Source: Luteibacter flocculans
GTDB taxonomy: Bacteria > Pseudomonadota > Gammaproteobacteria > Xanthomonadales > Rhodanobacteraceae
Assembly: GCF_023612255.1 (NCBI RefSeq)
Contig: NZ_CP063231.1
Coordinates: forward strand, 974,001 to 1,038,000
Length of the DNA: 64,000 nt
Direction of reading: 5' to 3'
Below, piece by piece: positions 1 through 64,000 of the stretch. Every line of letters starts with the position of its first letter. Position 1 is the first letter of the stretch. The translations under genes and the position numbers were made by a program. The notes under the pieces are model-generated. The model saw nothing but the letters and a program-made list of their open reading frames with translations, did no database searches and had not been told where the DNA came from.

Positions 1-348
1 GGGCACGAGTCGTCCGAGTCGCCCGTCGCCTTCACGGAGCGCATGCTGGCGGCGCCGGTGCGGGTCAATCTCTGGAATCCCGAGCATGACCCGATATCCG
101 AGCGTCGCTATGTGGACTATGCGCTGCGACGACATGCGCGCGGGCTGACCGTGCGCCATCCGGGAAGGGATTGGCTGGCGACCCGGGAAGCCCGGCGGGA
201 CTACATGGACTATTTCCGGCCCACGACCACGACGATACCGTTTGCCGACGACGCTCCGGCGGGTGATCCGAGCACGATAGGCCTGCGCGATCTGGCCGAG
301 GCCGCCATTGCCGCCGGCCTGTCGCCGGTACACGGACCAGGTACCTAA
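1..348 (+). CDS. C-terminal part of an unrecognised protein (5' end outside the window)
   Basis: The reading frame is open from base 1 and ends at TAA 346-348. About 115 residues are visible. They are rich in Arg, Ala and Tyr, with no transmembrane segment and no motif that I recognise. An internal ATG at 43 exists, but the frame continues upstream of it without a stop, so I treat the gene as truncated by the window edge. The stop lies 58 bases before the response-regulator start, so read-through into the two-component genes is possible. Function unknown. Coding status rests on the open frame and codon pattern only. Confidence 0.55.
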   Translation, partial: GHESSESPVAFTERMLAAPVRVNLWNPEHDPISERRYVDYALRRHARGLTVRHPGRDWLATREARRDYMDYFRPTTTTIPFADDAPAGDPSTIGLRDLAEAAIAAGLSPVHGPGT

Positions 349-371
349 GGACGCGCTAAGCTCGGGCCCAG

Positions 372-377
372 GATAAT
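372..377 (+). promoter_or_regulatory. Possible -10 box of the two-component operon
   Basis: GATAAT matches a sigma-70 -10 hexamer at five of six positions and lies 29 bases before the GTG of the response regulator. No good -35 box is visible 16-18 bases upstream, so an activator or transcription from the upstream gene may be needed. Confidence 0.28.
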
Positions 378-406
378 GGTTCATATCCGATGCCGAGTCT
401 CTGCCC

Positions 407-1072
407 GTGCACATCATCCTTGTCGAAGACGACGTTCAGTTGGGCGAGGCGATTCGCCGGGCACTGGAGCGGCTGGCCTATACGATCAGCTGGTTCCGCG
501 ACGGCAACGAGGCACTGCTCGCCTTGCGCGACCACGACGCGGATCTGGTCCTGCTCGACCTGGGTCTGCCGGGCAGGGACGGGATGGACGTGCTCACCGA
601 AGCGCGGCGCCTGCGCGTGACCACGCCGGTGATCGTGATGTCGGCCCGCGATGCGCTGGACTCGCGCATCCGCGTGCTTGACGCAGGCGCGGACGATTAC
701 CTCATCAAGCCGTTCCACCTGGACGAACTGGCGGCGCGTATTCGCTCCCTGGCCCGCCGCGCGAGGGGCGCCGCCGTCAACCGCCTCGAGGCGGGGGCGC
801 TGAGCCTCGACCTCGGCACCTTCGACGTGACCTGGCACGGCGAGCGCGTGGAGCTGACCCGCCGCGAGTTCGCGCTGCTGCAGGCGCTCATGGAGCGTGC
901 TGGCCGCATCGTTCGCCGTGAGTCGCTGGAGAATTCGCTGTACGGTCCTGACAACGTCATGAGCACGAGCGCGCTCGAGGTGCTGGTGCACTCGTTGCGA
1001 CGCAAGTTGAGCCACGGGGCGATTCAGACAGTACGCGGATTCGGCTACATGGTGCCCCGGGAACCGCAGTGA
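407..1072 (+). CDS. OmpR/PhoB-family response regulator (QseB/PmrA-like)
   Basis: DNA-binding half of a two-component system. Residues 1-115 form a receiver domain with acidic pocket ED8-9, phospho-acceptor Asp51 (LLDLGLPG) and conserved Lys101 (KPF). Residues about 125-218 form a winged-helix DNA-binding domain (LTRREFALL, then the VRGFGYM wing). The length of 221 aa is normal for the family. The GTG at 407 is chosen because it puts MHIILVEDD at the N-terminus as in QseB/PmrA; no strong Shine-Dalgarno is visible. The stop overlaps the kinase start (GTGA), so the two are translationally coupled. The signal and target genes cannot be read from sequence. QseB, PmrA and TctD relatives are equally possible names. 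Confidence 0.93.
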   Translation: MHIILVEDDVQLGEAIRRALERLAYTISWFRDGNEALLALRDHDADLVLLDLGLPGRDGMDVLTEARRLRVTTPVIVMSARDALDSRIRVLDAGADDYLIKPFHLDELAARIRSLARRARGAAVNRLEAGALSLDLGTFDVTWHGERVELTRREFALLQALMERAGRIVRRESLENSLYGPDNVMSTSALEVLVHSLRRKLSHGAIQTVRGFGYMVPREPQ

Positions 1073-2460
1073 CGGCGGCCAGCCTGCGCGCCCGCCTGCT
1101 TGTCCTCATCGTATGCGTGCTGGCGGCGGTGCTGGTGCCTCTGGGTTTCCTGAGTGCCCAGCACACGCTGGAGGAAGTGGACGAGCTTTCGGACGGCCGG
1201 CTGGCCCAGGCGGCGCGTACGTTGGAGGTACTCGTCGATCGCATCGGCGTGGAGCAGTTGCGTCAGCAGCGGGCCGCGCGCCTGCTCGTGCCCAGCGTGT
1301 CCAACCACCCGCAGGAACTGACCGTTCAGGGCCGTACGTTCGAGTCGGAAGTGGGATTCCAGGTATTCGATCGCGATGGCACGCTGTTGCTGGCCACGGA
1401 AAATCTGGCCGCGTTGCCGCGGACCCAGGCCACCGATGGAAGCTACGAGGACGTCCGCAAGGGCAAGTACGAGTGGCGCGTGTTCACCTTGATCAAGGAG
1501 GACGACGACATCGTCATCCGCGCGGGTGAGCGCTATGACAGCCGCAACGAGATCACGCGTGCCCTGTGGATCGAGCACGGTCTGCCGATGCTGTTGGGTC
1601 TGCCGTTGATGGCCTACCTCGTCGGCTGGGCCATCCGACGCGGCATGCGCCCGCTTGATGCCCTGGCCAAGGCGCTTTCGCGACGTGAGCCTGGCAGTCG
1701 CGAGCCTGTGCATCTGCGCGACGCGCCTACCGAACTGCAACCCGTGCTCGCGGCCCTGAACGAGCAGATCGGGCAGCTCGAAGAGGCGCTCGAACGTGAG
1801 CGACGCTTCAGCGCCGACGTGGCCCACGAACTGCGCACGCCCCTGGCCTCGACCATGATCAACCTGGAAGACGCCATGGCCTCCGCCCGCCCCGACGAAG
1901 CCGAGGCAGCACTGCAGGCGGCGCGGGAGTGTCTCGTCTCGCTGGCCCGCCGTACGGAACAGTTGCTGGCCCTGGCGCGTCTTGAGGCAGGTGCCGCGGC
2001 GGGCCCGCGCAGCCGCGTCGATCTCAGCGAACTGGCCCTGGACGTCATCGAGGAAATGTCGGCGCTGATCGGTTCCGGTGGCGTTGAACTTAGCGTCGAA
2101 CTACCCGATCACCAGTTTGTTGAAGGCTATGGCGTGGCGTTGAGCGCGCTGCTACGCAATCTGCTGGAGAACGCCTTCCGCCACGTGCCGCGAGGCGGCC
2201 ATGTGGAACTGTCGATCCGCCAGGCCGGCGGCGAGGCCGTGATCGAGGTGGTGGACGACGGTCCGGGCATCCCGGCGGAAAAGCGCGAGGCCATGTTCAC
2301 CCGGTTTCAGCGCGGCATCGATACCCAGGGTTCCGGCTACGGTCTCGGCCTGTCGATCGTGCAGCGCGCGGTGGAACTCAACGGCGCCCAGATCCGCATG
2401 CTTGACCGCGACGACGGCGCCAGCGGCCTGCGCGTAGTGGTATCCCTGCCGACGGCGTGA
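1069..2460 (+). CDS. Sensor histidine kinase (QseC/PmrB-like), partner of the upstream regulator
   Basis: Membrane sensor of 463 aa. TM1 is at about residues 8-28 and TM2 at about 168-186, and they enclose a periplasmic sensor region of about 140 aa. A HAMP-like linker follows, then the phosphorylation H-box with His253 (VAHELRTP), N-box NLLEN 364-368, G1 box DDGPGIP and G2 box GYGLGLSIV. All catalytic ATPase motifs are present, so an active kinase is expected. The GTG start overlaps the stop of the response regulator. The periplasmic domain contains no motif that tells metal, peptide or hormone sensing apart, so the QseC name would be a guess. Confidence 0.93.
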   Translation: MTAASLRARLLVLIVCVLAAVLVPLGFLSAQHTLEEVDELSDGRLAQAARTLEVLVDRIGVEQLRQQRAARLLVPSVSNHPQELTVQGRTFESEVGFQVFDRDGTLLLATENLAALPRTQATDGSYEDVRKGKYEWRVFTLIKEDDDIVIRAGERYDSRNEITRALWIEHGLPMLLGLPLMAYLVGWAIRRGMRPLDALAKALSRREPGSREPVHLRDAPTELQPVLAALNEQIGQLEEALERERRFSADVAHELRTPLASTMINLEDAMASARPDEAEAALQAARECLVSLARRTEQLLALARLEAGAAAGPRSRVDLSELALDVIEEMSALIGSGGVELSVELPDHQFVEGYGVALSALLRNLLENAFRHVPRGGHVELSIRQAGGEAVIEVVDDGPGIPAEKREAMFTRFQRGIDTQGSGYGLGLSIVQRAVELNGAQIRMLDRDDGASGLRVVVSLPTA

Positions 2461-2523
2461 TCTGCGAGCGCGTTTCATTCAAGCACGCGAAAGGTGATCG
2501 GCGCATCCTCAGGAGCCCAACCC

Positions 2524-3060
2524 ATGGAGCGCGTCACGATGAAGAACCCCGAAACGACCAAAAAGCTGCGCAAGTCGGATCTCGCCACGCCGACCGGCCT
2601 CGGTGCGGACGCCACGCGCGACATCTCGGGCGGACTGAGCGCATTGCTCGCCGACACCTTTGCGCTGTATCTCAAGACGAAGAACTTCCATTGGCATATG
2701 TCGGGGCCGCGTTTCCGCGATCTGCACCTGCTGCTCGACGAGCAGGCATCACAGATCTTCGCCATCACCGACGACATCGCCGAGCGCGCGCGCAAGGTCG
2801 GCGGTACGACGGTGCGTTCGATCGGTCACATCTCGCGCCTGCAGCGCCTGGCCGACAACGACGCCGACTTCGTCACCCCGCAGGACATGCTTGCAGAGCT
2901 GCGTGACGACAACGAGCGCTACGTCGGCTTCCTGCGCGAAATGCACGGTGTGTGCGACGAATACGGTGACGTCGCCACCGCGAGCCTCATCGAGAACTGG
3001 ATCGATGAGGGTGAGCGCCGCGTGTGGTTCCTCTTCGAGACCGCACGCGAACACGCGTAA
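2524..3060 (+). CDS. dps: Dps-family DNA-binding ferritin-like protein
   Basis: Starvation and oxidative-stress protein that forms a dodecamer, oxidises Fe(II) with hydrogen peroxide and protects DNA. The 178 aa include the ferroxidase signature: FHWHMSGPRF is followed by the D-LHLLLDE helix, which carries the acidic ligands shared between subunits. A Lys/Arg-rich N-terminal tail (KNPETTKKLRK) could bind DNA. The ATG at 2524 is chosen over the in-frame ATG at 2494 because AGGAG (2511-2515) sits 8 bases before it. The gene stands alone and ends at a perfect 26-bp palindrome shared with the convergent M61 gene. No OxyR or Fur box was recognised upstream. Confidence 0.92.
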   Translation: MERVTMKNPETTKKLRKSDLATPTGLGADATRDISGGLSALLADTFALYLKTKNFHWHMSGPRFRDLHLLLDEQASQIFAITDDIAERARKVGGTTVRSIGHISRLQRLADNDADFVTPQDMLAELRDDNERYVGFLREMHGVCDEYGDVATASLIENWIDEGERRVWFLFETAREHA

Positions 3061-3067
3061 GATTTAA

Positions 3068-3093
3068 AGGGCCGGCGCCCGGGCGCCGGCCCT
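3068..3093. terminator. Bidirectional hairpin between dps and the M61 gene
   Basis: A perfect 13-bp inverted repeat with no loop bases (arms 3068-3080 and 3081-3093, almost all G/C). It sits between two convergent stop codons. There is no long T-run on either side, so termination may be partial or hairpin-dependent. Confidence 0.7.
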
Positions 3094-3099
3094 CTCGTG

Positions 3100-4977
3100 T
3101 CACTTCCGCGGCGTCGCAATGTCGCCGATGAGATCCTTGCCGTCGGCGCGCACGAGGTGCGGGTATTTCAGCCCGCCGTGGTAATCCACCTTCACGGTCG
3201 AGTAATCGTCGATGTCCTTGATGAGGAACTCGATCGGCGCGCTGTTCGACTTCGCCGCCGTGACCGCATCCTTGAGGACCTGCGCCGAATAGTCCTTGCC
3301 ATTGATCGCAACCAGGGTCACGCCCGGGACGAGTCCGGCCTTCGCGGCGACGCCTTCCCACTGTGCATCCGTGATGACGCCCTTGTCGGATACCTGGATG
3401 CCCAACGAATAGGCCAGGTTTACCGTCTTGCGGAGGGATTCCGCCGTCTTCACGAACGGCGTGGGCTTGTCGTCGTAGACGAGCTTCCAGCCGCCGCCCT
3501 CGATGCCGTGCTCGGGTAGCGTGTCGCCGGTGGCGTCGAGGCGCTCGCGGAGGAAGCTTGCCCAGTCGTACGGCTGGATGCCGTTGAGCGTGGCGATCAC
3601 GTCGTCGAAGGTATAGGTCTTCGGCGTGTAGCTGCCGTTGTCCATGCCGTAGAACGCGCGCGCAAACTCGTCGAGCGTGTGCTTGCCGTTGGACAGGGTG
3701 CGGATCTTCGTGTCCACGTCCAGCCAGAGCAGCTGCCCTTCGGGGTAGTAGTCCGAGCTGCGCCTATAGTTCGTCCACCCCGGCGTGCCGCGCGACGTGA
3801 GCGGGATGCCGTCAGCCGTGTCCTGCAATGAGCGCCACGAACGTCCCGTGCGGGCCGACATATCGGCGGCTATGCCCGCCAGCGAGTCGCGCCACTGCGC
3901 GGTGGTCCAGATGCCCGAACGCGCCGTGAGCACGCCGGCCCAGTAATCGGTCAGGCCTTCGTATACCCAGAGCAGGTCGTCCTGCATCGGTTCGGCAAAG
4001 CTCGGCGTCCACAGGTCCGCGGGGCGACGGAACTTGCCGTTCCACGAATGGATGTATTCATGCGGCAGCAGCGTGCCGGCGGCCACGTTGACGTCCGCGT
4101 CCGTGAAGAAGTTCGCGAACAGGCGGTCGTCGCTGGACTGGTGGTGTTCGAGTCCGAAATGGCCGGTGTGGTCCGAGGTCACCAGCAGGAAATCGTAGTG
4201 CGCGTAGTGATGGGCGCCGAACAGCCGGTTGGCCTGCACCACGAGGGACCGCTGCTTCGCGATCTGCTCGTCCGTCGCCTTCACCCCCGCGGCCGTGTCG
4301 CCCGTGATGTTGAGGTGGACGTGGGTGTCCTGCCCAGGTGCGAGGTCGATGCGCGTGAAATGCTTGCCGGTCATCAGCGGCGAATCGACGAGGTTCTCGA
4401 AGCTCACCGGCTTGAAGCGGACCTCGTCACCGGATTGCGCGGCCGTTTCCAGGGCCGAGGCGTACTTCCAGCCGGCGGGCAGTTTCACGCTGGGTTCGAC
4501 CGTGATGCGACTGCTGTAGTACCCGGCCGGATAGAAGGCCACTTCGTTGAACGAGAGCGGGATGTAGCTGGGCGTGGCCGGCGCCAGGTAGTCGAAGCTC
4601 AGTTCGAGCGCATTCACGCCTGCGGGTAGGTCGACGTGGAAGGCGTACATCTCCTGCAGGTCACGACGCCAGGGGAGGCGTTTGCCGTTGCCCGTCACCA
4701 CGAACCCCGCGACATTGGCGAGGGGGCCGGAAGGCCCGTGTACGCCGGGAATCCACTTCGGGTAGTAAAGAATCGCGTGATTCCCGCTGACCGGTATGGT
4801 CTCGCGCACGTGATAGAGGTGCCTGGCGGCATCGGAAAGATCGACGTGCAGCACGAGGTTGCCCGGATACGGCTGGTCGACGGCAGCGGGCAGATCGGCG
4901 GCCGTGGCGGGGGCGGCGAGGGCGATCGCGGAAGCGACGGCGGCGGCGAGGGTGGCGCGACGAAGCGGCAGACGCAT
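3100..4977 (-). CDS. Secreted M61-family (glycyl aminopeptidase-like) metallopeptidase with PDZ domain
   Basis: A 625-aa exported zinc peptidase. Residues 1-26 are a signal peptide ending APATAA. An N-terminal beta-sandwich is followed by the gluzincin catalytic domain with HEYIH at 306-310 (zinc ligands His306 and His310, catalytic Glu307) and a downstream EGLTDYW helix supplying the third ligand. A PDZ domain lies at about 500-600 (GIQVSDKGVI, AGLVPG, AINGKDY). This is the standard M61 architecture; the best-known member cleaves N-terminal Gly and Ala. The gene is monocistronic and is divergent from the DUF4442 gene. Substrate unknown, probably periplasmic peptides. Confidence 0.9.
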   Translation of the reverse strand: MRLPLRRATLAAAVASAIALAAPATAADLPAAVDQPYPGNLVLHVDLSDAARHLYHVRETIPVSGNHAILYYPKWIPGVHGPSGPLANVAGFVVTGNGKRLPWRRDLQEMYAFHVDLPAGVNALELSFDYLAPATPSYIPLSFNEVAFYPAGYYSSRITVEPSVKLPAGWKYASALETAAQSGDEVRFKPVSFENLVDSPLMTGKHFTRIDLAPGQDTHVHLNITGDTAAGVKATDEQIAKQRSLVVQANRLFGAHHYAHYDFLLVTSDHTGHFGLEHHQSSDDRLFANFFTDADVNVAAGTLLPHEYIHSWNGKFRRPADLWTPSFAEPMQDDLLWVYEGLTDYWAGVLTARSGIWTTAQWRDSLAGIAADMSARTGRSWRSLQDTADGIPLTSRGTPGWTNYRRSSDYYPEGQLLWLDVDTKIRTLSNGKHTLDEFARAFYGMDNGSYTPKTYTFDDVIATLNGIQPYDWASFLRERLDATGDTLPEHGIEGGGWKLVYDDKPTPFVKTAESLRKTVNLAYSLGIQVSDKGVITDAQWEGVAAKAGLVPGVTLVAINGKDYSAQVLKDAVTAAKSNSAPIEFLIKDIDDYSTVKVDYHGGLKYPHLVRADGKDLIGDIATPRK

Positions 4978-5119
4978 GGTTCGGATCCCCTGGCGGTTGG
5001 CGATCCCCGATGGTCATGGGCGGCTGTCGCTCCGGGCCCGTGCCATAGGTCATGCCCACCCGGGCCTTGTTTGAAACGGGGGACTTCGCAGGGCAGGAAG
5101 CCGTCGATAGCATGGGCCC

Positions 5120-5569
5120 ATGAAAGCACCCACCCTGCGACGCATCCTCAACGCGTGGCCGCCCTTCCTGTTCACCGGGATACGCGTCGTTACCTTCGAC
5201 GACTACCGTTACGCGAAAGTGCGTCTGAAACTCGCCTGGTACAACCGCAACTACGTGCGGACGCACTTCGGCGGCAACCTGTTCTCCATGACCGACCCGT
5301 TCTGGATGATCATGACGCTCAAGAGCCTTGGCGACGATTACATCGTCTGGGACCAGGCGGCCGAGATCCGCTTCGTAGCGCCCGGTCGCGAGGATGTCTA
5401 CGCCGAGTTCCGCCTCGACGACGCGGTGCTGGACGAATTGCGCGCGGCGACCGCCAACGGCGAGAAGTGCCTGCGCTGGTTCGATACCGAGGTGCGCACG
5501 GCGGCCGGTGAGCATGTCGCCACCGTGCGCAAGCAGCTCTACGTTCGCCGCAAGAAGGCGAAGCGCTGA
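5120..5569 (+). CDS. DUF4442 hotdog-fold protein (putative thioesterase-like)
   Basis: A 149-aa soluble protein matching the DUF4442 family by its pattern: a long N-terminal helix (LRRILNAWPPFLFTGIRV), then KVRLKLAWYNRNYV, HFGGNLFSMTDPFWMIM and a C-terminal strand pair ending RKQLYVRRK. The family has a hotdog fold like acyl-CoA thioesterases, but no general activity is established and I see no clear catalytic Asp/His pair. It is divergent from the M61 gene (142 bases between starts) and convergent with cnoX (13 bases between stops). A role in lipid or acyl-group metabolism is inference. Confidence 0.8.
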   Translation: MKAPTLRRILNAWPPFLFTGIRVVTFDDYRYAKVRLKLAWYNRNYVRTHFGGNLFSMTDPFWMIMTLKSLGDDYIVWDQAAEIRFVAPGREDVYAEFRLDDAVLDELRAATANGEKCLRWFDTEVRTAAGEHVATVRKQLYVRRKKAKR

Positions 5570-5582
5570 TCCAGCGAGTGCC

Positions 5583-6452
5583 TCAGAACAGCAGGGAGGC
5601 CATTTTCTTGCGATAGGTGCTGACCAGCGCCGCGTCGTCGATGGTGGCGAAGGCGGCGAGGAGGCGCTTCTTGGCCTGACCGTCGTGCCAGTCGCGTTGG
5701 CGCTTGAGGATGTCGAGGAACTGCTGCAGACCCGCTTCGGTGTCGCCTTCGATCAGCAGGCGCACGCCGAGCAGGTCGCGGGCTTCCCAGTCGCTGTCGT
5801 CGTTCTGCACGCGTGTACGCAGGACGTCGAGCGGCGGGGCATCCGTGAGCGCCCGGGCGAGTTCGAGCTGGCTGCGCAAGCGCACGGCGCGTGCATCGGT
5901 GGCGAGGTTGGCGGGCAGGGCGTCGAGTTCGGCCTGCGCGGGTTCCACACGGCCCGCGCGCATCAGAGCCAACGCGAGGTCGAGCTTCAGTTCGGCACGG
6001 TCCGGCTCGGCGGCGATGGCCTGCTGGATGCGGTTGATGGCGTCTTCGGGGCTCTCTGCGGGAGCCTGCGTCGCCTCGGTCTCGACGGCCTCGGCCGGCT
6101 GCACGCCGTGACGGGTGAGGAATTCGCGGATCTGGCCTTCGGGCAGCGCGCCGGCAAAGCCGTCCACCACCTGCCCACCGCTGATCAGGATGACCGTGGG
6201 GATGCTGCGCACGCCGAACATGGCGGCGAGCTGCTGCTCGGCATCGACGTCGATCTTGGCGAGGCGGAACGCGCCCGCGTACTCGGCGGCCAGCTTTTCG
6301 AGAATCGGGCCCAGCGATTTGCACGGACCGCACCATTCCGCCCACAGATCCACCAGGATGGGTGTGGTGAGCGAGGCTTCGATGACGTCCTTCTCGAAGG
6401 CCGCCCTGGTCGCGTCGAAGACATGTTCACTACGGGCCTGGGCGCTGTTCAC
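5583..6452 (-). CDS. cnoX: CnoX/YbbN-type thioredoxin with C-terminal TPR region
   Basis: A 289-aa cytoplasmic protein. Residues 10-115 form a thioredoxin domain with an intact CGPC at 41-44 (WAEWCGPCK). Residues about 125-285 form helical TPR-like repeats. In E. coli, CnoX is a chaperone that holds chlorine-damaged proteins and hands them to GroEL or DnaK; its own active site is not a full CxxC. The intact CGPC here suggests that thiol-disulfide reductase activity is retained. GTG start at 6450-6452, supported by AAGGAG 8 bases upstream on the minus strand. It is divergent from the pqi operon. Confidence 0.88.
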   Translation of the reverse strand: MNSAQARSEHVFDATRAAFEKDVIEASLTTPILVDLWAEWCGPCKSLGPILEKLAAEYAGAFRLAKIDVDAEQQLAAMFGVRSIPTVILISGGQVVDGFAGALPEGQIREFLTRHGVQPAEAVETEATQAPAESPEDAINRIQQAIAAEPDRAELKLDLALALMRAGRVEPAQAELDALPANLATDARAVRLRSQLELARALTDAPPLDVLRTRVQNDDSDWEARDLLGVRLLIEGDTEAGLQQFLDILKRQRDWHDGQAKKRLLAAFATIDDAALVSTYRKKMASLLF

Positions 6453-6620
6453 GGGGATGCTCCTTGAAAGTCGATGCCCCGTAGGTCGGGGAAGAGGGGC
6501 AGCATATCAAGGCCCGGCATGGCGGGGAGGGGCGAGCGCCGACGGCTCCCGTCATGCGCCGTTTACGCGGATTTGCGATCATATGGCGCGGGCCCTCGCG
6601 GCCTTGGACCGCTGGAAGGC

Positions 6621-7232
6621 ATGCATACCGCCCAGGAACTGATCGTCTGCGAACACTGCGATTCCGTTTATCGGAGGCAGGCGCTTGGCCGTGGCGAGGT
6701 GGCGGACTGCGTGGTCTGCGGCGCCGTGCTCGAACGTCACCAGTGGCTGGGTGTCGAGGCGCAGTTCGCGCTCATCGTGGCGGCGCTGATCGTCTTCGCC
6801 ATCGCCAACCTGTCGCCGATCGTGACCCTGGGGCTGTCTGGCATGACGGCCGCCACCACGTTATGGGGCGCCGTGATCGCCATGTGGCAGGACGGCGCCC
6901 AGGTGGTGGCGTTCCTGAGCGCCATGACCTTGTTCTTCTTCCCGCTCAGCCAGCTCCTGCTCTTCGGCTGGGTGCTCTGGTTTGCCCGTAGCGGTCGCCG
7001 CGCTCCGGGGTTCGCGCAGGCGATGTCGGCGCTGGTCAAGATCAAGCCGTGGAGCATGATCGAGGTCTTCATGCTCGGTACGCTGGTGGCGGTGGTGAAG
7101 GCACACACGTATTTCGACGTGGTTCCGGGGCCGGGCATCTGGGCCTTCGGGTTTTTGACGCTGTTGATCACAGTGTTCTCCAGCCATGATCCGCGCGACC
7201 TGTGGAACACCACCCGCGAGGACGCCGCATGA
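6621..7232 (+). CDS. pqiA: PqiA-family integral membrane protein, first half
   Basis: A 203-aa inner-membrane protein. The N-terminal zinc-ribbon cysteines (CEHC and CVVC) are followed by four hydrophobic segments, matching one PqiA domain. E. coli PqiA is about 415 aa with two such domains; here the domains are separate genes. PqiA sits in the inner membrane and works with the MCE protein PqiB in lipid movement between membranes. The start at ATG 6621 is a best guess: GGAAGG lies close before it and the cysteine motif begins nine residues in. The frame is open upstream to 6474, but that part has no membrane-protein character. The stop overlaps the next start. Confidence 0.82.
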   Translation: MHTAQELIVCEHCDSVYRRQALGRGEVADCVVCGAVLERHQWLGVEAQFALIVAALIVFAIANLSPIVTLGLSGMTAATTLWGAVIAMWQDGAQVVAFLSAMTLFFFPLSQLLLFGWVLWFARSGRRAPGFAQAMSALVKIKPWSMIEVFMLGTLVAVVKAHTYFDVVPGPGIWAFGFLTLLITVFSSHDPRDLWNTTREDAA

Positions 7233-7849
7233 GTGTGCCACCGCGGGCCCGTGACCTCGGGATGATGTCCTGCCACGTCTGCCGGCTCATCACGGCCTAC
7301 AGCGACGACCCTCATGCGCGCTGTCCGCGTTGCGACAACGTGCTGCACGTGCGCAAGCACGGCAGCATCGCCCGCGCCTGGGCGCTGCTGGTGGCCGCGG
7401 CGATCTTCTACATCCCGGCCAACGTGTTCCCGATCATGCGCACGCAGAGCCTCTCGTCGAAAGACGACAACACGATCCTGAGCGGCATTTTGGAACTGTG
7501 GCGAGCCGGGTCGCCGGGGCTGGCGGTCATCGTCTTCACGGCGAGCATCGTGGTACCGATGCTCAAATTCATCATCATGGGCTACCTGCTGGTGTCCGTG
7601 CAGCGGTCCAGTGGCTTCGTAGCCCGCCAGCGGGCGAGGCTCTACCGCTTCGTGGAACTGGTGGGCTACTGGTCGATGCTCGACGTGTTCGTCGTGGCGA
7701 TCCTCTCGGCCCTGGTCCACTTCAAGATATTGAGTCGCGTCGAGCCGCTGCCCGGCGTGGTGTATTTCGGCGTGGTCGTCGTGCTCACGATGCTTTCGGC
7801 CATGAGCTTCGACCCGCGCCTGATCTGGGACAACAGGAAATCGCAATGA
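7229..7849 (+). CDS. pqiA: PqiA-family integral membrane protein, second half
   Basis: A 206-aa protein with a second zinc-ribbon pair (CHVC and CPRC) and four membrane segments. It includes the typical IPANVFPIM and YWSMLDVFVVAIL motifs of PqiA/YebS proteins. ATG 7229 overlaps the stop of the preceding gene (ATGA), and its own stop overlaps pqiB. The two half-proteins probably assemble to reproduce the two-domain PqiA of enterobacteria. Both zinc-ribbon cysteine pairs are intact. The alternative name is simply paraquat-inducible protein A. Confidence 0.87.
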   Translation: MSVPPRARDLGMMSCHVCRLITAYSDDPHARCPRCDNVLHVRKHGSIARAWALLVAAAIFYIPANVFPIMRTQSLSSKDDNTILSGILELWRAGSPGLAVIVFTASIVVPMLKFIIMGYLLVSVQRSSGFVARQRARLYRFVELVGYWSMLDVFVVAILSALVHFKILSRVEPLPGVVYFGVVVVLTMLSAMSFDPRLIWDNRKSQ

Positions 7850-9522
7850 GCGACAGCAACGAAGGAAATACCTCGCCGCCGGAAGATCTGCCGCAACCGG
7901 TCGTGCGGAAGTCGAAGCTCGGCTTCTCGCTGATCTGGCTGGTGCCGATCGTGGCCGCGCTGGTCGGCCTCTCGCTGCTGGTAAGCCATTACCTGTCGGC
8001 CGGTCCCCGGATCACCGTCACTTTCCAGACGGCGGAGGGCATCGAGGCCGGCAAGACCCAGGTCAAGTACAAGAACGTCGTGATCGGCAAGGTCACGACC
8101 ATGAAGCTGTCGAAGGACCGCACGCACATCTCGGTGATGATCGACCTGGAGAAGGACGCCCGTGCCTTTGCCACCAAAGGCACACGCTATTGGGTGGTGC
8201 GTCCGCGCGTCGGTGCCAGCGGTGTATCCGGCATCGATACGTTGCTTTCCGGCGCTTTCATCGGCGCGGATGCCGGCGCTTCGGAAGAGGAACAGAGTGA
8301 TTTCAAGGGTCTCGAAACGCCACCGGCCGTTACCCATGGCGCGCCGGGTCGGCGCTTCGTGCTGCACGCGGGCGACCTCGGGTCGCTCGACATCGGCTCG
8401 CCGGTCTACTACCGGCGTATCCAGGTTGGACGCATCGTGTCCTATCAATTGGACAAGGACGGCAAGGGCGTATCGCTGCAACTGTTCATCGACGGTCCGA
8501 ACGATCGCTTCGTGCTGAAGGACTCGCGATTCTGGAATGCCAGCGGCGTCGACGTCTCGCTCGGTGCAGACGGCCTGAAGATGAACACGCAGTCGTTGGC
8601 CACCGTCATTGCCGGTGGCGTGGCGTTCCAGGATCCCCCGGGGCCGCACGACGAAAGCCCGGCACCGGAAATGGCCGAATACACGCTGTTCAACGATCAG
8701 GCTACGGCCGTTGCGCCGCCGGATGGCAAGCCGCGCTACATCCGCATGCGCTTCGAGCATTCGTTGCGTGGTCTCGCGGTCGATGCACCGGTGGAGTTCC
8801 TCGGGGTGAAGATCGGGCGCGTGGTGTCGGTCAACCTGGACTACGATCCGGCATCGCAGACCTTCCCGGTCATCGTCGGCGCGCTGGTCTATCCGCAGCG
8901 TCTCGGCCAGGCAAATGAAAAACTCGCCAAGGCCGTTGGTGGCGACGAGGACACGTTGTTCCCGCGCATCATGAGCGGGCTGGTGGCACATGGTCTGCGT
9001 GCTCAGGCGCGCACCGGCAACCTGCTGACCGGCCAGCTCTACATCGCGTTCGACTTCGATCCGAAGGCCAAGAAGGTGGCGTTCGACCCGAATGCCAAAC
9101 CGGTGGAACTGCCGACCACGCCGGGCGACTTCGACCATCTGCAGGAACAGATTTCCAGCATCGTCGACAAGATCGAGAAGATTCCCTTCGATTCGATCGG
9201 CCGCAACCTCGATGGCAGCCTGAAGGAACTCAACGGCACGCTGAAGCAGGTCAACACCGAGCTGATGCCCGAGGCGAAGAAGACCTTGCAGGGCGTGAAC
9301 CGCACCGTCGGCACAGCCAACGACGCGTTGTCAGAGAACTCGCCGCTGCAGCAGAACATCAGCCAGACGCTCGAGGAACTGCAGCGCACCGTCCGCTCGG
9401 TCCGTGCCTTCACCGACTATCTGGGCCGCCATCCGGAGGCGCTCCTGCGCGGCCGTGGCGCTGACGCACCGCCGAAGATCAGCACCCCGTCCGCGAAGAC
9501 GGGCAAGGAAGAACAGCCATGA
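7846..9522 (+). CDS. pqiB: PqiB: MCE-domain protein of an inter-membrane lipid transport system
   Basis: A 558-aa protein with one N-terminal membrane anchor (residues about 24-46, LIWLVPIVAALVGLSLL) followed by three MCE domains, beginning near residues 50, 165 and 290 (GIEAGKTQVKY, GSPVYYRRIQVG, PVEFLGVKIG). A C-terminal helical stretch at about 430-540 is rich in Leu, Asn and Gln. E. coli PqiB (546 aa) forms a hexameric needle with a hydrophobic channel across the periplasm; the same domain count and length imply the same role. ATG 7846 is chosen because it overlaps the previous stop and gives the expected N-terminus. It also overlaps pqiC. Confidence 0.93.
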   Translation: MSDSNEGNTSPPEDLPQPVVRKSKLGFSLIWLVPIVAALVGLSLLVSHYLSAGPRITVTFQTAEGIEAGKTQVKYKNVVIGKVTTMKLSKDRTHISVMIDLEKDARAFATKGTRYWVVRPRVGASGVSGIDTLLSGAFIGADAGASEEEQSDFKGLETPPAVTHGAPGRRFVLHAGDLGSLDIGSPVYYRRIQVGRIVSYQLDKDGKGVSLQLFIDGPNDRFVLKDSRFWNASGVDVSLGADGLKMNTQSLATVIAGGVAFQDPPGPHDESPAPEMAEYTLFNDQATAVAPPDGKPRYIRMRFEHSLRGLAVDAPVEFLGVKIGRVVSVNLDYDPASQTFPVIVGALVYPQRLGQANEKLAKAVGGDEDTLFPRIMSGLVAHGLRAQARTGNLLTGQLYIAFDFDPKAKKVAFDPNAKPVELPTTPGDFDHLQEQISSIVDKIEKIPFDSIGRNLDGSLKELNGTLKQVNTELMPEAKKTLQGVNRTVGTANDALSENSPLQQNISQTLEELQRTVRSVRAFTDYLGRHPEALLRGRGADAPPKISTPSAKTGKEEQP

Positions 9523-10118
9523 TCCATTCCCTTCGTCTTGCCGGTCTCGTGGCCCTCATCGGGAGCCTCGGCGCCTGCGCCTCGTCGCCCACCCATTTCC
9601 ACACGCTGGTGCCGCCGGCCGCTCCCCCGGCCAGCGGCACGGCGGCGTTTGTCATCGACGTGCAGCCGGTGGGCGTGCCGCCGCAGGTCGATCAACCCGC
9701 ACTCGTGCTTCGTCAGGGCGCCAGCTCGATCGCGGTGCTGGACGGCGAGCGCTGGGCCTCGCCGCTGGGCGACGAGATCCGGGCCGCGCTGTCGACCGAC
9801 CTGACGGCACGCCTTGGCACGCACGACGTGCACGGCCTGCCGCGCGCACGGGACGCAAAGGTGGTCCGCGTGCAGTTCGACGTCCGTCGCTTCGACTCGG
9901 TGCTGGGTGGCGATGCGACGGTGGAGGGTGCCTGGTCCGTGCGCGGTCCCGCCGAGGGCGCCGCGGTCACGTGTGCGTCGCGCGTGTCCGAGCCCGCCGG
10001 GTCGAGCTACGACAGCCTCGTGGACGCGCATCAGCGTGCGCTGGGCAAGGTCGCCGACCAGTTGGCAGTGGCGATCCGCTCGCTCGCCGCCGGGCAGGCC
10101 GCCACCTGCGCTCTGTAG
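9519..10118 (+). CDS. pqiC: PqiC: outer-membrane lipoprotein of the Pqi system
   Basis: A 199-aa lipoprotein with signal peptide and lipobox LGAC (cysteine at about residue 20). The rest matches the ABC-transport auxiliary/PqiC (YmbA) fold, with PVGVPPQVDQPALVLR near residues 50-65. PqiC anchors the PqiB channel at the outer membrane. ATG 9519 overlaps the pqiB stop. It is the last gene of the operon and is followed by a composite palindromic repeat rather than a classic terminator. A lone C-terminal Cys occurs in ATCAL. Confidence 0.88.
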   Translation: MIHSLRLAGLVALIGSLGACASSPTHFHTLVPPAAPPASGTAAFVIDVQPVGVPPQVDQPALVLRQGASSIAVLDGERWASPLGDEIRAALSTDLTARLGTHDVHGLPRARDAKVVRVQFDVRRFDSVLGGDATVEGAWSVRGPAEGAAVTCASRVSEPAGSSYDSLVDAHQRALGKVADQLAVAIRSLAAGQAATCAL

Positions 10119-10132
10119 GCCCCATAGAAACA

Positions 10133-10217
10133 GGTGGGAGCCACCCTGGTGGCGATAAGCCAACGAAGCGGTGTAGCAGCGAGGCAAGCTACCATCGCCA
10201 TCAGGATGGCTCCCACC
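10133..10217. repeat. Composite extragenic palindromic element, copy A (85 bp)
   Basis: Two GTGGGAGC-headed palindromes face each other: the forward unit starts at 10133 and the reverse unit ends at 10217. Between them is a shared spacer containing AAGCCAACGAAGCGGTGTAG. Copy D (63388-63472) has the same length and is identical at 78 of 85 positions by hand count. A degenerate further unit follows at about 10220-10253. The organisation resembles REP/BIME elements, which are mobilised by RAYT transposases elsewhere; none is present here. It lies directly after the pqi operon and may help end or stabilise its transcript. Confidence 0.85.
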
Positions 10218-10298
10218 GGCAGGTTCCCATCACCACGAAGATGGGCTCCACCAGCAAATTCCGATCGTCGCCATAGCAGCCCCCACAAGGCCCCAGGC

Positions 10299-10327
10299 TT
10301 GGCCTCACCGTCCCCGTGGGATAGTCT
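10299..10327 (+). promoter_or_regulatory. Possible promoter of the leuS operon
   Basis: TTGGCC (10299-10304), 17-base spacer, TAGTCT (10322-10327), about 60 bases before leuS and just past the palindromic element. Match quality is modest (4/6 and 3/6). Confidence 0.3.
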
Positions 10328-10338
10328 CCCGCGATTGA

Positions 10339-13134
<2,796 letters not shown>

Positions 13135-13136
13135 CC

Positions 13137-13688
13137 ATGAGCCCGAACCTCCTTCGTTCGCTTCGCGTCGCCGCGCTTGTCTCCGTCGTGGCGCTGGTCA
13201 GCGCCTGTGGTTTTCACCTTCGTCACAGTGCCGCTCTGCCGCCGGGGATGAAAAAGATCCACCTCACCGTGTCGGGCGGAGGACGCCTCGAGCGCGAGCT
13301 GACCCGTGCGCTGGAGAATTCGGACGTCACGGTGGTGGACAAGCCGGCGACCGATGCCGCCGAACTCGCGATCACGTCCAACACCTTCCGTACCGACTCG
13401 CTCACGGTGAGCGGCACCGCGCGCGTGACGGAATACGCGGTGCGCTACCACGTGGACTTCAACGCCAAGGCGAGCGATGGCACGGTGATCATTGCGCCGC
13501 AGTCGGTCGACATGTCGCGCGAGTTCAGCTACGACGCCACCAACACCATCGGTACCGCGAGCCAGACCGAGGAACTGCAGCGCAGCCTGATTGGCGACAT
13601 GGTCCAGGCGATCCTGTTCCGTCTGCAGGCCGCCGGCGCGCATCCCGCCCTGGCAGCGCCTGCGCAGGCGCCCGCCTCGTCGAACTGA
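13137..13688 (+). CDS. lptE: LptE, LPS-assembly lipoprotein
   Basis: Outer-membrane lipoprotein that plugs the LptD barrel and delivers LPS to the cell surface. The 183 aa begin with a signal peptide and lipobox VSAC, then the family hallmark GFHLRHSAALP immediately after the cysteine. A C-terminal Ala/Pro-rich tail (AHPALAAPAQAPASSN) is typical of xanthomonad-type proteins. ATG 13137 lies two bases after the leuS stop. It is essential in E. coli and always sits between leuS and holA. Confidence 0.93.
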   Translation: MSPNLLRSLRVAALVSVVALVSACGFHLRHSAALPPGMKKIHLTVSGGGRLERELTRALENSDVTVVDKPATDAAELAITSNTFRTDSLTVSGTARVTEYAVRYHVDFNAKASDGTVIIAPQSVDMSREFSYDATNTIGTASQTEELQRSLIGDMVQAILFRLQAAGAHPALAAPAQAPASSN

Positions 13689-13694
13689 CCGCTG

Positions 13695-14705
13695 GTGCCG
13701 CTCAATCCGTCCCAGTGGCAGAAACATCTGGCCGGCGACCGCATGGCGCCGGTGTATCTGCTGGTGGGCGAGGAATTGCTCGTACTCGAAGCGGCCGATG
13801 CCGTGCGCGCCATGGCGCGCCGGCTCGGCTACGCGGAGCGCGAGGTACTCGAAGCCGATAGCCGGTTCGACTGGGACGATCTTGCTCGTGCGTCTGCGGG
13901 GCTGTCGCTGTTCGCGACGCAGCGCCTGCTCGACCTGCGGCTCGCTGGCGGTCGTGCCGGCAAGGATGGCGGTGCGGCCATCACGGCCTTCGTCGGCGAT
14001 CCGCCGCCCGACACCACCTTGCTGATCACCGCCACCGAGTGGAGCAGCAAGCACGAATCCGCCTGGACGAAGAACGTGGATCAGGGCGGTATCCAGGTCG
14101 TGTTCAACGCGCCCCGGCCGCACGAGTGGACGGCATGGGTCGGCTCGCGGCTCGCCTCGCGCGGCCTCAAGGCCACGCCGGACGCGGTGGCGATGCTGGC
14201 CGAGCGCGTGGAAGGCAACCTGCTCGCCGCTGCCCAGGAAATCGACAAGCTCGTGGTGCTTGCCGGCGACCGCCCGCTCGACGCCGCGACGCTGGAAGGC
14301 CTGGTGGCGGACAGCGCCCGCTTCGACGCGTTCAAGCTCACCGATGCCGCTTTCGCTGGCGAAGGCGGCCGCGCGTTGCGCATTCTTGCCGGGTTGCGGG
14401 CCGAGGGCGACGAACTGATCGCGCTGATGGGCTGGCTGGTGAACCAATTGCAATTGGCGATGCGCCTCGCCAACGCCCGCGATGTCTCGGCGCAGGCGAA
14501 GATCGAGCGCCTGTGGCCCGCGCGTGAGCAGCTTTTCCGCAAGGCGCTGCGTCGTGCGCCACGTGAACACTGGATGGCCTGCCTCGCTCGCGCCGCGCGG
14601 ATCGATCGCATGGCCAAGGGGCGCGAGCAGGGCGATGCATGGCTCGAAGCGGAGCGGCTGATCGCCGCCATTGCCGAACCGCGCGCGGCCACGGCATTCG
14701 CATGA
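13695..14705 (+). CDS. holA: DNA polymerase III delta subunit
   Basis: Clamp-loader subunit that opens the beta sliding clamp. The 336 aa match HolA: N-terminal QWQKHLAGDRMAPVYLLVGEE (start of the AAA+-like fold), VLEADSRFDWDDL, then a helical C-terminal collar domain. As in other delta subunits there is no functional Walker A. GTG start at 13695, six bases after the lptE stop. The stop overlaps nadD (ATGA). Confidence 0.93.
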   Translation: MPLNPSQWQKHLAGDRMAPVYLLVGEELLVLEAADAVRAMARRLGYAEREVLEADSRFDWDDLARASAGLSLFATQRLLDLRLAGGRAGKDGGAAITAFVGDPPPDTTLLITATEWSSKHESAWTKNVDQGGIQVVFNAPRPHEWTAWVGSRLASRGLKATPDAVAMLAERVEGNLLAAAQEIDKLVVLAGDRPLDAATLEGLVADSARFDAFKLTDAAFAGEGGRALRILAGLRAEGDELIALMGWLVNQLQLAMRLANARDVSAQAKIERLWPAREQLFRKALRRAPREHWMACLARAARIDRMAKGREQGDAWLEAERLIAAIAEPRAATAFA

Positions 14706-15346
14706 GCGGCATGCGTCCGCTCGCCATCCTCGGCGGCACCTTCGATCCCATCCACCACGGCCATCTGCGTGCCGCGTGGGAAGCCGCGGAAGCGCTGGAC
14801 GCCGAAGTCCGCATGGTTCCCGCGCGTACGCCCCCGCACCGGCCGCCGCCGGTCGCCGACGCAGCGGGGCGCGTGGCCTTGCTGCGCGCTGCGCTTTCCG
14901 GACAGCACCGTCTCTCCATCGACACCCGCGAGCTCGAGCGCGAGGGCCCGTCTTACACCGTGGACACCCTGGCGTCCCTGCGCGACGAGATGGGGCCGGA
15001 ACGCCCCCTCGTGCTGCTCGTGGGCATGGACGCGTTCGCTGGCCTGGCGTCCTGGCACCGCTGGCGCGACTTGTTCACTCTGGCCCACGTGGGTGTACTC
15101 ACCCGTCCGGGCGCGGCCCACGCCTTATCCGATCCCCTGGCCGAATACGTGGCTGACCGCCGTGCGCCGCACGTCGAAGGGCCGGCCGGCAGCGTGATCG
15201 GGATCGCCATCACGCCCCTGGACATCGCCGCCACCGCCATTCGCGAGACGTTCGCGGCGGGACGCGAGCCGCGTTTCCTGTTGCCGTCGGCGTGTTTCGA
15301 GGATGAGACGCTGCTCGCGCCGTACCGGGCGCTGGCCTCGGTATAG
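14702..15346 (+). CDS. nadD: Nicotinate-nucleotide adenylyltransferase
   Basis: Adenylates nicotinate mononucleotide to deamido-NAD in NAD synthesis. The 214 aa carry the nucleotidyl-transferase motif GGTFDPIHHGHL at residues 10-21 and the C-terminal ATP-binding IAATAIRE (usually ISST.IR). ATG 14702 overlaps the holA stop, and the mature motif begins nine residues in. About 100 bases without a gene separate it from rsfS, so this may be the end of the first transcription unit. Confidence 0.95.
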   Translation: MSGMRPLAILGGTFDPIHHGHLRAAWEAAEALDAEVRMVPARTPPHRPPPVADAAGRVALLRAALSGQHRLSIDTRELEREGPSYTVDTLASLRDEMGPERPLVLLVGMDAFAGLASWHRWRDLFTLAHVGVLTRPGAAHALSDPLAEYVADRRAPHVEGPAGSVIGIAITPLDIAATAIRETFAAGREPRFLLPSACFEDETLLAPYRALASV

Positions 15347-15388
15347 GGCCCTCGCCGCTTGCGTGGGGCCGAAAACCTGCCTCGGCAT

Positions 15389-15420
15389 TTGACGCGACCC
15401 GACCGGGCGGGGGGTATACT
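15389..15420 (+). promoter_or_regulatory. Possible promoter for rsfS-rlmH-maf-rng-yhdP
   Basis: TTGACG (15389-15394) and TATACT (15415-15420) each match five of six consensus bases, but the spacer is 20 bases, longer than the optimum 17. TATACT is followed by 41 bases to the preferred rsfS start. Confidence 0.4.
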
Positions 15421-15461
15421 CCCGCCAACCCCGGCATTCCGCCGTGAGAGGGTTCCGCATC

Positions 15462-15848
15462 TTGAGTTCGACCGCATCCCGCAAGGCCAAGTCCGCCGCC
15501 AGTAACGAGCACCTGCGCCAGCGCGTGGTTGCAGCCCTCGAAGATCTCAAGGCCAAGGATGTCCGCGAAATCGACGTCCGCGGCAAGACCTCCATCGCCG
15601 ATATCCTGTTCATCGCGTCGGGCACCTCGGCCCGCCACGTCAAGTCGATCGCCGACGAAGTGATCAAGTTCGCCAAGGAAGCGGGCGTGATGCCGCTTGG
15701 CGTCGAAGGCCAGACCGAAGCCGAATGGGTGCTCGTCGACCTTGGCGACATCATCGTTCACGTGATGATGCCGCGTATTCGCGAGTTCTACGGCCTGGAA
15801 CGTCTCTGGACCGTCGGCGACGACGGCGCCGAAGCCGCGAACGCCTGA
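15462..15848 (+). CDS. rsfS: Ribosome silencing factor RsfS (Iojap family)
   Basis: Binds ribosomal protein L14 and blocks subunit joining in stationary phase or starvation. The 128 aa include the family core VREIDVRGKTSIADILFIASGTS, VEGQTEAEWVLVDLGDIIVH and REFYGLERLW. I prefer TTG 15462 because AGAGGG (15447-15452) precedes it by nine bases. A GTG at 15444 in the same frame would add six residues but lacks its own ribosome-binding site. It is followed after seven bases by rlmH, the usual partner. Confidence 0.92.
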   Translation: MSSTASRKAKSAASNEHLRQRVVAALEDLKAKDVREIDVRGKTSIADILFIASGTSARHVKSIADEVIKFAKEAGVMPLGVEGQTEAEWVLVDLGDIIVHVMMPRIREFYGLERLWTVGDDGAEAANA

Positions 15849-15855
15849 GCCCGCC

Positions 15856-16326
15856 GTGCGGGCTCGCCTCATCGCCGTCGGCGAACGCATGCCGGCCTGG
15901 GTGGCCGAAGGCTTCGCCGAGTACCGCAAGCGGCTGTCGCACGAGCTTCCGCTCGAACTGGTCGAGATCAAGCCCGGCGCGCGCGGCAAGGGTCGCGACG
16001 ATGCGAAGGCAATCCTCGACGAAGGTGTAGCGATCCTCGCGGCCTTGCCGCGCGACATCCACGTCGTGGCCCTCGATGGCCGCGGCAAGCTGTGGTCCAG
16101 CGAAGACCTCGGCCAGCAACTCCAGCAGTGGCGGATGGGCGGGCGTGACCTCGCCTTCCTGATCGGTGGCCCTGACGGCCATGCGCCCGACGTGCTCGCA
16201 CGTGCCGACCAGACCTGGTCCCTCGGACCGCTGACCTTGCCGCACATGCTCGTTCGGCTCGTTCTGGCGGAGCAGTTGTATCGCGCCACGACGTTGGTCG
16301 CCGGCCATCCCTACCACCGCGCCTGA
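15856..16326 (+). CDS. rlmH: 23S rRNA pseudouridine-1915 N3-methyltransferase
   Basis: SPOUT-class methyltransferase acting on assembled 70S ribosomes. The 156 aa include [16 protein letters not shown] at the N-terminus, the [15 protein letters not shown] segment, the SAM-binding knot FLIGGPDGH and C-terminal [10 protein letters not shown]...GHPYHR. GTG start at 15856. The next gene starts 10 bases after its stop. Confidence 0.95.
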
Positions 16327-16336
16327 AGGAAACGAC

Positions 16337-16894
16337 GTGCTTTACCTGGCTTCGCAATCCCCACGTCGACGCGAGCTGCTGGATCAGCTCGGCGTGAGCC
16401 ATCGGACGCTGGAGGTAGACGTCGAAGAGATCCGCCAGACGAGCGAATCGCCCGATGCCTACGTCTCGCGCGTGGCGCTCGACAAGGCACGCGCCGGCTT
16501 TGCGCGCGTTGCCGGTGAGCCGGATGCGCGCGTATTGGGCGCGGACACCGAGGTGGTGCTCGGCGACGAAGTGTTCGGCAAACCGCGCGACGCCGACGAC
16601 GCAGCCGCCATGCTGGCGCGCCTCGCCGGCCACGAACATCGCGTGGTATCGGCGGTATGGCTGGTGGATGCGACGGGCGCACGGGAGGCGGTGTCCGTGT
16701 CCACGGTGCGCTTCGCGCCGCTCTCGGCGGCCGAGATCGCCGCCTACGTCGCTACGGGCGAGTGTTTCGGCAAGGCCGGCGCCTATGCCATCCAAGGTGG
16801 CGCCGCTGCTTTCGTGGCACATCTTTCCGGCAGTTATTCAGGTGTGATGGGCCTGCCGCTGTTTGAAACTTCCCGGCTCCTCCGCGGTCCGTGA
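16337..16894 (+). CDS. maf: Maf/YhdE-type nucleotide pyrophosphatase
   Basis: House-cleaning pyrophosphatase of the YhdE branch, which hydrolyses dTTP/UTP and modified bases. The 185 aa carry [12 protein letters not shown] at residues 4-15, [16 protein letters not shown], and [11 protein letters not shown] near residue 155. GTG start at 16337. Whether it prefers canonical or modified nucleotides is not visible. It sits before rng as in many gammaproteobacteria. Confidence 0.9.
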
Positions 16895-16949
16895 CAGGTC
16901 GTCGATTCGCGGGCTATAAAGCACGATGACTCAAGGAAAAGGGGCCGTG

Positions 16950-18437
16950 GTGAGCGAGGAAATCCTGATCAATGTCACACCGCGTGAGACGCGGGTGGCG
17001 ATCGTCGAAAACGGCATGCTCCAAGAGGTCCACGTCGAGCGCGCGCAAAAGCGCGGCTACGTGGGCAATGTCTACAAGGGGCGGGTGCAACGGGTGATGC
17101 CCGGCATGCAGGCCGTGTTCGTGGAGATCGGCCTCGAACGTGCCGCCTTCCTGCATGCGTCCGACATCGTCCGCCCGCCGCTGCCGCCGACCGATGCGCC
17201 GGTGGAAGGCAAGAGCAGCGGCCACGGTCCGGTGCCGCCGATTTCGGAACTGGTCCACGAGGGCCAGGAAATCGTGGTGCAGGTGGTCAAGGATCCCATC
17301 GGCAGCAAGGGCGCACGCCTGTCCACGCACCTGTCGATTCCGTCTCGCTACCTCGTGCTGCTGCCGCATTCGCGCACGCTGGGCGTGTCGGTGCGCATCG
17401 AGGAAGAGTCCGAGCGGCAACGGCTGAAGGACATCATTCTTCCGCTCATCGGCGAGAACCACCTCGGTTACATCGTTCGCACCAATGCGGAAGGCCAGTC
17501 GGAGGAATCCCTGGCATTCGACGTGACCTACCTCGGCAAGGTATGGCGCGTGGTACAGGAGAACATCCAGAAGGCCAAGGTCGGCGAGCGCGTCTACGAG
17601 GAACTGTCGCTGCCGCTGCGCTCCCTGCGTGATTCGCTGAACGACGGCATCGAGAAGGTACGCGTCGATTCACGCGAAACCTACGAGAAAACCGTCAAAT
17701 TCGTGCACAAGTTCATGCCGGTGCTTTCCGACCGCATCGAGCACTATGCGGGCGAGCGGCCGATCTTCGACCTGTACGGCGTGGAGGACGAAATCCAGCG
17801 CGCCCTGCGCAAGGAGGTGCCGCTCAAGTCCGGTGGCTACCTCATCGTCGACCAGACCGAAGCGATGACCACGATCGACGTCAACACGGGTGGCTACCTC
17901 GGTAGCCGCAACCTCGAGGAAACCGTTTACCGCACGAACCTCGAAGCAGCGCAGGCGGCAGCGCGCCAACTGCGCCTGCGCAACCTCGGCGGCATCATCA
18001 TCATCGACTTCATCGACATGACCGACGACGAGCACAAGCGCCAGGTGTTGCGCATGCTCGAGAAAGGTCTGGCGAAGGACCACGCCAAGACCACGGTCTA
18101 TCCCATGTCGGCGCTGGGTCTCGTCGAGATGACCCGCAAGCGCACCACCGAGAGCCTGGAACGCCAGTTGTGCGAACCGTGTCCGGCATGCAGTGGACGT
18201 GGCACGCTGAAGACCGCCGAGACCGTGATTTACGAGATCTTCCGCGAGATCACTCGTGCCGTACGTCAGTTCAATGCACAGAAACTCCTGGTGATGGCCA
18301 GCCCCAAGGTGGTCGGGCGCATCCTGGAAGAAGAATCGGCCGCGGTTGCCGAGCTGGAAGAATTCATCGCCAAGAGCATTCGCTTTCAGGCGGAAGAGCA
18401 TTACTCGCAGGAACAGTTCGATGTCGTTCTTCTCTGA
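16950..18437 (+). CDS. rng: Ribonuclease G
   Basis: Single-strand endoribonuclease that matures the 16S rRNA 5' end and starts mRNA decay. It has an S1 domain (GNVYKGRVQRVMPGMQAVFV), a 5' sensor, and the DNase I-like catalytic core with metal-binding Asp310 (TIDVNTGG) and Asp353 (IIDFIDM); the 43-residue spacing equals that in RNase E. The zinc-link cysteines CEPCPAC follow near residue 415. GTG 16950 is preferred: it gives MSEEILINVTPRETRV, aligning with E. coli RNase G, and AAGGAAAAGGGG lies just before it. An upstream in-frame ATG at 16926 would add eight residues. The resulting 495 aa compare with 489 in E. coli. Confidence 0.95.
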   Translation: MSEEILINVTPRETRVAIVENGMLQEVHVERAQKRGYVGNVYKGRVQRVMPGMQAVFVEIGLERAAFLHASDIVRPPLPPTDAPVEGKSSGHGPVPPISELVHEGQEIVVQVVKDPIGSKGARLSTHLSIPSRYLVLLPHSRTLGVSVRIEEESERQRLKDIILPLIGENHLGYIVRTNAEGQSEESLAFDVTYLGKVWRVVQENIQKAKVGERVYEELSLPLRSLRDSLNDGIEKVRVDSRETYEKTVKFVHKFMPVLSDRIEHYAGERPIFDLYGVEDEIQRALRKEVPLKSGGYLIVDQTEAMTTIDVNTGGYLGSRNLEETVYRTNLEAAQAAARQLRLRNLGGIIIIDFIDMTDDEHKRQVLRMLEKGLAKDHAKTTVYPMSALGLVEMTRKRTTESLERQLCEPCPACSGRGTLKTAETVIYEIFREITRAVRQFNAQKLLVMASPKVVGRILEEESAAVAELEEFIAKSIRFQAEEHYSQEQFDVVLL

Positions 18438-18467
18438 ACCCGGCGCGATCCGCCGGCGCCCGGGCCG

Positions 18468-21400
18468 GTGAATTCGTCCTGGCGCCATCGCGTACGACGC
18501 CTGCGGTTTCTGCTTCTGGGTCTTGTCGCGAGTCTGCTGGTCGCTCTCGCGATCGTCATGGCGCTCGGCCAGCTTCTGCTGCCGCTGGCGGCCCGTTATC
18601 CCGAGCGCGTTGCCGCGCTCATCAGCGAAAAGGTCCAGCGGCCCGTGCGCTTCGCGTCGCTGGAAGGCTTCTGGCGTCCGTCAGGCCCGCTCTTCGTCAT
18701 GCGCGACGTCACCATCGCTTCTACCGGCGGCGGCGAGCCGCTGCATCTCCCGCAGGCGGCGGTGAAGCTGGACTTCGGCGGCCTGGTGCTGCCGTCGCGT
18801 CACTTGATCAATCTGCGTCTGCGCGATCTGCGCCTCGGCCTGCATCGTGCGGCGGATGGTCGGTGGAGTATCGACGGCTTCGATGCCGGTGGCGGTACGC
18901 AGAAGGTGTCGCTGGGCAATGTTTCTGCCGACCTGTGGCTCAGCAATCTGCATCTCGACATCGCCGACGAAACCACGCACCGGCAATACGGTCTCGTCGC
19001 CGATCAGCTGCGCATCAGCATGCAGGGCGCCATTACGCGTTTCGGCGGCACCTTGCGTCGCGAGAACGTCAGCAGCCTGCTCACGGCAGCGGGCACGTTC
19101 GCGACGGACGGCTCCAACGGGCGTGTCTACGTCAAGGGCGCAGACATCGACTTCGCCGCGCTGACCAGCGACTTCGAGTTCGATGGCTACGCGCTCGCCG
19201 CCGGCAAGGGCAGCTTCGAATCCTGGCTCGACTGGCGCGATGCGCGCGTAGTGCGCGCTACCTGGCGCGTGGACCTCGACAATCTCGCCGTGCGCGGTCC
19301 GGCGCGCACGGTCAGCACCGCCGGCTTGCACGGCATCGTGGATCTGCATCGTCGCGCCGATGGCGATCGTATCGACTGGGCGGGGCGCGACGGCGGCGAT
19401 CTCGCCTTGCTGCTTCCTCACGCGGGCAACCGCAGCGACGGCGTGCTGGCGGGGCGCAACATCGATCTTGCACCGTTGCTCCCCTGGGCCGGCGTGCTTC
19501 CGCAGATGTCGCCCGCGTTGGCGCGCTGGCTGGGCGAGGGCCGTCCGCGCGGCCGCTTCGATCAACTGCGCGCGGACTGGAATTCCGATGAGGGTGTGCG
19601 TTTTGCGCACGCCACGTTCTCCGGCCTCGGCATCGACGCGAGCGGGCGCCTTCCCGGCGTGTCTGCGTTGAAGGGCGAGCTGTTCGGCGACGGCGAGGCG
19701 TTCGTGCTCAGTCTCCCGACGCAGGCGACGACGCTCGACGTCACCGGGGTGTTTCGCAAGCCCTTCGTCATGTCGTCGCTCGGCGGTGACATCGCGGTCT
19801 ACAAGGACGACGGCGATTGGCACATCGGCGTCGATCCGCTGGATTTCCGTGGCGAAGGCTACGGCGGGCAGGTGCGCGGCGAGTTCGTCTTGCCGGCGGG
19901 CGACGGCGGACCGTTCGCCGATCTGTATGTGGCCTTGGGCGACGGCGATATCACCGCGGCGAAATTGTTCTGGCCGATCCACTCGATGTCCGAGGCCGCC
20001 CAGAACTGGTTGAATCGCGGCCTGGTGGCCGGTCACATCGAAAGTGGCGCTGCACTCGTGCGCGGCAATTTGCGCGACTTCCCGTTCAAGAACCAGGAAG
20101 GCCGTTTCGAAGGACGCGCCGTCATCGACGACCTGGTACTCGATTACGGCACCGGCTGGCCGCGTGCCGAAGGCGTCTCGGCAGTCGCCACCTTCATCGA
20201 CAATGGCATGTACGTCGAAGCCAGCGACGGTCATTCGCTCGGCAATGCGGTCAGTTCCGCCACGGCAGCCATTCCCGACTTTGCCGACGGCATCCTCGAC
20301 CTGCGTGTCAGCGGTGCGGGCACGGGTGCCAGCTACCTCGATTTCGTCAAGAACAGCCCTGTCGGCAGTGGCAGTCGTGATGCGCTCGACAAGATGAAAC
20401 TGGGCGGCACCGGCGACTTCGGTTTCAATCTCCTGTTGCCGCTTAAGAATGCGAAGGATTTCACCTTGCAGGGCAAGGCGTCGATCAAGGACGCGGATCT
20501 CGTCGCCGATGCATGGAAACTTCGGCTGGATGGCATCACCGGGCCGATGAGCTTCGACGGCAAGGGCTTCAGCGCGAAGGGACTGAAGACGTCGTTCCAT
20601 GGGCAGCCCGCGCAGTTGGACGTCGCCATTGCGGACGCGACCGGCGATCCCTCGTCCATGGTCGCGGCCTCCGTCACCGGCGCGTTTACCGTCGGCGAGA
20701 TGGTGGGCGATTACGAGAACCTGAAATGGCTCGCGGACGTCGCGAAAGGGCGGGGCACGTTCAAGGTCGGTTTCGATCTGCGCAAGACGGGGCAGGGCGA
20801 CGAAACGGCACAGACGCTGCGCGTGGATTCCGATCTGCGTGGCGTGGAACTGACCATGCCCACGCCGGTAAAGAAACCCGCCAACGTCGCCACGCCGCTC
20901 AGCGTGACCGTCGGTCTCCCCGTCGATGGCGCGCGTCTTGACTTGGCGCTCGGCGACATCGTGCGCGGACGCCTGCGTCTTCCCACCGACAAGGTGCCCA
21001 TCGCGGCGGCGTTCAATCTCGGCAGTACGGCACCGACCACGCTACCGGCGCAAGGCTATGCCTTCGGTGGCCATGCCTCGGCGCTGGACGTTTCCGGCTG
21101 GGTGCAATACGTCGTCGGGCTCTCCAGTGGGGGTTCCGGCCCGGGCCTGTCGTCACTGGACCTCACGGCCGACGACGCCCAGGTGTTCGGCCAGCATTTC
21201 GCCGGCATGCACATCGTCGCGAAGCCCGGCCCGCAGGAGCTTGCGCTGCGCGTGGACAGCGACGGCATGGCAGGTCAGTTGACCGTCCCCAACGACGACT
21301 TGCGTCGGCGCGGCATCACCGCACGCATGGATCGCCTGTGGTGGCCCTCGGCGGACGATGCAGCGGATGCGGCAAAGAAGGGCAAGGCCGTGGCCGGCAG

Positions 21401-22346
21401 TGCCACTGCGACCGCTGCCGCGCTGGCAAAGACCGAAAGCGCCAAGGCGCCTGCCTCGCCCGCGGCGCCGAAGACCCCGTCGGAAACCAACGAAGCGGGC
21501 GTCGCCCCGGCCAGCCTGCCGCCCATGCATCTGCAAGTCACCGACATGCGTCTGGGCAAGGCGCGTCTCGGCGAAGCACGCCTCGAAACCTGGCCCACCG
21601 ACGAAGGCATGCACATCGATCAGTTGCGTGCGCAATCGAAGAACGTGCAGATCACCGCGTCGGGCGACTGGAACGGCGACGAGAAACGCAGCCGCACGCA
21701 CCTCGCCATGGATTTCGCCTCCGAGGACGTGGCACGCATGTTCGACGCGCTGGGCTTCGCCGGCATTCTCCAGGGCGGACGCACTGAGGCGCGCCTCGAC
21801 GCCACCTGGCCAGGTGGACCTTCGGCGCTCGCCCTGGCGAACATGGACGGCACGTTGAAGGTCGACGTGGCGAACGGACGCATTCTCGAAGTGCAGCCGG
21901 GTGTGGGTCGGCTGTTCGGACTCGTGTCAGTCACTGAGCTGCCGAGGCGCCTCTCGCTCGATTTCGGCGACGTGCTGGGCAAGGGCTTCGGATTCGATTC
22001 GATCACCGGCGACTTCCGCTTCGCCGATGGCAACGCCACGACTCAGAACCTCAAGATCCGTGGCCCGGCCGCCGAGATCACCATCACCGGACGTGCGGGC
22101 CTCAAGGCGCGCGATTACGACCAGGAAGTGCTGGTGGTGCCGCACCTCGGCAACAGTCTTCCTGTGGTGGGCGCGTTGGCCGGTGGTCCGGTTGGTGCCG
22201 CCGCTGGCCTGGCTGTGCAGGGGCTGCTGGGTCATGGCCTCAATCAGGCGGCACGCAAGCGTTACAAGGTCACCGGTAGCTGGGACAAACCCGTGTTCAC
22301 CCCGATCGACAAGGGGCAGCCCTCGACGGCACCGCCCCTGCAGTGA
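18468..22346 (+). CDS. yhdP: YhdP-family AsmA-like protein (inter-membrane lipid transfer)
   Basis: A very large (1292 aa) envelope protein: N-terminal cytoplasmic Arg-rich stretch, one membrane anchor at about 11-35, then a long beta-rich periplasmic region of the DUF3971/AsmA_2 type, ending KVTGSWDKPVFTPI. YhdP, TamB and YdbH together carry phospholipids to the outer membrane in E. coli. An Ala/Lys/Pro-rich low-complexity linker (about residues 965-1020) interrupts the beta region. GTG start at 18468. The gene follows rng and is normally followed by tldD; here a minus-strand desaturase gene intervenes, only three bases from its stop. Confidence 0.9.
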   Translation: MNSSWRHRVRRLRFLLLGLVASLLVALAIVMALGQLLLPLAARYPERVAALISEKVQRPVRFASLEGFWRPSGPLFVMRDVTIASTGGGEPLHLPQAAVKLDFGGLVLPSRHLINLRLRDLRLGLHRAADGRWSIDGFDAGGGTQKVSLGNVSADLWLSNLHLDIADETTHRQYGLVADQLRISMQGAITRFGGTLRRENVSSLLTAAGTFATDGSNGRVYVKGADIDFAALTSDFEFDGYALAAGKGSFESWLDWRDARVVRATWRVDLDNLAVRGPARTVSTAGLHGIVDLHRRADGDRIDWAGRDGGDLALLLPHAGNRSDGVLAGRNIDLAPLLPWAGVLPQMSPALARWLGEGRPRGRFDQLRADWNSDEGVRFAHATFSGLGIDASGRLPGVSALKGELFGDGEAFVLSLPTQATTLDVTGVFRKPFVMSSLGGDIAVYKDDGDWHIGVDPLDFRGEGYGGQVRGEFVLPAGDGGPFADLYVALGDGDITAAKLFWPIHSMSEAAQNWLNRGLVAGHIESGAALVRGNLRDFPFKNQEGRFEGRAVIDDLVLDYGTGWPRAEGVSAVATFIDNGMYVEASDGHSLGNAVSSATAAIPDFADGILDLRVSGAGTGASYLDFVKNSPVGSGSRDALDKMKLGGTGDFGFNLLLPLKNAKDFTLQGKASIKDADLVADAWKLRLDGITGPMSFDGKGFSAKGLKTSFHGQPAQLDVAIADATGDPSSMVAASVTGAFTVGEMVGDYENLKWLADVAKGRGTFKVGFDLRKTGQGDETAQTLRVDSDLRGVELTMPTPVKKPANVATPLSVTVGLPVDGARLDLALGDIVRGRLRLPTDKVPIAAAFNLGSTAPTTLPAQGYAFGGHASALDVSGWVQYVVGLSSGGSGPGLSSLDLTADDAQVFGQHFAGMHIVAKPGPQELALRVDSDGMAGQLTVPNDDLRRRGITARMDRLWWPSADDAADAAKKGKAVAGSATATAAALAKTESAKAPASPAAPKTPSETNEAGVAPASLPPMHLQVTDMRLGKARLGEARLETWPTDEGMHIDQLRAQSKNVQITASGDWNGDEKRSRTHLAMDFASEDVARMFDALGFAGILQGGRTEARLDATWPGGPSALALANMDGTLKVDVANGRILEVQPGVGRLFGLVSVTELPRRLSLDFGDVLGKGFGFDSITGDFRFADGNATTQNLKIRGPAAEITITGRAGLKARDYDQEVLVVPHLGNSLPVVGALAGGPVGAAAGLAVQGLLGHGLNQAARKRYKVTGSWDKPVFTPIDKGQPSTAPPLQ

Positions 22347-22349
22347 TCG

Positions 22350-23546
22350 TCAGGGCTTCTGTCGGCGGAACGGGAACAGCTGCTGGCGGACGAATCCATC
22401 GGGCATGTAATCGCCGACCACCCCGTACTTTTCCGGAAAGCGCTTCGTCGACGTCACGGCGGTGCCAAACAGGTAGTCGATGAAGGCGTAATGGGCGGCG
22501 TAGTTCTTGTCGATTGCCTCGTCGTCCGACGCGTGATGCCAGTGGTGAAAGTCGGGCGTCACGATCACGTACTTCAGCGGGCCCCACGGAAGATGCACAT
22601 TGGCGTGGTTGAACACCGCCTGGAAGCCCACGACGATGATGTACGCGTTCATTACCGCTTCGCTGAAACCGAGCACGTAGAGCGGTGCGAGCACGCATAC
22701 GCGGGTGAAGATCAGTTCGAGCATGTGCTGGCGCGACCCCGCCAGCCAGTCCATGGTCTTCACGCTGTGATGTACGGCGTGGAAGCGCCAGAGGAAGGGC
22801 ACCTCGTGGTAGGCGCGATGCGTCCAATACTGCGCGAGGTCAGCCACGAGGATGCACAGCAGCAACTGCGGCACGAAGTGGATACCCGCGACCATGCGCT
22901 GGAAATCGCTATCGACCATCCAGCCGAAGGCGTGGTGGATAAGGAAATTCACGATCAGCAGCGAGAGGCCGACGATGAAGTGATTCACCGCAAAGTGCTT
23001 CATGTCGGTCTGCCACTCGAAGCGAAAGACGCTCTGTCCGCGATACAGCGGAAACAGTTTTTCGATCACCACGAACAGAAGGGTGGACCCGAGCAGGTCG
23101 AGGATGAACCAGTCGAGGCCGATGTACGGCACGTGCTCGGGGAACTCGCCGACCGGCACGCGCGAGCCACCGAGGGCCACTGCGGCAATCACCATGACGA
23201 AGGCGGCGATGTTGAGGTTGCGCTGGCGGCCCAGGATCACGTTGGCCAGCGAAAGGCCTCCGGCGACGAGCAGGCCACCCAGGAGCACCTGGCGCATCAC
23301 GTCGACAGAGTACTTGTGGCGCAGGTCGGGGGTGGTCAGGTACTGCGGAAAATGGAAGGCGAGGACGGCGAGCAGGCAAAGAAAACCCAGGGAAAGGGCG
23401 ATCGCCGTGCTGACCATGGCCTTGCGCGGCGAAAGCTCCCCACTGCGATGAAGCAGATCGCGGGTCTCGTCCACCACCGCCTCGACGCGCCTTACCGGCG
23501 CCTGCGCGACCCGCTTGGCGAACGCCCGTTTGGTTCCCTTGCTCAT
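22350..23546 (-). CDS. Sterol desaturase/fatty acid hydroxylase-superfamily membrane protein
   Basis: A 398-aa integral membrane protein with about seven hydrophobic segments and the three di-iron histidine boxes: HRAYH, HAVHH and HHWHH (HxxxH, HxxHH, HxxHH). The family inserts oxygen into or desaturates sterols, fatty acids or carotenoids; bacterial substrates are often unknown. It is longer at the N-terminus than the 250-300 aa core proteins, with four extra membrane segments before the first box. ATG 23544-23546 is preferred over an upstream GTG or ATG because AGGAAGG precedes it by eight bases on the minus strand. It lies between yhdP and tldD on the opposite strand, which breaks a conserved pair. 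Confidence 0.87.
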   Translation of the reverse strand: MSKGTKRAFAKRVAQAPVRRVEAVVDETRDLLHRSGELSPRKAMVSTAIALSLGFLCLLAVLAFHFPQYLTTPDLRHKYSVDVMRQVLLGGLLVAGGLSLANVILGRQRNLNIAAFVMVIAAVALGGSRVPVGEFPEHVPYIGLDWFILDLLGSTLLFVVIEKLFPLYRGQSVFRFEWQTDMKHFAVNHFIVGLSLLIVNFLIHHAFGWMVDSDFQRMVAGIHFVPQLLLCILVADLAQYWTHRAYHEVPFLWRFHAVHHSVKTMDWLAGSRQHMLELIFTRVCVLAPLYVLGFSEAVMNAYIIVVGFQAVFNHANVHLPWGPLKYVIVTPDFHHWHHASDDEAIDKNYAAHYAFIDYLFGTAVTSTKRFPEKYGVVGDYMPDGFVRQQLFPFRRQKP

Positions 23547-23593
23547 GACCCCGTCCTTCCTCGTGAATGCTGGCCGCATCGTACGACAGCCCC

Positions 23594-23654
23594 GCCCGCT
23601 GGGGATGCTCTGAACAAGTTATCGCGAGAACTTGGTCAGAGCATCCCTGCGGGC
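23594..23654. repeat. 61-bp near-perfect hairpin between the desaturase gene and tldD
   Basis: Nested inverted repeat: GCCCGC 23594-23599 pairs with 23649-23654; GGGATGCTCTGA 23602-23613 with 23636-23647; CAAGTT 23615-23620 with 23629-23634. Only one mismatch interrupts the two inner stems, and the loop ATCGCGAG contains TCGCGA. It lies between divergent genes, so it is not an ordinary terminator. It could be an operator pair, a transcript leader structure or a small palindromic insertion. No second copy was seen in this window. Confidence 0.8.
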
Positions 23655-23725
23655 CAACGAGGGTTTAAGCTGAGCCCTTTCGGCCCCACATCCGGGGTTC
23701 TCATCAATTTTTGCCGGCCAACCTG

Positions 23726-25165
23726 ATGGATTCCCTGATCTCCCTCGCCGAACGTCGCTTGCTGACCCCGGGCGGCCTCGCTGCCAACGACCTGGATCGC
23801 GTGTTCTCGCAGTTGATGGGGCCCTCCATCGACGCCGCCGACCTGTATTTCCAGCATTCGCGCAGCGAGTCCTGGGTGCTGGAGGAAGGCATCGTGAAGG
23901 ACGGCAGCCACTCCATCGAGCAGGGCGTGGGCGTGCGGGCCATCTCGGGCGAGAAGACCGGGTTCTCCTATTCCGACGAAATCGTGCTGCCGCAACTCCT
24001 GGAGGCGTCGCGTGCCGCCCGCGCCATCGCGCAGGGTGGTGCCGGGGCGGGCAAGCCGCTGTCGCTCGCGACCGGGCGCGGCCTCTATCCCGCCATCGAT
24101 CCGGTCGAGAGCCTGCCGAACGAAGACAAGATCGCGTTGCTGCGCGAGGTAGACGCGTACGCGCGTTCGCGCGACCCCCGGGTCAAGCAGGTCGTGGTGA
24201 GCCTGGCGGCCACCATGGATACTATTCTCGTCGCGGCGTCCGACGGCACGCTGGCCGCTGACGTGCGTCCGCTGGTCCGCTTGAACGTGCAGGTCATCGC
24301 CGAACAGAACGGCCGCCGCGAACAAGGCCATGCCGGCGGCGGTGGACGCTACGGTTACCGCGAACTCATCGACAACGGACGCGCCCAGGCCTTCGCCGAG
24401 GAAGCCGTGCGGCAGGCGCTGGTGAACCTGGAGGCGATCGACGCGCCGGCCGGGAGCATGACCGTCGTGCTCGGTCCCGGCTGGCCCGGCATCCTGTTGC
24501 ACGAAGCCATCGGGCATGGCCTGGAGGGCGACTTCAATCGCAAGGGCAGTTCCGCGTTCGCGGGGCGCATCGGCCAGCGCGTGGCGGCGGAAGGCGTCAC
24601 TGTAGTCGACGACGGCACATTGCCCGGTCGCCGTGGCTCGCTGAGCATCGACGACGAGGGCACGCCGAGCGAATGCACCACGCTGATCGAGAACGGCATC
24701 CTCAAGGGTTACATGCAGGACAAGCTCAACGCGCGTCTGATGGGCGTCAAGTCTACGGGCAACGGTCGCCGTGAGTCGTTCGCCCAGCTGCCGATGCCGC
24801 GCATGACCAACACCTACATGCTCGCCGGCAACCGTGACCCGGAAGAAATCCTCCGTTCGGTCAAGCGCGGCCTTTATGCCGTGAACTTCGGCGGCGGCCA
24901 GGTGGACATCACCAACGGCAAGTTCGTCTTCTCTGCAGGCGAGGCGTACCTCATCGAAGACGGCAAGATCACCCGTCCGGTGAAGGGCGCTACGCTGGTT
25001 GGCTCCGGCCCCGACGTGCTCACGCGCGTGTCGATGATCGGCAACGACCTCGCACTCGACGAAGGCGTCGGCGTTTGCGGCAAGGATGGCCAGAGCGTGC
25101 CGGTGGGCGTGGGCCAGCCGACGCTGCGCGTGGACGGCATGACCGTGGGTGGCACCGCCGCGTGA
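23726..25165 (+). CDS. tldD: TldD, metalloprotease subunit
   Basis: Catalytic half of the TldD/TldE (PmbA) heterodimer, which degrades unfolded peptides and matures some ribosomal peptides. The 479 aa include the zinc motif HEAIGH at 259-264 (His259, Glu260, His264), followed by [12 protein letters not shown]. The conserved [22 protein letters not shown] lies near residue 45. ATG 23726 is preferred by comparison with E. coli TldD; a TTG at 23711 would add five residues, and neither has a good Shine-Dalgarno. The partner gene pmbA is about 11.5 kb downstream, with accessory genes in between. Confidence 0.94.
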
Positions 25166-25190
25166 TGGACATCACGCGGCGTGCGCCGGG

Positions 25191-27683
25191 CTATTCCAGT
25201 ACGAACCGGAATACATTGGCGACATGGTGGTCGCCGATGGTGGAGCCTCCTTCGCCGATGATCAGTCGTCGAATGGGGAAGCGAGACGTATGATCGAAGA
25301 GTTGCTCGACCTTCCAGCCTAATCTGGCGAAAGTCTCCGTCTGCGTGCCGTCGTCGCTATATGTCGTAATGAAGGCCGTGCGGACGTTGGACACGATGGC
25401 GACTTGGATGTGTGTCACCGGCTCGCCGACGATCTCGATTTGTACGCGCGCGGTATCCGCGACGTACAGCGAACCGCGGCTGATGTCTCCGGTCGGCGAT
25501 CTATCTTGACCAATGCCTACAAATGGACCGAGCGCCGTGATTTTCACCGCGCCGCCGACGAACGAGATGGGCGTATTGATCGGCAATGCCCCGGTATAGA
25601 TACCCGACTCCTTGAAATCCAACGCGACCCGGCTCCTGCCGGTGCGAGCCACATCCAAGAAGGCGGGGTCGGATGCATAGGATAGGCCGCCGCGCGTAAG
25701 TGTATAAATCACGGGCACGCGCTGACCAAGATAGCGCGCGAACTCGGTCACCGGAATCTCGAAGGTCATGCCGTCGGTCGCTGGCCGCGTGGTCGTGGTG
25801 TACTCGCCGATACTGACGCTTATGAGGTCGCCGGCCTGGAACGTGAGCCCTGCAGGAAGGCGGACGATGACGGTGTCGCCAATGGTTCCGATGTCCAGCT
25901 TGCCTGCGGCGCTGCCATCGATCGTGGGCGCAGTGAGATCGCGCAAACGAATGCCGACGTTGAACTCGGCGATCTCCGCATTGAACGTCTCGTCGTCTCG
26001 CTCGACGGTATACAGCACGGTGACCGTGCTGCCGACGTTCTTGTTGAGGAACGGTTCCTTCGGAACGAGGAAGGTCAAGGCGGAGCCAAGCGAGGTGAGA
26101 GTCTTCTTGTAAACGTTCCTGTCGATGCTGCCATACCAATAGAGCGTTATTCGATCGCCTGACTGCATGCCGGGATAGTTCACTATCACCCGCGTGCCCA
26201 GATTGTTGTCTATCTTCGCCGGATCGATGGTGTCGCCGTCCGCTTGCGAGATGATGGCTGCGGGCAGGACGGGTAGCGTGGGGTCGCGCAAGCGATAGGT
26301 TCGTTCGGGTGCCTGGATCGATTGCACCGGCTTTCCCTTTCCGGGCGCGCCACTGTAAACGAGCAACTTGTAGGTGAAGGTGACGGTACTCCCGTTGAGC
26401 GCGTTGATTTCGTTGCTGAGAATGTCGAAGCGTAGCGGGAAGGTGCTGGTCGCGGTGATGTCGATGTCCCCTTCGGACATGATCGTCGTGCCGTCCGTGG
26501 CGGTGCCGTGCATGAGGTAGCGAACTCGCGTGCCCGGTTTCATCAGCGGGCTGTAGGGAATGGCGAGCGTGGCCTTGCCCGCGACCAGCACCTTTTCCGG
26601 GTCGAGGCTGTCGCCTTCCGCTTCGAGGATGTCAGGCGCCACGAGGGACGCCGGCTTGCCGACGATCGAGAAGTTGAAACGATCGGACATCGTCACCGCA
26701 TCGCCGCGCTTCCTCTCGTACCACACGGCGGCATCGCCTCCCATCAGTGACGCCAGTACGTCGTTCGGAAGTGTGGTGCGACTGAACGTCTGCGCGGCGG
26801 TGACCTCCGGCCCGGTGTATTCGATCGGAAGACCGTCCGCCGTCGTGCCTGCCAGATGCACGATGATCACGTCGCCCCGCTCCAGCGGCGCGATGGTCAT
26901 CCTGGCCGGTGCCCCAAGCAGCGCGTCCACGTCCAGTACATAGTCACCCTCGATCAGCGTCACCTGGGAAATCGTCGGCGGGTTCAGGGGCGATGCGCCT
27001 GCTACGTTTACGTTAGTGGAGGGCGACATGGCCATGTCGCCCGAATCGTCCTTGACGGTGTAGCTCACGTTGATGCCCTGGCCCGTGCCTCCCGCGTCGA
27101 TGAGCGCTCGTGCGATGGCAATGTCGACCGGGCCGCCAACGTCGCTTGCGGTAATGACGCGCGAGACTTCGTTGCCGGCGGCGCCCCAGCGAGTCGTAAT
27201 GGTGTCGCCGGCTCGCATGTTGGCGTAGGTATCGATGCTGACCGTGGCCCCCGCCGTCGTTGGGGTGATCGCGGTGGGCGATACGCGTGGTGTCGCAAGG
27301 GAGTTTGTTCCATCCGGGGCGATGCCGGGTCGATCGAGCCAGATGGCGACCTGGGTGGTCGTCGAGGCAACGGAGGTGCCCTCCCTGAGGACGTCCACGA
27401 CGAAGTCGTGAATGCCGCTACCCAGCGCGGCAAGCGCTTTGCCGGCGATATAGAACGACACGGTCTTCTCGACGCCGGCCGCGGTTTGTGGCGTCTCGGC
27501 GATGCCAACGGTGCGCCTGCCAGGTGCGAATAGCACCACGCTGTCGCCTGCTTCGAAATCCCAGGGGCCGACGGTGACGAGCGTCGGACGGTCCGGAGGG
27601 TTGAGAAGATCGTCGTACCCCAGGGCGCCGTCGGCGGCGTCGCGGAAGACGGCTGTCGGCTGCGAGGTGGTCTGGCTGTTCAT
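25191..27683 (-). CDS. Tandem beta-sandwich (Ig-like) repeat protein of unknown function
   Basis: I do not recognise this 830-aa protein as a named family. It consists of about six units of 100-125 residues, each built around a core like (Y/W)P-x-M-x-x-G-D-x-I-x-L-x-W-x-G: for example NYPGMQSGDRITLYWYG, ANMRAGDTITTRWG and APLERGDVIIVHLAG. Units end in strands such as VTVLYTVERDDETF and are joined by P-x-I-x-x-A linkers. The last ~150 residues (from VALDFKESG) form a different beta-rich module. There is no signal peptide or membrane segment, so export, if any, is unconventional. The ATG at 27681-27683 has AAGGA about 10 bases upstream. Base composition looks less GC-rich than in the neighbours, suggesting transfer. 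The gene stands alone. Confidence 0.82.
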   Translation of the reverse strand: MNSQTTSQPTAVFRDAADGALGYDDLLNPPDRPTLVTVGPWDFEAGDSVVLFAPGRRTVGIAETPQTAAGVEKTVSFYIAGKALAALGSGIHDFVVDVLREGTSVASTTTQVAIWLDRPGIAPDGTNSLATPRVSPTAITPTTAGATVSIDTYANMRAGDTITTRWGAAGNEVSRVITASDVGGPVDIAIARALIDAGGTGQGINVSYTVKDDSGDMAMSPSTNVNVAGASPLNPPTISQVTLIEGDYVLDVDALLGAPARMTIAPLERGDVIIVHLAGTTADGLPIEYTGPEVTAAQTFSRTTLPNDVLASLMGGDAAVWYERKRGDAVTMSDRFNFSIVGKPASLVAPDILEAEGDSLDPEKVLVAGKATLAIPYSPLMKPGTRVRYLMHGTATDGTTIMSEGDIDITATSTFPLRFDILSNEINALNGSTVTFTYKLLVYSGAPGKGKPVQSIQAPERTYRLRDPTLPVLPAAIISQADGDTIDPAKIDNNLGTRVIVNYPGMQSGDRITLYWYGSIDRNVYKKTLTSLGSALTFLVPKEPFLNKNVGSTVTVLYTVERDDETFNAEIAEFNVGIRLRDLTAPTIDGSAAGKLDIGTIGDTVIVRLPAGLTFQAGDLISVSIGEYTTTTRPATDGMTFEIPVTEFARYLGQRVPVIYTLTRGGLSYASDPAFLDVARTGRSRVALDFKESGIYTGALPINTPISFVGGAVKITALGPFVGIGQDRSPTGDISRGSLYVADTARVQIEIVGEPVTHIQVAIVSNVRTAFITTYSDDGTQTETFARLGWKVEQLFDHTSRFPIRRLIIGEGGSTIGDHHVANVFRFVLE

Positions 27684-27875
27684 GGGCGTGCATTCCTTGC
27701 GTGGTGCCGGTCCTGCCGGTCAGGGTCGTGGTCCTTGACCAACGTATGCGATGTATCGCCGCACTCCGATAGGCCCTTCGGCGTAGGAGCTACGCGGATT
27801 CGGTGTCTGCACTGCGGCGCGCTTGATCTCCGCAGCGAATCTCTTTCTCGCACGACGACGAGCGATGACACCGTT
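27684..27875. other. Intergenic: upstream region of the tandem-repeat protein gene
   Basis: Holds the minus-strand ribosome-binding site of the tandem-repeat gene and little else that I can support. No convincing -35/-10 pair was found reading leftward. It is the first part of the 640-base gap before the GH2-GH64 gene; the rest is a palindromic repeat and an upstream region, listed separately. Confidence 0.5.
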
Positions 27876-27993
27876 GTGGGAGCCGCCATGGCGGCGAGGG
27901 AAGGTTACTGGTGGGAGCTAGCCTGCTGGCGATGAGGGCTTGCCTCACGGCTACACCGCTTTGTTGGCTTCTCGCCGCCATGGCGGCTCCCAC
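27876..27993. repeat. Palindromic repeat cluster, copy B (one single unit plus one composite)
   Basis: A single forward unit at 27876-27900 (GTGGGAGCCGCCATGGCGGC) is followed by a full composite at 27910-27993. The composite is inverted relative to copies A and D: its reverse complement reads head, AAGCCAACAAAGCGGTGTAG spacer, opposed head. It is 84 bp, one base shorter than copies A and D. It marks the gap between the tandem-repeat gene and the GH2-GH64 gene. Confidence 0.85.
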
Positions 27994-28323
27994 ATGCGCT
28001 TCGTTGCTGCTCTTTGTTGTGAGGGGGGGGCTGGCGCATAAACCGGACGTGCGTCACGGAACGCGTGCGTATGGTCCGCGTTTTCGGCTGACTACCCCTA
28101 TTTAGTATTGTGGCTGCCAATCGTCGGGCGGATGATCCGCCGCGACGGCGTATGGACGGCTAAACCCGGTTGAGCTGCAGGGGCTCGCACAGACCGGCAT
28201 CAGGGTCGAACAGTCCACTCATCGCGATGACTCGAGGCAGGCTGGCGCCCGACGCCGGCTCCGTGTCGTTCGCGTCGCGAACTGCGCCGTTCCCACGTGG
28301 ACCAGACAGGGGACCCCCGCCCA
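27994..28323. other. Intergenic leader region before the GH2-GH64 gene
   Basis: Contains an AT-rich patch (ATTTAGTATTG, about 28100-28110) that could hold a weak -10 (TAGTAT 28103-28108) without a good -35, a 15-bp palindrome at 28127-28141, and about 180 bases with no feature that I can support. No small gene with a ribosome-binding site was found. Confidence 0.4.
28127..28141. promoter_or_regulatory. 15-bp palindrome, possible operator
   Basis: GGCGGAT-G-ATCCGCC is a perfect palindrome around one central base, about 20 bases downstream of a weak -10-like TAGTAT and 183 bases before the GH2-GH64 start. The position suits a repressor site, but no regulator is known. Confidence 0.3.
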
Positions 28324-31300
28324 ATGAAGCGATTACCCGCAGCACACCGGAGCGCACCTCCGCGAGCACGGCTTTCCGCCGTGCTCGCCATGGTGTTCCT
28401 TGGCGTGACCGCGACGGCCCAGGCCGTCACGCTTGCGCCATCGGACCGACAGGACATCAACCTCGGCGCTCAGCCCTGGAAGTACACCAAGCAGGCCATC
28501 GTCAATCCGAACGACCCGGTCGTCTACGCACCGGTGCCGAATGGCGACGACGGTGCCGCCGTCGGCTTCGACGACAGCAAGTGGCTCACGGTCGGCCTGC
28601 CGCACGCGGCCAACGATTTCACGACCTTCATCAACCAGGAGTCCGGCGGCGGCCAGGGCAGCCTCGATGGCGAGACGAGCTGGTATCGCACCAGGCTCGC
28701 CGATTCCGCGTCGTACCGTGGCAAGAAGGTCATGGTGGAGTTCGAAGGTGCGCACACGGGCGATCGCGTGTACGTCAACGGCCGGTTCATCCCCGGCACG
28801 GGCGTGTTGAACCAGCCCGGCAAGCCGGATGCGCAGGCCACACACGTGATCGGCTTCCTGCCACACATCGTGGACCTGACCCCTTACCTGAAATTCGATG
28901 GCACCGATGTGCTGGCGGTGAAGGTCAGCCGTAGTGGCGGTGGGTTCTTCGAGGATCCTGGCTTCTCCGGTTCGTTCCGCTTCGGTCAAGCCGAAGCCGG
29001 CATCTTCCGCCCGGTCAAGCTGCACGTGACCAACCTCGTGCACATTCCCGAGAACGTGTACGCGGGCCAGAACACCTGGGGCACGTACGTGGGCACGCAG
29101 GCGCTCAGTGCGGATCACAAGCAGGCCACCATCCGCGTGCAGACCAACGTCGTCAACGAAACGACGGCACCGCAGGCGGTCACGTTGACGACGCAGATCG
29201 TCGATGCCGACGGCAACCTCGTGGCGAGCGATCAGAAGCAGGCGACGCTGGCGCCCGGTGTGGTTCCCGGCGATCAGAACCCCGTCTTCGACGAGACGCT
29301 GACGGTGGCCAACCCGACGCTCTGGTATCCGAACAACAGCGTCGACGGCAAGCCGTATCTCTACCGCGTGCTGCATACGGTCAGCATCGACGGCACGGTG
29401 GTGGATGCGAAGCAGAGCACGCTCGGCATCCGCACCATCACCTGGGACAAGGACTTCCCGTACGTCAACGGCAAGAAGCAATACATGTGGGGCGGCTCGG
29501 GTCGCTATGACTATCCGGGCCTCGGTTCCTCGGTGCCCGAAGAGCAGCAGTGGCGCGATCTGAAACAGATGGCGGCGGCGGGCGGCAACCTCTGGCGTCC
29601 GGGTCATTCGCCGTCGAGCCCCGAGTTCGTCGAAGCGGCGGACGCGCTGGGCGTGTTCATCGTGCAGCCCAGCGGCGACGGCGAGAACGGCTTTGCGAAT
29701 GCCTGCGCGGCAGGCGACCAGGCTTGCGCGGACATGTGGACGATCAAGCGCGAGGTCCACCGCGACATCGTGATCCGCGATCGCAGCCACCCGTCGATCC
29801 TTGCGTGGGAACACAACAACGGTGCGATGAATACCGCCTTTGCGCAGGAGCTTCGTGCGCTGGCCCGGAGTTGGGACAGCATCGCGCCGCGTGCCGCGGC
29901 CGACCGTACGCCCAACGCCGCCAACGGCGACATCCTGAGCTGCTCCAAGGCCGGCTGCGAGACCTATCTGCACTCTACCGAATACCCGAACAAGCCCGCA
30001 TGGGGCGCTGAGTATTGGGGCCCCGGCACGTTGCGTCACTCGTACGATTACGAACTGGCCTTCGCGCTCAACTACCTCGTGCCGTATTCGCAAGCGCGCA
30101 AGGTGGGCACCTTTGGCATGGCGCAGTGGTATTTCGCGGATACGCCTGGAGAGACCATCGAGCTTGTCGAGGGTCTGGAAGACGCCACGCACTGGGTCTA
30201 CCAGCGCAACCCCGACGGCAGTATTGCCACGCGTGCCGACGGCACACCGATCAAGGGCTTCCGCCACAATGCGCGTGGCAACAACGCGTCGATGACGGAC
30301 GCGAATCGGTTCCCGCGCATGCTGTATTACATCTACGAGTCCGTGTGGGTGCCGTACGAGCTGCGCCCCGTCGTGAAGCTCGCGCACCATTGGAACCGCG
30401 GCGGCGACGTGCAGGTCAATGCGTTCAGCAATTGCCCCAAGGTTCGCCTGCTCATCAACGGTGTGCCGCAGGGTAACGATCAGGTGCCGAACACCTGGGA
30501 CACCATCGACGAGGCCTCATACAACCTCGAAAACGGCGATACCGATCACCTCACCGGCAAGATCGTCGGTGCCGATCAGGCGCAGAAGACGACGAAGCTT
30601 CCGGGTCAGGTGCATTGGAACGTGACCTGGCAGGCCGGCACAGCGACTGCCCAGTGCCTCGACAATCTCGGCAACGTGCGCACGGATGCCAACGGCAATC
30701 CGGTCGCCGATACGCTCACCACCGCCGGCCCGGCGCATCACATCGAGCTGGAAGTGGTGAATACGGCCGACCCGATCGTCAAGCCCGACGGCACCGCGTT
30801 CCGCATCACCGCGAACGGCTCGGACGCTGCGTTCATCGTTGCGAAGGTGGTCGATGCGCAGGGCGTGGTCGTACCGGATGCGGCGCAGAAGGTGACCTTC
30901 GACGTCGACAGCGGTGCCTCGCTGGTGACCTACAACGGCGGCACGCAGCAGTACGTCGATTACAGCGACGGCGAGACGCCCGATCCGAACGGCGGCATCG
31001 CCGAGCCGCACCATTACTACCATTCACCCGGTTCGCACGAACTGCAATTCGAAGGCGGCCTGCAGAAGATCGCCCTGCGTACGAAGTTCGACACCGGCAC
31101 CGTGACGGTGAGTGCGTCGGCGGCAGGCCTGCTGCCCGGGCACGTCTCGTTCACCATTTCGCCGGTGCCGAAGGCGCCGACGCCGTCGGGTCCGCCCTCG
31201 GTCATTGCCGATCCGGTCGACGACAGCGTGACCGTGGGCGATACCGGACATTTCTCGGTGACAGCCTCGGGCGCACCGCCGCTCAGCTTCACCTGGAAGA

Positions 31301-34300
31301 AGAACGGCGTGGAGATTGCCGGGGCTACGGGGGCGAGCTACACCACGCCGGCCACGACGCTTGCCGACGACGGCTCGCGCTACTCGGTGGTCGTGCACGG
31401 CCAGGGTTCGGATCAGGAATCGGCACCCGCCACGCTTCACGTCTTCCCCTTCAAGCCCGTGGTGATCGCCACGCAGCCGCAGCCGCAGAACGTGGACGAA
31501 GGGCAGGTGGCGCACTTCGCCGTCGTGGCGTCGGGCTCGCCGAAGGTGCAGTACAAGTGGATGAAGGACGGTGTGGCGATTCCCAATGCCACCGGGCCGA
31601 CCTACGACACACCGGTGCTTACGCAGGCCGATAGCGGCAAGAGCTACAGCGTGTTCGTCAGCAATAGCGGCAGCCAGCAGTTGTCGGACGCCGTTCGCCT
31701 TACCGTGAATGGCGCGCGCCCGCCGGTGTTTACCGGCGCGATGCCGGATGTGCGTGCGAACCCCGGTCAGCCGGCGACGTTCGACGTCTCCACGCTGGTC
31801 GCGGGCACGGCACCGTTCCACTACACGTGGTCGCACGGCGGACAGCCGGTCGGCGACGACCAACCGACGCTCACGATCGCCTCGGTGCAGCAGGCCGACG
31901 TCGGTACGTACAGCGTCACGGTGAGCAACATTACCGGCGATGCCGCGGCCGTTACCGCATCGGCGAAGCTTACGCTGGCGCCGCCGGGGGCAAACCTGGC
32001 CCGCGAAAAGCAGACGCTGTCGTCGGAGGTGGAAAATGCGCAGGGCACGGCCGCGTGGCAGGCGGTGGACGGCAATGAAGGTACGCGCTGGGGCTCCAAG
32101 ATCGGTGACGACAATGCGTTCATCACCGTCGATCTCGGCGCTTCGCGCACCTTCAATCGCGTGGTGCTGAAGTGGGAGAACGCCCACGCTTCCGAGTACA
32201 AGATCCAGTACTCGGACGATCCGAACACCGGCTTCAAGGATGCGTACCACGCCGAGACCAGCAATGGCGGTACGGAGGACTTCACCTTCGACCACCCGGT
32301 TACCGGTCGCTATGTCCGCATGCAGGGCATCAAGCGCGCCACGGACTACGGTTACTCGTTGTACGAATTTGAGGTATACGACTCCGCGGGCTGCTGCGCG
32401 ACGACCGATCGCTACACGACGACCGTCGGTTCGAACCTGGTGACCGACACGCTGAGCGGCTTGCAATGGGATCGCGTGCAGCGTGGCTTCACTGATCAAG
32501 GCGCGCAGTTCACGCAGTCTGTCGCGATCCAGACCTGCGCGAAGGACAGCATGCGTCTGCCGACCGTCGACGAAGCGCTTGCGATCAGCGGCCAGAACTA
32601 CTCCACCGCCGCATTCCCGGGCGCATGGACGACCTGGACCGAAGGCACCGATCCGAGCGACTCGCAGTTCGCCTTCCAGGTGAATTCGCTCGGTGTGAAG
32701 AGTCGTGAAGTGGCGGAGAACAATCCGGGTCACGTGCTCTGCGTGAAGGGTGCGAAGGTCTTCGCGCCGGTCATCAGCGCACAGCCCACCAGCCAGAAGG
32801 CCGGTGTGGGTCGCTCCGCGCACTTCGCCGTCGCTGCCACCGGTACCGGCCCTCTGAGCTACGACTGGTACGGCGTCAGCAAGAACGCCGATGGTGTGGA
32901 CGTTGAGTCGTTCCTCTCCAGCACGTCCGACGGCACCTATGCCACGCCGGCATTGACCACGGCCAACGACGGCACGCGCCTCCGGGTGAAGGTGGTGAGC
33001 GCACAGGGGCTTTCGACGACCAGCAGCGACGTCACGCTGGCCGTGGACACCTCCACCGATGGCTTCGATCCCGTGTTCGGCGCGCCGGTCGCCACCCAGC
33101 CGGGTAACGGCAATGGCAACGGCGGCGATGGCACCGGCAATCCGCCGAGTCCGGGCACGCCGGGCGATGGCAAGGGTGGCGTGAACATCGCGATCGGCGC
33201 GATCGCCTCGTCCTCGGTGGCCAGCGAGCGGGGCGATCTGGGTCCGTCGGCAGCCATCGATGGTGACTTCACCACGCGTTGGAGTTCGGCGCCGAAAGTC
33301 GATCCGGCGGATCTCGTGGTGAACTTCGGTACGCCGAAGACCTTCGACCACGTGATCATGCGCTGGGAAACCGCCTCGTCAGCCCAATACACGATCGACG
33401 TGTCGGACGACGGCAAGCAGTGGCGTACCGTGAAAGGCCCGATCGCAGGTAAGGGCGGCGTCGACATGCAGTCGTTCGCACCGCAGACGGCCCAGTTCGT
33501 GCGCATGAACAGCACGGCCCGCAACACCGACTACGGCAATTCGCTGTTCGAGTTCGAGGTGTACCAGGCAGCGGCGGTGCAACCGACGCAGCCGATCGTC
33601 GACCAGCCACCGCAGACTACACCGCAGCAGCCCGACACGACGGTGCCCGCTACGGGCAACCTCGCCCTCCACCGCACTGTGCTGGCTTCCGACAGCGAAA
33701 ACCCGATCGCTTTCAAGCCGGAGAACGTGAACGATGGCGATGGCGGAACCCGCTGGTCCTCGGGCTTCACGGATGATCAGTGGATCCAGATCGATCTCGG
33801 CTCGGTGAAGACGATCGGCAAGGTAGTGCTCTCGTGGGAGAACGCGCATGCGCTGGCCTACCGCATCGATGTATCGATCGACGGCAAGACCTGGAACGTG
33901 GCGTACGACAACGAGAACGGGCAGGGCGGTGTGGAAACCGTGACCTTCCCGGCCGTCTCTGCCCAGTACGTGCGAATGACGGGCCTGAAGCGTTCCACGG
34001 CCTACGGCTATTCGCTGTGGGAAATGGGCGTCTATGCCGCTACCGACGATGGCACGGGCACGCCGCCGCAGAATCCGCAGGCGAACGATCCGGCTCAGGG
34101 TTTCAGCTACGAAACCTATCCGGGCTTTGTCGGCACGCAACTGCGCAACGTGACCAACGGCAAATGGCGCGACGACCAGATCTTCGTCGCCGTGATCGGC
34201 CGCGATCCAACGTCGCACGCGTTCTCGTGGGTGAAGCCGGACGGCACGCTCACGGCCGCCGCGGTGGAGGACAACGATGGCGCGGGGCACCTGACCAAGA

Positions 34301-35256
34301 ACGGCCAGAACTATCCGAACTACTTCTTCACGCTGGCGCAGGCCAAGCTGCTCAAGCTGCCGAAGATGGATTCGGGCCGCATCTTCGTCTCGGTCGGTGA
34401 ACCGATGTACATCAAGATCCTGAAGGCGGCCGACGGTTCGATCGGTTTCGCGGGCCCCAACCCGCTCAACGACACCGATCCGAACATCGGCGTGTACTAC
34501 GACTGGTACGAGTTCACCTGGAACGACAACGCCATCTTCATCAACACGACGCAGGTCGATCAGTTCTCGATCCCGCTGTCGCTCGATGTGTATGGCGGCG
34601 ACAAGTCCAGGCACGAGGCATCGGGCATCACACAGACGCGCGCGCAGATCTTTGCGCAGTACAACCAGGAAGTGCCGGCGGAGTTCCAGTTGGCCGAGGC
34701 CGATCCGATCCGCATCCTGGCGCCGGGCAAGGCGGCGTTCGACATCGGCAAGCCGCAGGAGCACTACTTCGACGACTACATCGACCAGTCGTGGACGTAC
34801 TACCAGAACCACGTGTTGCAGATGACCATCGGCAACAAGCAGTTCGAGGGTACCGTGGTCGATGGCGTGCTGACCTTCACCCATACCAACTGGGCGGACA
34901 CGCACGAGCCGGACGAACCGCAGGGGATGCTGTTCAAGGTGAGCAAGCCAAGCACGCAGGACGTGCTCGAAGGCAAGGGCGCACTGGCCCGGTCGAGCGA
35001 TCCCTGGGGTGTCGAAGGCCAGCTCGAGGCGCAGATCTGCGCGGCGTTCAACCGTCACGTGATGGAAGACGTGACCCAGTGGAAGGATCCGAGCACGTTC
35101 TACACGCAGTCGCCAGCGAACTACTACTCGCGCTTCTGGCACCTGCATGGCGTGAACGGCAAGGCGTATGGCTTCGCCTATGACGATGTATCCGACCAGA
35201 GCTCGACGCTGATCGAGACGCAGCCGGAACATCTGGAGCTAGGCATCGGCTGGTAA
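28324..35256 (+). CDS. Giant secreted multi-domain glycosidase: GH2 + Ig-like + F5/8C x3 + DUF1566 + GH64 beta-1,3-glucanase
   Basis: A 2310-aa exported protein; signal peptide at about 1-36 (ending ATAQA). Order of domains: GH2 sugar-binding, Ig and TIM-barrel domains at about 40-680; beta domains at 690-945 (DUF4982-like); Ig-like domains at about 955-1218; F5/8-type C (CBM32-like) at 1222-1360; DUF1566/Lcl at 1360-1478 (TDTLSGLQWDR, MRLPTVDEAL); Ig-like at 1479-1578; Gly/Asn linker; F5/8C at 1621-1750; Pro/Gln linker; F5/8C at 1778-1910; GH64 at about 1925-2310. GH64 catalytic residues are present as Glu2063 (DWYEFT) and Asp2079 (TQVDQF), spaced 16 apart as in the characterised laminaripentaose-producing enzyme. 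In GH2 the nucleophile is Glu563 (GAEYWG), but the acid/base position reads Asn499 (WEHNNG). Likely target: beta-1,3-glucan-containing walls (inference). The ATG at 28324 gives the signal peptide; a strong terminator follows. Confidence 0.9.
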   Translation: MKRLPAAHRSAPPRARLSAVLAMVFLGVTATAQAVTLAPSDRQDINLGAQPWKYTKQAIVNPNDPVVYAPVPNGDDGAAVGFDDSKWLTVGLPHAANDFTTFINQESGGGQGSLDGETSWYRTRLADSASYRGKKVMVEFEGAHTGDRVYVNGRFIPGTGVLNQPGKPDAQATHVIGFLPHIVDLTPYLKFDGTDVLAVKVSRSGGGFFEDPGFSGSFRFGQAEAGIFRPVKLHVTNLVHIPENVYAGQNTWGTYVGTQALSADHKQATIRVQTNVVNETTAPQAVTLTTQIVDADGNLVASDQKQATLAPGVVPGDQNPVFDETLTVANPTLWYPNNSVDGKPYLYRVLHTVSIDGTVVDAKQSTLGIRTITWDKDFPYVNGKKQYMWGGSGRYDYPGLGSSVPEEQQWRDLKQMAAAGGNLWRPGHSPSSPEFVEAADALGVFIVQPSGDGENGFANACAAGDQACADMWTIKREVHRDIVIRDRSHPSILAWEHNNGAMNTAFAQELRALARSWDSIAPRAAADRTPNAANGDILSCSKAGCETYLHSTEYPNKPAWGAEYWGPGTLRHSYDYELAFALNYLVPYSQARKVGTFGMAQWYFADTPGETIELVEGLEDATHWVYQRNPDGSIATRADGTPIKGFRHNARGNNASMTDANRFPRMLYYIYESVWVPYELRPVVKLAHHWNRGGDVQVNAFSNCPKVRLLINGVPQGNDQVPNTWDTIDEASYNLENGDTDHLTGKIVGADQAQKTTKLPGQVHWNVTWQAGTATAQCLDNLGNVRTDANGNPVADTLTTAGPAHHIELEVVNTADPIVKPDGTAFRITANGSDAAFIVAKVVDAQGVVVPDAAQKVTFDVDSGASLVTYNGGTQQYVDYSDGETPDPNGGIAEPHHYYHSPGSHELQFEGGLQKIALRTKFDTGTVTVSASAAGLLPGHVSFTISPVPKAPTPSGPPSVIADPVDDSVTVGDTGHFSVTASGAPPLSFTWKKNGVEIAGATGASYTTPATTLADDGSRYSVVVHGQGSDQESAPATLHVFPFKPVVIATQPQPQNVDEGQVAHFAVVASGSPKVQYKWMKDGVAIPNATGPTYDTPVLTQADSGKSYSVFVSNSGSQQLSDAVRLTVNGARPPVFTGAMPDVRANPGQPATFDVSTLVAGTAPFHYTWSHGGQPVGDDQPTLTIASVQQADVGTYSVTVSNITGDAAAVTASAKLTLAPPGANLAREKQTLSSEVENAQGTAAWQAVDGNEGTRWGSKIGDDNAFITVDLGASRTFNRVVLKWENAHASEYKIQYSDDPNTGFKDAYHAETSNGGTEDFTFDHPVTGRYVRMQGIKRATDYGYSLYEFEVYDSAGCCATTDRYTTTVGSNLVTDTLSGLQWDRVQRGFTDQGAQFTQSVAIQTCAKDSMRLPTVDEALAISGQNYSTAAFPGAWTTWTEGTDPSDSQFAFQVNSLGVKSREVAENNPGHVLCVKGAKVFAPVISAQPTSQKAGVGRSAHFAVAATGTGPLSYDWYGVSKNADGVDVESFLSSTSDGTYATPALTTANDGTRLRVKVVSAQGLSTTSSDVTLAVDTSTDGFDPVFGAPVATQPGNGNGNGGDGTGNPPSPGTPGDGKGGVNIAIGAIASSSVASERGDLGPSAAIDGDFTTRWSSAPKVDPADLVVNFGTPKTFDHVIMRWETASSAQYTIDVSDDGKQWRTVKGPIAGKGGVDMQSFAPQTAQFVRMNSTARNTDYGNSLFEFEVYQAAAVQPTQPIVDQPPQTTPQQPDTTVPATGNLALHRTVLASDSENPIAFKPENVNDGDGGTRWSSGFTDDQWIQIDLGSVKTIGKVVLSWENAHALAYRIDVSIDGKTWNVAYDNENGQGGVETVTFPAVSAQYVRMTGLKRSTAYGYSLWEMGVYAATDDGTGTPPQNPQANDPAQGFSYETYPGFVGTQLRNVTNGKWRDDQIFVAVIGRDPTSHAFSWVKPDGTLTAAAVEDNDGAGHLTKNGQNYPNYFFTLAQAKLLKLPKMDSGRIFVSVGEPMYIKILKAADGSIGFAGPNPLNDTDPNIGVYYDWYEFTWNDNAIFINTTQVDQFSIPLSLDVYGGDKSRHEASGITQTRAQIFAQYNQEVPAEFQLAEADPIRILAPGKAAFDIGKPQEHYFDDYIDQSWTYYQNHVLQMTIGNKQFEGTVVDGVLTFTHTNWADTHEPDEPQGMLFKVSKPSTQDVLEGKGALARSSDPWGVEGQLEAQICAAFNRHVMEDVTQWKDPSTFYTQSPANYYSRFWHLHGVNGKAYGFAYDDVSDQSSTLIETQPEHLELGIGW

Positions 35257-35279
35257 GCCGTATCAGTGCGGAAACAACG

Positions 35280-35310
35280 AAGGGCGGTGGAGAAATCCAC
35301 CGCCCTTTTT
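35280..35310 (+). terminator. Rho-independent terminator of the GH2-GH64 gene
   Basis: AAGGGCGGTGG (35280-35290), loop AGAAAT, CCACCGCCCTT (35297-35307), continuing into a run of five T ending at 35310. It lies 24 bases after the stop codon. Confidence 0.92.
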
Positions 35311-35351
35311 GTTCTTCGTGTATGTGCAGCAAGCCAACGGTTCGCCGCTGT

Positions 35352-35720
35352 TGTGGGAGCCGCCATGGCGGCGAGGGGAGCTCGCCGTGGAGGTTGGGTG
35401 GCGGAGGGGCTGGGCGATGGGGGATTCTGCATCGCCGCTCCGTTGGCTTCTCGCCGCCATGGCGGCTCCCACATGGGTTCTGTGGGCTTCTCGCCGTGAC
35501 GGCTCCTGCATGTGTCGGTGCGAAGATCAAGCGGTGGCGCAGGTTCCGCTCATGTCGTTCTCACTGCCCCTGATCGCCAGCAGGCTGGCTCCCACCGCCA
35601 ACACCGGCGACACAAGGAACACCGTGAGCACCAGGATGAGGCAGCCTGCTGGCATCACGGGCAGGTGCGCACCGGATCGGAGGAATCCTGCTCGGTGGGA
35701 GCCAGCCTGCTGGCGATGGG
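35352..35720. repeat. Palindromic repeat cluster, copy C (degenerate composite plus single units)
   Basis: Fills most of the 500-base gap before darP. A forward head lies at 35352-35376. A degenerate composite on the minus strand lies at about 35405-35472, ending in the same CATGGCGGCTCCCAC head and AAGCCAACGGAGCGG spacer (minus strand). A worn reverse unit lies at about 35484-35512. Single units lie at about 35570-35597 (reverse) and 35694-35720 (forward). Between 35600 and 35690 I see nothing else. This is the right border of the accessory insert. Confidence 0.75.
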
Positions 35721-35754
35721 GATGACCCGATAGCCTGCAGGCGCCGACGGCCGG

Positions 35755-36294
35755 TCAGTCGTTGGACGACGCTTCGAGCTCTTTCAGGATGCGGTAGATC
35801 TCGCGGAAGGCGTGCAGCGGCTTGTTCGTATCGCGCTCGGCCTTGGCCTGGCGGACCAGTGAGCGGAGATGCTGACGGTCGAGATCGGGATGGCGATCGA
35901 ACAATTCGCCCAGCGCCACGTCGCCGCCTTCGAGCAGGCGCTCGCGCGCGGCTTCCAGCCGGTGCATGTGGGCGGCTTCCTGGCGCTGGCGGTCGCGATC
36001 TTCGCCGAGTGCAGCGCGAGCGTCCACGAATGCCTCGTCGCCGTGCCGGCGCATCTGTTTCGCCAGGAAGGCGAGCTGGCGCTTACGCGCGATATGCGAG
36101 GTGACCTTCCGGGTGCGGCCGATCTCGTCGACGATGTCTTCGGGCAGGTTGAGCTTGGGAATGCGGCTGGGCGGCAGCTCCATGAGCTGGCCGGCAAGCT
36201 TCAGGATGTCGAGCGCATTGCGGCGCTTTTCGCTGCGGCTGGGGCCGAAGTCTTCTTCGTGCTCGTCGTTCGGGCGCTCATCGGAGGGCTTCAT
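35755..36294 (-). CDS. darP: DarP/YjgA (DUF615) ribosome-associated protein
   Basis: A 179-aa highly charged protein involved in late 50S subunit assembly in E. coli. It has the family features SRSEKRRNALDILKLAGQLMELP near the N-terminus, LPEDIVDEIGRTRKVTSHIARKRQLAFLAKQMRR, and HPDLDRQHLRSLVRQAKAERD near the C-terminus. The ATG at 36292-36294 overlaps the stop of the upstream DUF1653 gene, so the pair is translationally coupled. It is divergent from pmbA, its usual neighbour in gammaproteobacteria. Confidence 0.93.
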   Translation of the reverse strand: MKPSDERPNDEHEEDFGPSRSEKRRNALDILKLAGQLMELPPSRIPKLNLPEDIVDEIGRTRKVTSHIARKRQLAFLAKQMRRHGDEAFVDARAALGEDRDRQRQEAAHMHRLEAARERLLEGGDVALGELFDRHPDLDRQHLRSLVRQAKAERDTNKPLHAFREIYRILKELEASSND

Positions 36295-36536
36295 GGCAGG
36301 GCCACCGTAATGGAAGGGAAGTCGGCCTCGCGCTCGAAGGCGAAGCGGGGGAAGGTCTTGCCGTCGCGTTCGACCGTCTCGGCGAACATCGCAGCGGGGC
36401 GCACCCAGAGGCGGCGCTGGTCGTACAGGTCCTGGTAGATGACCATCTCTTCCATCGTTTCGCTGTGCAGGGCCGTGCCCAGCACGCGATAGGGCATGCC
36501 CTTGAAGTGGCGGTAGTAGCCCACGCGGACGCTCAT
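36291..36536 (-). CDS. DUF1653 small protein
   Basis: An 81-aa protein matching DUF1653: YYRHFKGMPYRVLGTALHSET, EMVIYQDLY and LWVRPAAMFAETVE. The family has a compact beta fold and no known function. The ATG at 36534-36536 is preferred; an ATG four codons upstream (36546-36548) is also possible, and neither has a clear Shine-Dalgarno. Its TGA overlaps the darP ATG. About 125 bases separate it from the divergent pmbA start. Confidence 0.85.
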   Translation of the reverse strand: MSVRVGYYRHFKGMPYRVLGTALHSETMEEMVIYQDLYDQRRLWVRPAAMFAETVERDGKTFPRFAFEREADFPSITVALP

Positions 36537-36662
36537 AGGAAAATCCATGGCACCATGGGATGGATGGTGCGTTGCTTTTGATCGGGCGACGCGACCCCAC
36601 TTTGATGGGGATCGGCCGGATACGGCCTGACATTCTAACCGCCCAGCCCCCAGGACGCCCAC

Positions 36663-38012
36663 GTGAGCCAAGTTGCCACCCGCGATACCAGCCTTCAGGA
36701 CCTCGACCGCCTCGCCGAACTGGCCGAGGACACGATCCGCCGCGCCCGTGCGGCGGGCGCGACCCAGGCCGAGGTCTCGGCCAGCGTCGACGTCGGTCTG
36801 AATGTGAACGTGCGGCTGGGTGAGGTCGAGACGGTGGAACACACCCGCGACCGCGGCTTCGCGCTCACCGTGTATTTCGGCCAGCGCAAGGGTTCCGCGA
36901 GCACGGCGGACCTGAATCCGGACTCGATCCAGGCGACCATCGAGCAGGCCTGTGCCATCGCCCGGTTCACCGAAGAAGATCCCGCTGCCGGTCTTGCCGA
37001 CGCGGACCGCATGGCGACCGCGTTCCCTGACCTCGACCTGTGGCATCCCTGGGATCTCGACGTCGATCGGGCGATCGCGCTGGGGCAGGAGATCGAGGAC
37101 GCCGGTCGCGCCGTCGCCGGGATCACCAACTCCGACGGCGCGAGCGTGAACGCGGGGCAGAGCGTGTCCGTCTACGCCAACTCCCACGGTTTCGTCGGGC
37201 GCGAGCGCGGCACGCGGCATTCGCTTTCCGTGGCGGTGATCGCGGGTGACGACGAGGGCATGCAGCGCGACTACTGGTACGACAGCGCGCGCTCCGCGAG
37301 CGATTTCATGGATCCCGCAGCGATCGGCCGCAAGGCTGCCGAACGCACGCTTTCCCGTCTGGGTGCGCGGCGCCTCGGGACGCGGCAGGCGCCGGTACTG
37401 TTCGCGCCGGAGGTGGCCCGTTCGCTGCTGGGCCACTTGCTTGGTGCGGTCAGCGGCGGATCGCTGTACCGCCGCTCCAGCTTCCTCGTGGATCATGTGG
37501 GCAAGCAGATTCTGCCGTCCTGGTTCCGTATCGACGAGAAGCCGCTGGTGCCGCGCGGCATGGGTTCGTCCGTATTCGACGCCGAAGGCGTTGCGACGCT
37601 GGACGCACCGTTGATCGTGGACGGCGTGCTGCAGCGCTACATCCTCGGCAGCTATTCGGCACGCAAGCTTGGATTGGTCTCCACGGGCAATGCCGGTGGC
37701 GTGCACAACCTGTATGTGAAGACGGGTGACGACGATTTTGCCGGCATGCTGCGCCGTCTCGGCACGGGGCTGCTCGTCACCGACGTGATGGGGCAGGGCG
37801 TTTCGATCGTGACTGGCGACTACTCGCGCGGCGCGTCGGGTTTCTGGGTCGAAAACGGCCAGATCGCGTATCCGGTCGAGGAAATCACCATTGCCGCGAA
37901 CCTGCGCGACATGTACGCAAATCTGGTGGCGGTCGGTGCCGACGTCGATCGCCGCTCGCACATCCTCACGGGCTCCTGGCTGGTGGAGAAGATGACCATC
38001 GCAGGCGAGTGA
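36663..38012 (+). CDS. pmbA: PmbA/TldE, non-catalytic partner of TldD
   Basis: A 449-aa member of the TldD/PmbA family lacking the HEAIGH zinc motif, as expected for the TldE subunit. Conserved elements are VNVRLGEVETVEHTRDRGF near residue 50, the Gly-rich GNAGGVHNLYV near residue 345 and C-terminal PVEEITIAANLRDMY. It forms the heterodimeric chamber with TldD. GTG start at 36663, because MSQVATRD is followed by the expected helix; no strong ribosome-binding site. A 10-bp-stem hairpin follows the stop. Confidence 0.93.
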   Translation: MSQVATRDTSLQDLDRLAELAEDTIRRARAAGATQAEVSASVDVGLNVNVRLGEVETVEHTRDRGFALTVYFGQRKGSASTADLNPDSIQATIEQACAIARFTEEDPAAGLADADRMATAFPDLDLWHPWDLDVDRAIALGQEIEDAGRAVAGITNSDGASVNAGQSVSVYANSHGFVGRERGTRHSLSVAVIAGDDEGMQRDYWYDSARSASDFMDPAAIGRKAAERTLSRLGARRLGTRQAPVLFAPEVARSLLGHLLGAVSGGSLYRRSSFLVDHVGKQILPSWFRIDEKPLVPRGMGSSVFDAEGVATLDAPLIVDGVLQRYILGSYSARKLGLVSTGNAGGVHNLYVKTGDDDFAGMLRRLGTGLLVTDVMGQGVSIVTGDYSRGASGFWVENGQIAYPVEEITIAANLRDMYANLVAVGADVDRRSHILTGSWLVEKMTIAGE

Positions 38013-38023
38013 CCGGTGTCACA

Positions 38024-38049
38024 GACGACCGGCACATAGGCCGGTCGTC
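38024..38049 (+). terminator. Hairpin after pmbA
   Basis: GACGACCGGC (38024-38033), loop ACATAG, GCCGGTCGTC (38040-38049): a perfect 10-bp stem starting 12 bases after the pmbA stop. No T-run follows, so its strength as a terminator is uncertain. Confidence 0.55.
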
Positions 38050-38111
38050 AGCTTGACAGGCAGGCGGGCGGGCCCGAGAGTGAGTGCTGACATCACCTGG
38101 GGAGGTTCATC

Positions 38112-38504
38112 ATGAGTACGCCGTCCGATCAGATTCCGCCGTCGCCACCGCCGTACGAGCCCACGGGGCACGCGGCCGTGAACACCGATGACAAGAACAT
38201 CGCCATGCTGACCCATCTCTCGGGGATCATTTTCAGCATCATCGTGCCGCTCATCGTGTGGCTGATCCACAAGGACCGTGCCGACAAGACCTATCTCGTC
38301 ACGGAAGCCAAGGAAGCGCTGAACTTCCAGATCACCGTGCTTATCGGCTACGTGATCTGCTGGGTGCTCGCCTTCGTCATCATCGGCGCGTTCCTCACGC
38401 CGCTGCTGTGGCTGTTCAACCTCATCTTCTGCATCGTGGCTGCCATTCGTGTCAGCCAGACGGGCAGCTACCGCTATCCGTTCACGCTGCGCCTGATTGC
38501 CTGA
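38112..38504 (+). CDS. DUF4870 small membrane protein
   Basis: A 130-aa protein with a Pro-rich cytoplasmic N-terminus (residues 1-25), then the DUF4870 pattern: DDKNIAMLTHLSGIIF, a first membrane segment, the conserved KEALNFQITVLI, and two more hydrophobic segments ending GSYRYPFTLRLI. The function of the family is unknown. GGGGAGG ends about six bases before the ATG. It is monocistronic with its own terminator. Confidence 0.9.
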   Translation: MSTPSDQIPPSPPPYEPTGHAAVNTDDKNIAMLTHLSGIIFSIIVPLIVWLIHKDRADKTYLVTEAKEALNFQITVLIGYVICWVLAFVIIGAFLTPLLWLFNLIFCIVAAIRVSQTGSYRYPFTLRLIA

Positions 38505-38531
38505 TCGATCGAGCAGGCGGTACGCAGAAAA

Positions 38532-38563
38532 AGGAGGCCCGCCTTGGCGGGCGTCCTTTTTTT
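38532..38563 (+). terminator. Rho-independent terminator of the DUF4870 gene
   Basis: AGGAGGCCCGCC (38532-38543), loop TT, GGCGGGCGTCCT (38546-38557) with one mismatch, then a T-run to 38563. Confidence 0.9.
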
Positions 38564-38636
38564 CCCGACGCGGAACGAGCAGTTCACAGCGAGCGCCACA
38601 TGCCTCGCCGCGCCGTCGCCGAACAGCGTGGCCCCG

Positions 38637-39545
38637 CTAGTGCTGACGCCGCGCGGCGTAGTGCGCCAGTTCCGCGAGCCACTCGCCGCGTTCGCCCAGC
38701 GGCGCGATCGCATCGAGTGCGTCTTCGACCAGCGTCTTCAATCGCGCACGCGACGCATCGAGGCCGATGATCGACGGGAAGGTGGGTTTGTCGGCGGCAG
38801 CGTCCTTGCCGGCGGTCTTGCCGATGACGGCGGACTCGCCTTCCACGTCGAGAATGTCGTCGCGCACCTGGAAGGCGAGACCCACTGCGTGGCCGTAGCG
38901 ATCCAGTCGTTCAAGGGTGGCGTCGTCGACGCACCCGGCGGCCAGCGCACCCAATCGGACGGATGCGCGGATGAGCGCACCGGTCTTGTATGCATGCATG
39001 CGTTCGAGTTCGTCGAGCGAGAGTCGGCGGCCGACCGCGGAAAGATCGAAGGCCTGACCGCCGGCCATGCCTTCCGCGCCACACGCAGCGCCGAGGGTGC
39101 GGAGCATGGCGATGCGTTGCCGCGGATCGTCGTCGTCGTCGTCGTTGGAGATGGCGAGAATCTCGAAGGCCAGCGCCTGCAGGGCATCGCCCGCGAGGAT
39201 CGCCATGGCTTCGCCGAACACCACATGACAGGTGGGTCTGCCGCGGCGGAGATCGTCGTCGTCCATAGCCGGCAAGTCGTCGTGCACGAGCGAATAGGCG
39301 TGGATGACTTCAACGGCGCAGGCTGGTGCGTCGAGGATCGTTCCGTCGCAGCCGAGCGCGTGGCCGGCAGCGTAAACGAGCAGCGGACGCAGACGCTTGC
39401 CCCCGCCGAGCACGGCATAGCGCATGGCCTTGTGCAGGTCGGCGGGCGGGAGTTCTTCGCCGGGGAGGACGCGTGCGAGCGCGTCGTCGGCCCGGCCGAC
39501 CAGCGCCTTGAGCGGCGCCGGAAGGTCAGTCGATGCGGGAGTCAA
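38637..39545 (-). CDS. ispA: Farnesyl diphosphate synthase (short-chain polyprenyl synthase)
   Basis: Condenses DMAPP/GPP with IPP to farnesyl diphosphate for undecaprenyl-P and quinone side chains. The 302 aa have FARM at 89-95 (DDLPAMD) and SARM DDILD near residue 233, plus GGGKRLRP for IPP binding. The start appears to be TTG (39543-39545), overlapping the xseB end by 20 bases; no better in-frame start is near. A run of six Asp (about residues 135-140) comes from a (GTC)n tract. The xseB-ispA order is standard; dxs, usually next, is not in the window, and a DUF4870 gene follows convergently. Confidence 0.93.
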
Positions 39546-39786
39546 AGGGTTCGGCGGTATCGGGGGCTTCGGGATCGAGCAGCAGGCGCACGCGCAATTC
39601 CGCCTGCTCCAGCGCTGTCTGGCAGTGCCGGTAGAGGCCGATACCGCGTTCGAACGATTTCAACGATTCGTCGAGGCTCAGCTCCCCGCCTTCCATGCGC
39701 GTGACCAACTGCTCGAGTTCGTCGAGCGAATGCTCGAACTCGGCAATCGAGGCGGTGGGAGCGGTGGGGGCGGGAGACTTCGGCAT
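39526..39786 (-). CDS. xseB: Exodeoxyribonuclease VII small subunit
   Basis: An 86-aa small subunit of exonuclease VII, which degrades single-stranded DNA with the large subunit XseA (not in this window). The core [35 protein letters not shown] is typical. A short Pro/Ala/Thr tail precedes it. ATG start at 39784-39786, 32 bases after the tilS stop, so it is probably co-transcribed with the accA-NYN-tilS genes. Confidence 0.94.
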
Positions 39787-39818
39787 GGCCGCAAAACTAG
39801 CTCACGCAGGGCTTTCGA

Positions 39819-41108
39819 TCAATCGTCGCGATGCCACAGCAGGCTTCCGCCCACATCGGCGAACAGCCTTTTCCCTTCCTCGCTCAACCACTTGTCGGCC
39901 ACGGCGACGAGCCTCCCAGCATGCTCGATCAGCGGGATGCGCTGACGCTCCCAGGGCGGTACGCCGGCTTGCTGGAAGAGGTCGCGCAGTTCGCGCGTAT
40001 GCCGATCGCCGTGGGGGCGGAGGGCCTCGCCGCCCCGCCGGTAGCGCACGGTCACCGGTTCCGGGAGCCGCGCGCCGGACAGCATCAGCGTGCCGCCACA
40101 CGGCAGCGCAAGAAGCTCACCGCGCCACGGCGCAGACCAGTCGGTGTCGAAGCCGGCGCGCCGGGGCATGGCCCAGAGCCGGCCTCGCCACACGCGCAGT
40201 TCCGTGTCCGCCCAGCCCACCAGCGGCAGCCGTTCGGCCGCTGCCTCGCGTACCTGCCGTTCCAGCGTCTCGCGTTGCGCGGTAGTGGGCGCGGTGAGCC
40301 CCTGGGCGTGCAGCCAGTGTTCGAGCAGCGGGGCGCGCCACGCCAAGGGGAGGTCCAGCCACGCGCTCGCGTCGAGACTGTTGCGGTCGTCGCGCAGCCC
40401 GGCAAGCGCCTGAAGCCAGGCCTCGCGCAGGCTCTCGGCGGCCTCGCCGCAGAGGCGCGCGCTGTGTGCGATGCTGACCGCCGCCTGCGGCCACTGTGCC
40501 GTCAGCGCTGGCATGACGGTGCCGCGCAGGTAACCGCGCGCGATACGCGGGTCGTCGTTGGACGGGTCGTGCACCGTCTCCAGATCGAACGCGGCGATGT
40601 GTTCGAGTAGGGCGGCGCGTGGCAGGCCGAGCAAGGGGCGCCACAGCATGCCGGCACCCAGGGGGCGCAGGGCACGCATGCCGGCGAGGCCTTCCGGCCC
40701 CGCGCCCCGCAGGAGCTTGAGCAGCACCGTCTCTACCTGATCCTCGCGATGGTGGGCGAGCACCAGCCGTTCACCCGGTCGAAGCGACGCCGCGAAGGCG
40801 GCGCGCCGTGCGCGTCGCGCCGCGGCTTCCACGCCTTCGCCGCGGGTCAGGTCGACCGTGACACGCAAGGTCTCGTACGGAATGTCGAGGGATTCGCAGA
40901 AGCGACGACAATGCACCGCCCAGATGCCGCTTTCCGCATGCAGGCCGTGGTCGACGTGAAGCGCGCGCAGTGCGGGGCGTGGGGTGCGTATCGCGAGCGC
41001 GTGGAGCAGGGCGGTGGAATCCGGGCCGCCGCTGTAGCCCACCACGAGCGGAGCCTCCCCGGCGGCCTCGAGCTCACTTGCAAGATGATCGGCGAGCGTG
41101 GCGCTCAT
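39819..41108 (-). CDS. tilS: tRNA(Ile)-lysidine synthetase
   Basis: Converts C34 of tRNA-Ile(CAU) to lysidine, which is essential for AUA decoding. The 429 aa have the PP-loop ATP motif GYSGGPDST near residues 24-32, LAHHREDQVET, and a C-terminal TilS domain (YRRGGEALRPHGDRHTRELRDL). The ATG at 41106-41108 overlaps the stop of the NYN gene (ATGA). The frame is open further upstream, but there it runs antiparallel to nothing and simply shadows the NYN gene. Confidence 0.94.
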   Translation of the reverse strand: MSATLADHLASELEAAGEAPLVVGYSGGPDSTALLHALAIRTPRPALRALHVDHGLHAESGIWAVHCRRFCESLDIPYETLRVTVDLTRGEGVEAAARRARRAAFAASLRPGERLVLAHHREDQVETVLLKLLRGAGPEGLAGMRALRPLGAGMLWRPLLGLPRAALLEHIAAFDLETVHDPSNDDPRIARGYLRGTVMPALTAQWPQAAVSIAHSARLCGEAAESLREAWLQALAGLRDDRNSLDASAWLDLPLAWRAPLLEHWLHAQGLTAPTTAQRETLERQVREAAAERLPLVGWADTELRVWRGRLWAMPRRAGFDTDWSAPWRGELLALPCGGTLMLSGARLPEPVTVRYRRGGEALRPHGDRHTRELRDLFQQAGVPPWERQRIPLIEHAGRLVAVADKWLSEEGKRLFADVGGSLLWHRDD

Positions 41109-41845
41109 TTCCCCTTGCCACGCATGCGCACGTAGAGATGCTTCGCGTTGCCGAACTGGCGTTCCTCGACGTCGAACAAGCCGATGCCGTTGATGAGCCC
41201 GCTCAGTTTCGAATACCCGTAGTTGCGCGAGTCGAAGTCGGGCGAGCGCTTGCTGAGGATGCTGCCGATACCCCCTAGCGCGGCCCATCCGTTCTCATCG
41301 GATGCCGCGTCGATCGCGTTGCGCAGCAGGTTCATCAGTTTCGTGTCGCCACGCAGTTCGTTCCCGCTCTTCGGCGCGGCGGCCACTTCGGCTTCGCTTT
41401 GCTCCGTGCCGACGAGCACCTCGGTGTAGATGAACTTGTCGCACGCCGAAACGAACGCCTTGGGCGTTTTCTGTTCGCCGAACCCGTAGACGATGAGGCC
41501 AGCCTCGCGGATGCGCGAGGCAAGACGGGTGAAATCGCTGTCGCTGGAGACGATGCAGAAGCCGTCGAAGCGCTCCGAGTAGAGCAGGTCCATGGCGTCG
41601 ATGATCATCGCCGAGTCGGTGGCGTTCTTGCCCGAGGTATAGGCGAACTGCTGGATGGGCTGGATCGAGTGGTCGAGCAGAGCCGTTTTCCAGCCGTTGA
41701 GGTTGGGTCCTGTCCAGTCGCCGTAAATACGTTTGACGTGTGCCGTGCCGTATTTGGCGACTTCGGCGAGCAGGCCGTCCACGATGGCCGGCCGTGCGTT
41801 GTCGGCATCGATGAGCACGGCCAGCTTGTTGGCGTCGTTAGCCAT
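41105..41845 (-). CDS. NYN-domain (LabA/DUF88-like) protein with C-terminal OST-HTH/LOTUS domain
   Basis: A 246-aa protein. Residues 5-150 form a NYN (PIN-like RNase) domain with acidic residues AVLIDADN, KNATDSAMIIDAMD and IVSSDSDFTRLA in the places expected for a metal-dependent nuclease. Residues 165-245 match the OST-HTH/LOTUS RNA-binding fold (RNAIDAASDENGWAALGGIGSIL, NYGYSKLSGLINGIGLFDV). Related proteins are linked to RNA turnover, but the bacterial substrate is not established. The ATG is at 41843-41845, and the stop overlaps the tilS start, so the two are produced together; a tRNA-related job is a reasonable guess only. Confidence 0.88.
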   Translation of the reverse strand: MANDANKLAVLIDADNARPAIVDGLLAEVAKYGTAHVKRIYGDWTGPNLNGWKTALLDHSIQPIQQFAYTSGKNATDSAMIIDAMDLLYSERFDGFCIVSSDSDFTRLASRIREAGLIVYGFGEQKTPKAFVSACDKFIYTEVLVGTEQSEAEVAAAPKSGNELRGDTKLMNLLRNAIDAASDENGWAALGGIGSILSKRSPDFDSRNYGYSKLSGLINGIGLFDVEERQFGNAKHLYVRMRGKGK

Positions 41846-41907
41846 GGCGGTATCCAGGGTTGACGGTGCACCGATGGTACACGGACCCGGGCGACCGCCC
41901 GGTGACA

Positions 41908-42867
41908 TCAGCCCTCGTTGAAGGCGCCGTAGCCGCGCAGGCGCTGGTAGCGCTTCTCCAGCAGTTCGTCGATCGGCAGGCTTTCCAGTTCGTCGAGCTG
42001 GTTCAGCAGCACGGCCTTGAGACGGACGGCCATCGACTGCGGGTTGCGGTGTGCGCCACCGAGCGGCTCGCGCACGATCTTGTCGATGAGGCCGTTTTCG
42101 AGCAGGCGCGGCGCGGTGAGGCCCATGACCTCCGCGGCGTCCTTCGCCTTGTCGGCGCTCTTCCACAGGATCGACGCGCAACCCTCGGGTGTGATGACCG
42201 AGTACGTGGAGTACTGCAGCATCAGCGTACGGTCGCCCACGCCGATAGCCAGCGCGCCGCCCGAGCCGCCCTCGCCCGTGACAGTGCAGACGATCGGCAC
42301 GCGCAACTCTGCCATCTCCAGCAGGTTGCGCGCGATGGCTTCGGACTGCCCGCGCTCTTCCGCATTGATGCCGGGCCATGCGCCCGCGGTGTCGATGAAG
42401 GTGAACACCGGAATCTGGAACCGCTCGGCGAGCTTGAACAGACGCAGCGCCTTGCGATACCCCTCGGGGCGCGGCATGCCGAAGTTGCGCTTGACCTTGG
42501 ACTTGGTATCGCGGCCTTTCTGGTGGCCGACGATCATGATCGAGCGACCGTTGATGCGACCGAGGCCGCCGACGATGGCCTGGTCGTCCGCGAACATGCG
42601 GTCGCCCTTCAACTCGTGGAATTCCTCGCACATGCCCTGGATGTAGTCGAGCGTGTACGGCCGCGCCGGGTGGCGGGACACCTGGCTGATCTGCCACGGC
42701 GTGAGGTTGCGGAAGATCTCGGCGGTCTTGACCTTCAACTTCTCGCGAAGCCGGCCCACTTCCTCGTCGATGTTGAACGCTTGCCCGCTACTGGCATGGC
42801 GCAGTTCTTCGATCTTCGCTTCCAGTTCGGCGATGGGCTGTTCGAAATCGAGGAAGTTGGGATTCAT
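41908..42867 (-). CDS. accA: Acetyl-CoA carboxylase carboxyltransferase alpha subunit
   Basis: First committed step of fatty acid synthesis: transfers the carboxyl group from biotin to acetyl-CoA together with AccD. The 319 aa equal the E. coli length. Landmarks: [69 protein letters not shown] 42865-42867 is chosen over an upstream ATG seven codons earlier by this length match. A TATAAT box lies 30 bases upstream. Confidence 0.96.
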
Positions 42868-42896
42868 GGATTCGGATATTCCGGACAAGACCCGTG

Positions 42897-42902
42897 ATTA
42901 TA
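42897..42902 (-). promoter_or_regulatory. -10 box of the accA promoter
   Basis: A perfect TATAAT on the minus strand, placing the transcript start about 20 bases before the accA ATG. The -35 region (CGCCAC at 17 bases) is poor. Confidence 0.5.
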
Positions 42903-43006
42903 ACCGGGGGATGGGGCGGGTGGCGTGCGCACCGGTATGGACGGTTCCAGGGGCTTTCGGGCCTGGGCCGGCCCGTAGGCCGATGCCGTCGCCGGCAGTC
43001 AGGGTT

Positions 43007-43069
43007 GGGCTCGCCCGATGTAGCGGGTGCCCTGGATGAGGCCGGACTCGGGTGTAATCGGTCGGCCGG
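43007..43069 (+). promoter_or_regulatory. Shared leader/promoter element, copy 1
   Basis: Aligns without gaps to 58330-58392 at 49 of 63 positions (hand count). Fully conserved blocks are GGGCTCGCCC (43007-43016), GTGCCCTG (43027-43034) and GGTGTAATC (43051-43059). TGTAAT (43053-43058) matches a -10 at five of six bases. It ends 47 bases before the start of the secreted protein gene. Confidence 0.7.
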
Positions 43070-43115
43070 TGCACCGCCGGCTTTTCCCCCCAACGACTGA
43101 CAGGGAGTCTAGTCA

Positions 43116-43700
43116 ATGTCCATCCCCCGTTTCACAACCGCCTGCCTCGCCCTCGCGCTGTCGCTCTCTGCAACGGCGGCCGCTGCCAGCGTCCCGTTCT
43201 GCTCGCCGTCATCGGCGACCGCCGAATGCCGCGTGTCTATCGAGAACGCGCATTTCGAACAAGCCTCGTCACGATTTTCCTGGGGCTCGGGCTTTCCCTC
43301 GGTCACGTCGCCCGCATGGGAGAAGCTTGGGGATGCCGACGGTCAGCTTTCCTTCGCACCGGATCAGATGATTTTCCAGATGGTCCATGCTCCCGCCACG
43401 GCCGACAACCACGCCATGAACTTCGTTCCGCAGTTGCGCGTGCGAAGCGAGGGCGGCGAGGCCACGGTCCGTCTCAAGGTGCAGGTGCTCGACGGACCGG
43501 AAAGCCCCGTCGTTTTTTCCAGGGACTACGTCGTGGACGGTGAGTGGAGCACCCCGTCCGGCGGGTTCGTCCTCGACCAGGTGCCGTCGTCATCGACCAC
43601 TCTTGCCATCACCGTCAGCCGTGTCGACACGAACGCCGCGGCGTCCTTGAAGCTGGATAAGGTGCGGCTGCTGCGCCAGCGTCTGGCCAGCGAAGAGTAA
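43116..43700 (+). CDS. Small secreted beta-rich protein, family unknown (paralogue 1)
   Basis: A 194-aa exported protein; signal peptide at about 1-24 (ending TAAAAS). Two early cysteines (PFCSPSSATAEC) probably form a disulfide. The rest is beta-strand rich with F-x-x-W, WEKLGD, VRLKVQVL and a C-terminal TTLAITVSR...LKLDKVRLLRQ, resembling carbohydrate-binding-module sandwiches, though I cannot assign a CBM family. It shares layout with the protein at 58424-59020: signal peptide, Cys pair, N-x-x-F, W-x-x-LGD, closing V-(R/M)-L(L/V). CAGGGAG precedes the ATG by about 11 bases. A large inverted repeat follows the stop. Confidence 0.82.
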   Translation: MSIPRFTTACLALALSLSATAAAASVPFCSPSSATAECRVSIENAHFEQASSRFSWGSGFPSVTSPAWEKLGDADGQLSFAPDQMIFQMVHAPATADNHAMNFVPQLRVRSEGGEATVRLKVQVLDGPESPVVFSRDYVVDGEWSTPSGGFVLDQVPSSSTTLAITVSRVDTNAAASLKLDKVRLLRQRLASEE

Positions 43701-43712
43701 GCACCTGCGTTA

Positions 43713-43774
43713 GCGGTGTCCGCTTCACGATCGGTCACCCGATATCGGGCTCGGCCGGCGGAAGCGGACTCCGC
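43713..43774. repeat. Long-range inverted repeat after the secreted protein gene
   Basis: GCGGTGTCCGCTTC (43713-43726) and GAAGCGGACTCCGC (43761-43774) pair at 13 of 14 positions around a 34-base loop that itself contains CCGATATCGG. It starts 13 bases after the stop. It may act as a terminator or protect the mRNA end; no T-run follows. Confidence 0.55.
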
Positions 43775-43882
43775 CTCTGCCTCGCGCAGCTCGCATAGAA
43801 GGATTTTCACGAACACCGCTTTTCTCGCCGGCCACGGCTCGCGAGCGATCTGCTGCCCCTGCTGCCCCTGTTGCGCCATGCC

Positions 43883-43897
43883 TTGACACCGGTGTCA
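43883..43897 (+). promoter_or_regulatory. LacI-type operator overlapping a -35 box, upstream of the amino-sugar cluster
   Basis: TGACACCGGTGTCA (43884-43897) is a perfect 14-bp palindrome with the central CG typical of LacI-family operators, and it fits the TGACAnCGnTGTCA core that I remember for NagR boxes in xanthomonads and Shewanella. TTGACA (43883-43888), a perfect -35, is embedded in it, so bound repressor would block RNA polymerase. The -10 is weak (TACACC, 43905-43910). The first gene starts 92 bases downstream, and a LacI regulator closes the cluster at 54683. Confidence 0.65.
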
Positions 43898-43988
43898 GTC
43901 CCATTACACCCTGATGACCAATCCGGTGCGGGGGCACTTGGATGGGGTGATTCACCCAGGGGACCAAAAGGGTGGGGGACATCGGGGG

Positions 43989-44996
43989 ATGAACTTTCTT
44001 GCGGGCGATATCGGCGGCACGAACGGCCACGTCGCGCTTGTGCGTGCCGCCACCGACGGGCGACCGGACGGCATCGAGACGCTCGCCTATCGGGTGTTCA
44101 CCTGCGCCGACTTTCCCTCGCTCACCGCCATGCTCCAGACATTCATCGTGGCCGAGGTTCGTGAACCGGTCTCGCACTGTGTGCTGGCGTGCGCCGGCCA
44201 GGCGATGGGCGACGAGGTGGTGAACGACAATCTCGCCTGGCCCGTTCGGTCCGACATCCTGCGCGCCACGCTCGGTTTGGCCGAGGTCGCGCTTCTCAAC
44301 GATTTCGAAGCCTTGGCCTATGCCATCGAGGGACCGTTGGCGGCGAGCGGTAGGCACCTTTGCGGTCCTTCCGTACGCGGCCTGGGACCGTCGCTGGTGG
44401 TCGGTCCGGGCACCGGCCTGGGCGCGGCGGTCTATGTGCCCGGATCGCCCCATGCGGCGGTCTTCGCGACGGAAGCCGGTCAGATGGATTTTGCGCCTCA
44501 CTCGCTGCGCGAGCGCGCGGTGCTGGCGTGGCTCGCGCCTGAGGGTGGCTACGTACCGGTCGAACGTATCGTATCGGGACCGGGACTGCTGACCCTCTAC
44601 GAGGCGCTGTGCAGCATCGACGGCGAGCTGCCGACGTTGGCGACACCGAGAGCGGTCACCACCGCGGCCGCGGCGCAAGCCGACCCTTACGCGATGGAAG
44701 CGGTCGACGTGTTCTGCGCGGCGCTCGGTAGTTTCACGGGCAATCTCGCCATGACGACCATGCCTACCGGCGGGATTTTCCTGGCGGGCGGCTTCCTGTC
44801 CTCCATGTTCGACCTGCTCGCGCGCAGCGCCTTCGAAGAACGCTTTCTGCATGGGCGCAGCGTGCGGGCCCTCCTTGCCGAGGTGCCGGTATGGGTCACC
44901 GAACACGGTAGCCACGGCGTGCAGGGCGCCGCCCGCTGGTACATGCACCACCGTGCGTTGTCCGGTGTCGCACCCACTACGGGTGCATCGCCGTGA
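43989..44996 (+). CDS. glk: Glucokinase-family sugar kinase
   Basis: A 335-aa cytoplasmic kinase of the Glk (Pfam Glucokinase) type. It has the ATP phosphate-binding motif GDIGGTN at residues 6-12, LLNDFEALAYAI with the catalytic Asp, and VVGPGTGLGAAVY, then EAGQMDF. In this cluster the substrate could be glucose, glucosamine or N-acetylglucosamine released by the two secreted glycosidases; the sequence alone does not decide. ATG 43989 follows a G-rich tract. The frame is open upstream to 43914, but that would place the start too close to the promoter and lacks family similarity. The stop overlaps the GH20 start (GTGA). Confidence 0.9.
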   Translation: MNFLAGDIGGTNGHVALVRAATDGRPDGIETLAYRVFTCADFPSLTAMLQTFIVAEVREPVSHCVLACAGQAMGDEVVNDNLAWPVRSDILRATLGLAEVALLNDFEALAYAIEGPLAASGRHLCGPSVRGLGPSLVVGPGTGLGAAVYVPGSPHAAVFATEAGQMDFAPHSLRERAVLAWLAPEGGYVPVERIVSGPGLLTLYEALCSIDGELPTLATPRAVTTAAAAQADPYAMEAVDVFCAALGSFTGNLAMTTMPTGGIFLAGGFLSSMFDLLARSAFEERFLHGRSVRALLAEVPVWVTEHGSHGVQGAARWYMHHRALSGVAPTTGASP

Positions 44997-47338
44997 GGCT
45001 GCGCGGATCGGGAACAGCGATCCGACGTGTCGCCGCGGCGTGCGCGGCAATGACCGCGTGTGTGCTGGCGACGAGCGCGTTCGCCGGATCCGCCTCGGGC
45101 TGGTCGCTACTCCCCATGCCCGCCGTCGTGAGGCCGGCCGCTGCGGGCACGGTCGACATCCGCGACGGCGCAGGCGTCGCCGTGCGCGGAGTCTCCGACG
45201 CCGCCATGGCGACTGTCGTCGACAACTTCGTGCAGCGACTCGCGACCGTGCGTGGTCTGACGATGCGCAAGGTCGCTGGCGGCGAGCCGGCGATGGTGAC
45301 ATTCGACGTTCGCTCGGACGCACCCGTCGTGGGCGAGGAAGGCTATGCGATAGCCGTGGGCGAACAGGGCATCGTCGTCACGGCGCGCACGCCGCGCGGC
45401 GCGTTCTACGGAAGCGTGACGGTATGGCAGTTGATGACGCAGCCGGGTTGGACGCGTGGCGAACCCGCGCGCGTGCCTTACGGCAACATCGAGGACCATC
45501 CGCGCTTCGCATGGCGCGCCGTGTTGCTCGACTCGAGCCGGCATTACCAGGGCGCGGACGAGATCAAGCGACTGATCGACGTGATGTCGCTCGACAAGCT
45601 CAACGTGCTCGTCTGGCACCTCACCGATGACCAGGGCTGGCGCCTGCCGGTACCGAGCTACCCCGAGCTGTCCACGACAGGCGCCTGTCGTGACGCGGTG
45701 GGCAACGACAGTGAAGTAACCGGTGCTCCGACCAAACCGTATTGCAAGGTCTACACGACCGCCGAGATCGGCGACATCGTGCGTTATGCCGCCGCACGCT
45801 ATGTCGAGATCGTGCCGGAGATCGATCTTCCGGGGCATTCGCAAGCCGCCATCGCCGCCTATCCGTGGCTCGGTGTGACGGGCAAGCGCCCACCCGTGTG
45901 GACCGATTGGGGTGTGAGCCCATGGCTGCTCAATCCGAATGCGAAGACGCTGCGCTTCGTGACGGACGTGATGGACGAAGCGATGCGGCTGTTTCCGTCG
46001 CGCTACATCTCCATCGGCGGCGATGAGGCGGACAAGCAACAGTGGAACGCGTCGCCCGAGGTCAACGCGCAGATGAAGGCGCTGAAGCTCGCCAACATGG
46101 ACGAGCTGCAGGGCTGGTTCATGCAGCAGGTGGCCACGTATCTTGTCGAGCACGGTCGGACACCGGTGGGCTGGGACGACGAGGTAGCCGCGGGCGTCGC
46201 ACTTCCGCAGGGTCAGGTAGTGATGTCCTGGCACGGCGATCACGACGAGCGCGTGGCGCTTGCGGCGCTTCGCCAGGGCCACGACGTGGTGATGACGCCG
46301 CAGGAATCGTTGTACTTCGACCACCGGCAATCCGGACATGCGGACGAATGGGCTGGCCCGCCGCCCGAGGTCACGCTGCGCGACGCCTACGACACGCAGC
46401 TTGTACCCCCGGGCACCCGTGCGGACGAAGCGAAACATATCGTCGGCGTGCAGGCCGGCCTCTGGTCCGAGCAGTTGCTGACGTTCGCGCATGTGCAGCA
46501 TGCCGCCTTCCCGCGCATCGCCGCGCTGGCCGAGCTGGGCTGGTCGCCGCCGGCTGCCCATGACTGGGATGGATTCCTTGCGCGTCTCCCCGGTGAGTTG
46601 GCGCGTTACCGCGCACTAGGTATCGCCAGCGCGGATAGCGCGTTTGCGCCGACGTTCGAGATATCGCATCCGGCCGAAGGAGCATTTCGCGCCGTGCTCG
46701 CGAACCAGATTCACGCTGGCGACATCCGTTACACCATCGATGGCACCGAGCCTGCCGCGAACTCCCCGACCTACACGCAGCCCCTTTCGCTGCCGGTGGG
46801 AGCCACCTTGCGGGCAGCCACATTTGCGACCGACGGCAGCGTCCTTGCCACGGCCCGTTCGACCTCGCTGGACGAGGCCACGTTGTGGAGCCGCGACAGC
46901 TCTGCGCTGGAGACCTGCTCGGGCGAGCCACCGTCGCGTCTGCAGGGTTCGGCACCGGCACATGGCCCGAGTCCAGTCTACGCGGTCGAGATCGGAAACG
47001 CCTGCTGGATCTGGCCGGCAGTAAGCCTGCAGGGCGCGACCCGTGTGGCCGTGACGGCCGAAAAGCTGCCCTGGCGCTACGGCGACGAAGCCCGTGGTGC
47101 CGTGGTGCACAGTGGCAACGATACGGGCGACGCCATCGAAATCCATGCCAACCGTTGCGACGGCCCGCGACTGGCGATGCTGCCGCTTGGCAGCGTCTTG
47201 CCGGCGGGCGGGTTGGTGCGACGGGAGACGAACCTCCCGGCACGTATTGCTGCGGATGTGCACGCCTTGTGTGTCTTCGCAACGGGCGACCCACGCCAAG
47301 GGCAGTGGGCGATCGGAAAGCTTTCGTTCTTGAAGTAA
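44993..47338 (+). CDS. Secreted GH20 beta-N-acetylhexosaminidase
   Basis: Removes terminal GlcNAc (or GalNAc) from chitin oligosaccharides or glycans. The 781 aa comprise a signal peptide (about 1-32, ending SAFAG), a GH20 N-terminal domain, a catalytic barrel with DLPGHSQA near 285 and the catalytic pair Asp344-Glu345 (GGDEA), and a C-terminal beta domain (about 560-625, IRYTIDGTEPAANSPTY, chitobiase/hexosaminidase C-terminal type), then an extra ~150-residue tail with two Cys pairs. GTG 44993 overlaps the kinase stop. The product is probably periplasmic or surface-bound, feeding the TonB receptor next door. Confidence 0.93.
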   Translation: MRLRGSGTAIRRVAAACAAMTACVLATSAFAGSASGWSLLPMPAVVRPAAAGTVDIRDGAGVAVRGVSDAAMATVVDNFVQRLATVRGLTMRKVAGGEPAMVTFDVRSDAPVVGEEGYAIAVGEQGIVVTARTPRGAFYGSVTVWQLMTQPGWTRGEPARVPYGNIEDHPRFAWRAVLLDSSRHYQGADEIKRLIDVMSLDKLNVLVWHLTDDQGWRLPVPSYPELSTTGACRDAVGNDSEVTGAPTKPYCKVYTTAEIGDIVRYAAARYVEIVPEIDLPGHSQAAIAAYPWLGVTGKRPPVWTDWGVSPWLLNPNAKTLRFVTDVMDEAMRLFPSRYISIGGDEADKQQWNASPEVNAQMKALKLANMDELQGWFMQQVATYLVEHGRTPVGWDDEVAAGVALPQGQVVMSWHGDHDERVALAALRQGHDVVMTPQESLYFDHRQSGHADEWAGPPPEVTLRDAYDTQLVPPGTRADEAKHIVGVQAGLWSEQLLTFAHVQHAAFPRIAALAELGWSPPAAHDWDGFLARLPGELARYRALGIASADSAFAPTFEISHPAEGAFRAVLANQIHAGDIRYTIDGTEPAANSPTYTQPLSLPVGATLRAATFATDGSVLATARSTSLDEATLWSRDSSALETCSGEPPSRLQGSAPAHGPSPVYAVEIGNACWIWPAVSLQGATRVAVTAEKLPWRYGDEARGAVVHSGNDTGDAIEIHANRCDGPRLAMLPLGSVLPAGGLVRRETNLPARIAADVHALCVFATGDPRQGQWAIGKLSFLK

Positions 47339-47409
47339 AGACGGCACGCCTTCGGGCACGGCCGGGCAGTACGCGTTCCCGACAGGCAACAGTCACGAGG
47401 TCACGGCTC

Positions 47410-50400
47410 ATGTCCACAGCACTTCGCAAGCATCCCTTGTCGTTCGCCATCGCGGTGACCCTGCTGGCCGTCGCTTCGACGGCAGTGGTCGCCCAGGACG
47501 GGCAGGCCGCGCCGCCGGCTACCCCGCAAGCCAAGCCGCCCACGGTCGCCGCCAAAAAAGGGGACGACAAGGACAAGCAAGGCGACGCGGCGAAGGGTGC
47601 CGTCGATCTATCCGGCGTCACGGTCACGGGCGTTCGCGCATCGCAGATGAAGGCGATAGACGTGAAGCGCGACGCCGACAAGATCCAGGACAGCATCACT
47701 GCCGAAAACATCGGCGCACTGCCCGACACGACGATCACCGACTCGCTCCAGCGCATCACCGGTGTGCAGATCAATCGCGATGCGGGTGTGGGTACCTCGG
47801 TGGACGTGCGCGGCCTCCCGCAGGTGGGCACCATGCTCAACGGTGAGGTATTCATCACCGCGGACCAGATCGATTCCCAGCAGCCCGACTTCAGCATGCT
47901 GCCATCGACGCTGTTCCACGGCGCGGACGTGGTCAAATCGTCCACCGCCAACGAAACCGATGCGGGTATCAGCGGCGCGATCGACCTGCACACCTATCGG
48001 CCCTGGGATCTGCCTTCGGGCTTCACGTACAGCTATTCGGCCAATGGCGAGCGCGGCTCGACCACGAAGCATACGGGGCCGGAGGCTAACGGCCTCTTTT
48101 CCTACAACGACCACGGTCGCTGGGGATTCCTCATCTCGGGCGATTACTCCGATACGCGGCGCATGAACTCCACCGAAGGCCTCGATCAGTATGGCGCGGT
48201 GCTCAACGGCGAGAACGCCACCAGCGCCGGTGGCTACAACGGCTTCCTCACGCCGTGGAACGGTGCGCCCATCCCCTCGCAGATCGTGCAGAACGCCGAT
48301 GGCAGCGTGGACGTGAACGGGGACGGCAAGTCGAACGGCGTCTTCATGGGCAGCCAGAATTTCGGCATCAACCAGATCACTACCCAGCGCCAGCGGAAGT
48401 CGGGTAATGCGTCGTTCCAGTTCGACATCGGTAACGGCTTCAGCCTGACGAGCGATTACTTCTATTCGCAGCAGCACCAGTTCGATCGAAACGTAGGCGT
48501 CCAGTTCAACTCCACCAACTGGCAGGGCGCGACGTACGTGCCGCTGCAGTCGCGCGATACCGGCCGGCCGGCACTCGGTTCATACGGCACGCCGGAACCG
48601 GGTTGGGAGGGATCGAACATCTACACGACGCAGGTCTACAAGAAGTGGCCGGGCGACGTGGAGTCGTATTCACAGATGATCCGCAAGTTTTCCGTAGCGA
48701 AGAACCTGAATCTGCAGCTCGACTACGATGACGGCGGCCCCTTCACCGGATCGCTTCGCGGCATCCACGACACGGCGTCGCAATCCGTGCAGGAAACCGA
48801 CGTCAATATTTCCGATTCGGACGGCGCCCTCTGGCCCAACGTGCTGAAGGACGGCGTGTCCGATGATGCGGTCCCGCCCGGGACGATGGTCTATCCCGCT
48901 GAACTGGGCGGCAATCGTGTCTTCAATCCCACGGGCATCCCGCAGAACACGCTTCCCATCGTCGCGGACTTCCGTGGCCGATACCTAAAGATCAGCACAC
49001 CGGCCGAGCTGGCGGCAGCGTTCGCCAATCCCGCCGCCTGGACCATGAAGACGCTCGAATCGTCCGGCAACTACGATCGCAAGGTGGCCCTCAACGCCTT
49101 GCGATTCGACGGCAAGTTCGAGTTCAACGACGGCTTCAAGCTCGAGTTCGGCGTGCGCAACAGCATCCGCAACGCCGGTAACAAGGGCTGGACGTTCGAG
49201 ACGCCGGTCTACGCCGGCATGGGTGCGAGCGATCCTGGCGGGTGTCTGGTGCGTTACGTCGGCGCCGATGTGGTGTTGAACAGCGGGTCGTGCACGGCGG
49301 GCAACGACCAGGGCTATTTCCGCGCCGGTCCACTGTCGGCCATTTCCATGCCGAACACCGCGGCACCGCTGGCGAACAACTTCAAGGCGTATCACAACCT
49401 GCTCGGCTCCGGCATCGACTTCTGGGCGATCGACCCGGATGCCATGAAGAATCCCGAGGCTTACTGGAAGTCGCTATACCCGGATACGGTGCGGGTGGCC
49501 GAACCCGGCACCACCTGGGGCGTGCGGCTCAAGGAACTGTCGAGCTACCTGCAGGGCGACTTCAACGGCATGATCGGCGACATGCCTTACAGCGGCAACG
49601 TCGGCGTACGTCTCATCCGCAGCAACCTCGACGTGACGCAGCATCTTAGCGGCGATCCGGGCGCGTACGGCGACGAGCCGGAGGATGTGGGCAGGGACAT
49701 CACGAAGCGCTCGTACCAGGACGTATTGCCGTCGGCCAACTTCTCCCTGGACGTGACGGACAGCCTCAAGTTTCGCCTGGCGTACTCGAAGAACATGATG
49801 CCGCTGGACCTGAGCACCTGGGGCGGCGGTCTGCAGTTGAACTACTCGTTGTCCGAGACGCCGGACGGGCCCGTGTTCCGTGTGGCCAACGGCACGTCGT
49901 CGGGCAACCCTAAACTGGACCCTTGGCGTTCGACCAACTTCGGCGCCTCGGCGGAGTGGTACATCAACCCCACCAGCATGGTCAGCCTCGCGCTGTTCCG
50001 CATCAACGTGGACAGCTTCATCAAGAACGGTAGCGTCACCAACTGCACGCTGCCCGATGAGGACGGTGTGGTGCGCAACCACTGCATCGTGATCACCGAG
50101 CCTGTGCAAGGCACAGGCAACAGCATCAAGGGCGCGGAGTTCGATTACCGCCAGGGCTTCACCTTCCTGCCAGGCATCTTCTCGAAGACAGGCGTGGAGT
50201 TCAATGCCACCTACGCGCCAAGCAATTCCGGCGAGAAGGATCTTGCCGGCAAGAAAATCCCGTTCCAGGACAATTCGACGAAGTCGGGCAACGTCATCCT
50301 CTGGTACCAGGACGACCGCTTCCAGGCACGCGTGGCATACAACTATCGCTCGCGGCGCGCGGTGTCCGACAGCGTCGGCGGCATCACCGGGCTGGAGCTG

Positions 50401-50589
50401 TACGAAGCGCCGCAGGAATACATCGACGCATCCATCTCGTACAAGTTCGCCAAGCAGCTCGAAGTGTTCCTCAACGGCACGAACCTGACCAACGAATACC
50501 AGCGCTATTACCTGACGTGGAAGGATCAGCCCGGGCACTCGACATTCTCCGAGCGCATGTTCATGTTCGGCATCCGTGGCCAGTGGTAG
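47410..50589 (+). CDS. TonB-dependent outer-membrane receptor (oligosaccharide type)
   Basis: A 1059-aa receptor with signal peptide at about 1-28 (ending VVAQD), a Lys/Pro/Ala-rich spacer, a TonB-box-like LSGVTVTGVRAS near 72, a plug domain (ITAENIGALPDTTITDSLQRITGVQI, VDVRGLPQ) and a long beta-barrel ending with the aromatic FGIRGQW that marks outer-membrane insertion. The TIGR01782-like pattern is common in xanthomonads and Caulobacter for glycan uptake. The flanking GH20 and GH2 enzymes suggest amino-sugar oligomers as ligands. The ATG at 47410 gives the signal peptide; the gene follows the GH20 gene by 71 bases. Confidence 0.93.
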   Translation: MSTALRKHPLSFAIAVTLLAVASTAVVAQDGQAAPPATPQAKPPTVAAKKGDDKDKQGDAAKGAVDLSGVTVTGVRASQMKAIDVKRDADKIQDSITAENIGALPDTTITDSLQRITGVQINRDAGVGTSVDVRGLPQVGTMLNGEVFITADQIDSQQPDFSMLPSTLFHGADVVKSSTANETDAGISGAIDLHTYRPWDLPSGFTYSYSANGERGSTTKHTGPEANGLFSYNDHGRWGFLISGDYSDTRRMNSTEGLDQYGAVLNGENATSAGGYNGFLTPWNGAPIPSQIVQNADGSVDVNGDGKSNGVFMGSQNFGINQITTQRQRKSGNASFQFDIGNGFSLTSDYFYSQQHQFDRNVGVQFNSTNWQGATYVPLQSRDTGRPALGSYGTPEPGWEGSNIYTTQVYKKWPGDVESYSQMIRKFSVAKNLNLQLDYDDGGPFTGSLRGIHDTASQSVQETDVNISDSDGALWPNVLKDGVSDDAVPPGTMVYPAELGGNRVFNPTGIPQNTLPIVADFRGRYLKISTPAELAAAFANPAAWTMKTLESSGNYDRKVALNALRFDGKFEFNDGFKLEFGVRNSIRNAGNKGWTFETPVYAGMGASDPGGCLVRYVGADVVLNSGSCTAGNDQGYFRAGPLSAISMPNTAAPLANNFKAYHNLLGSGIDFWAIDPDAMKNPEAYWKSLYPDTVRVAEPGTTWGVRLKELSSYLQGDFNGMIGDMPYSGNVGVRLIRSNLDVTQHLSGDPGAYGDEPEDVGRDITKRSYQDVLPSANFSLDVTDSLKFRLAYSKNMMPLDLSTWGGGLQLNYSLSETPDGPVFRVANGTSSGNPKLDPWRSTNFGASAEWYINPTSMVSLALFRINVDSFIKNGSVTNCTLPDEDGVVRNHCIVITEPVQGTGNSIKGAEFDYRQGFTFLPGIFSKTGVEFNATYAPSNSGEKDLAGKKIPFQDNSTKSGNVILWYQDDRFQARVAYNYRSRRAVSDSVGGITGLELYEAPQEYIDASISYKFAKQLEVFLNGTNLTNEYQRYYLTWKDQPGHSTFSERMFMFGIRGQW

Positions 50590-50597
50590 GGGAACCC

Positions 50598-51959
50598 ATG
50601 AGCGAGCGTCAGTTCCATCGGTCTATCGGTGTCTTCTCCGGCACCGCCATCAACATGACGCAGATGTGCGGGATCGGTCCGTTCATCACCATCCCGCTGA
50701 TGGTGGCGGCCATGGGCGGGCCGCAGGCCATCGTCGGGTGGATCGTGGGCGCACTGCTCGCCATCGCCGATGGACTGGTGTGGGCGGAACTGGGCGCGGC
50801 CATGCCGGGTTCCGGCGGTACCTATGTGTACCTCCGGCGGGCGTTCCAGGCACGTAGCGGCAAGCTCATGCCGTTCCTCTTCATCTGGACGATGCTGCTC
50901 GCCATACCCCTGCTGATGTCCACGGGCATCATCGGCATGGTCGAATACCTGCAGTTCTTCTTCCCGAACATGGGCTGGTGGACCGCACGCATCGTCGGCG
51001 TGGCAGCGACGGCACTCGTGACGTGGCTGCTTTACCGCCGCATCGAATCCGTGCGAGTCATCACCATCGCTTTGTGGGTGATCATGCTCGTCTCGATCGT
51101 CGGAGTGGCGGCGGCCGGTTTCTCCCATTTCGATCCCCGACTGGCATTCGACTTTCCGGCGGGTGCATTCGGCCCGCGTTTCTTCGTCGGGCTCGGGGCG
51201 GGTCTCATTATCGGTGTATACGACTACCTCGGCTACAACACCACAGCCTATATTGGCGACGAACTGCGCGACCCGGGGCGCACCATGCCGCGCACCATCA
51301 TTATCTCGATCGTCGCCATGATGGTGATTTATCTCCTCCTCAACATCAGCGTGCTGGGTGTGGCGCCGTGGCAGGAGATCGCCGCGTCCAAATCCGTGGC
51401 ATCGCTGGTGGTGGAGCGGAGCTGGGGCCATACGGCGGCTGCAGTGATGACGGCTCTCATCATCATCACCGCATTGGCCTCGGTGTTCACAGGCTTGCTC
51501 GGCGGCTCGCGCGTGCCATTCGAGGCGGCGCGTGACAAGGTTTTCATTTCGACCTTTGGCAGGCTTCATGCGAAGCACGGCTTTCCGCACATCGCCTTGC
51601 TGACGATGGGCACGGTCACGGCCATCGGCACCTTCTTCGATCTGACCGACGTCATCAACATGCTGCTGACGGCGACGATCCTGGTGCAGTCGATCGCACA
51701 GATCGTGGCCCTCATCGTCCTGCGTCGCCGCGAACCTGGGCTTCACCGGCCCTATAGGCAATGGCTCTACCCGGTGCCTTGCATCATTGCCCTCGTGGGC
51801 TGGGTGTACGTGTACGTATCCGCGTCACCGCTTTCGCTGATGCTGTCGGGCGCATGGATCGTCGCAGGCCTCGTGGTGTTCACGCTGTGGGCTCGGGTGA
51901 ACGCAGCATGGCCCTTCGCGCCGACCGAGATGCCCTCCACCGCCGCCCCGGAGCTTTGA
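50598..51959 (+). CDS. APC-superfamily permease (amino acid/amine transporter)
   Basis: A 453-aa inner-membrane protein with about 12 hydrophobic segments. The start of TM1 shows the APC pattern GTAINMTQMCGIGPFI, and TM6 shows GLIIGVYDYLGYNTTAYIGDE. APC transporters usually move amino acids or polyamines. Here it takes the position where sugar clusters normally have an MFS or GntP transporter, so an amino-sugar substrate such as glucosamine is a hypothesis. The ATG at 50598 follows GGGGAACC, eight bases after the receptor stop. Co-transcription is very likely. Confidence 0.9.
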   Translation: MSERQFHRSIGVFSGTAINMTQMCGIGPFITIPLMVAAMGGPQAIVGWIVGALLAIADGLVWAELGAAMPGSGGTYVYLRRAFQARSGKLMPFLFIWTMLLAIPLLMSTGIIGMVEYLQFFFPNMGWWTARIVGVAATALVTWLLYRRIESVRVITIALWVIMLVSIVGVAAAGFSHFDPRLAFDFPAGAFGPRFFVGLGAGLIIGVYDYLGYNTTAYIGDELRDPGRTMPRTIIISIVAMMVIYLLLNISVLGVAPWQEIAASKSVASLVVERSWGHTAAAVMTALIIITALASVFTGLLGGSRVPFEAARDKVFISTFGRLHAKHGFPHIALLTMGTVTAIGTFFDLTDVINMLLTATILVQSIAQIVALIVLRRREPGLHRPYRQWLYPVPCIIALVGWVYVYVSASPLSLMLSGAWIVAGLVVFTLWARVNAAWPFAPTEMPSTAAPEL

Positions 51960-51963
51960 CGTC

Positions 51964-54672
51964 ATGCCAGTTTCAGCGAGGATCGTCCTTGCAGCAGTCA
52001 TCGCAACGAGCCTGGCATCCGCCTCCGTGGCGATGGCAGGTACTACCTACACCGACACGCGCGTTGCCGCGGACACCGGCACAGCCAGCCCGATCGGCCA
52101 TTGGCAGATTCAGGACACCGCAAAAGCGCAGAGCGACGGCGCGACGATTTCCAAGCATGGCTTTGCCACGAAGGACTGGTATCCGGTCACCGGCCGCGCC
52201 ACGGTCATGGCAGGGTTGTTGGAGAACGACGTCTTCAAGTTCGACGTCTTCCATAGCGACAACCTTCGCGCGGTGCAGGTGCCCGACGCCAGCGGCAACC
52301 TGTTCGTGACGCCGTGGTGGTACCGCGCGGGCTTCGAACTGTCGGAGGCGGAGGGAACACGACATACCTTGCTGCGCACCCACGGCATCATCGCCGCCGC
52401 GGACGCGTGGGTGAATGGGCAGAAGGTGGCCGACCATGCGGATCTCGCCGGGGCGTATCCCGAGCACGACATCGATGTGACGCGATGGGTGCATGCCGGT
52501 GCCAACGTCGTCGCCTTGAAGGTTTATCCCGGCGATCCACGAATGAGTCTGTCCATCGGCTGGGTCGATTGGAATCCCACGCCGCCGGACAACAACATGG
52601 GCCCATGGCGTGGCGTGGACATCGTTCAAACGGGCCCCGTGGCGCTGAGCGCGCCACACGTCGCTCCGACCTTGTCGACAGACCTGGCTCAGGCGACCCT
52701 GGCCGTGACCGTCACGGCGACGAACCTCGATGCGGTGGCGCACGACGTCACCGTCTCGGGCACCGCCGCCGACAAGCCGGTGCAACAGACGGTCCGTCTC
52801 AGCCCGGGGGAGGCGAAGGTCGTGTCGCTCGCTTCCGGTTCCGCGCCGGTCGTGACGTTGGATCATCCCAAGGTGTGGTGGCCCATCGGCATGGGCGAAC
52901 ATCCGTTGTATCGAATGGCGGTGACCGCGACGGTCGACGGCGCGCCCTCGGACCGCGCAGCGACGAACTTCGGCGTGCGCCGCGTCGAGTCCACGCTCAC
53001 CCGCCAGGGCTATCGCCAGTTCATCATCAATGGTCAGCCGTTGTTGATACGCGGCGGCGGTTGGGCACCCGATATGTTTCTGCGCGACGATCCAGCGCGC
53101 ATGGAGGCCGAGTTCAGCTACGTGGTGAATCTCGGCCTCAATACCATACGCAGCGAAGGCAAGCTGGAGAACGAACGCTTCTACGATCTTGCCGACCGCA
53201 ACGGCATCCTCGTGCTGCCCGGCTGGGAATGCTGCGACAAGTGGGAAGCTGCCGCGCAGACGGGTGGCGAGCCCTGGACCGACGCCGACATGCGCGTCGC
53301 GCAGGCATCGATGGCGAGCGAGGCGCGCCTGTTGCGCAATCATCCGTCCGTAATCGGCTTCTACATCGGCAGCGACCACGCGCCGCCGCCTGCGCTTGCG
53401 AAGATGTACATGGATACGCTTCGTGCCGAACGATGGTCGTTGCCCGTCATTTCCGCAGCCATCGACGTGACGACGGCCGAAGCCGGCCCCTCGGGCATGA
53501 AAATGGCGGGCCCCTACGACTGGATCCCGCCCTCGTACTGGTACGCGGACAAACTCGGCGCGGCATTCGGGTTCGATTCGGAAGTCAGTGCGGGAGCCGT
53601 CATCCCGCGTCTGGAGGATGTGCAGCGCATGCTGTCACCGCAGGAGCAGGAAGCGTTGTGGAGGTACCCGGAGACCCGGCAGTACCATGCCTCGGCCGAC
53701 TGGTCGACGTTCGCCGTGCTCACGCCATTCGACACTGCGCTCGCGAAACGCTACGGCGCACCGACCGACCTCGCCGACTATGTGGCGAAGGCTCAGTTGG
53801 ACAACTACGACAATGTGCGCGCGCAGTTCGAAGCCTTCAATGCACGCATGGGTGCGGCGAATCCTGCCACGGGCGTCATCTACTGGATGCTCAACAACGC
53901 TTGGCCGTCGCTTCACTGGCACCTGTACGACTACTACCTTAATCCGGCTGGCGCGTACTACGGTGCGAAGAAAGCGAACGAACCGCTGCACATCCAGTAC
54001 TCGTACGATTCGCGCTCCATCGTGGTCGTGAACCATACGCTGGAGCAACGACGTGGCTTGCAGGCCTCGGTCAAGGTGCGCAACCTCGACGGCAGCGTGC
54101 GCTACGACAAGCAGGTGCAGCGCATCGACCTGCTGGGCAATCATGCACAGACGGTGCTCGATCTGCCGTCGGTCGCCGGTTTGTCCACGGTGTATTTCGT
54201 CGAACTCGCACTGACCGAAGCCGACGGAAAGCCCGTGAGCCGTAATGTCTACTGGCTGTCCACGCGCAAGGACACGCTCGACTGGCCGAAGTCGAACTGG
54301 TACCTGACACCGGTCGTTCAGTACGGTGATTTCAGCGCCCTGGCTTCGTTGCCGAAGGCCACTCGCGAGGTCCGCGCTTCGACCGTGCGCGACGGCGACT
54401 ACGCGGTGACCACGGTCACGCTCTCCATTCCTTCGTCGTCGCCTTCGGCTGCCGTGCAGGAACATCTGGCGATCCGCCGTGGGGCAAAGGGCGAGCTTGC
54501 GCTGCCCGTGACCTGGTCTGACAATGACGTGACGCTCTGGCCCGGCGAATCCGTCGTGCTCACGGCGCGCTATCCGGCGCAGGGCACGGCCGGTACGGTG
54601 GTCGAGGTGTCCGGTTGGAATACTCCCGCGGCGCAGGTGGTTGCGGGAGCCACCCAGGGAACGAAGCATTGA
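51964..54672 (+). CDS. Secreted GH2 exo-beta-D-glucosaminidase (CsxA-like)
   Basis: Predicted to cleave glucosamine from the non-reducing end of chitosan oligomers. The 902 aa have a signal peptide (about 1-25), a GH2 sugar-binding domain (about 60-225), an Ig-like domain, and a barrel with RGGGWAPDMFLRDDP near 358. In CsxA of Amycolatopsis the acid/base is Asp469 (not the usual NE Glu) and the nucleophile is Glu541; here the matching residues are Asp471 in GSDHAP and Glu540 in FDSEVSAG. C-terminal beta domains follow. A beta-mannosidase-like alternative is less likely because of GSD. The ATG at 51964 is four bases after the permease stop. Confidence 0.88.
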   Translation: MPVSARIVLAAVIATSLASASVAMAGTTYTDTRVAADTGTASPIGHWQIQDTAKAQSDGATISKHGFATKDWYPVTGRATVMAGLLENDVFKFDVFHSDNLRAVQVPDASGNLFVTPWWYRAGFELSEAEGTRHTLLRTHGIIAAADAWVNGQKVADHADLAGAYPEHDIDVTRWVHAGANVVALKVYPGDPRMSLSIGWVDWNPTPPDNNMGPWRGVDIVQTGPVALSAPHVAPTLSTDLAQATLAVTVTATNLDAVAHDVTVSGTAADKPVQQTVRLSPGEAKVVSLASGSAPVVTLDHPKVWWPIGMGEHPLYRMAVTATVDGAPSDRAATNFGVRRVESTLTRQGYRQFIINGQPLLIRGGGWAPDMFLRDDPARMEAEFSYVVNLGLNTIRSEGKLENERFYDLADRNGILVLPGWECCDKWEAAAQTGGEPWTDADMRVAQASMASEARLLRNHPSVIGFYIGSDHAPPPALAKMYMDTLRAERWSLPVISAAIDVTTAEAGPSGMKMAGPYDWIPPSYWYADKLGAAFGFDSEVSAGAVIPRLEDVQRMLSPQEQEALWRYPETRQYHASADWSTFAVLTPFDTALAKRYGAPTDLADYVAKAQLDNYDNVRAQFEAFNARMGAANPATGVIYWMLNNAWPSLHWHLYDYYLNPAGAYYGAKKANEPLHIQYSYDSRSIVVVNHTLEQRRGLQASVKVRNLDGSVRYDKQVQRIDLLGNHAQTVLDLPSVAGLSTVYFVELALTEADGKPVSRNVYWLSTRKDTLDWPKSNWYLTPVVQYGDFSALASLPKATREVRASTVRDGDYAVTTVTLSIPSSSPSAAVQEHLAIRRGAKGELALPVTWSDNDVTLWPGESVVLTARYPAQGTAGTVVEVSGWNTPAAQVVAGATQGTKH

Positions 54673-54682
54673 AGAGGCCTTC

Positions 54683-55693
54683 ATGTCGCGCGTGACCATC
54701 AACGATGTGGCTCGTGCGTCCGATACATCCAAGAAGACCGTTTCCCGCGTGCTCAACCAGGAACCGGGCGTGCGCAAGGAAGTGCGCGAACGGGTGATGG
54801 CGGCCGTTGCGGCATTGAACTACCGCCCGCTCACGTCGGCGCGAAGCCTGGCTACCAATCGTTCCTTCATGATCGGGCTGTTGTACGACAACCTCTCGCC
54901 CAGCTACATCATGGAGGTGCAGGCCGGCGTGCAGGAGGCCTGCGAGGCGCAGCAGTACAGCATGATGGTGCAACCGCTGGACTCCACGGCGCCGGATTTC
55001 ATGGAGCGCGTCGAAGGCATCCTGTGGCGGCACCGCCCTGATGGTTTGATCCTCACGCCGCCCATTACGGACCACCCGGCGCTGCTCGCGCACCTGCGCA
55101 GCGCGGGCCTGCCGTTCGCTTCCATCGCGCCGCGCAAGGCGAAGGGCGTCGCGGGGGTCATCCTTCATGAGCGCGAGGCTGCGGCTGCGATGGTCGATCA
55201 TCTGGTCGCGCTGGGACATCGCCGTATCGCGCACATCATTGGCGATCCGAAGCATGGCGCAGGTGTGTGGCGCCTCGCGGGCTACCGCGACGGCATGAAG
55301 CGCGCCGGCCTGGAGGAACGTGCCGATTACATGGTGCAGGGCCAGTTCTCGTTCGAATCCGGGGTAAAGGCTGCTCGCCAGTTGCTGCGGCTGAAGCAGC
55401 GACCCACGGCGATCTTCGCAGCCGACGACGATATGGCCGTCGGTGCCATATGGGCCGCCGCCGAAGCGGGCGTGATGGTGCCCGCCGAGGTTTCCATCTG
55501 CGGTTTCGACGACACGACGATCGCGACGCAGGTCTGGCCGCTGCTCACCACCGTTCACCAGCCAGTACGCGACATGGGTAAGCGCGCCACGGAGGAACTG
55601 CTGCTTGGTCTCCTCGGCAAAGGCGAACCCCACATGGTCGAGGTCGACTACCAAATGCGTCTGCGTGCATCCACAGCGCCCGCGCCGCCCTAG
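54683..55693 (+). CDS. LacI-family transcriptional regulator of the cluster
   Basis: A 336-aa repressor. Residues 4-50 form the LacI helix-turn-helix (VTINDVARASDTSKKTVSRVLNQ) with hinge helix LTSARSLATNRS. Residues 60-330 form a periplasmic-binding-like effector domain (IGLLYDNLSPSYIMEVQAG, GFDDTTIATQVWP). GAAGAGG precedes the ATG by five bases. The likely target is the palindrome at 43884-43897 before the kinase gene, and the likely effector is an amino sugar or its phosphate, comparable with NagR; both are inferences. It follows the GH2 gene by 10 bases, so the operon includes its own regulator. Confidence 0.92.
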   Translation: MSRVTINDVARASDTSKKTVSRVLNQEPGVRKEVRERVMAAVAALNYRPLTSARSLATNRSFMIGLLYDNLSPSYIMEVQAGVQEACEAQQYSMMVQPLDSTAPDFMERVEGILWRHRPDGLILTPPITDHPALLAHLRSAGLPFASIAPRKAKGVAGVILHEREAAAAMVDHLVALGHRRIAHIIGDPKHGAGVWRLAGYRDGMKRAGLEERADYMVQGQFSFESGVKAARQLLRLKQRPTAIFAADDDMAVGAIWAAAEAGVMVPAEVSICGFDDTTIATQVWPLLTTVHQPVRDMGKRATEELLLGLLGKGEPHMVEVDYQMRLRASTAPAPP

Positions 55694-55705
55694 AGGAAAC
55701 ACCGT

Positions 55706-56527
55706 ATGTCCGAGCGCCGATACCATTTCATCTCGGGCCTGCCGCGCGCGGGCACCACGTTACTCGCGGCCATCCTGAACCAGAATCCGCGCTTCCGCGC
55801 CGGCATGACCAGCCCGGTGGCCGACATCATGGGTGTGGTAGTGGCCGAGGCCAGCAGCAAGAACGACTTCGCCTTCGACGTCACGGACGCGCAACGGACG
55901 GCCATGCTGCGGGGCCTGGTGGAGAACTTCTATTCCGTCGATACCCGCGCGGAAGCGGTGTTCGACATGAGCCGCCTCTGGTGCAGCCGCATGGGTCTGC
56001 TCGCCACGCTGTTTCCGGGGGTAAAGGTCGTCGCCTGCGTGCGTCAGCTTGCCTGGGTGCTCGACAGCATGGAGCGTCTGGTTCAGAAGCAGCCGGTGAG
56101 CGTCAGCAAGGTGTTTCGCTTCGATACCAACACGACGGTCTATTCGCGCGTCGAGGCGCTGACCGATCCACGCGGCATGGTCGGTTTCGCGTACCAGGCA
56201 ACGAAGGAAGCCTTCTACGGCGCATGGGCGCGCGATCACCTGTTGCTGCTGACCTATGAGAGCCTGGTGCGCGATCCGGAAGCCGCCTTGCGCGCGGTGT
56301 ACCGGTTCCTGGGCGAGCCTTGGTTCGCGCATGACTTCGACGACATCGCGTACAGCGCCGACGAATTCGACGCGCGGGTGGGCATGCCGGGGTTGCACGT
56401 CGTCCGTGCCAAGGTGGAGGCCGTCGAACGCCCGCCGGTGCTGCCGCGTGAGGTCTTCGCGCGCTTCGCCAACGAGGCGTTCTGGGCCGATCCGAAGAAC
56501 AACGTCCATCAGGTGCCCATCGTCTGA
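55706..56527 (+). CDS. PAPS-dependent sulfotransferase-family protein
   Basis: A 273-aa protein with the 5'-phosphosulfate-binding loop GLPRAGTT at residues 11-18 directly at the N-terminus, and a 3'-phosphate-binding segment around VKVVACVRQLAWVLDSMERL (near residues 107-126). There is no signal peptide, so it acts in the cytoplasm. The acceptor is unknown. Sulfotransferases of this shape occur in xanthomonads; RaxST, which sulfates a tyrosine of RaxX, is a distant example, but no raxX-like gene was found here. AGAGGAAA precedes the ATG. The next gene, which makes PAPS, starts two bases after its stop. Confidence 0.87.
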   Translation: MSERRYHFISGLPRAGTTLLAAILNQNPRFRAGMTSPVADIMGVVVAEASSKNDFAFDVTDAQRTAMLRGLVENFYSVDTRAEAVFDMSRLWCSRMGLLATLFPGVKVVACVRQLAWVLDSMERLVQKQPVSVSKVFRFDTNTTVYSRVEALTDPRGMVGFAYQATKEAFYGAWARDHLLLLTYESLVRDPEAALRAVYRFLGEPWFAHDFDDIAYSADEFDARVGMPGLHVVRAKVEAVERPPVLPREVFARFANEAFWADPKNNVHQVPIV

Positions 56528-56529
56528 CC

Positions 56530-58230
56530 ATGATCGAGCCGCATGGGGGTGTGCTCAAGCATCTGTACCTGCCGGAAGCGGAGGCGCTGGCCGCGCGGCG
56601 TGCTTCCGGCGCGCTGCCTAGCCTGCGGCTGGAACATCGGCAGCTCTGCGATCTGGAACTGCTGCTCGACGGCGCGTTCTCGCCGCTCGAAGGGTTCATG
56701 GGCCAGGCGGATTACGAGGCGGTCGTCGCTGGCCTCCGCCTGGCGGACGGCACCCTCTGGCCCATGCCGATCGTGCTCGATGTCTCTGCAGACACCGCGG
56801 CATCGTTATCGATAGGGCAAGACGTCGTGCTGCGCGACGTCCAGGGCACGGCGCTGGCGCTGCTCACGCTGTCCGACATCTTCCGCCCGGACAAGATGCG
56901 GGAAGCGTTGCAGGTTTACGGAACGCGAGATTCCGGGCATCCCGGTGTGGCCGATCTGTTGCGCAGGGGCGAGGTCTGCCTTGGCGGTCGGGTTTGCGGT
57001 TTACAGAGGCCCGCCCACCACGATTTCACCGACCTGCGTGCGTCCCCGCGCGAGATGCGTGCGTGGCTCGCCGATCGGGGTTGGGATCGCGTCGTGGCCT
57101 TCCAGACACGGAACCCATTGCATCGAGCCCACGTGGAACTCACGCGCCGAGCGATGGATGCGGTCGGTGGCAGACTGCTGTTGCACCCCGTCGTCGGGCG
57201 CACGCGGGACGGCGACGTCGATAGGTATACCCGCGTCCGCTGCTACCGCGCCCTGCTGGAGCGTTATCCGGAAGATGCGGTGAAGCTGTCGGTACTGCCG
57301 CTGGCCATGCGCATGGCCGGGCCGCGCGAAGCGCTCTGGCACGCCATCATCCGAAAGAACTACGGTGCGAACTTCTTCATCGTCGGGCGCGATCATGCCG
57401 GGCCAGGCAAGGATGCCTCGGGACAGGCGTACTACGAGCCATTGGCGGCGCAGGTTTTGGTCCAGGCCCATGCCGACGAGCTGGGTATCGCAGTGCTTCC
57501 GTTCGCGCCGATGGTTTACGCGCCAGGGCGGCAGGCGTATGTCTCCTGCGATGAACTTCATCCGGGCGAAGCCGTGAGCGACGTCTCGGGCACCGAGCTG
57601 CGCAAACACCTCCGCGAGGGCAGCGCCATCCCTGCATGGTTCACGTATCCGGAAGTGGAAGCCATCCTCAGGCAGCGCTTCCCACGCCCCGAGAACCGAG
57701 GGTGCGCCATCTTTTTCACCGGATTTTCCGGCGCAGGGAAGTCGACCATTGCCCAGGCGCTCAAGGCGGCCATCCTTGAAAACACCGGACGGCAGGTCAG
57801 CGTGCTCGATGGCGATGAGGTACGAAAGACCTTATCGGCCGGCCTGGGATTTTCGCGCGAGGATCGCTCCGCGAACATTCTCAGGATCGCCTACGTCGCA
57901 TCGGAAATCGTCCGCCACGGTGGCATCGCTATCTGCGCGCCGATCGCTCCCTACGCCGAGGACCGGGCGGCCGCGCGCGCGCTGGTCGAAGCGCATGGGG
58001 ATTTCCTCGAAGTGCATGTCAGTACCGCGCTCGACGTGTGCGAGGCGCGCGATACCAAAGGTCTCTACGCGCAGGCGCGGTCGGGTGCGCTCAAGCAATT
58101 CACGGGCATCAGCGATCCCTATGAAGTGCCCGCCGCGCCCGACCTTCGCCTGGACGGTGCGGAGCAGACACCGGCGCATCTCGCAGCGCAGATCGTCGCC
58201 GTACTTCGCGAGCGCCAATTGATCGCCTAG
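56530..58230 (+). CDS. Bifunctional sulfate adenylyltransferase/APS kinase (PAPS synthase)
   Basis: Makes PAPS from sulfate in two steps. Residues about 1-390 form an archaeal/eukaryal-type ATP sulfurylase with QTRNPLH at 192-198 and GRDHAGPG near 290. Residues about 391-566 form APS kinase with the P-loop GFSGAGKS at 398-405, DGDEVRKTLSAGLGFS and KGLYAQARSG. Both active sites look intact. The Sat-CysC order (sulfurylase first) differs from CysN-CysC fusions. It starts two bases after the sulfotransferase stop, which argues that it supplies PAPS to that enzyme rather than to cysteine synthesis. No cysDN or cysH was seen in the window. Confidence 0.93.
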   Translation: MIEPHGGVLKHLYLPEAEALAARRASGALPSLRLEHRQLCDLELLLDGAFSPLEGFMGQADYEAVVAGLRLADGTLWPMPIVLDVSADTAASLSIGQDVVLRDVQGTALALLTLSDIFRPDKMREALQVYGTRDSGHPGVADLLRRGEVCLGGRVCGLQRPAHHDFTDLRASPREMRAWLADRGWDRVVAFQTRNPLHRAHVELTRRAMDAVGGRLLLHPVVGRTRDGDVDRYTRVRCYRALLERYPEDAVKLSVLPLAMRMAGPREALWHAIIRKNYGANFFIVGRDHAGPGKDASGQAYYEPLAAQVLVQAHADELGIAVLPFAPMVYAPGRQAYVSCDELHPGEAVSDVSGTELRKHLREGSAIPAWFTYPEVEAILRQRFPRPENRGCAIFFTGFSGAGKSTIAQALKAAILENTGRQVSVLDGDEVRKTLSAGLGFSREDRSANILRIAYVASEIVRHGGIAICAPIAPYAEDRAAARALVEAHGDFLEVHVSTALDVCEARDTKGLYAQARSGALKQFTGISDPYEVPAAPDLRLDGAEQTPAHLAAQIVAVLRERQLIA

Positions 58231-58329
58231 CTTCGTAGGAAAGATCCTTGCTCGACGTAAGCGCCTCTCCTGGTGTTGGTCTCGCCTGCGTGGGCTGATC
58301 GGCCGATACCTCGAAGATGTGTAGGAGGA

Positions 58330-58392
58330 GGGCTCGCCCCATGTCGGGCGTGCCCTGAAGGCAGCCCGACTACGGTGTAATCCGTCCGCTGG
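58330..58392 (+). promoter_or_regulatory. Shared leader/promoter element, copy 2
   Basis: Partner of 43007-43069 (49/63 identical, no gaps). GGTGTAATC (58374-58382) holds the -10-like TGTAAT at 58376-58381. In this copy GTCGGGC (58343-58349) and GCCCGAC (58364-58370) can form a hairpin just upstream of that box. The downstream gene starts 31 bases after the element. Confidence 0.7.
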
Positions 58393-58423
58393 CGCCGCCC
58401 CTCCCCAATCCTCAAGGAGCATC

Positions 58424-59020
58424 ATGAATACCTTCTATCCATCCCGCCTCGCGATGAGTGCGGCCGTGGTCTGCGCTTGCCTCTTCGCCGACCAGGCCAC
58501 GGCCGGCACGATGCCTGCCCCCAGTCTGCCCGCGTGCCATTCGACCATCGAACCAGACGTTACCTGCCGCCTGCCTGTGAAGAACGGCAGTTTCACCGCT
58601 CTTACCGGCTGGGAGGCCCTCGGTGACGTCACGCTCGGTAGCGAAGGCGGGGCCTCCTATCTTTCCATGGGTCACGGAAGCTCGATCGAGCAGCCCGTGT
58701 ACGCCATGTTCTACAAGTGGAGTAGAGCAGCTTATGCGCTTCGCTTCCGTGTCCGCGCCGAATCCGCCGACACCGAAGTCGACGCGGCGCTGTACATGAG
58801 CGACGACACTGGACGGTATACCCAGCACATCGGAAGCGTGATGGCCACTGCCTCGGTGGGTAAATGGCGCGTTGTCGAACTGGTCGCGAACGGGAAGCCA
58901 TTCCCGGCGCCTGCGCACGTGCTCATCAAGATCTCGAATGGCGGGAACGGATCGTCGATCCAAGTAACCGACGTTATGCTCGTCGACATGTTGCAAGAAG
59001 GCGCCGTCGACCTGCGTTGA
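58424..59020 (+). CDS. Small secreted beta-rich protein, family unknown (paralogue 2)
   Basis: A 198-aa exported protein; signal peptide at about 1-28 (ending QATAG). A Cys pair (PACHSTIEPDVTC) is followed by NGSFTALTGWEALGD, then a beta-rich body (YALRFRVRAES, WRVVELVANG) and LIKISNGGNGSSIQVTDVMLVD. The design matches the protein at 43116-43700 and recalls carbohydrate-binding sandwiches of the CBM4/9/22 kind, without enough identity to assign one. AAGGAG lies five bases before the ATG. It shares the upstream element with its paralogue and stands alone, ending at a hairpin before convergent dnaE. Confidence 0.82.
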   Translation: MNTFYPSRLAMSAAVVCACLFADQATAGTMPAPSLPACHSTIEPDVTCRLPVKNGSFTALTGWEALGDVTLGSEGGASYLSMGHGSSIEQPVYAMFYKWSRAAYALRFRVRAESADTEVDAALYMSDDTGRYTQHIGSVMATASVGKWRVVELVANGKPFPAPAHVLIKISNGGNGSSIQVTDVMLVDMLQEGAVDLR

Positions 59021-59026
59021 CGGAGC

Positions 59027-59053
59027 GTCGCTGCCCGCGGTGCGGGCGGCGAC
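59027..59053. terminator. Hairpin between convergent genes (secreted protein gene and dnaE)
   Basis: GTCGCTGCCCGC (59027-59038), loop GGT, GCGGGCGGCGAC (59042-59053): a 12-bp stem with one G-T pair, exactly filling the space between the two stop codons. No T-run on either strand. Confidence 0.65.
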
Positions 59054-59055
59054 AC

Positions 59056-62000
59056 TCAATCGGACGGCCGCACGATCCGCAGTTCGGTACCGAGTACGCC
59101 GGGCAGCGTGCGTAGCGTACGCACGAGATCAGGCAGGGCGCGAACCCGCCACGCGTCGCCCAGTTCGAAGCTGGCCTGGCCGACGCCATTGCGGTATCCC
59201 GCGAGTAGCAATGGTGTGCGTCCACCGCGATAGCCCATTAGCGCCTGACGTAAGTGCTGCGGAAAATCCGCACCCACGCCGTTGAGCTTCACCGTCAGTA
59301 ACCGGCCGAAGTGTTCCATCGCATCGGACAACGAGTACGCCTTGCGCGCACGCAGTTGATAACCACCGGCGAAATCGTCGATCCGCAGGCCGCCCTCCAC
59401 GACGATGAGGTTGCCGCGCGTGAGCAACGGCGCCGCTTCCGTGAACACTTCGCGGAAGAAGCTGGTTTCCAGCAGGCCTGTGGCGTCCTCGATCTGCACG
59501 AAGGCGTCGCTGTCTCCGCGCTTGCGCATGCCCACGACCATGCCGGCCACGGTCCACGGCGTTTCGGGGCCACGCCGGAAACGGCTTGCGTTGTCGTCAT
59601 CGTCGCTGCGCCGCGGCTTGGGCGGCTGATAGCGTTGCGGAATCTCACCGATCGGACAGCTCGACAACTGCGCAAGCTCCGCCTTCCAGGGATCGGTCGG
59701 ATGGCCCGACAGATAGTGGCCGAGTGTGTCGTGCTCGCCCTGCAGCAGTTGTTCCAGCGGCCATTCGGGCACAGAACCCGACAGTTCGATAATGCTGGGG
59801 GCCTCGGCCGCACCGAACGCATTGCCGAAGATGTCGACCTGGCCCGACGCGCGATTCTTCGCTTCCTGGTCGGCCGCGCGCATGGCTTCGGGGATGTGCA
59901 TGAGCAGCGTGGCGCGGTTGACGCCAAGCGCGTCCAGCGCGCCCGATTGCACCAGCGCTTCCATGGTCCGCTTGTTGAGCTTGTTCGAGCCGACACGCTG
60001 GCAGAAATCGACCAGGCCGCGGAACGGTCCGCGCGCCTTGCGCTCGGCGACGATCTCTTCGCAGATGCCCTGGCCCACGCCCTTGATGGCGCCGAGGCCG
60101 TAGCGCACGACCTTCGGCTCCACCGCCTCGAACATCCACTCGGAGGCGTTCACGTCCGGGGGCAGCACTTTGATGCCGATGGCCCGCGTTTCGTCGAGGA
60201 AGGTGACTACCTTCTCGGTGTTGTCCATGTCCGACGAGATCGTCGCGGCCATGAACTCGGCCGGGTAGTGCGCTTTCAGCCATGCGGTCTGGTATGAGAC
60301 CAGCGCGTACGCGGCGGCGTGCGATTTGTTGAAGCCGTAGCCTGCGAACTTCTCCATGAGGTCGAAGATCGCGTCGGCCTTCTCGCCGTCGATGCCATCC
60401 TTCGCGGCACCTTCGCGGAAGGTGGCGCGATGCTTGATCATTTCCTCGGGCTTCTTCTTGCCCATCGCGCGGCGCAGCAGGTCGGCGCCGCCGAGCGTAT
60501 AGCCGCCGACGATCTGCGCCATCTGCATCACCTGCTCCTGATAGACCATGATGCCGTAGGTCTCTTTCAGGATGGGCTCGACGCGGGGATCGGGATATTC
60601 CACCGCCTCCTTGCCGTGCTTGCGCGCGCAGAAACTGGGGATCAGATCCATCGGGCCGGGGCGGTACAGCGCCACGAGCGCGATGATGTCTTCGAAGCGG
60701 TCGGCCTGCGCTTCCTTGAGCATGCCTTGCATGCCGCGCGATTCGAGCTGGAAGACGGCGACGGTCTGCGCCTTTTTCAAAAGGTCGTAGACCTTCGGGT
60801 CGTCCAGCGGCAACGCTTCGATCACCAGCGGTTCGACGCCTTCCTGCGCGCGTCGCTTGTTGATCGCCTTCACCGCCCAATCGATGATCGTGAGCGTGCG
60901 CAGGCCGAGAAAGTCGAACTTCACGAGACCCACGGCCTCGACGTCGTCCTTGTCGTACTGCGTGACGACGCCTTCGCCGCCCGCTTCACAATACAGCGGC
61001 GCGAAGTCGGTCAGGGGCGTGGGCGCAATGACCACGCCGCCCGCGTGCTTGCCAGCGTTGCGCGTGAGGCCTTCGAGGCTGAGCGCAAGATCGATGAGCG
61101 TGCGCGGTTCTTCCTCGGTCTCGTAGACGTCGCAGAATTCCTTGACGACGCGGTCCGGCTCTTTCTTCGCTTTTTCCGAGCGACCGAGCGCATCGGACAG
61201 CGTGAGGTCGAGCGGCCGGTTCGGAATCAGCTTGGCGAGCCGATCCACCTGGCCGTAGCCCATGCCGAGCACGCGGCCTGAGTCGCGCAATACGGCCTTC
61301 GCCGCCATCGAACCGTAGGTGATGATCTGGCTGACGTGATCGCGGCCGTATTTGCGCGCGACGTAGTCGATGACCTCGTCGCGGCGATCCATGCAGAAGT
61401 CGATGTCGAAGTCGGGCATCGACACGCGTTCGGGATTCAGGAATCGCTCGAACAGCAGCTCGAACTGGAGTGGATCGAGGTCGGTGATCTTCAGCACCCA
61501 GGCCACCAGCGAGCCGGCGCCCGAACCGCGACCGGGGCCTACCGGAATGCCGTTCTGCTTACCCCAGTTGATGAAGTCCGCCACGATCAGGAAGTAGCCG
61601 GGAAAGCCCATCCGGATGATGACGTCCACCTCGCGATCGAGGCGTGCCTGATAGTCGGCCAGTGTCTTGCCCGGGGCGAGCGGATGCTCGCGCAGGCGTT
61701 CCTCGAGACCCTTCTGCGCCTGCTCCCGAATGAACGTGTCGAGCGTGTGGCCTTCGGGCACCGGAAAGTTCGGCAGGTAATAAGTGCCGAAGGTGAGTTC
61801 CAGGTTGCAACGCTTGGCGAGTTCGACCGTGTTTTCCAGTGCCTCCGGAATGTCGGCGAACAGCGCCTCCATGTCCTCGGGCGACTTGAAATACTGCTCT
61901 TCGCTGTAATCGCGCGGCCGCTTTGGGTCGGCCAGCACACGGCCCTGGTTGATGCACGTGCGCGCTTCGTGTGCCTCGAAACCCTCGCGTTCGAGGAAGC

Positions 62001-62601
62001 GAACGTCGTTGCTGGCAATGACCGGCAACGCGTGTTCGCCAGCGAGCGCCATGGCGGCGCGCACCCAATGTTCTTCGTTCTCCCGGCCCGTGCGGGTGAG
62101 TTCCAGGTACAGGCGATCAGGGAACAGTCGGCGCAGCGGTTCGAGGCGCAGACGGGCCGCGGGCAGGCCGGCGCCGAGCGCCGCTCGCGCCACTTCGCTT
62201 TCGCGGCCGGCGATGGCGATGAGCCCGCGCACGCTTTCGGCGTTCATCCAGGCGGCATCCACCAGCGCCCGGCCGGTGCCCTGGCCCTCGCGCCACGCGC
62301 GGGACACCAGACGCGACAGGTTGAGGTAGCCGTCGCGGTCCTGGCAGAGCAGGGTGAGCCGCCAGGGGCGTGGATCGTCGGGGCTGGATACCCAGATGTC
62401 GCAGCCGGCGATGGGCTTGATGCCCGCCGCCGTGCACTGCTTGTAGAACTTCACCAGCCCGAACAGGTTGCTCTCGTCGGTCAAGGCGACCGCGGGTATG
62501 CCCGCCCGCACGCAGGCGCCGACCAGCTGCTTGATGCGGATGGTCGAGTCGACCAGCGAATACTCGCTGTGCAGGTGGAGGTGGGCGAAACGGACGGACA
62601 T
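59056..62601 (-). CDS. dnaE: DNA polymerase III alpha subunit
   Basis: Replicative DNA polymerase catalytic subunit, 1181 aa. N-terminal PHP domain (FAHLHLHSEYSLVDSTIR), then palm and fingers with GPGRGSGAGSLVAW and the catalytic aspartates Asp399 and Asp401 in PDFDIDF (E. coli Asp401/Asp403), an (HhH)2 region, an OB-fold (about 1000-1090, TVAGMVVGMRKRGDSDAFVQIED) and a C-terminal tau-binding region. ATG start at 62599-62601; no strong Shine-Dalgarno. The gene is convergent with the secreted protein gene, and the Nudix gene lies 105 bases upstream of its start. Confidence 0.97.
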   Translation of the reverse strand: MSVRFAHLHLHSEYSLVDSTIRIKQLVGACVRAGIPAVALTDESNLFGLVKFYKQCTAAGIKPIAGCDIWVSSPDDPRPWRLTLLCQDRDGYLNLSRLVSRAWREGQGTGRALVDAAWMNAESVRGLIAIAGRESEVARAALGAGLPAARLRLEPLRRLFPDRLYLELTRTGRENEEHWVRAAMALAGEHALPVIASNDVRFLEREGFEAHEARTCINQGRVLADPKRPRDYSEEQYFKSPEDMEALFADIPEALENTVELAKRCNLELTFGTYYLPNFPVPEGHTLDTFIREQAQKGLEERLREHPLAPGKTLADYQARLDREVDVIIRMGFPGYFLIVADFINWGKQNGIPVGPGRGSGAGSLVAWVLKITDLDPLQFELLFERFLNPERVSMPDFDIDFCMDRRDEVIDYVARKYGRDHVSQIITYGSMAAKAVLRDSGRVLGMGYGQVDRLAKLIPNRPLDLTLSDALGRSEKAKKEPDRVVKEFCDVYETEEEPRTLIDLALSLEGLTRNAGKHAGGVVIAPTPLTDFAPLYCEAGGEGVVTQYDKDDVEAVGLVKFDFLGLRTLTIIDWAVKAINKRRAQEGVEPLVIEALPLDDPKVYDLLKKAQTVAVFQLESRGMQGMLKEAQADRFEDIIALVALYRPGPMDLIPSFCARKHGKEAVEYPDPRVEPILKETYGIMVYQEQVMQMAQIVGGYTLGGADLLRRAMGKKKPEEMIKHRATFREGAAKDGIDGEKADAIFDLMEKFAGYGFNKSHAAAYALVSYQTAWLKAHYPAEFMAATISSDMDNTEKVVTFLDETRAIGIKVLPPDVNASEWMFEAVEPKVVRYGLGAIKGVGQGICEEIVAERKARGPFRGLVDFCQRVGSNKLNKRTMEALVQSGALDALGVNRATLLMHIPEAMRAADQEAKNRASGQVDIFGNAFGAAEAPSIIELSGSVPEWPLEQLLQGEHDTLGHYLSGHPTDPWKAELAQLSSCPIGEIPQRYQPPKPRRSDDDDNASRFRRGPETPWTVAGMVVGMRKRGDSDAFVQIEDATGLLETSFFREVFTEAAPLLTRGNLIVVEGGLRIDDFAGGYQLRARKAYSLSDAMEHFGRLLTVKLNGVGADFPQHLRQALMGYRGGRTPLLLAGYRNGVGQASFELGDAWRVRALPDLVRTLRTLPGVLGTELRIVRPSD

Positions 62602-62706
62602 GGGCGACGCCGGGTAAGGCAGGGGGAAGGCTACCCGCCGACGGCGCGCAGAACAAGAATTGACATGCGGATTGGCGTCGCACCGGGCGTGCGGCGCGGC
62701 GGGCGC

Positions 62707-63291
62707 TCAGCGCATGTGTGCGGTCGGGTGTTCGATGAACCAGAGCCCGGCGAACAGTTTCGCGTCGATCGAGAAACCCTCCTTCGCCCGCTCGAACAGC
62801 CACTGTCCGGCCTCGGCGCGGGGGACCTCGTGCACGATGATGTTCTCCGTGTCGTCGCCGCCGCCTTCGCCGATTTTTGTGAGATCCCAGGCGCGGGCGA
62901 AGGCGATCATCTCGGTGCTCATGCCGGCCGAGGACGGGCCCTCATGCACGAATTCCATGCGCCCGCAGGTATAGCCGGTTTCTTCTTCGAGTTCGCGTTT
63001 CGCCGCCAGCAGCACGTCTTCGTCCTCGGCACCGCTGATGTCGCCGACGAGGCCGGCAGGCATCTCGATGGTGTTGGCGAGAATCGACACGCGGTACTGC
63101 TCGACGAAGACGATCTTGTCTTCAGGCGTCACCGCCAGAATGATGACCGCGCCGCGCGGGTTGGTGCGCACGGCGTACTCCCAGCGCCCCCGTTTCTTGA
63201 GGGCCAGCCACTTGCCGGTGAACATCGTTTCTTCCGGCGCCGAGGCGTCATCGGGAATGGGCGAGGCGTGCGGCAGCGGGCTGTTCAGCAT
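62707..63291 (-). CDS. Nudix hydrolase (ADP-ribose pyrophosphatase-like)
   Basis: A 194-aa cytoplasmic hydrolase of nucleoside diphosphates linked to another moiety, probably ADP-ribose or a nucleotide sugar. The Nudix helix is present as KRELEEETGY (near residues 106-115), preceded by EMPAGLVGD. The segment between the conserved Gly and the helix (ISGAEDEDVLLAA) is a few residues longer than the standard box. The ATG at 63289-63291 is chosen because AGGAG lies six bases upstream on the minus strand; the frame extends further into the palindromic repeat but is not credible there. Confidence 0.9.
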   Translation of the reverse strand: MLNSPLPHASPIPDDASAPEETMFTGKWLALKKRGRWEYAVRTNPRGAVIILAVTPEDKIVFVEQYRVSILANTIEMPAGLVGDISGAEDEDVLLAAKRELEEETGYTCGRMEFVHEGPSSAGMSTEMIAFARAWDLTKIGEGGGDDTENIIVHEVPRAEAGQWLFERAKEGFSIDAKLFAGLWFIEHPTAHMR

Positions 63292-63387
63292 GGGCGGCTC
63301 CTGGACGGGACGGCAGAGTATCCGGCCAAGGGTATCGCGCCTGTGTGACGCGGGAGCCACTCTATTGGCGAAAAAGCCAAAAGCACT

Positions 63388-63472
63388 GGTGGGAGCCACC
63401 CTGGTGGCGAAAAGCCAACGAAGCGGTGTAGCGGCAAGGCATGCTCCCATCGCCAGCAGGCTGGCTCCCACC
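63388..63472. repeat. Composite extragenic palindromic element, copy D (85 bp)
   Basis: Same organisation and length as copy A (78/85 identical): GTGGGAGCC head, CACCCTGGTGG stem, AAGCCAACGAAGCGGTGTAG spacer, opposed head ending at 63472. A worn forward unit lies at about 63351-63370 and a worn reverse unit at about 63499-63520. It separates the Nudix gene from the exonuclease gene, both on the minus strand. Confidence 0.85.
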
Positions 63473-63540
63473 GGCGAGCCCCTACCGGCAGGTACCTGTC
63501 GCCGCTATAGCTGCTCCCACAGGGCTCCCACCGTTTGCGG

Positions 63541-64000
63541 TCAGAGCAGCGCGCGTAGCCGTGTGCGGGTGAGTGGCCCGAAGCGGATGCGCTCGCACAG
63601 GTCGTCCACGGCGCTTGCGTCGCCGGCTCGCCGTGTGAGGGCGTCGGCCGTCTCGGCCACGGCGATGTCGAGCGCGATGCGGGTCAGTCGGCGGCACAGC
63701 AGGGCTTGCTCGGCATGCTCGCGCAGGCGCACGGCACAGGCCGCTGCTCCGCGGAAGCGCAGGTACGGCACCTCGTCCACGCGATCCAGAATGGCGTCGA
63801 GGCTGCCAAAGTGGGCGAGCAACGCGGCGGCGGTTTTCGCACCGATGCCGGGTACGCCCGGAATGTTGTCCACGGCGTCGCCGCACAGCGCGAGATAGTC
63901 GGCGACCTGGTGCGGATGCACGCCCATCCGCTCGAACACGCCTGCCGCGCCCCAGCGCACGTTCTTGGCGAAATCCCATTGTTCGTCGCGCTCGCCGAGC
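63541..64000 (-). CDS. 5'-3' exonuclease, C-terminal part (gene continues beyond the window)
   Basis: The frame is open to base 64000, giving about 152 residues. They show the flap-nuclease signature GDAVDNIPGVPGIGAKTAAALL: metal-binding Asp residues and the helix-3-turn-helix DNA-binding region of the DNA polymerase I 5'-nuclease/Xni (ExoIX) family. The sequence upstream of an in-frame GTG (63958-63960) continues as LGERDEQWDFAKNVRWG, so the true start lies outside. The C-terminus ends TRTRLRALL without a polymerase domain, so this is a stand-alone exonuclease. The role is Okazaki-fragment or repair processing. Confidence 0.88.
   Translation of the reverse strand, partial: LGERDEQWDFAKNVRWGAAGVFERMGVHPHQVADYLALCGDAVDNIPGVPGIGAKTAAALLAHFGSLDAILDRVDEVPYLRFRGAAACAVRLREHAEQALLCRRLTRIALDIAVAETADALTRRAGDASAVDDLCERIRFGPLTRTRLRALL

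What the first reader, a model, noticed from the sequence alone, without database searches (positions are those of the whole stretch)
28324..35256. GH2 glycosidase and GH64 beta-1,3-glucanase fused in one 2310-residue secreted protein
The N-terminal exo-acting GH2 type and the C-terminal GH64 type are normally separate enzymes. Here they are joined by four Ig-like domains, three F5/8C modules and a DUF1566 module. GH64 enzymes release laminaripentaose from beta-1,3-glucan of fungal and oomycete walls; the GH64 Glu/Asp pair (2063/2079, spacing 16) is intact. A single protein combining side-chain removal and backbone cleavage would suit attack on complex fungal, oomycete or algal glucans. I know of no described enzyme with this layout.
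Basis: partly seen in the sequence, partly recalled or inferred. Interest (0 to 1): 0.7.

Follow-up and report, generated by a model that had tools for sequence, protein, structure and literature searches.

The report
Two-enzyme glucan-attacking fusion protein (GH2–GH64)
A soil bacterium secretes one very large protein carrying two sugar-cutting enzymes and several carbohydrate-gripping modules, probably to take apart fungal-type cell walls; the same fusion occurs in dozens of other bacteria, and one of its two enzymes has lost a standard catalytic residue and seems to use another one instead.

Summary
Window 28324-35256 (+) encodes one 2310-aa protein: GH2, three clear Ig-like domains and a weak fourth, three F5/8C (CBM32-type) modules, a weak Lcl_C/DUF1566 module, and a C-terminal GH64. 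It is no assembly fusion: 69 other distinct proteins with both modules were found, in Luteibacter (the window's genus), Dyella/Rhodanobacter, Burkholderiaceae, Silvimonas/Amantichitinum, Nitrospirillum and Acidobacteriaceae. The GH2 and GH64 trees agree.

In 84 of 84 aligned GH2 modules that site is Gly, Ala or Ser, while the nucleophile (E563) and two other barrel glutamates (E454, E496) never vary. The nearest structure by sequence and fold is 6HPD, a GH2 β-glucuronidase that shares this odd site. PMC12243196 reports that another Glu may be the acid/base in subfamily GH2_21.

Most likely: a cell-wall glucan enzyme in which GH64 cuts β-1,3-glucan and GH2 removes a β-linked end sugar by a relocated acid/base. 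Activity and substrate are untested. UxaC is absent from 23 of 23 Luteibacter genomes, which does not support feeding on glucuronate.

The parts
28324..35256 (+). Whole GH2-GH64 gene, 2310 aa
   Evidence: full-length relatives in 6 other genomes of the genus at 83-90% identity
28324..28425 (+). Sec-type signal peptide (residues 1-34, ending AQA)
   Evidence: basic start, then hydrophobic stretch; read by eye, no dedicated predictor run
28672..29025 (+). GH2 sugar-binding (N) domain, residues 117-234
   Evidence: PF02837 26.6 bits, cut-off 28
29095..29433 (+). GH2 Ig-like domain, residues 258-370
   Evidence: PF00703 55.6 bits
29461..30348 (+). GH2 TIM barrel, about residues 380-675 (Pfam match 380-519; the rest estimated from alignment and model)
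   Evidence: PF02836; AlphaFold2 model pLDDT 88.5, pTM 0.91; best PDB fold match 6HPD
29683..29685 (+). E454, after strand 3 (QPSGDGE): candidate relocated acid/base
   Evidence: Glu in 84 of 84 GH2 modules; aligns with a Glu of 6HPD
29809..29811 (+). E496, end of strand 4 (WE): second candidate
   Evidence: Glu in 84 of 84; also in 6HPD
29821..29823 (+). G500 at the place of the canonical GH2 acid/base Glu (NE motif)
   Evidence: G 80, A 3, S 1 of 84; Glu here in 5 canonical GH2s of the comparison alignment
30010..30012 (+). E563, GH2 nucleophile
   Evidence: Glu in 84 of 84
30400..30675 (+). DUF4982, residues 693-784
   Evidence: PF16355 30.8 bits
30802..31137 (+). GH2 C-terminal domain 5, residues 827-938
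   Evidence: PF18565 40 bits
31192..31443 (+). Ig-like domain 1
31453..31707 (+). Ig-like domain 2
31720..31950 (+). Ig-like domain 3
32020..32367 (+). F5/8C (CBM32-type) module 1
   Evidence: PF00754 91.1 bits
32437..32745 (+). Lcl_C / DUF1566-like module (below the Pfam cut-off)
   Evidence: PF07603 29.9 bits on the segment alone, cut-off 34.9; similar weak hits in L103, L134, L109, L116, L121, none in L097
32767..32904 (+). Ig-like domain 4 (weak, partial match)
   Evidence: PF13927 18.8 bits, cut-off 30
33205..33540 (+). F5/8C module 2
   Evidence: PF00754 75.5 bits
33703..34023 (+). F5/8C module 3
   Evidence: PF00754 89.9 bits; nearest PDB chain 4zy9, glucanase/chitosanase, E 5.3e-29
34135..35241 (+). 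GH64 beta-1,3-glucanase, residues 1938-2306
   Evidence: PF16483 273.5 bits; PDB 5h4e E 2.4e-88
34510..34512 (+). E2063, GH64 proton donor
   Evidence: role from PMC8394091
34558..34560 (+). D2079, GH64 base
   Evidence: role from PMC8394091
35279..35308 (+). Intrinsic-terminator-like hairpin just after the stop codon
   Evidence: 13-pair stem; the region had 2 such hits against a shuffle mean of 4.6, so weak

Best explanation
A secreted, bifunctional polysaccharide-degrading enzyme aimed at fungal-type (possibly oomycete or algal) beta-1,3-glucan walls. SHOWN by sequence: one continuous reading frame with GH2, Ig/CBM32-type and GH64 parts; intact GH64 Glu/Asp; a GH2 module with nucleophile but with the acid/base Glu replaced; the arrangement found in several classes of Proteobacteria and in Acidobacteriota. 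INFERRED: export by Sec and type II secretion; the CBM32-type modules hold it on wall polysaccharide; GH64 cuts the beta-1,3-glucan backbone, inverting, to laminari-oligosaccharides; the GH2 module is a retaining exo-enzyme with E563 as nucleophile and E454 (less likely E496) as a relocated acid/base, and takes a beta-linked end or side residue, plausibly a hexuronic acid as in its nearest characterised relative, off the same wall material.
For: Fusion in 69 other distinct proteins. GH2 and GH64 tree distances correlate (r 0.85; 0 of 1000 permutations reach it; 59 proteins). Of 10 genomes with an unfused GH2 that I tested (11 of the 19 loci with an unfused GH2), 8 hold a GH64; in L108, L136 and L149 it is the neighbouring gene. 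GH64 was in 3 of 398 genomes sampled across the window's phylum, an imperfect yardstick because some of the 10 belong to other phyla. Across 84 GH2 modules E454, E496, E563, R425, H428 and W602 never vary and the canonical acid/base site is never Glu. 6HPD, deposited as a beta-glucuronidase, is the top match by sequence and fold and shares the loop-3 Glu, WE and a non-Glu acid/base site. PMC12243196 section 23 states that in GH2_21 the acid/base is replaced and another conserved Glu is thought to stand in. GH64 E2063/D2079 intact. Two GspD-type secretins over cut-off in the genome. Third CBM32 module nearest to glucanase/chitosanase modules.
Against: No activity data. The GH2 clade is only about 26% identical to 6HPD in the barrel, so transfer of substrate is weak. 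UxaC is absent in 23 of 23 Luteibacter genomes, while the search rang in 7 of 14 control genomes. Two Burkholderiaceae genomes (loci L109, L110, L125) have the GH2 and no GH64, and in five Paraburkholderia plasmid-collection records the joined match ended near residue 1905-1913, before GH64 (H1-H4 and H6; not followed up). 13 of 59 fused proteins, all in the Dyella/Rhodanobacter-type clade, have GH64 Asp replaced by Asn, so joint activity is not needed everywhere. E610 is a fourth invariant Glu, absent from 6HPD, so E454 and E496 are not the only candidates. One Phocaeicola GH2 (L168) has WE together with what looks like an NE one residue further on, so WE alone is not diagnostic. The gene sits among housekeeping genes (yhdP, tldD, darP, pmbA), not in a carbohydrate cluster.
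Confidence: 0.6

Rival explanations
1. The GH2 half is a pseudoenzyme: it has lost its acid/base Glu and now only binds glycan, so the protein is a GH64 glucanase with a large binding head.
For: Canonical acid/base absent in 84 of 84; parts of such large CAZymes are often non-catalytic (recall).
Against: The nucleophile E563, Arg425, His428, Trp602 and extra glutamates are invariant in modules down to 42% identical to the window's; 6HPD, with the same kind of site, is deposited as a beta-glucuronidase and GH2_21 is reported active.
Confidence: 0.2
2. The two halves act on different polymers of one wall (for instance glucan by GH64 and a uronic-acid-, galactose- or mannose-containing heteropolysaccharide by GH2) and are joined only to share the binding modules. 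This overlaps with the best explanation, so the odds do not add to one.
For: GH2 without GH64 in 2 of 10 genomes tested; GH64 without GH2: 22 of 51 GH64 matches in the order lie in frames under 700 aa, 3 of 23 in the genus, and both other GH64s in the phylum sample; GH2_21 acts on uronic acids.
Against: Correlated trees and adjacent genes suggest a closer tie, though they do not exclude this.
Confidence: 0.35
3. Assembly or gene-calling artefact joining two genes.
For: None found.
Against: One 4.3 Mb contig; 69 other distinct fused proteins; no change of codon composition across the joints (GC3 0.82-0.88 in ten successive pieces).
Confidence: 0.01
4. The GH64 half is a binding domain only.
For: In the Dyella/Rhodanobacter-type clade the catalytic Asp is Asn in 13 of 13 named-contig proteins.
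Against: Glu and Asp are both kept in the window protein and in 46 of 59 other fused proteins.
Confidence: 0.05

Closest known systems
GH64 laminaripentaose-releasing beta-1,3-glucanases (PDB 5h4e, 9vp9, 5h9x, 3gd0; GluY of Cellulosimicrobium, PMC8394091)
   Same: Full-length GH64 domain, catalytic Glu/Asp with the same spacing of 16, C-terminal end GW as in 5h4e
   Different: Those named in the passages I read are stand-alone or carry one lectin-type module; here GH64 is the C-terminal sixth of a 2310-aa protein with a GH2
GH2 subfamily 21 and PDB 6HPD (beta-glucuronidase). That 6HPD is the GH2_21 enzyme of Reisky et al. 2019, cited by PMC12243196, is my inference; that paper was not seen
   Same: Top match by sequence and fold; acid/base Glu absent; Glu in loop 3 and at the end of strand 4; nucleophile kept
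   Different: About 26% identity in the barrel, separate clade in the tree; Gly, not Trp, Lys, Arg or Asn, at the acid/base site; extra Ig, CBM32 and GH64 modules
NCBIfam GalA / GalB beta-galactosidases
   Same: Best NCBIfam matches (239 and 214 bits)
   Different: Cut-off is 900 bits; the two GalA examples aligned have the canonical NE motif
CBM32-type modules of a glucanase/chitosanase (PDB 4zy9, 2rv9, 4zxe)
   Same: Third F5/8C module matches almost end to end, E 5.3e-29 for 4zy9
   Different: Ligand-contact residues not compared; their chitosan binding is inferred from a reference title seen in PMC7186790

Membership tests
GH64 | Matches the family profile over its length | tested here: met
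   PF16483 5-368 of 370, 273.5 bits, cut-off 27
GH64 | Catalytic Glu (proton donor) and Asp (base) | tested here: met
   E2063 and D2079; roles from PMC8394091
[quoted passage not shown]
   no assay
GH2 | GH2 domain set and fold (sugar-binding, Ig, TIM barrel) | tested here: met
   PF00703 and PF02836 over cut-off, PF02837 just under; model matches GH2 structures, top 6HPD E 2.1e-67
GH2 | Catalytic nucleophile Glu and assisting Arg | tested here: met
   E563 and R425 in 84 of 84; that R425 is the assisting Arg is my assignment from the alignment
GH2 | Acid/base Glu in the NE motif (usual, but PMC12243196 reports exceptions within GH2) | tested here: not met
   G 80, A 3, S 1 of 84. Because exceptions are reported inside the family this does not remove it from GH2
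GH2 subfamily 21 | Acid/base replaced, another conserved Glu near the site | tested here: inconclusive
   Acid/base replaced and a Glu aligned with one of 6HPD conserved; nearness not measured, and I could not confirm that E454 equals E402 of UniProt T2KN75, because its numbering was not available
GH2 subfamily 21 | Sequence clustering with the subfamily | tested here: inconclusive
   nearest to 6HPD of the structures compared, but 23-28% identity over the barrel for the clade members aligned and a separate clade; the subfamily's own assignment method was not run
GH2 subfamily 21 | Beta-glucuronidase activity | not testable with these tools
   indirect: UxaC absent in 23 of 23 genomes of the genus, which does not support uronate catabolism by that route
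CBM32 / F5_8C | F5/8C profile matches | tested here: met
   three modules over cut-off

The most novel reading that the evidence does not exclude
This is an undescribed, horizontally spread class of wall-degrading enzyme in which a new GH2 branch with a relocated acid/base (E454 in barrel loop 3 in place of the Glu of loop 4) works as a unit with a GH64 beta-1,3-glucanase, exposing a beta-glucan decoration or cap that is not yet known as a target of GH2 enzymes; soil and fungus-associated bacteria share it.
Probability: 0.35. Interest if true: 0.68.

Novelty: new variant of a known kind. Interest (0 to 1): 0.5.

Why it matters
GH2 is one of the best-studied glycosidase families, and a clade that has uniformly dropped the acid/base Glu while fixing other barrel glutamates makes a proposed alternative mechanism testable in a second lineage. 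The repeated GH2-GH64 partnership points to a specific, still unnamed linkage in fungal-type walls. The one named protein of this kind whose annotation I saw is called a beta-1,3-glucanase only, so the GH2 half and the pairing are easily overlooked. The 13 natural GH64 Asp-to-Asn relatives give a built-in comparison.

Tried and rejected
Assembly fusion: rejected. The first alignment of relatives picked wrong-strand ORFs for six loci (L058, L060, L061, L064, L071, L073); it was redone with BLAST-chosen ORFs, and for the relatives I use and later. L099 looked like an unfused GH2 beside a GH64, but the two ORFs overlap in different frames, so it is probably a frame-split fusion and I do not count it as neighbour evidence. 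The glucuronate-feeding idea was tested by UxaC and not supported. Literature: see the first-reader field; the original ulvan paper was not seen; a search for the PDB code 6HPD found only two unrelated papers and a last search for it brought nothing used. PMC11497827 names Luteibacter among fungal-necromass decomposers and lists separate GH64 and GH2 genes of Chitinophaga, not a fusion (passages). PMC8802321 lists a GH64 among secreted enzymes of Andreprevotia ripae without a GH2 (passages).

Bias and dropped rows: the genome-contig scan used the pattern QPSGDGE[NG], which contains E454, kept the best 80 of 86 relatives and gave 78 loci, so conservation of E454 in those hits is partly built in. 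The 29 relatives found by whole-protein and GH64 searches are free of this, though 19 of the fused ones are the same proteins in both sets. Of 8 modules lacking that exact pattern, 4 of which also lack the second one, all keep the Glu. An earlier count said 5 where the right number is 4. One GH2 hit at 28% identity (L096) was dropped before the count of 83. All 84 sequences differ, but several are close strains. L143, with the distant GH64, was left out of the trees. Trees were midpoint-rooted and supports were not examined.

Full report
WHAT IS THERE. The window lies in one 4.30 Mb contig, a genome scored 100% complete. The ORF 28324-35256 (+) codes for 2310 residues. Pfam and piecewise scans give, in order: signal peptide by eye, GH2 (residues about 36-945), Ig 1-3, F5/8C 1, a weak Lcl_C (DUF1566) module, a weak Ig 4, F5/8C 2, F5/8C 3, GH64. 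A terminator-like hairpin follows the stop.

NOT AN ARTEFACT. In a search of 61 genomes (the window's and 60 relatives), six others of the genus carry the protein over all 2310 positions at 83-90% identity, and further ones carry it in two or more pieces within one longer frame. In the genus, 18 of 23 genomes hold a GH64; of 23 GH64 matches 20 lie in frames over 2100 aa and three in frames of 429-667 aa. All 20 long Luteibacter ones (19 besides the window) and all 10 long ones found in two related genera of the order sample have GH2 and GH64 in one ORF. In Luteibacter the gene sits between tldD and darP-pmbA in 16 of 19 relatives' loci, 17 of 20 with the window. Codon GC3 is even across the gene.

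HOW WIDE. A scan with the GH2 alignment kept 78 loci holding 83 GH2 modules of this kind, 59 of them in one ORF with GH64. By group, labelled by hand from record titles, loci with the fusion: Luteibacter 11 of 11, Dyella/Rhodanobacter/Lysobacterales 12 of 12, Nitrospirillum 4 of 4, Silvimonas-Andreprevotia-Amantichitinum 3 of 4, Burkholderiaceae 14 of 17, Acidobacteriaceae 13 of 17, Fibrobacteres MAG 0 of 6, others 2 of 7. Together with the earlier set there are 69 distinct fused proteins besides the window's, 2138-3375 aa long in the named set, with one to five CBM32-type modules by a profile made from the window's own three. A further one lies on a Granulicella tundricola plasmid, annotated 'beta-1,3-glucanase family protein'. 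GH64 is rare at large: 41 of 398 genomes in the order and 3 of 398 in the phylum sample. It also occurs alone: 22 of 51 GH64 matches in the order lie in frames under 700 aa.

COUPLING. In 59 proteins GH2 and GH64 tree distances correlate at r 0.85; none of 1000 permutations reached it. Where the GH2 is not fused, a separate GH64 gene lies directly downstream in L108 and L136 (malectin-fn3-GH64), directly upstream in L149, and about 3 kb away in L111 and L157. I tested 10 genomes holding 11 of the 19 loci with an unfused GH2: 8 have a GH64 somewhere, two Burkholderiaceae genomes have none; three of the 8 (L108, L111, L136) were already known to from their loci. L143 carries a distant GH64 type in the fusion (about 26% identity), which suggests that the partnership arose more than once; I did not test this by a tree. 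The Dyella-type proteins branch among acidobacterial ones in both trees, suggesting horizontal transfer.

THE GH2 SITE. Aligned GH2 modules (84 with the window) keep the nucleophile E563, R425, H428 and W602, but at the acid/base position show G 80, A 3, S 1. The preceding Asn is kept in 84 of 84. Glutamates invariant in all 84 are E454 (after strand 3), E496 (end of strand 4), E563 and E610 (strands from the model). In the comparison alignment five canonical GH2s have the usual NE and no Glu at the E454 or E496 columns; a sixth (Phocaeicola L168) has WE with an apparent NE one residue further on; a Granulicella GH2 (L167) has NK with both other glutamates. 6HPD is the top PDB match by profile (392.9 bits against 314.8 for the next) and by fold; it has Trp at the acid/base site, WE, and a loop-3 Glu, but not E610; a Persicobacter protein 79% identical to it in the barrel has the same set. 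PMC12243196 (outline, sections 22 and 24, section 23 part 1 of 2, references part 3 of 3, and passages) reports for GH2_21 that the acid/base is Trp in one enzyme and often Lys, Arg or Asn, and that another Glu may replace it. The window's clade is therefore like GH2_21 in its site but distant in sequence.

THE GH64 SITE. All 13 separate GH64 ORFs aligned keep both.

MECHANISM. Best reading: secreted (signal peptide; two GspD-type secretins over cut-off in the genome; the rest of a type II system was not searched), anchored on wall polysaccharide by CBM32-type modules, backbone cut by GH64, end or side sugar removed by GH2 with E563 and a relocated acid/base. The target is most likely fungal-type wall: a GH64 enzyme degrades laminarin, pachyman and curdlan and inhibits Candida growth (PMC8394091, passages); the third CBM32 module is nearest to modules of a glucanase/chitosanase; a Luteibacter strain lives inside fungal hyphae and the genus occurs on fungal necromass (PMC9040847 passages; PMC11497827 passages). 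Against a uronic-acid diet, UxaC is missing in 23 of 23 genomes, though removal of a uronic cap would not need it.

VERDICT. A real, conserved, unappreciated enzyme architecture with one atypical catalytic module: a new variant of known kinds rather than a new kind.

Noticed in passing
L046-L055; L115, L118, L120-L123, L137, L140, L144, L154, L158-L160: In the Dyella/Rhodanobacter-type GH2-GH64 proteins the GH64 catalytic Asp is Asn in every member aligned (10 of 10; 13 of 13; the two sets overlap), with neighbouring motifs kept.
   Followed up: partly
window 27876-27993 and 35353-35472: A REP-like palindromic 20-mer (GTGGGAGCCGCCATGGCGGC) stands in opposite orientations about 100 bases apart on each side of the GH2-GH64 gene; 85 exact copies in the genome against 0 for the reversed control.
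   Followed up: partly
window 25191-27683 (-): An 830-aa ORF with what look by eye like repeated segments and no Pfam match at E 0.001 lies beside the gene; no tblastn hit in the 29 Luteibacter and Dyella-type loci held, which reach only about 4 kb beyond their gene.
   Followed up: no
L146, L149, L155 (Fibrobacteres MAG fen_1185): Several stand-alone GH2s of this clade in tandem, and 16 GH64 matches in the genome that holds L146.
   Followed up: partly
L061, L062 and L076: Two Luteibacter genomes carry a second, divergent GH2-GH64 paralogue elsewhere and an unfused GH64 gene in a frame of 660-667 aa; the one read (L076) also matches the third CBM32 module.
   Followed up: no
L099:504-9118: GH2 and GH64 lie in overlapping ORFs of different frames, as if the fused gene were frame-split in this Edaphobacter contig.
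   Followed up: no
window 28333-30390, 31024-33351, 33379-35232 (-): Long antisense ORFs (617-775 aa) lie opposite the gene, and in 10 of 29 relatives' loci an antisense ORF exceeds 2000 aa; probably an effect of high GC3.
   Followed up: partly
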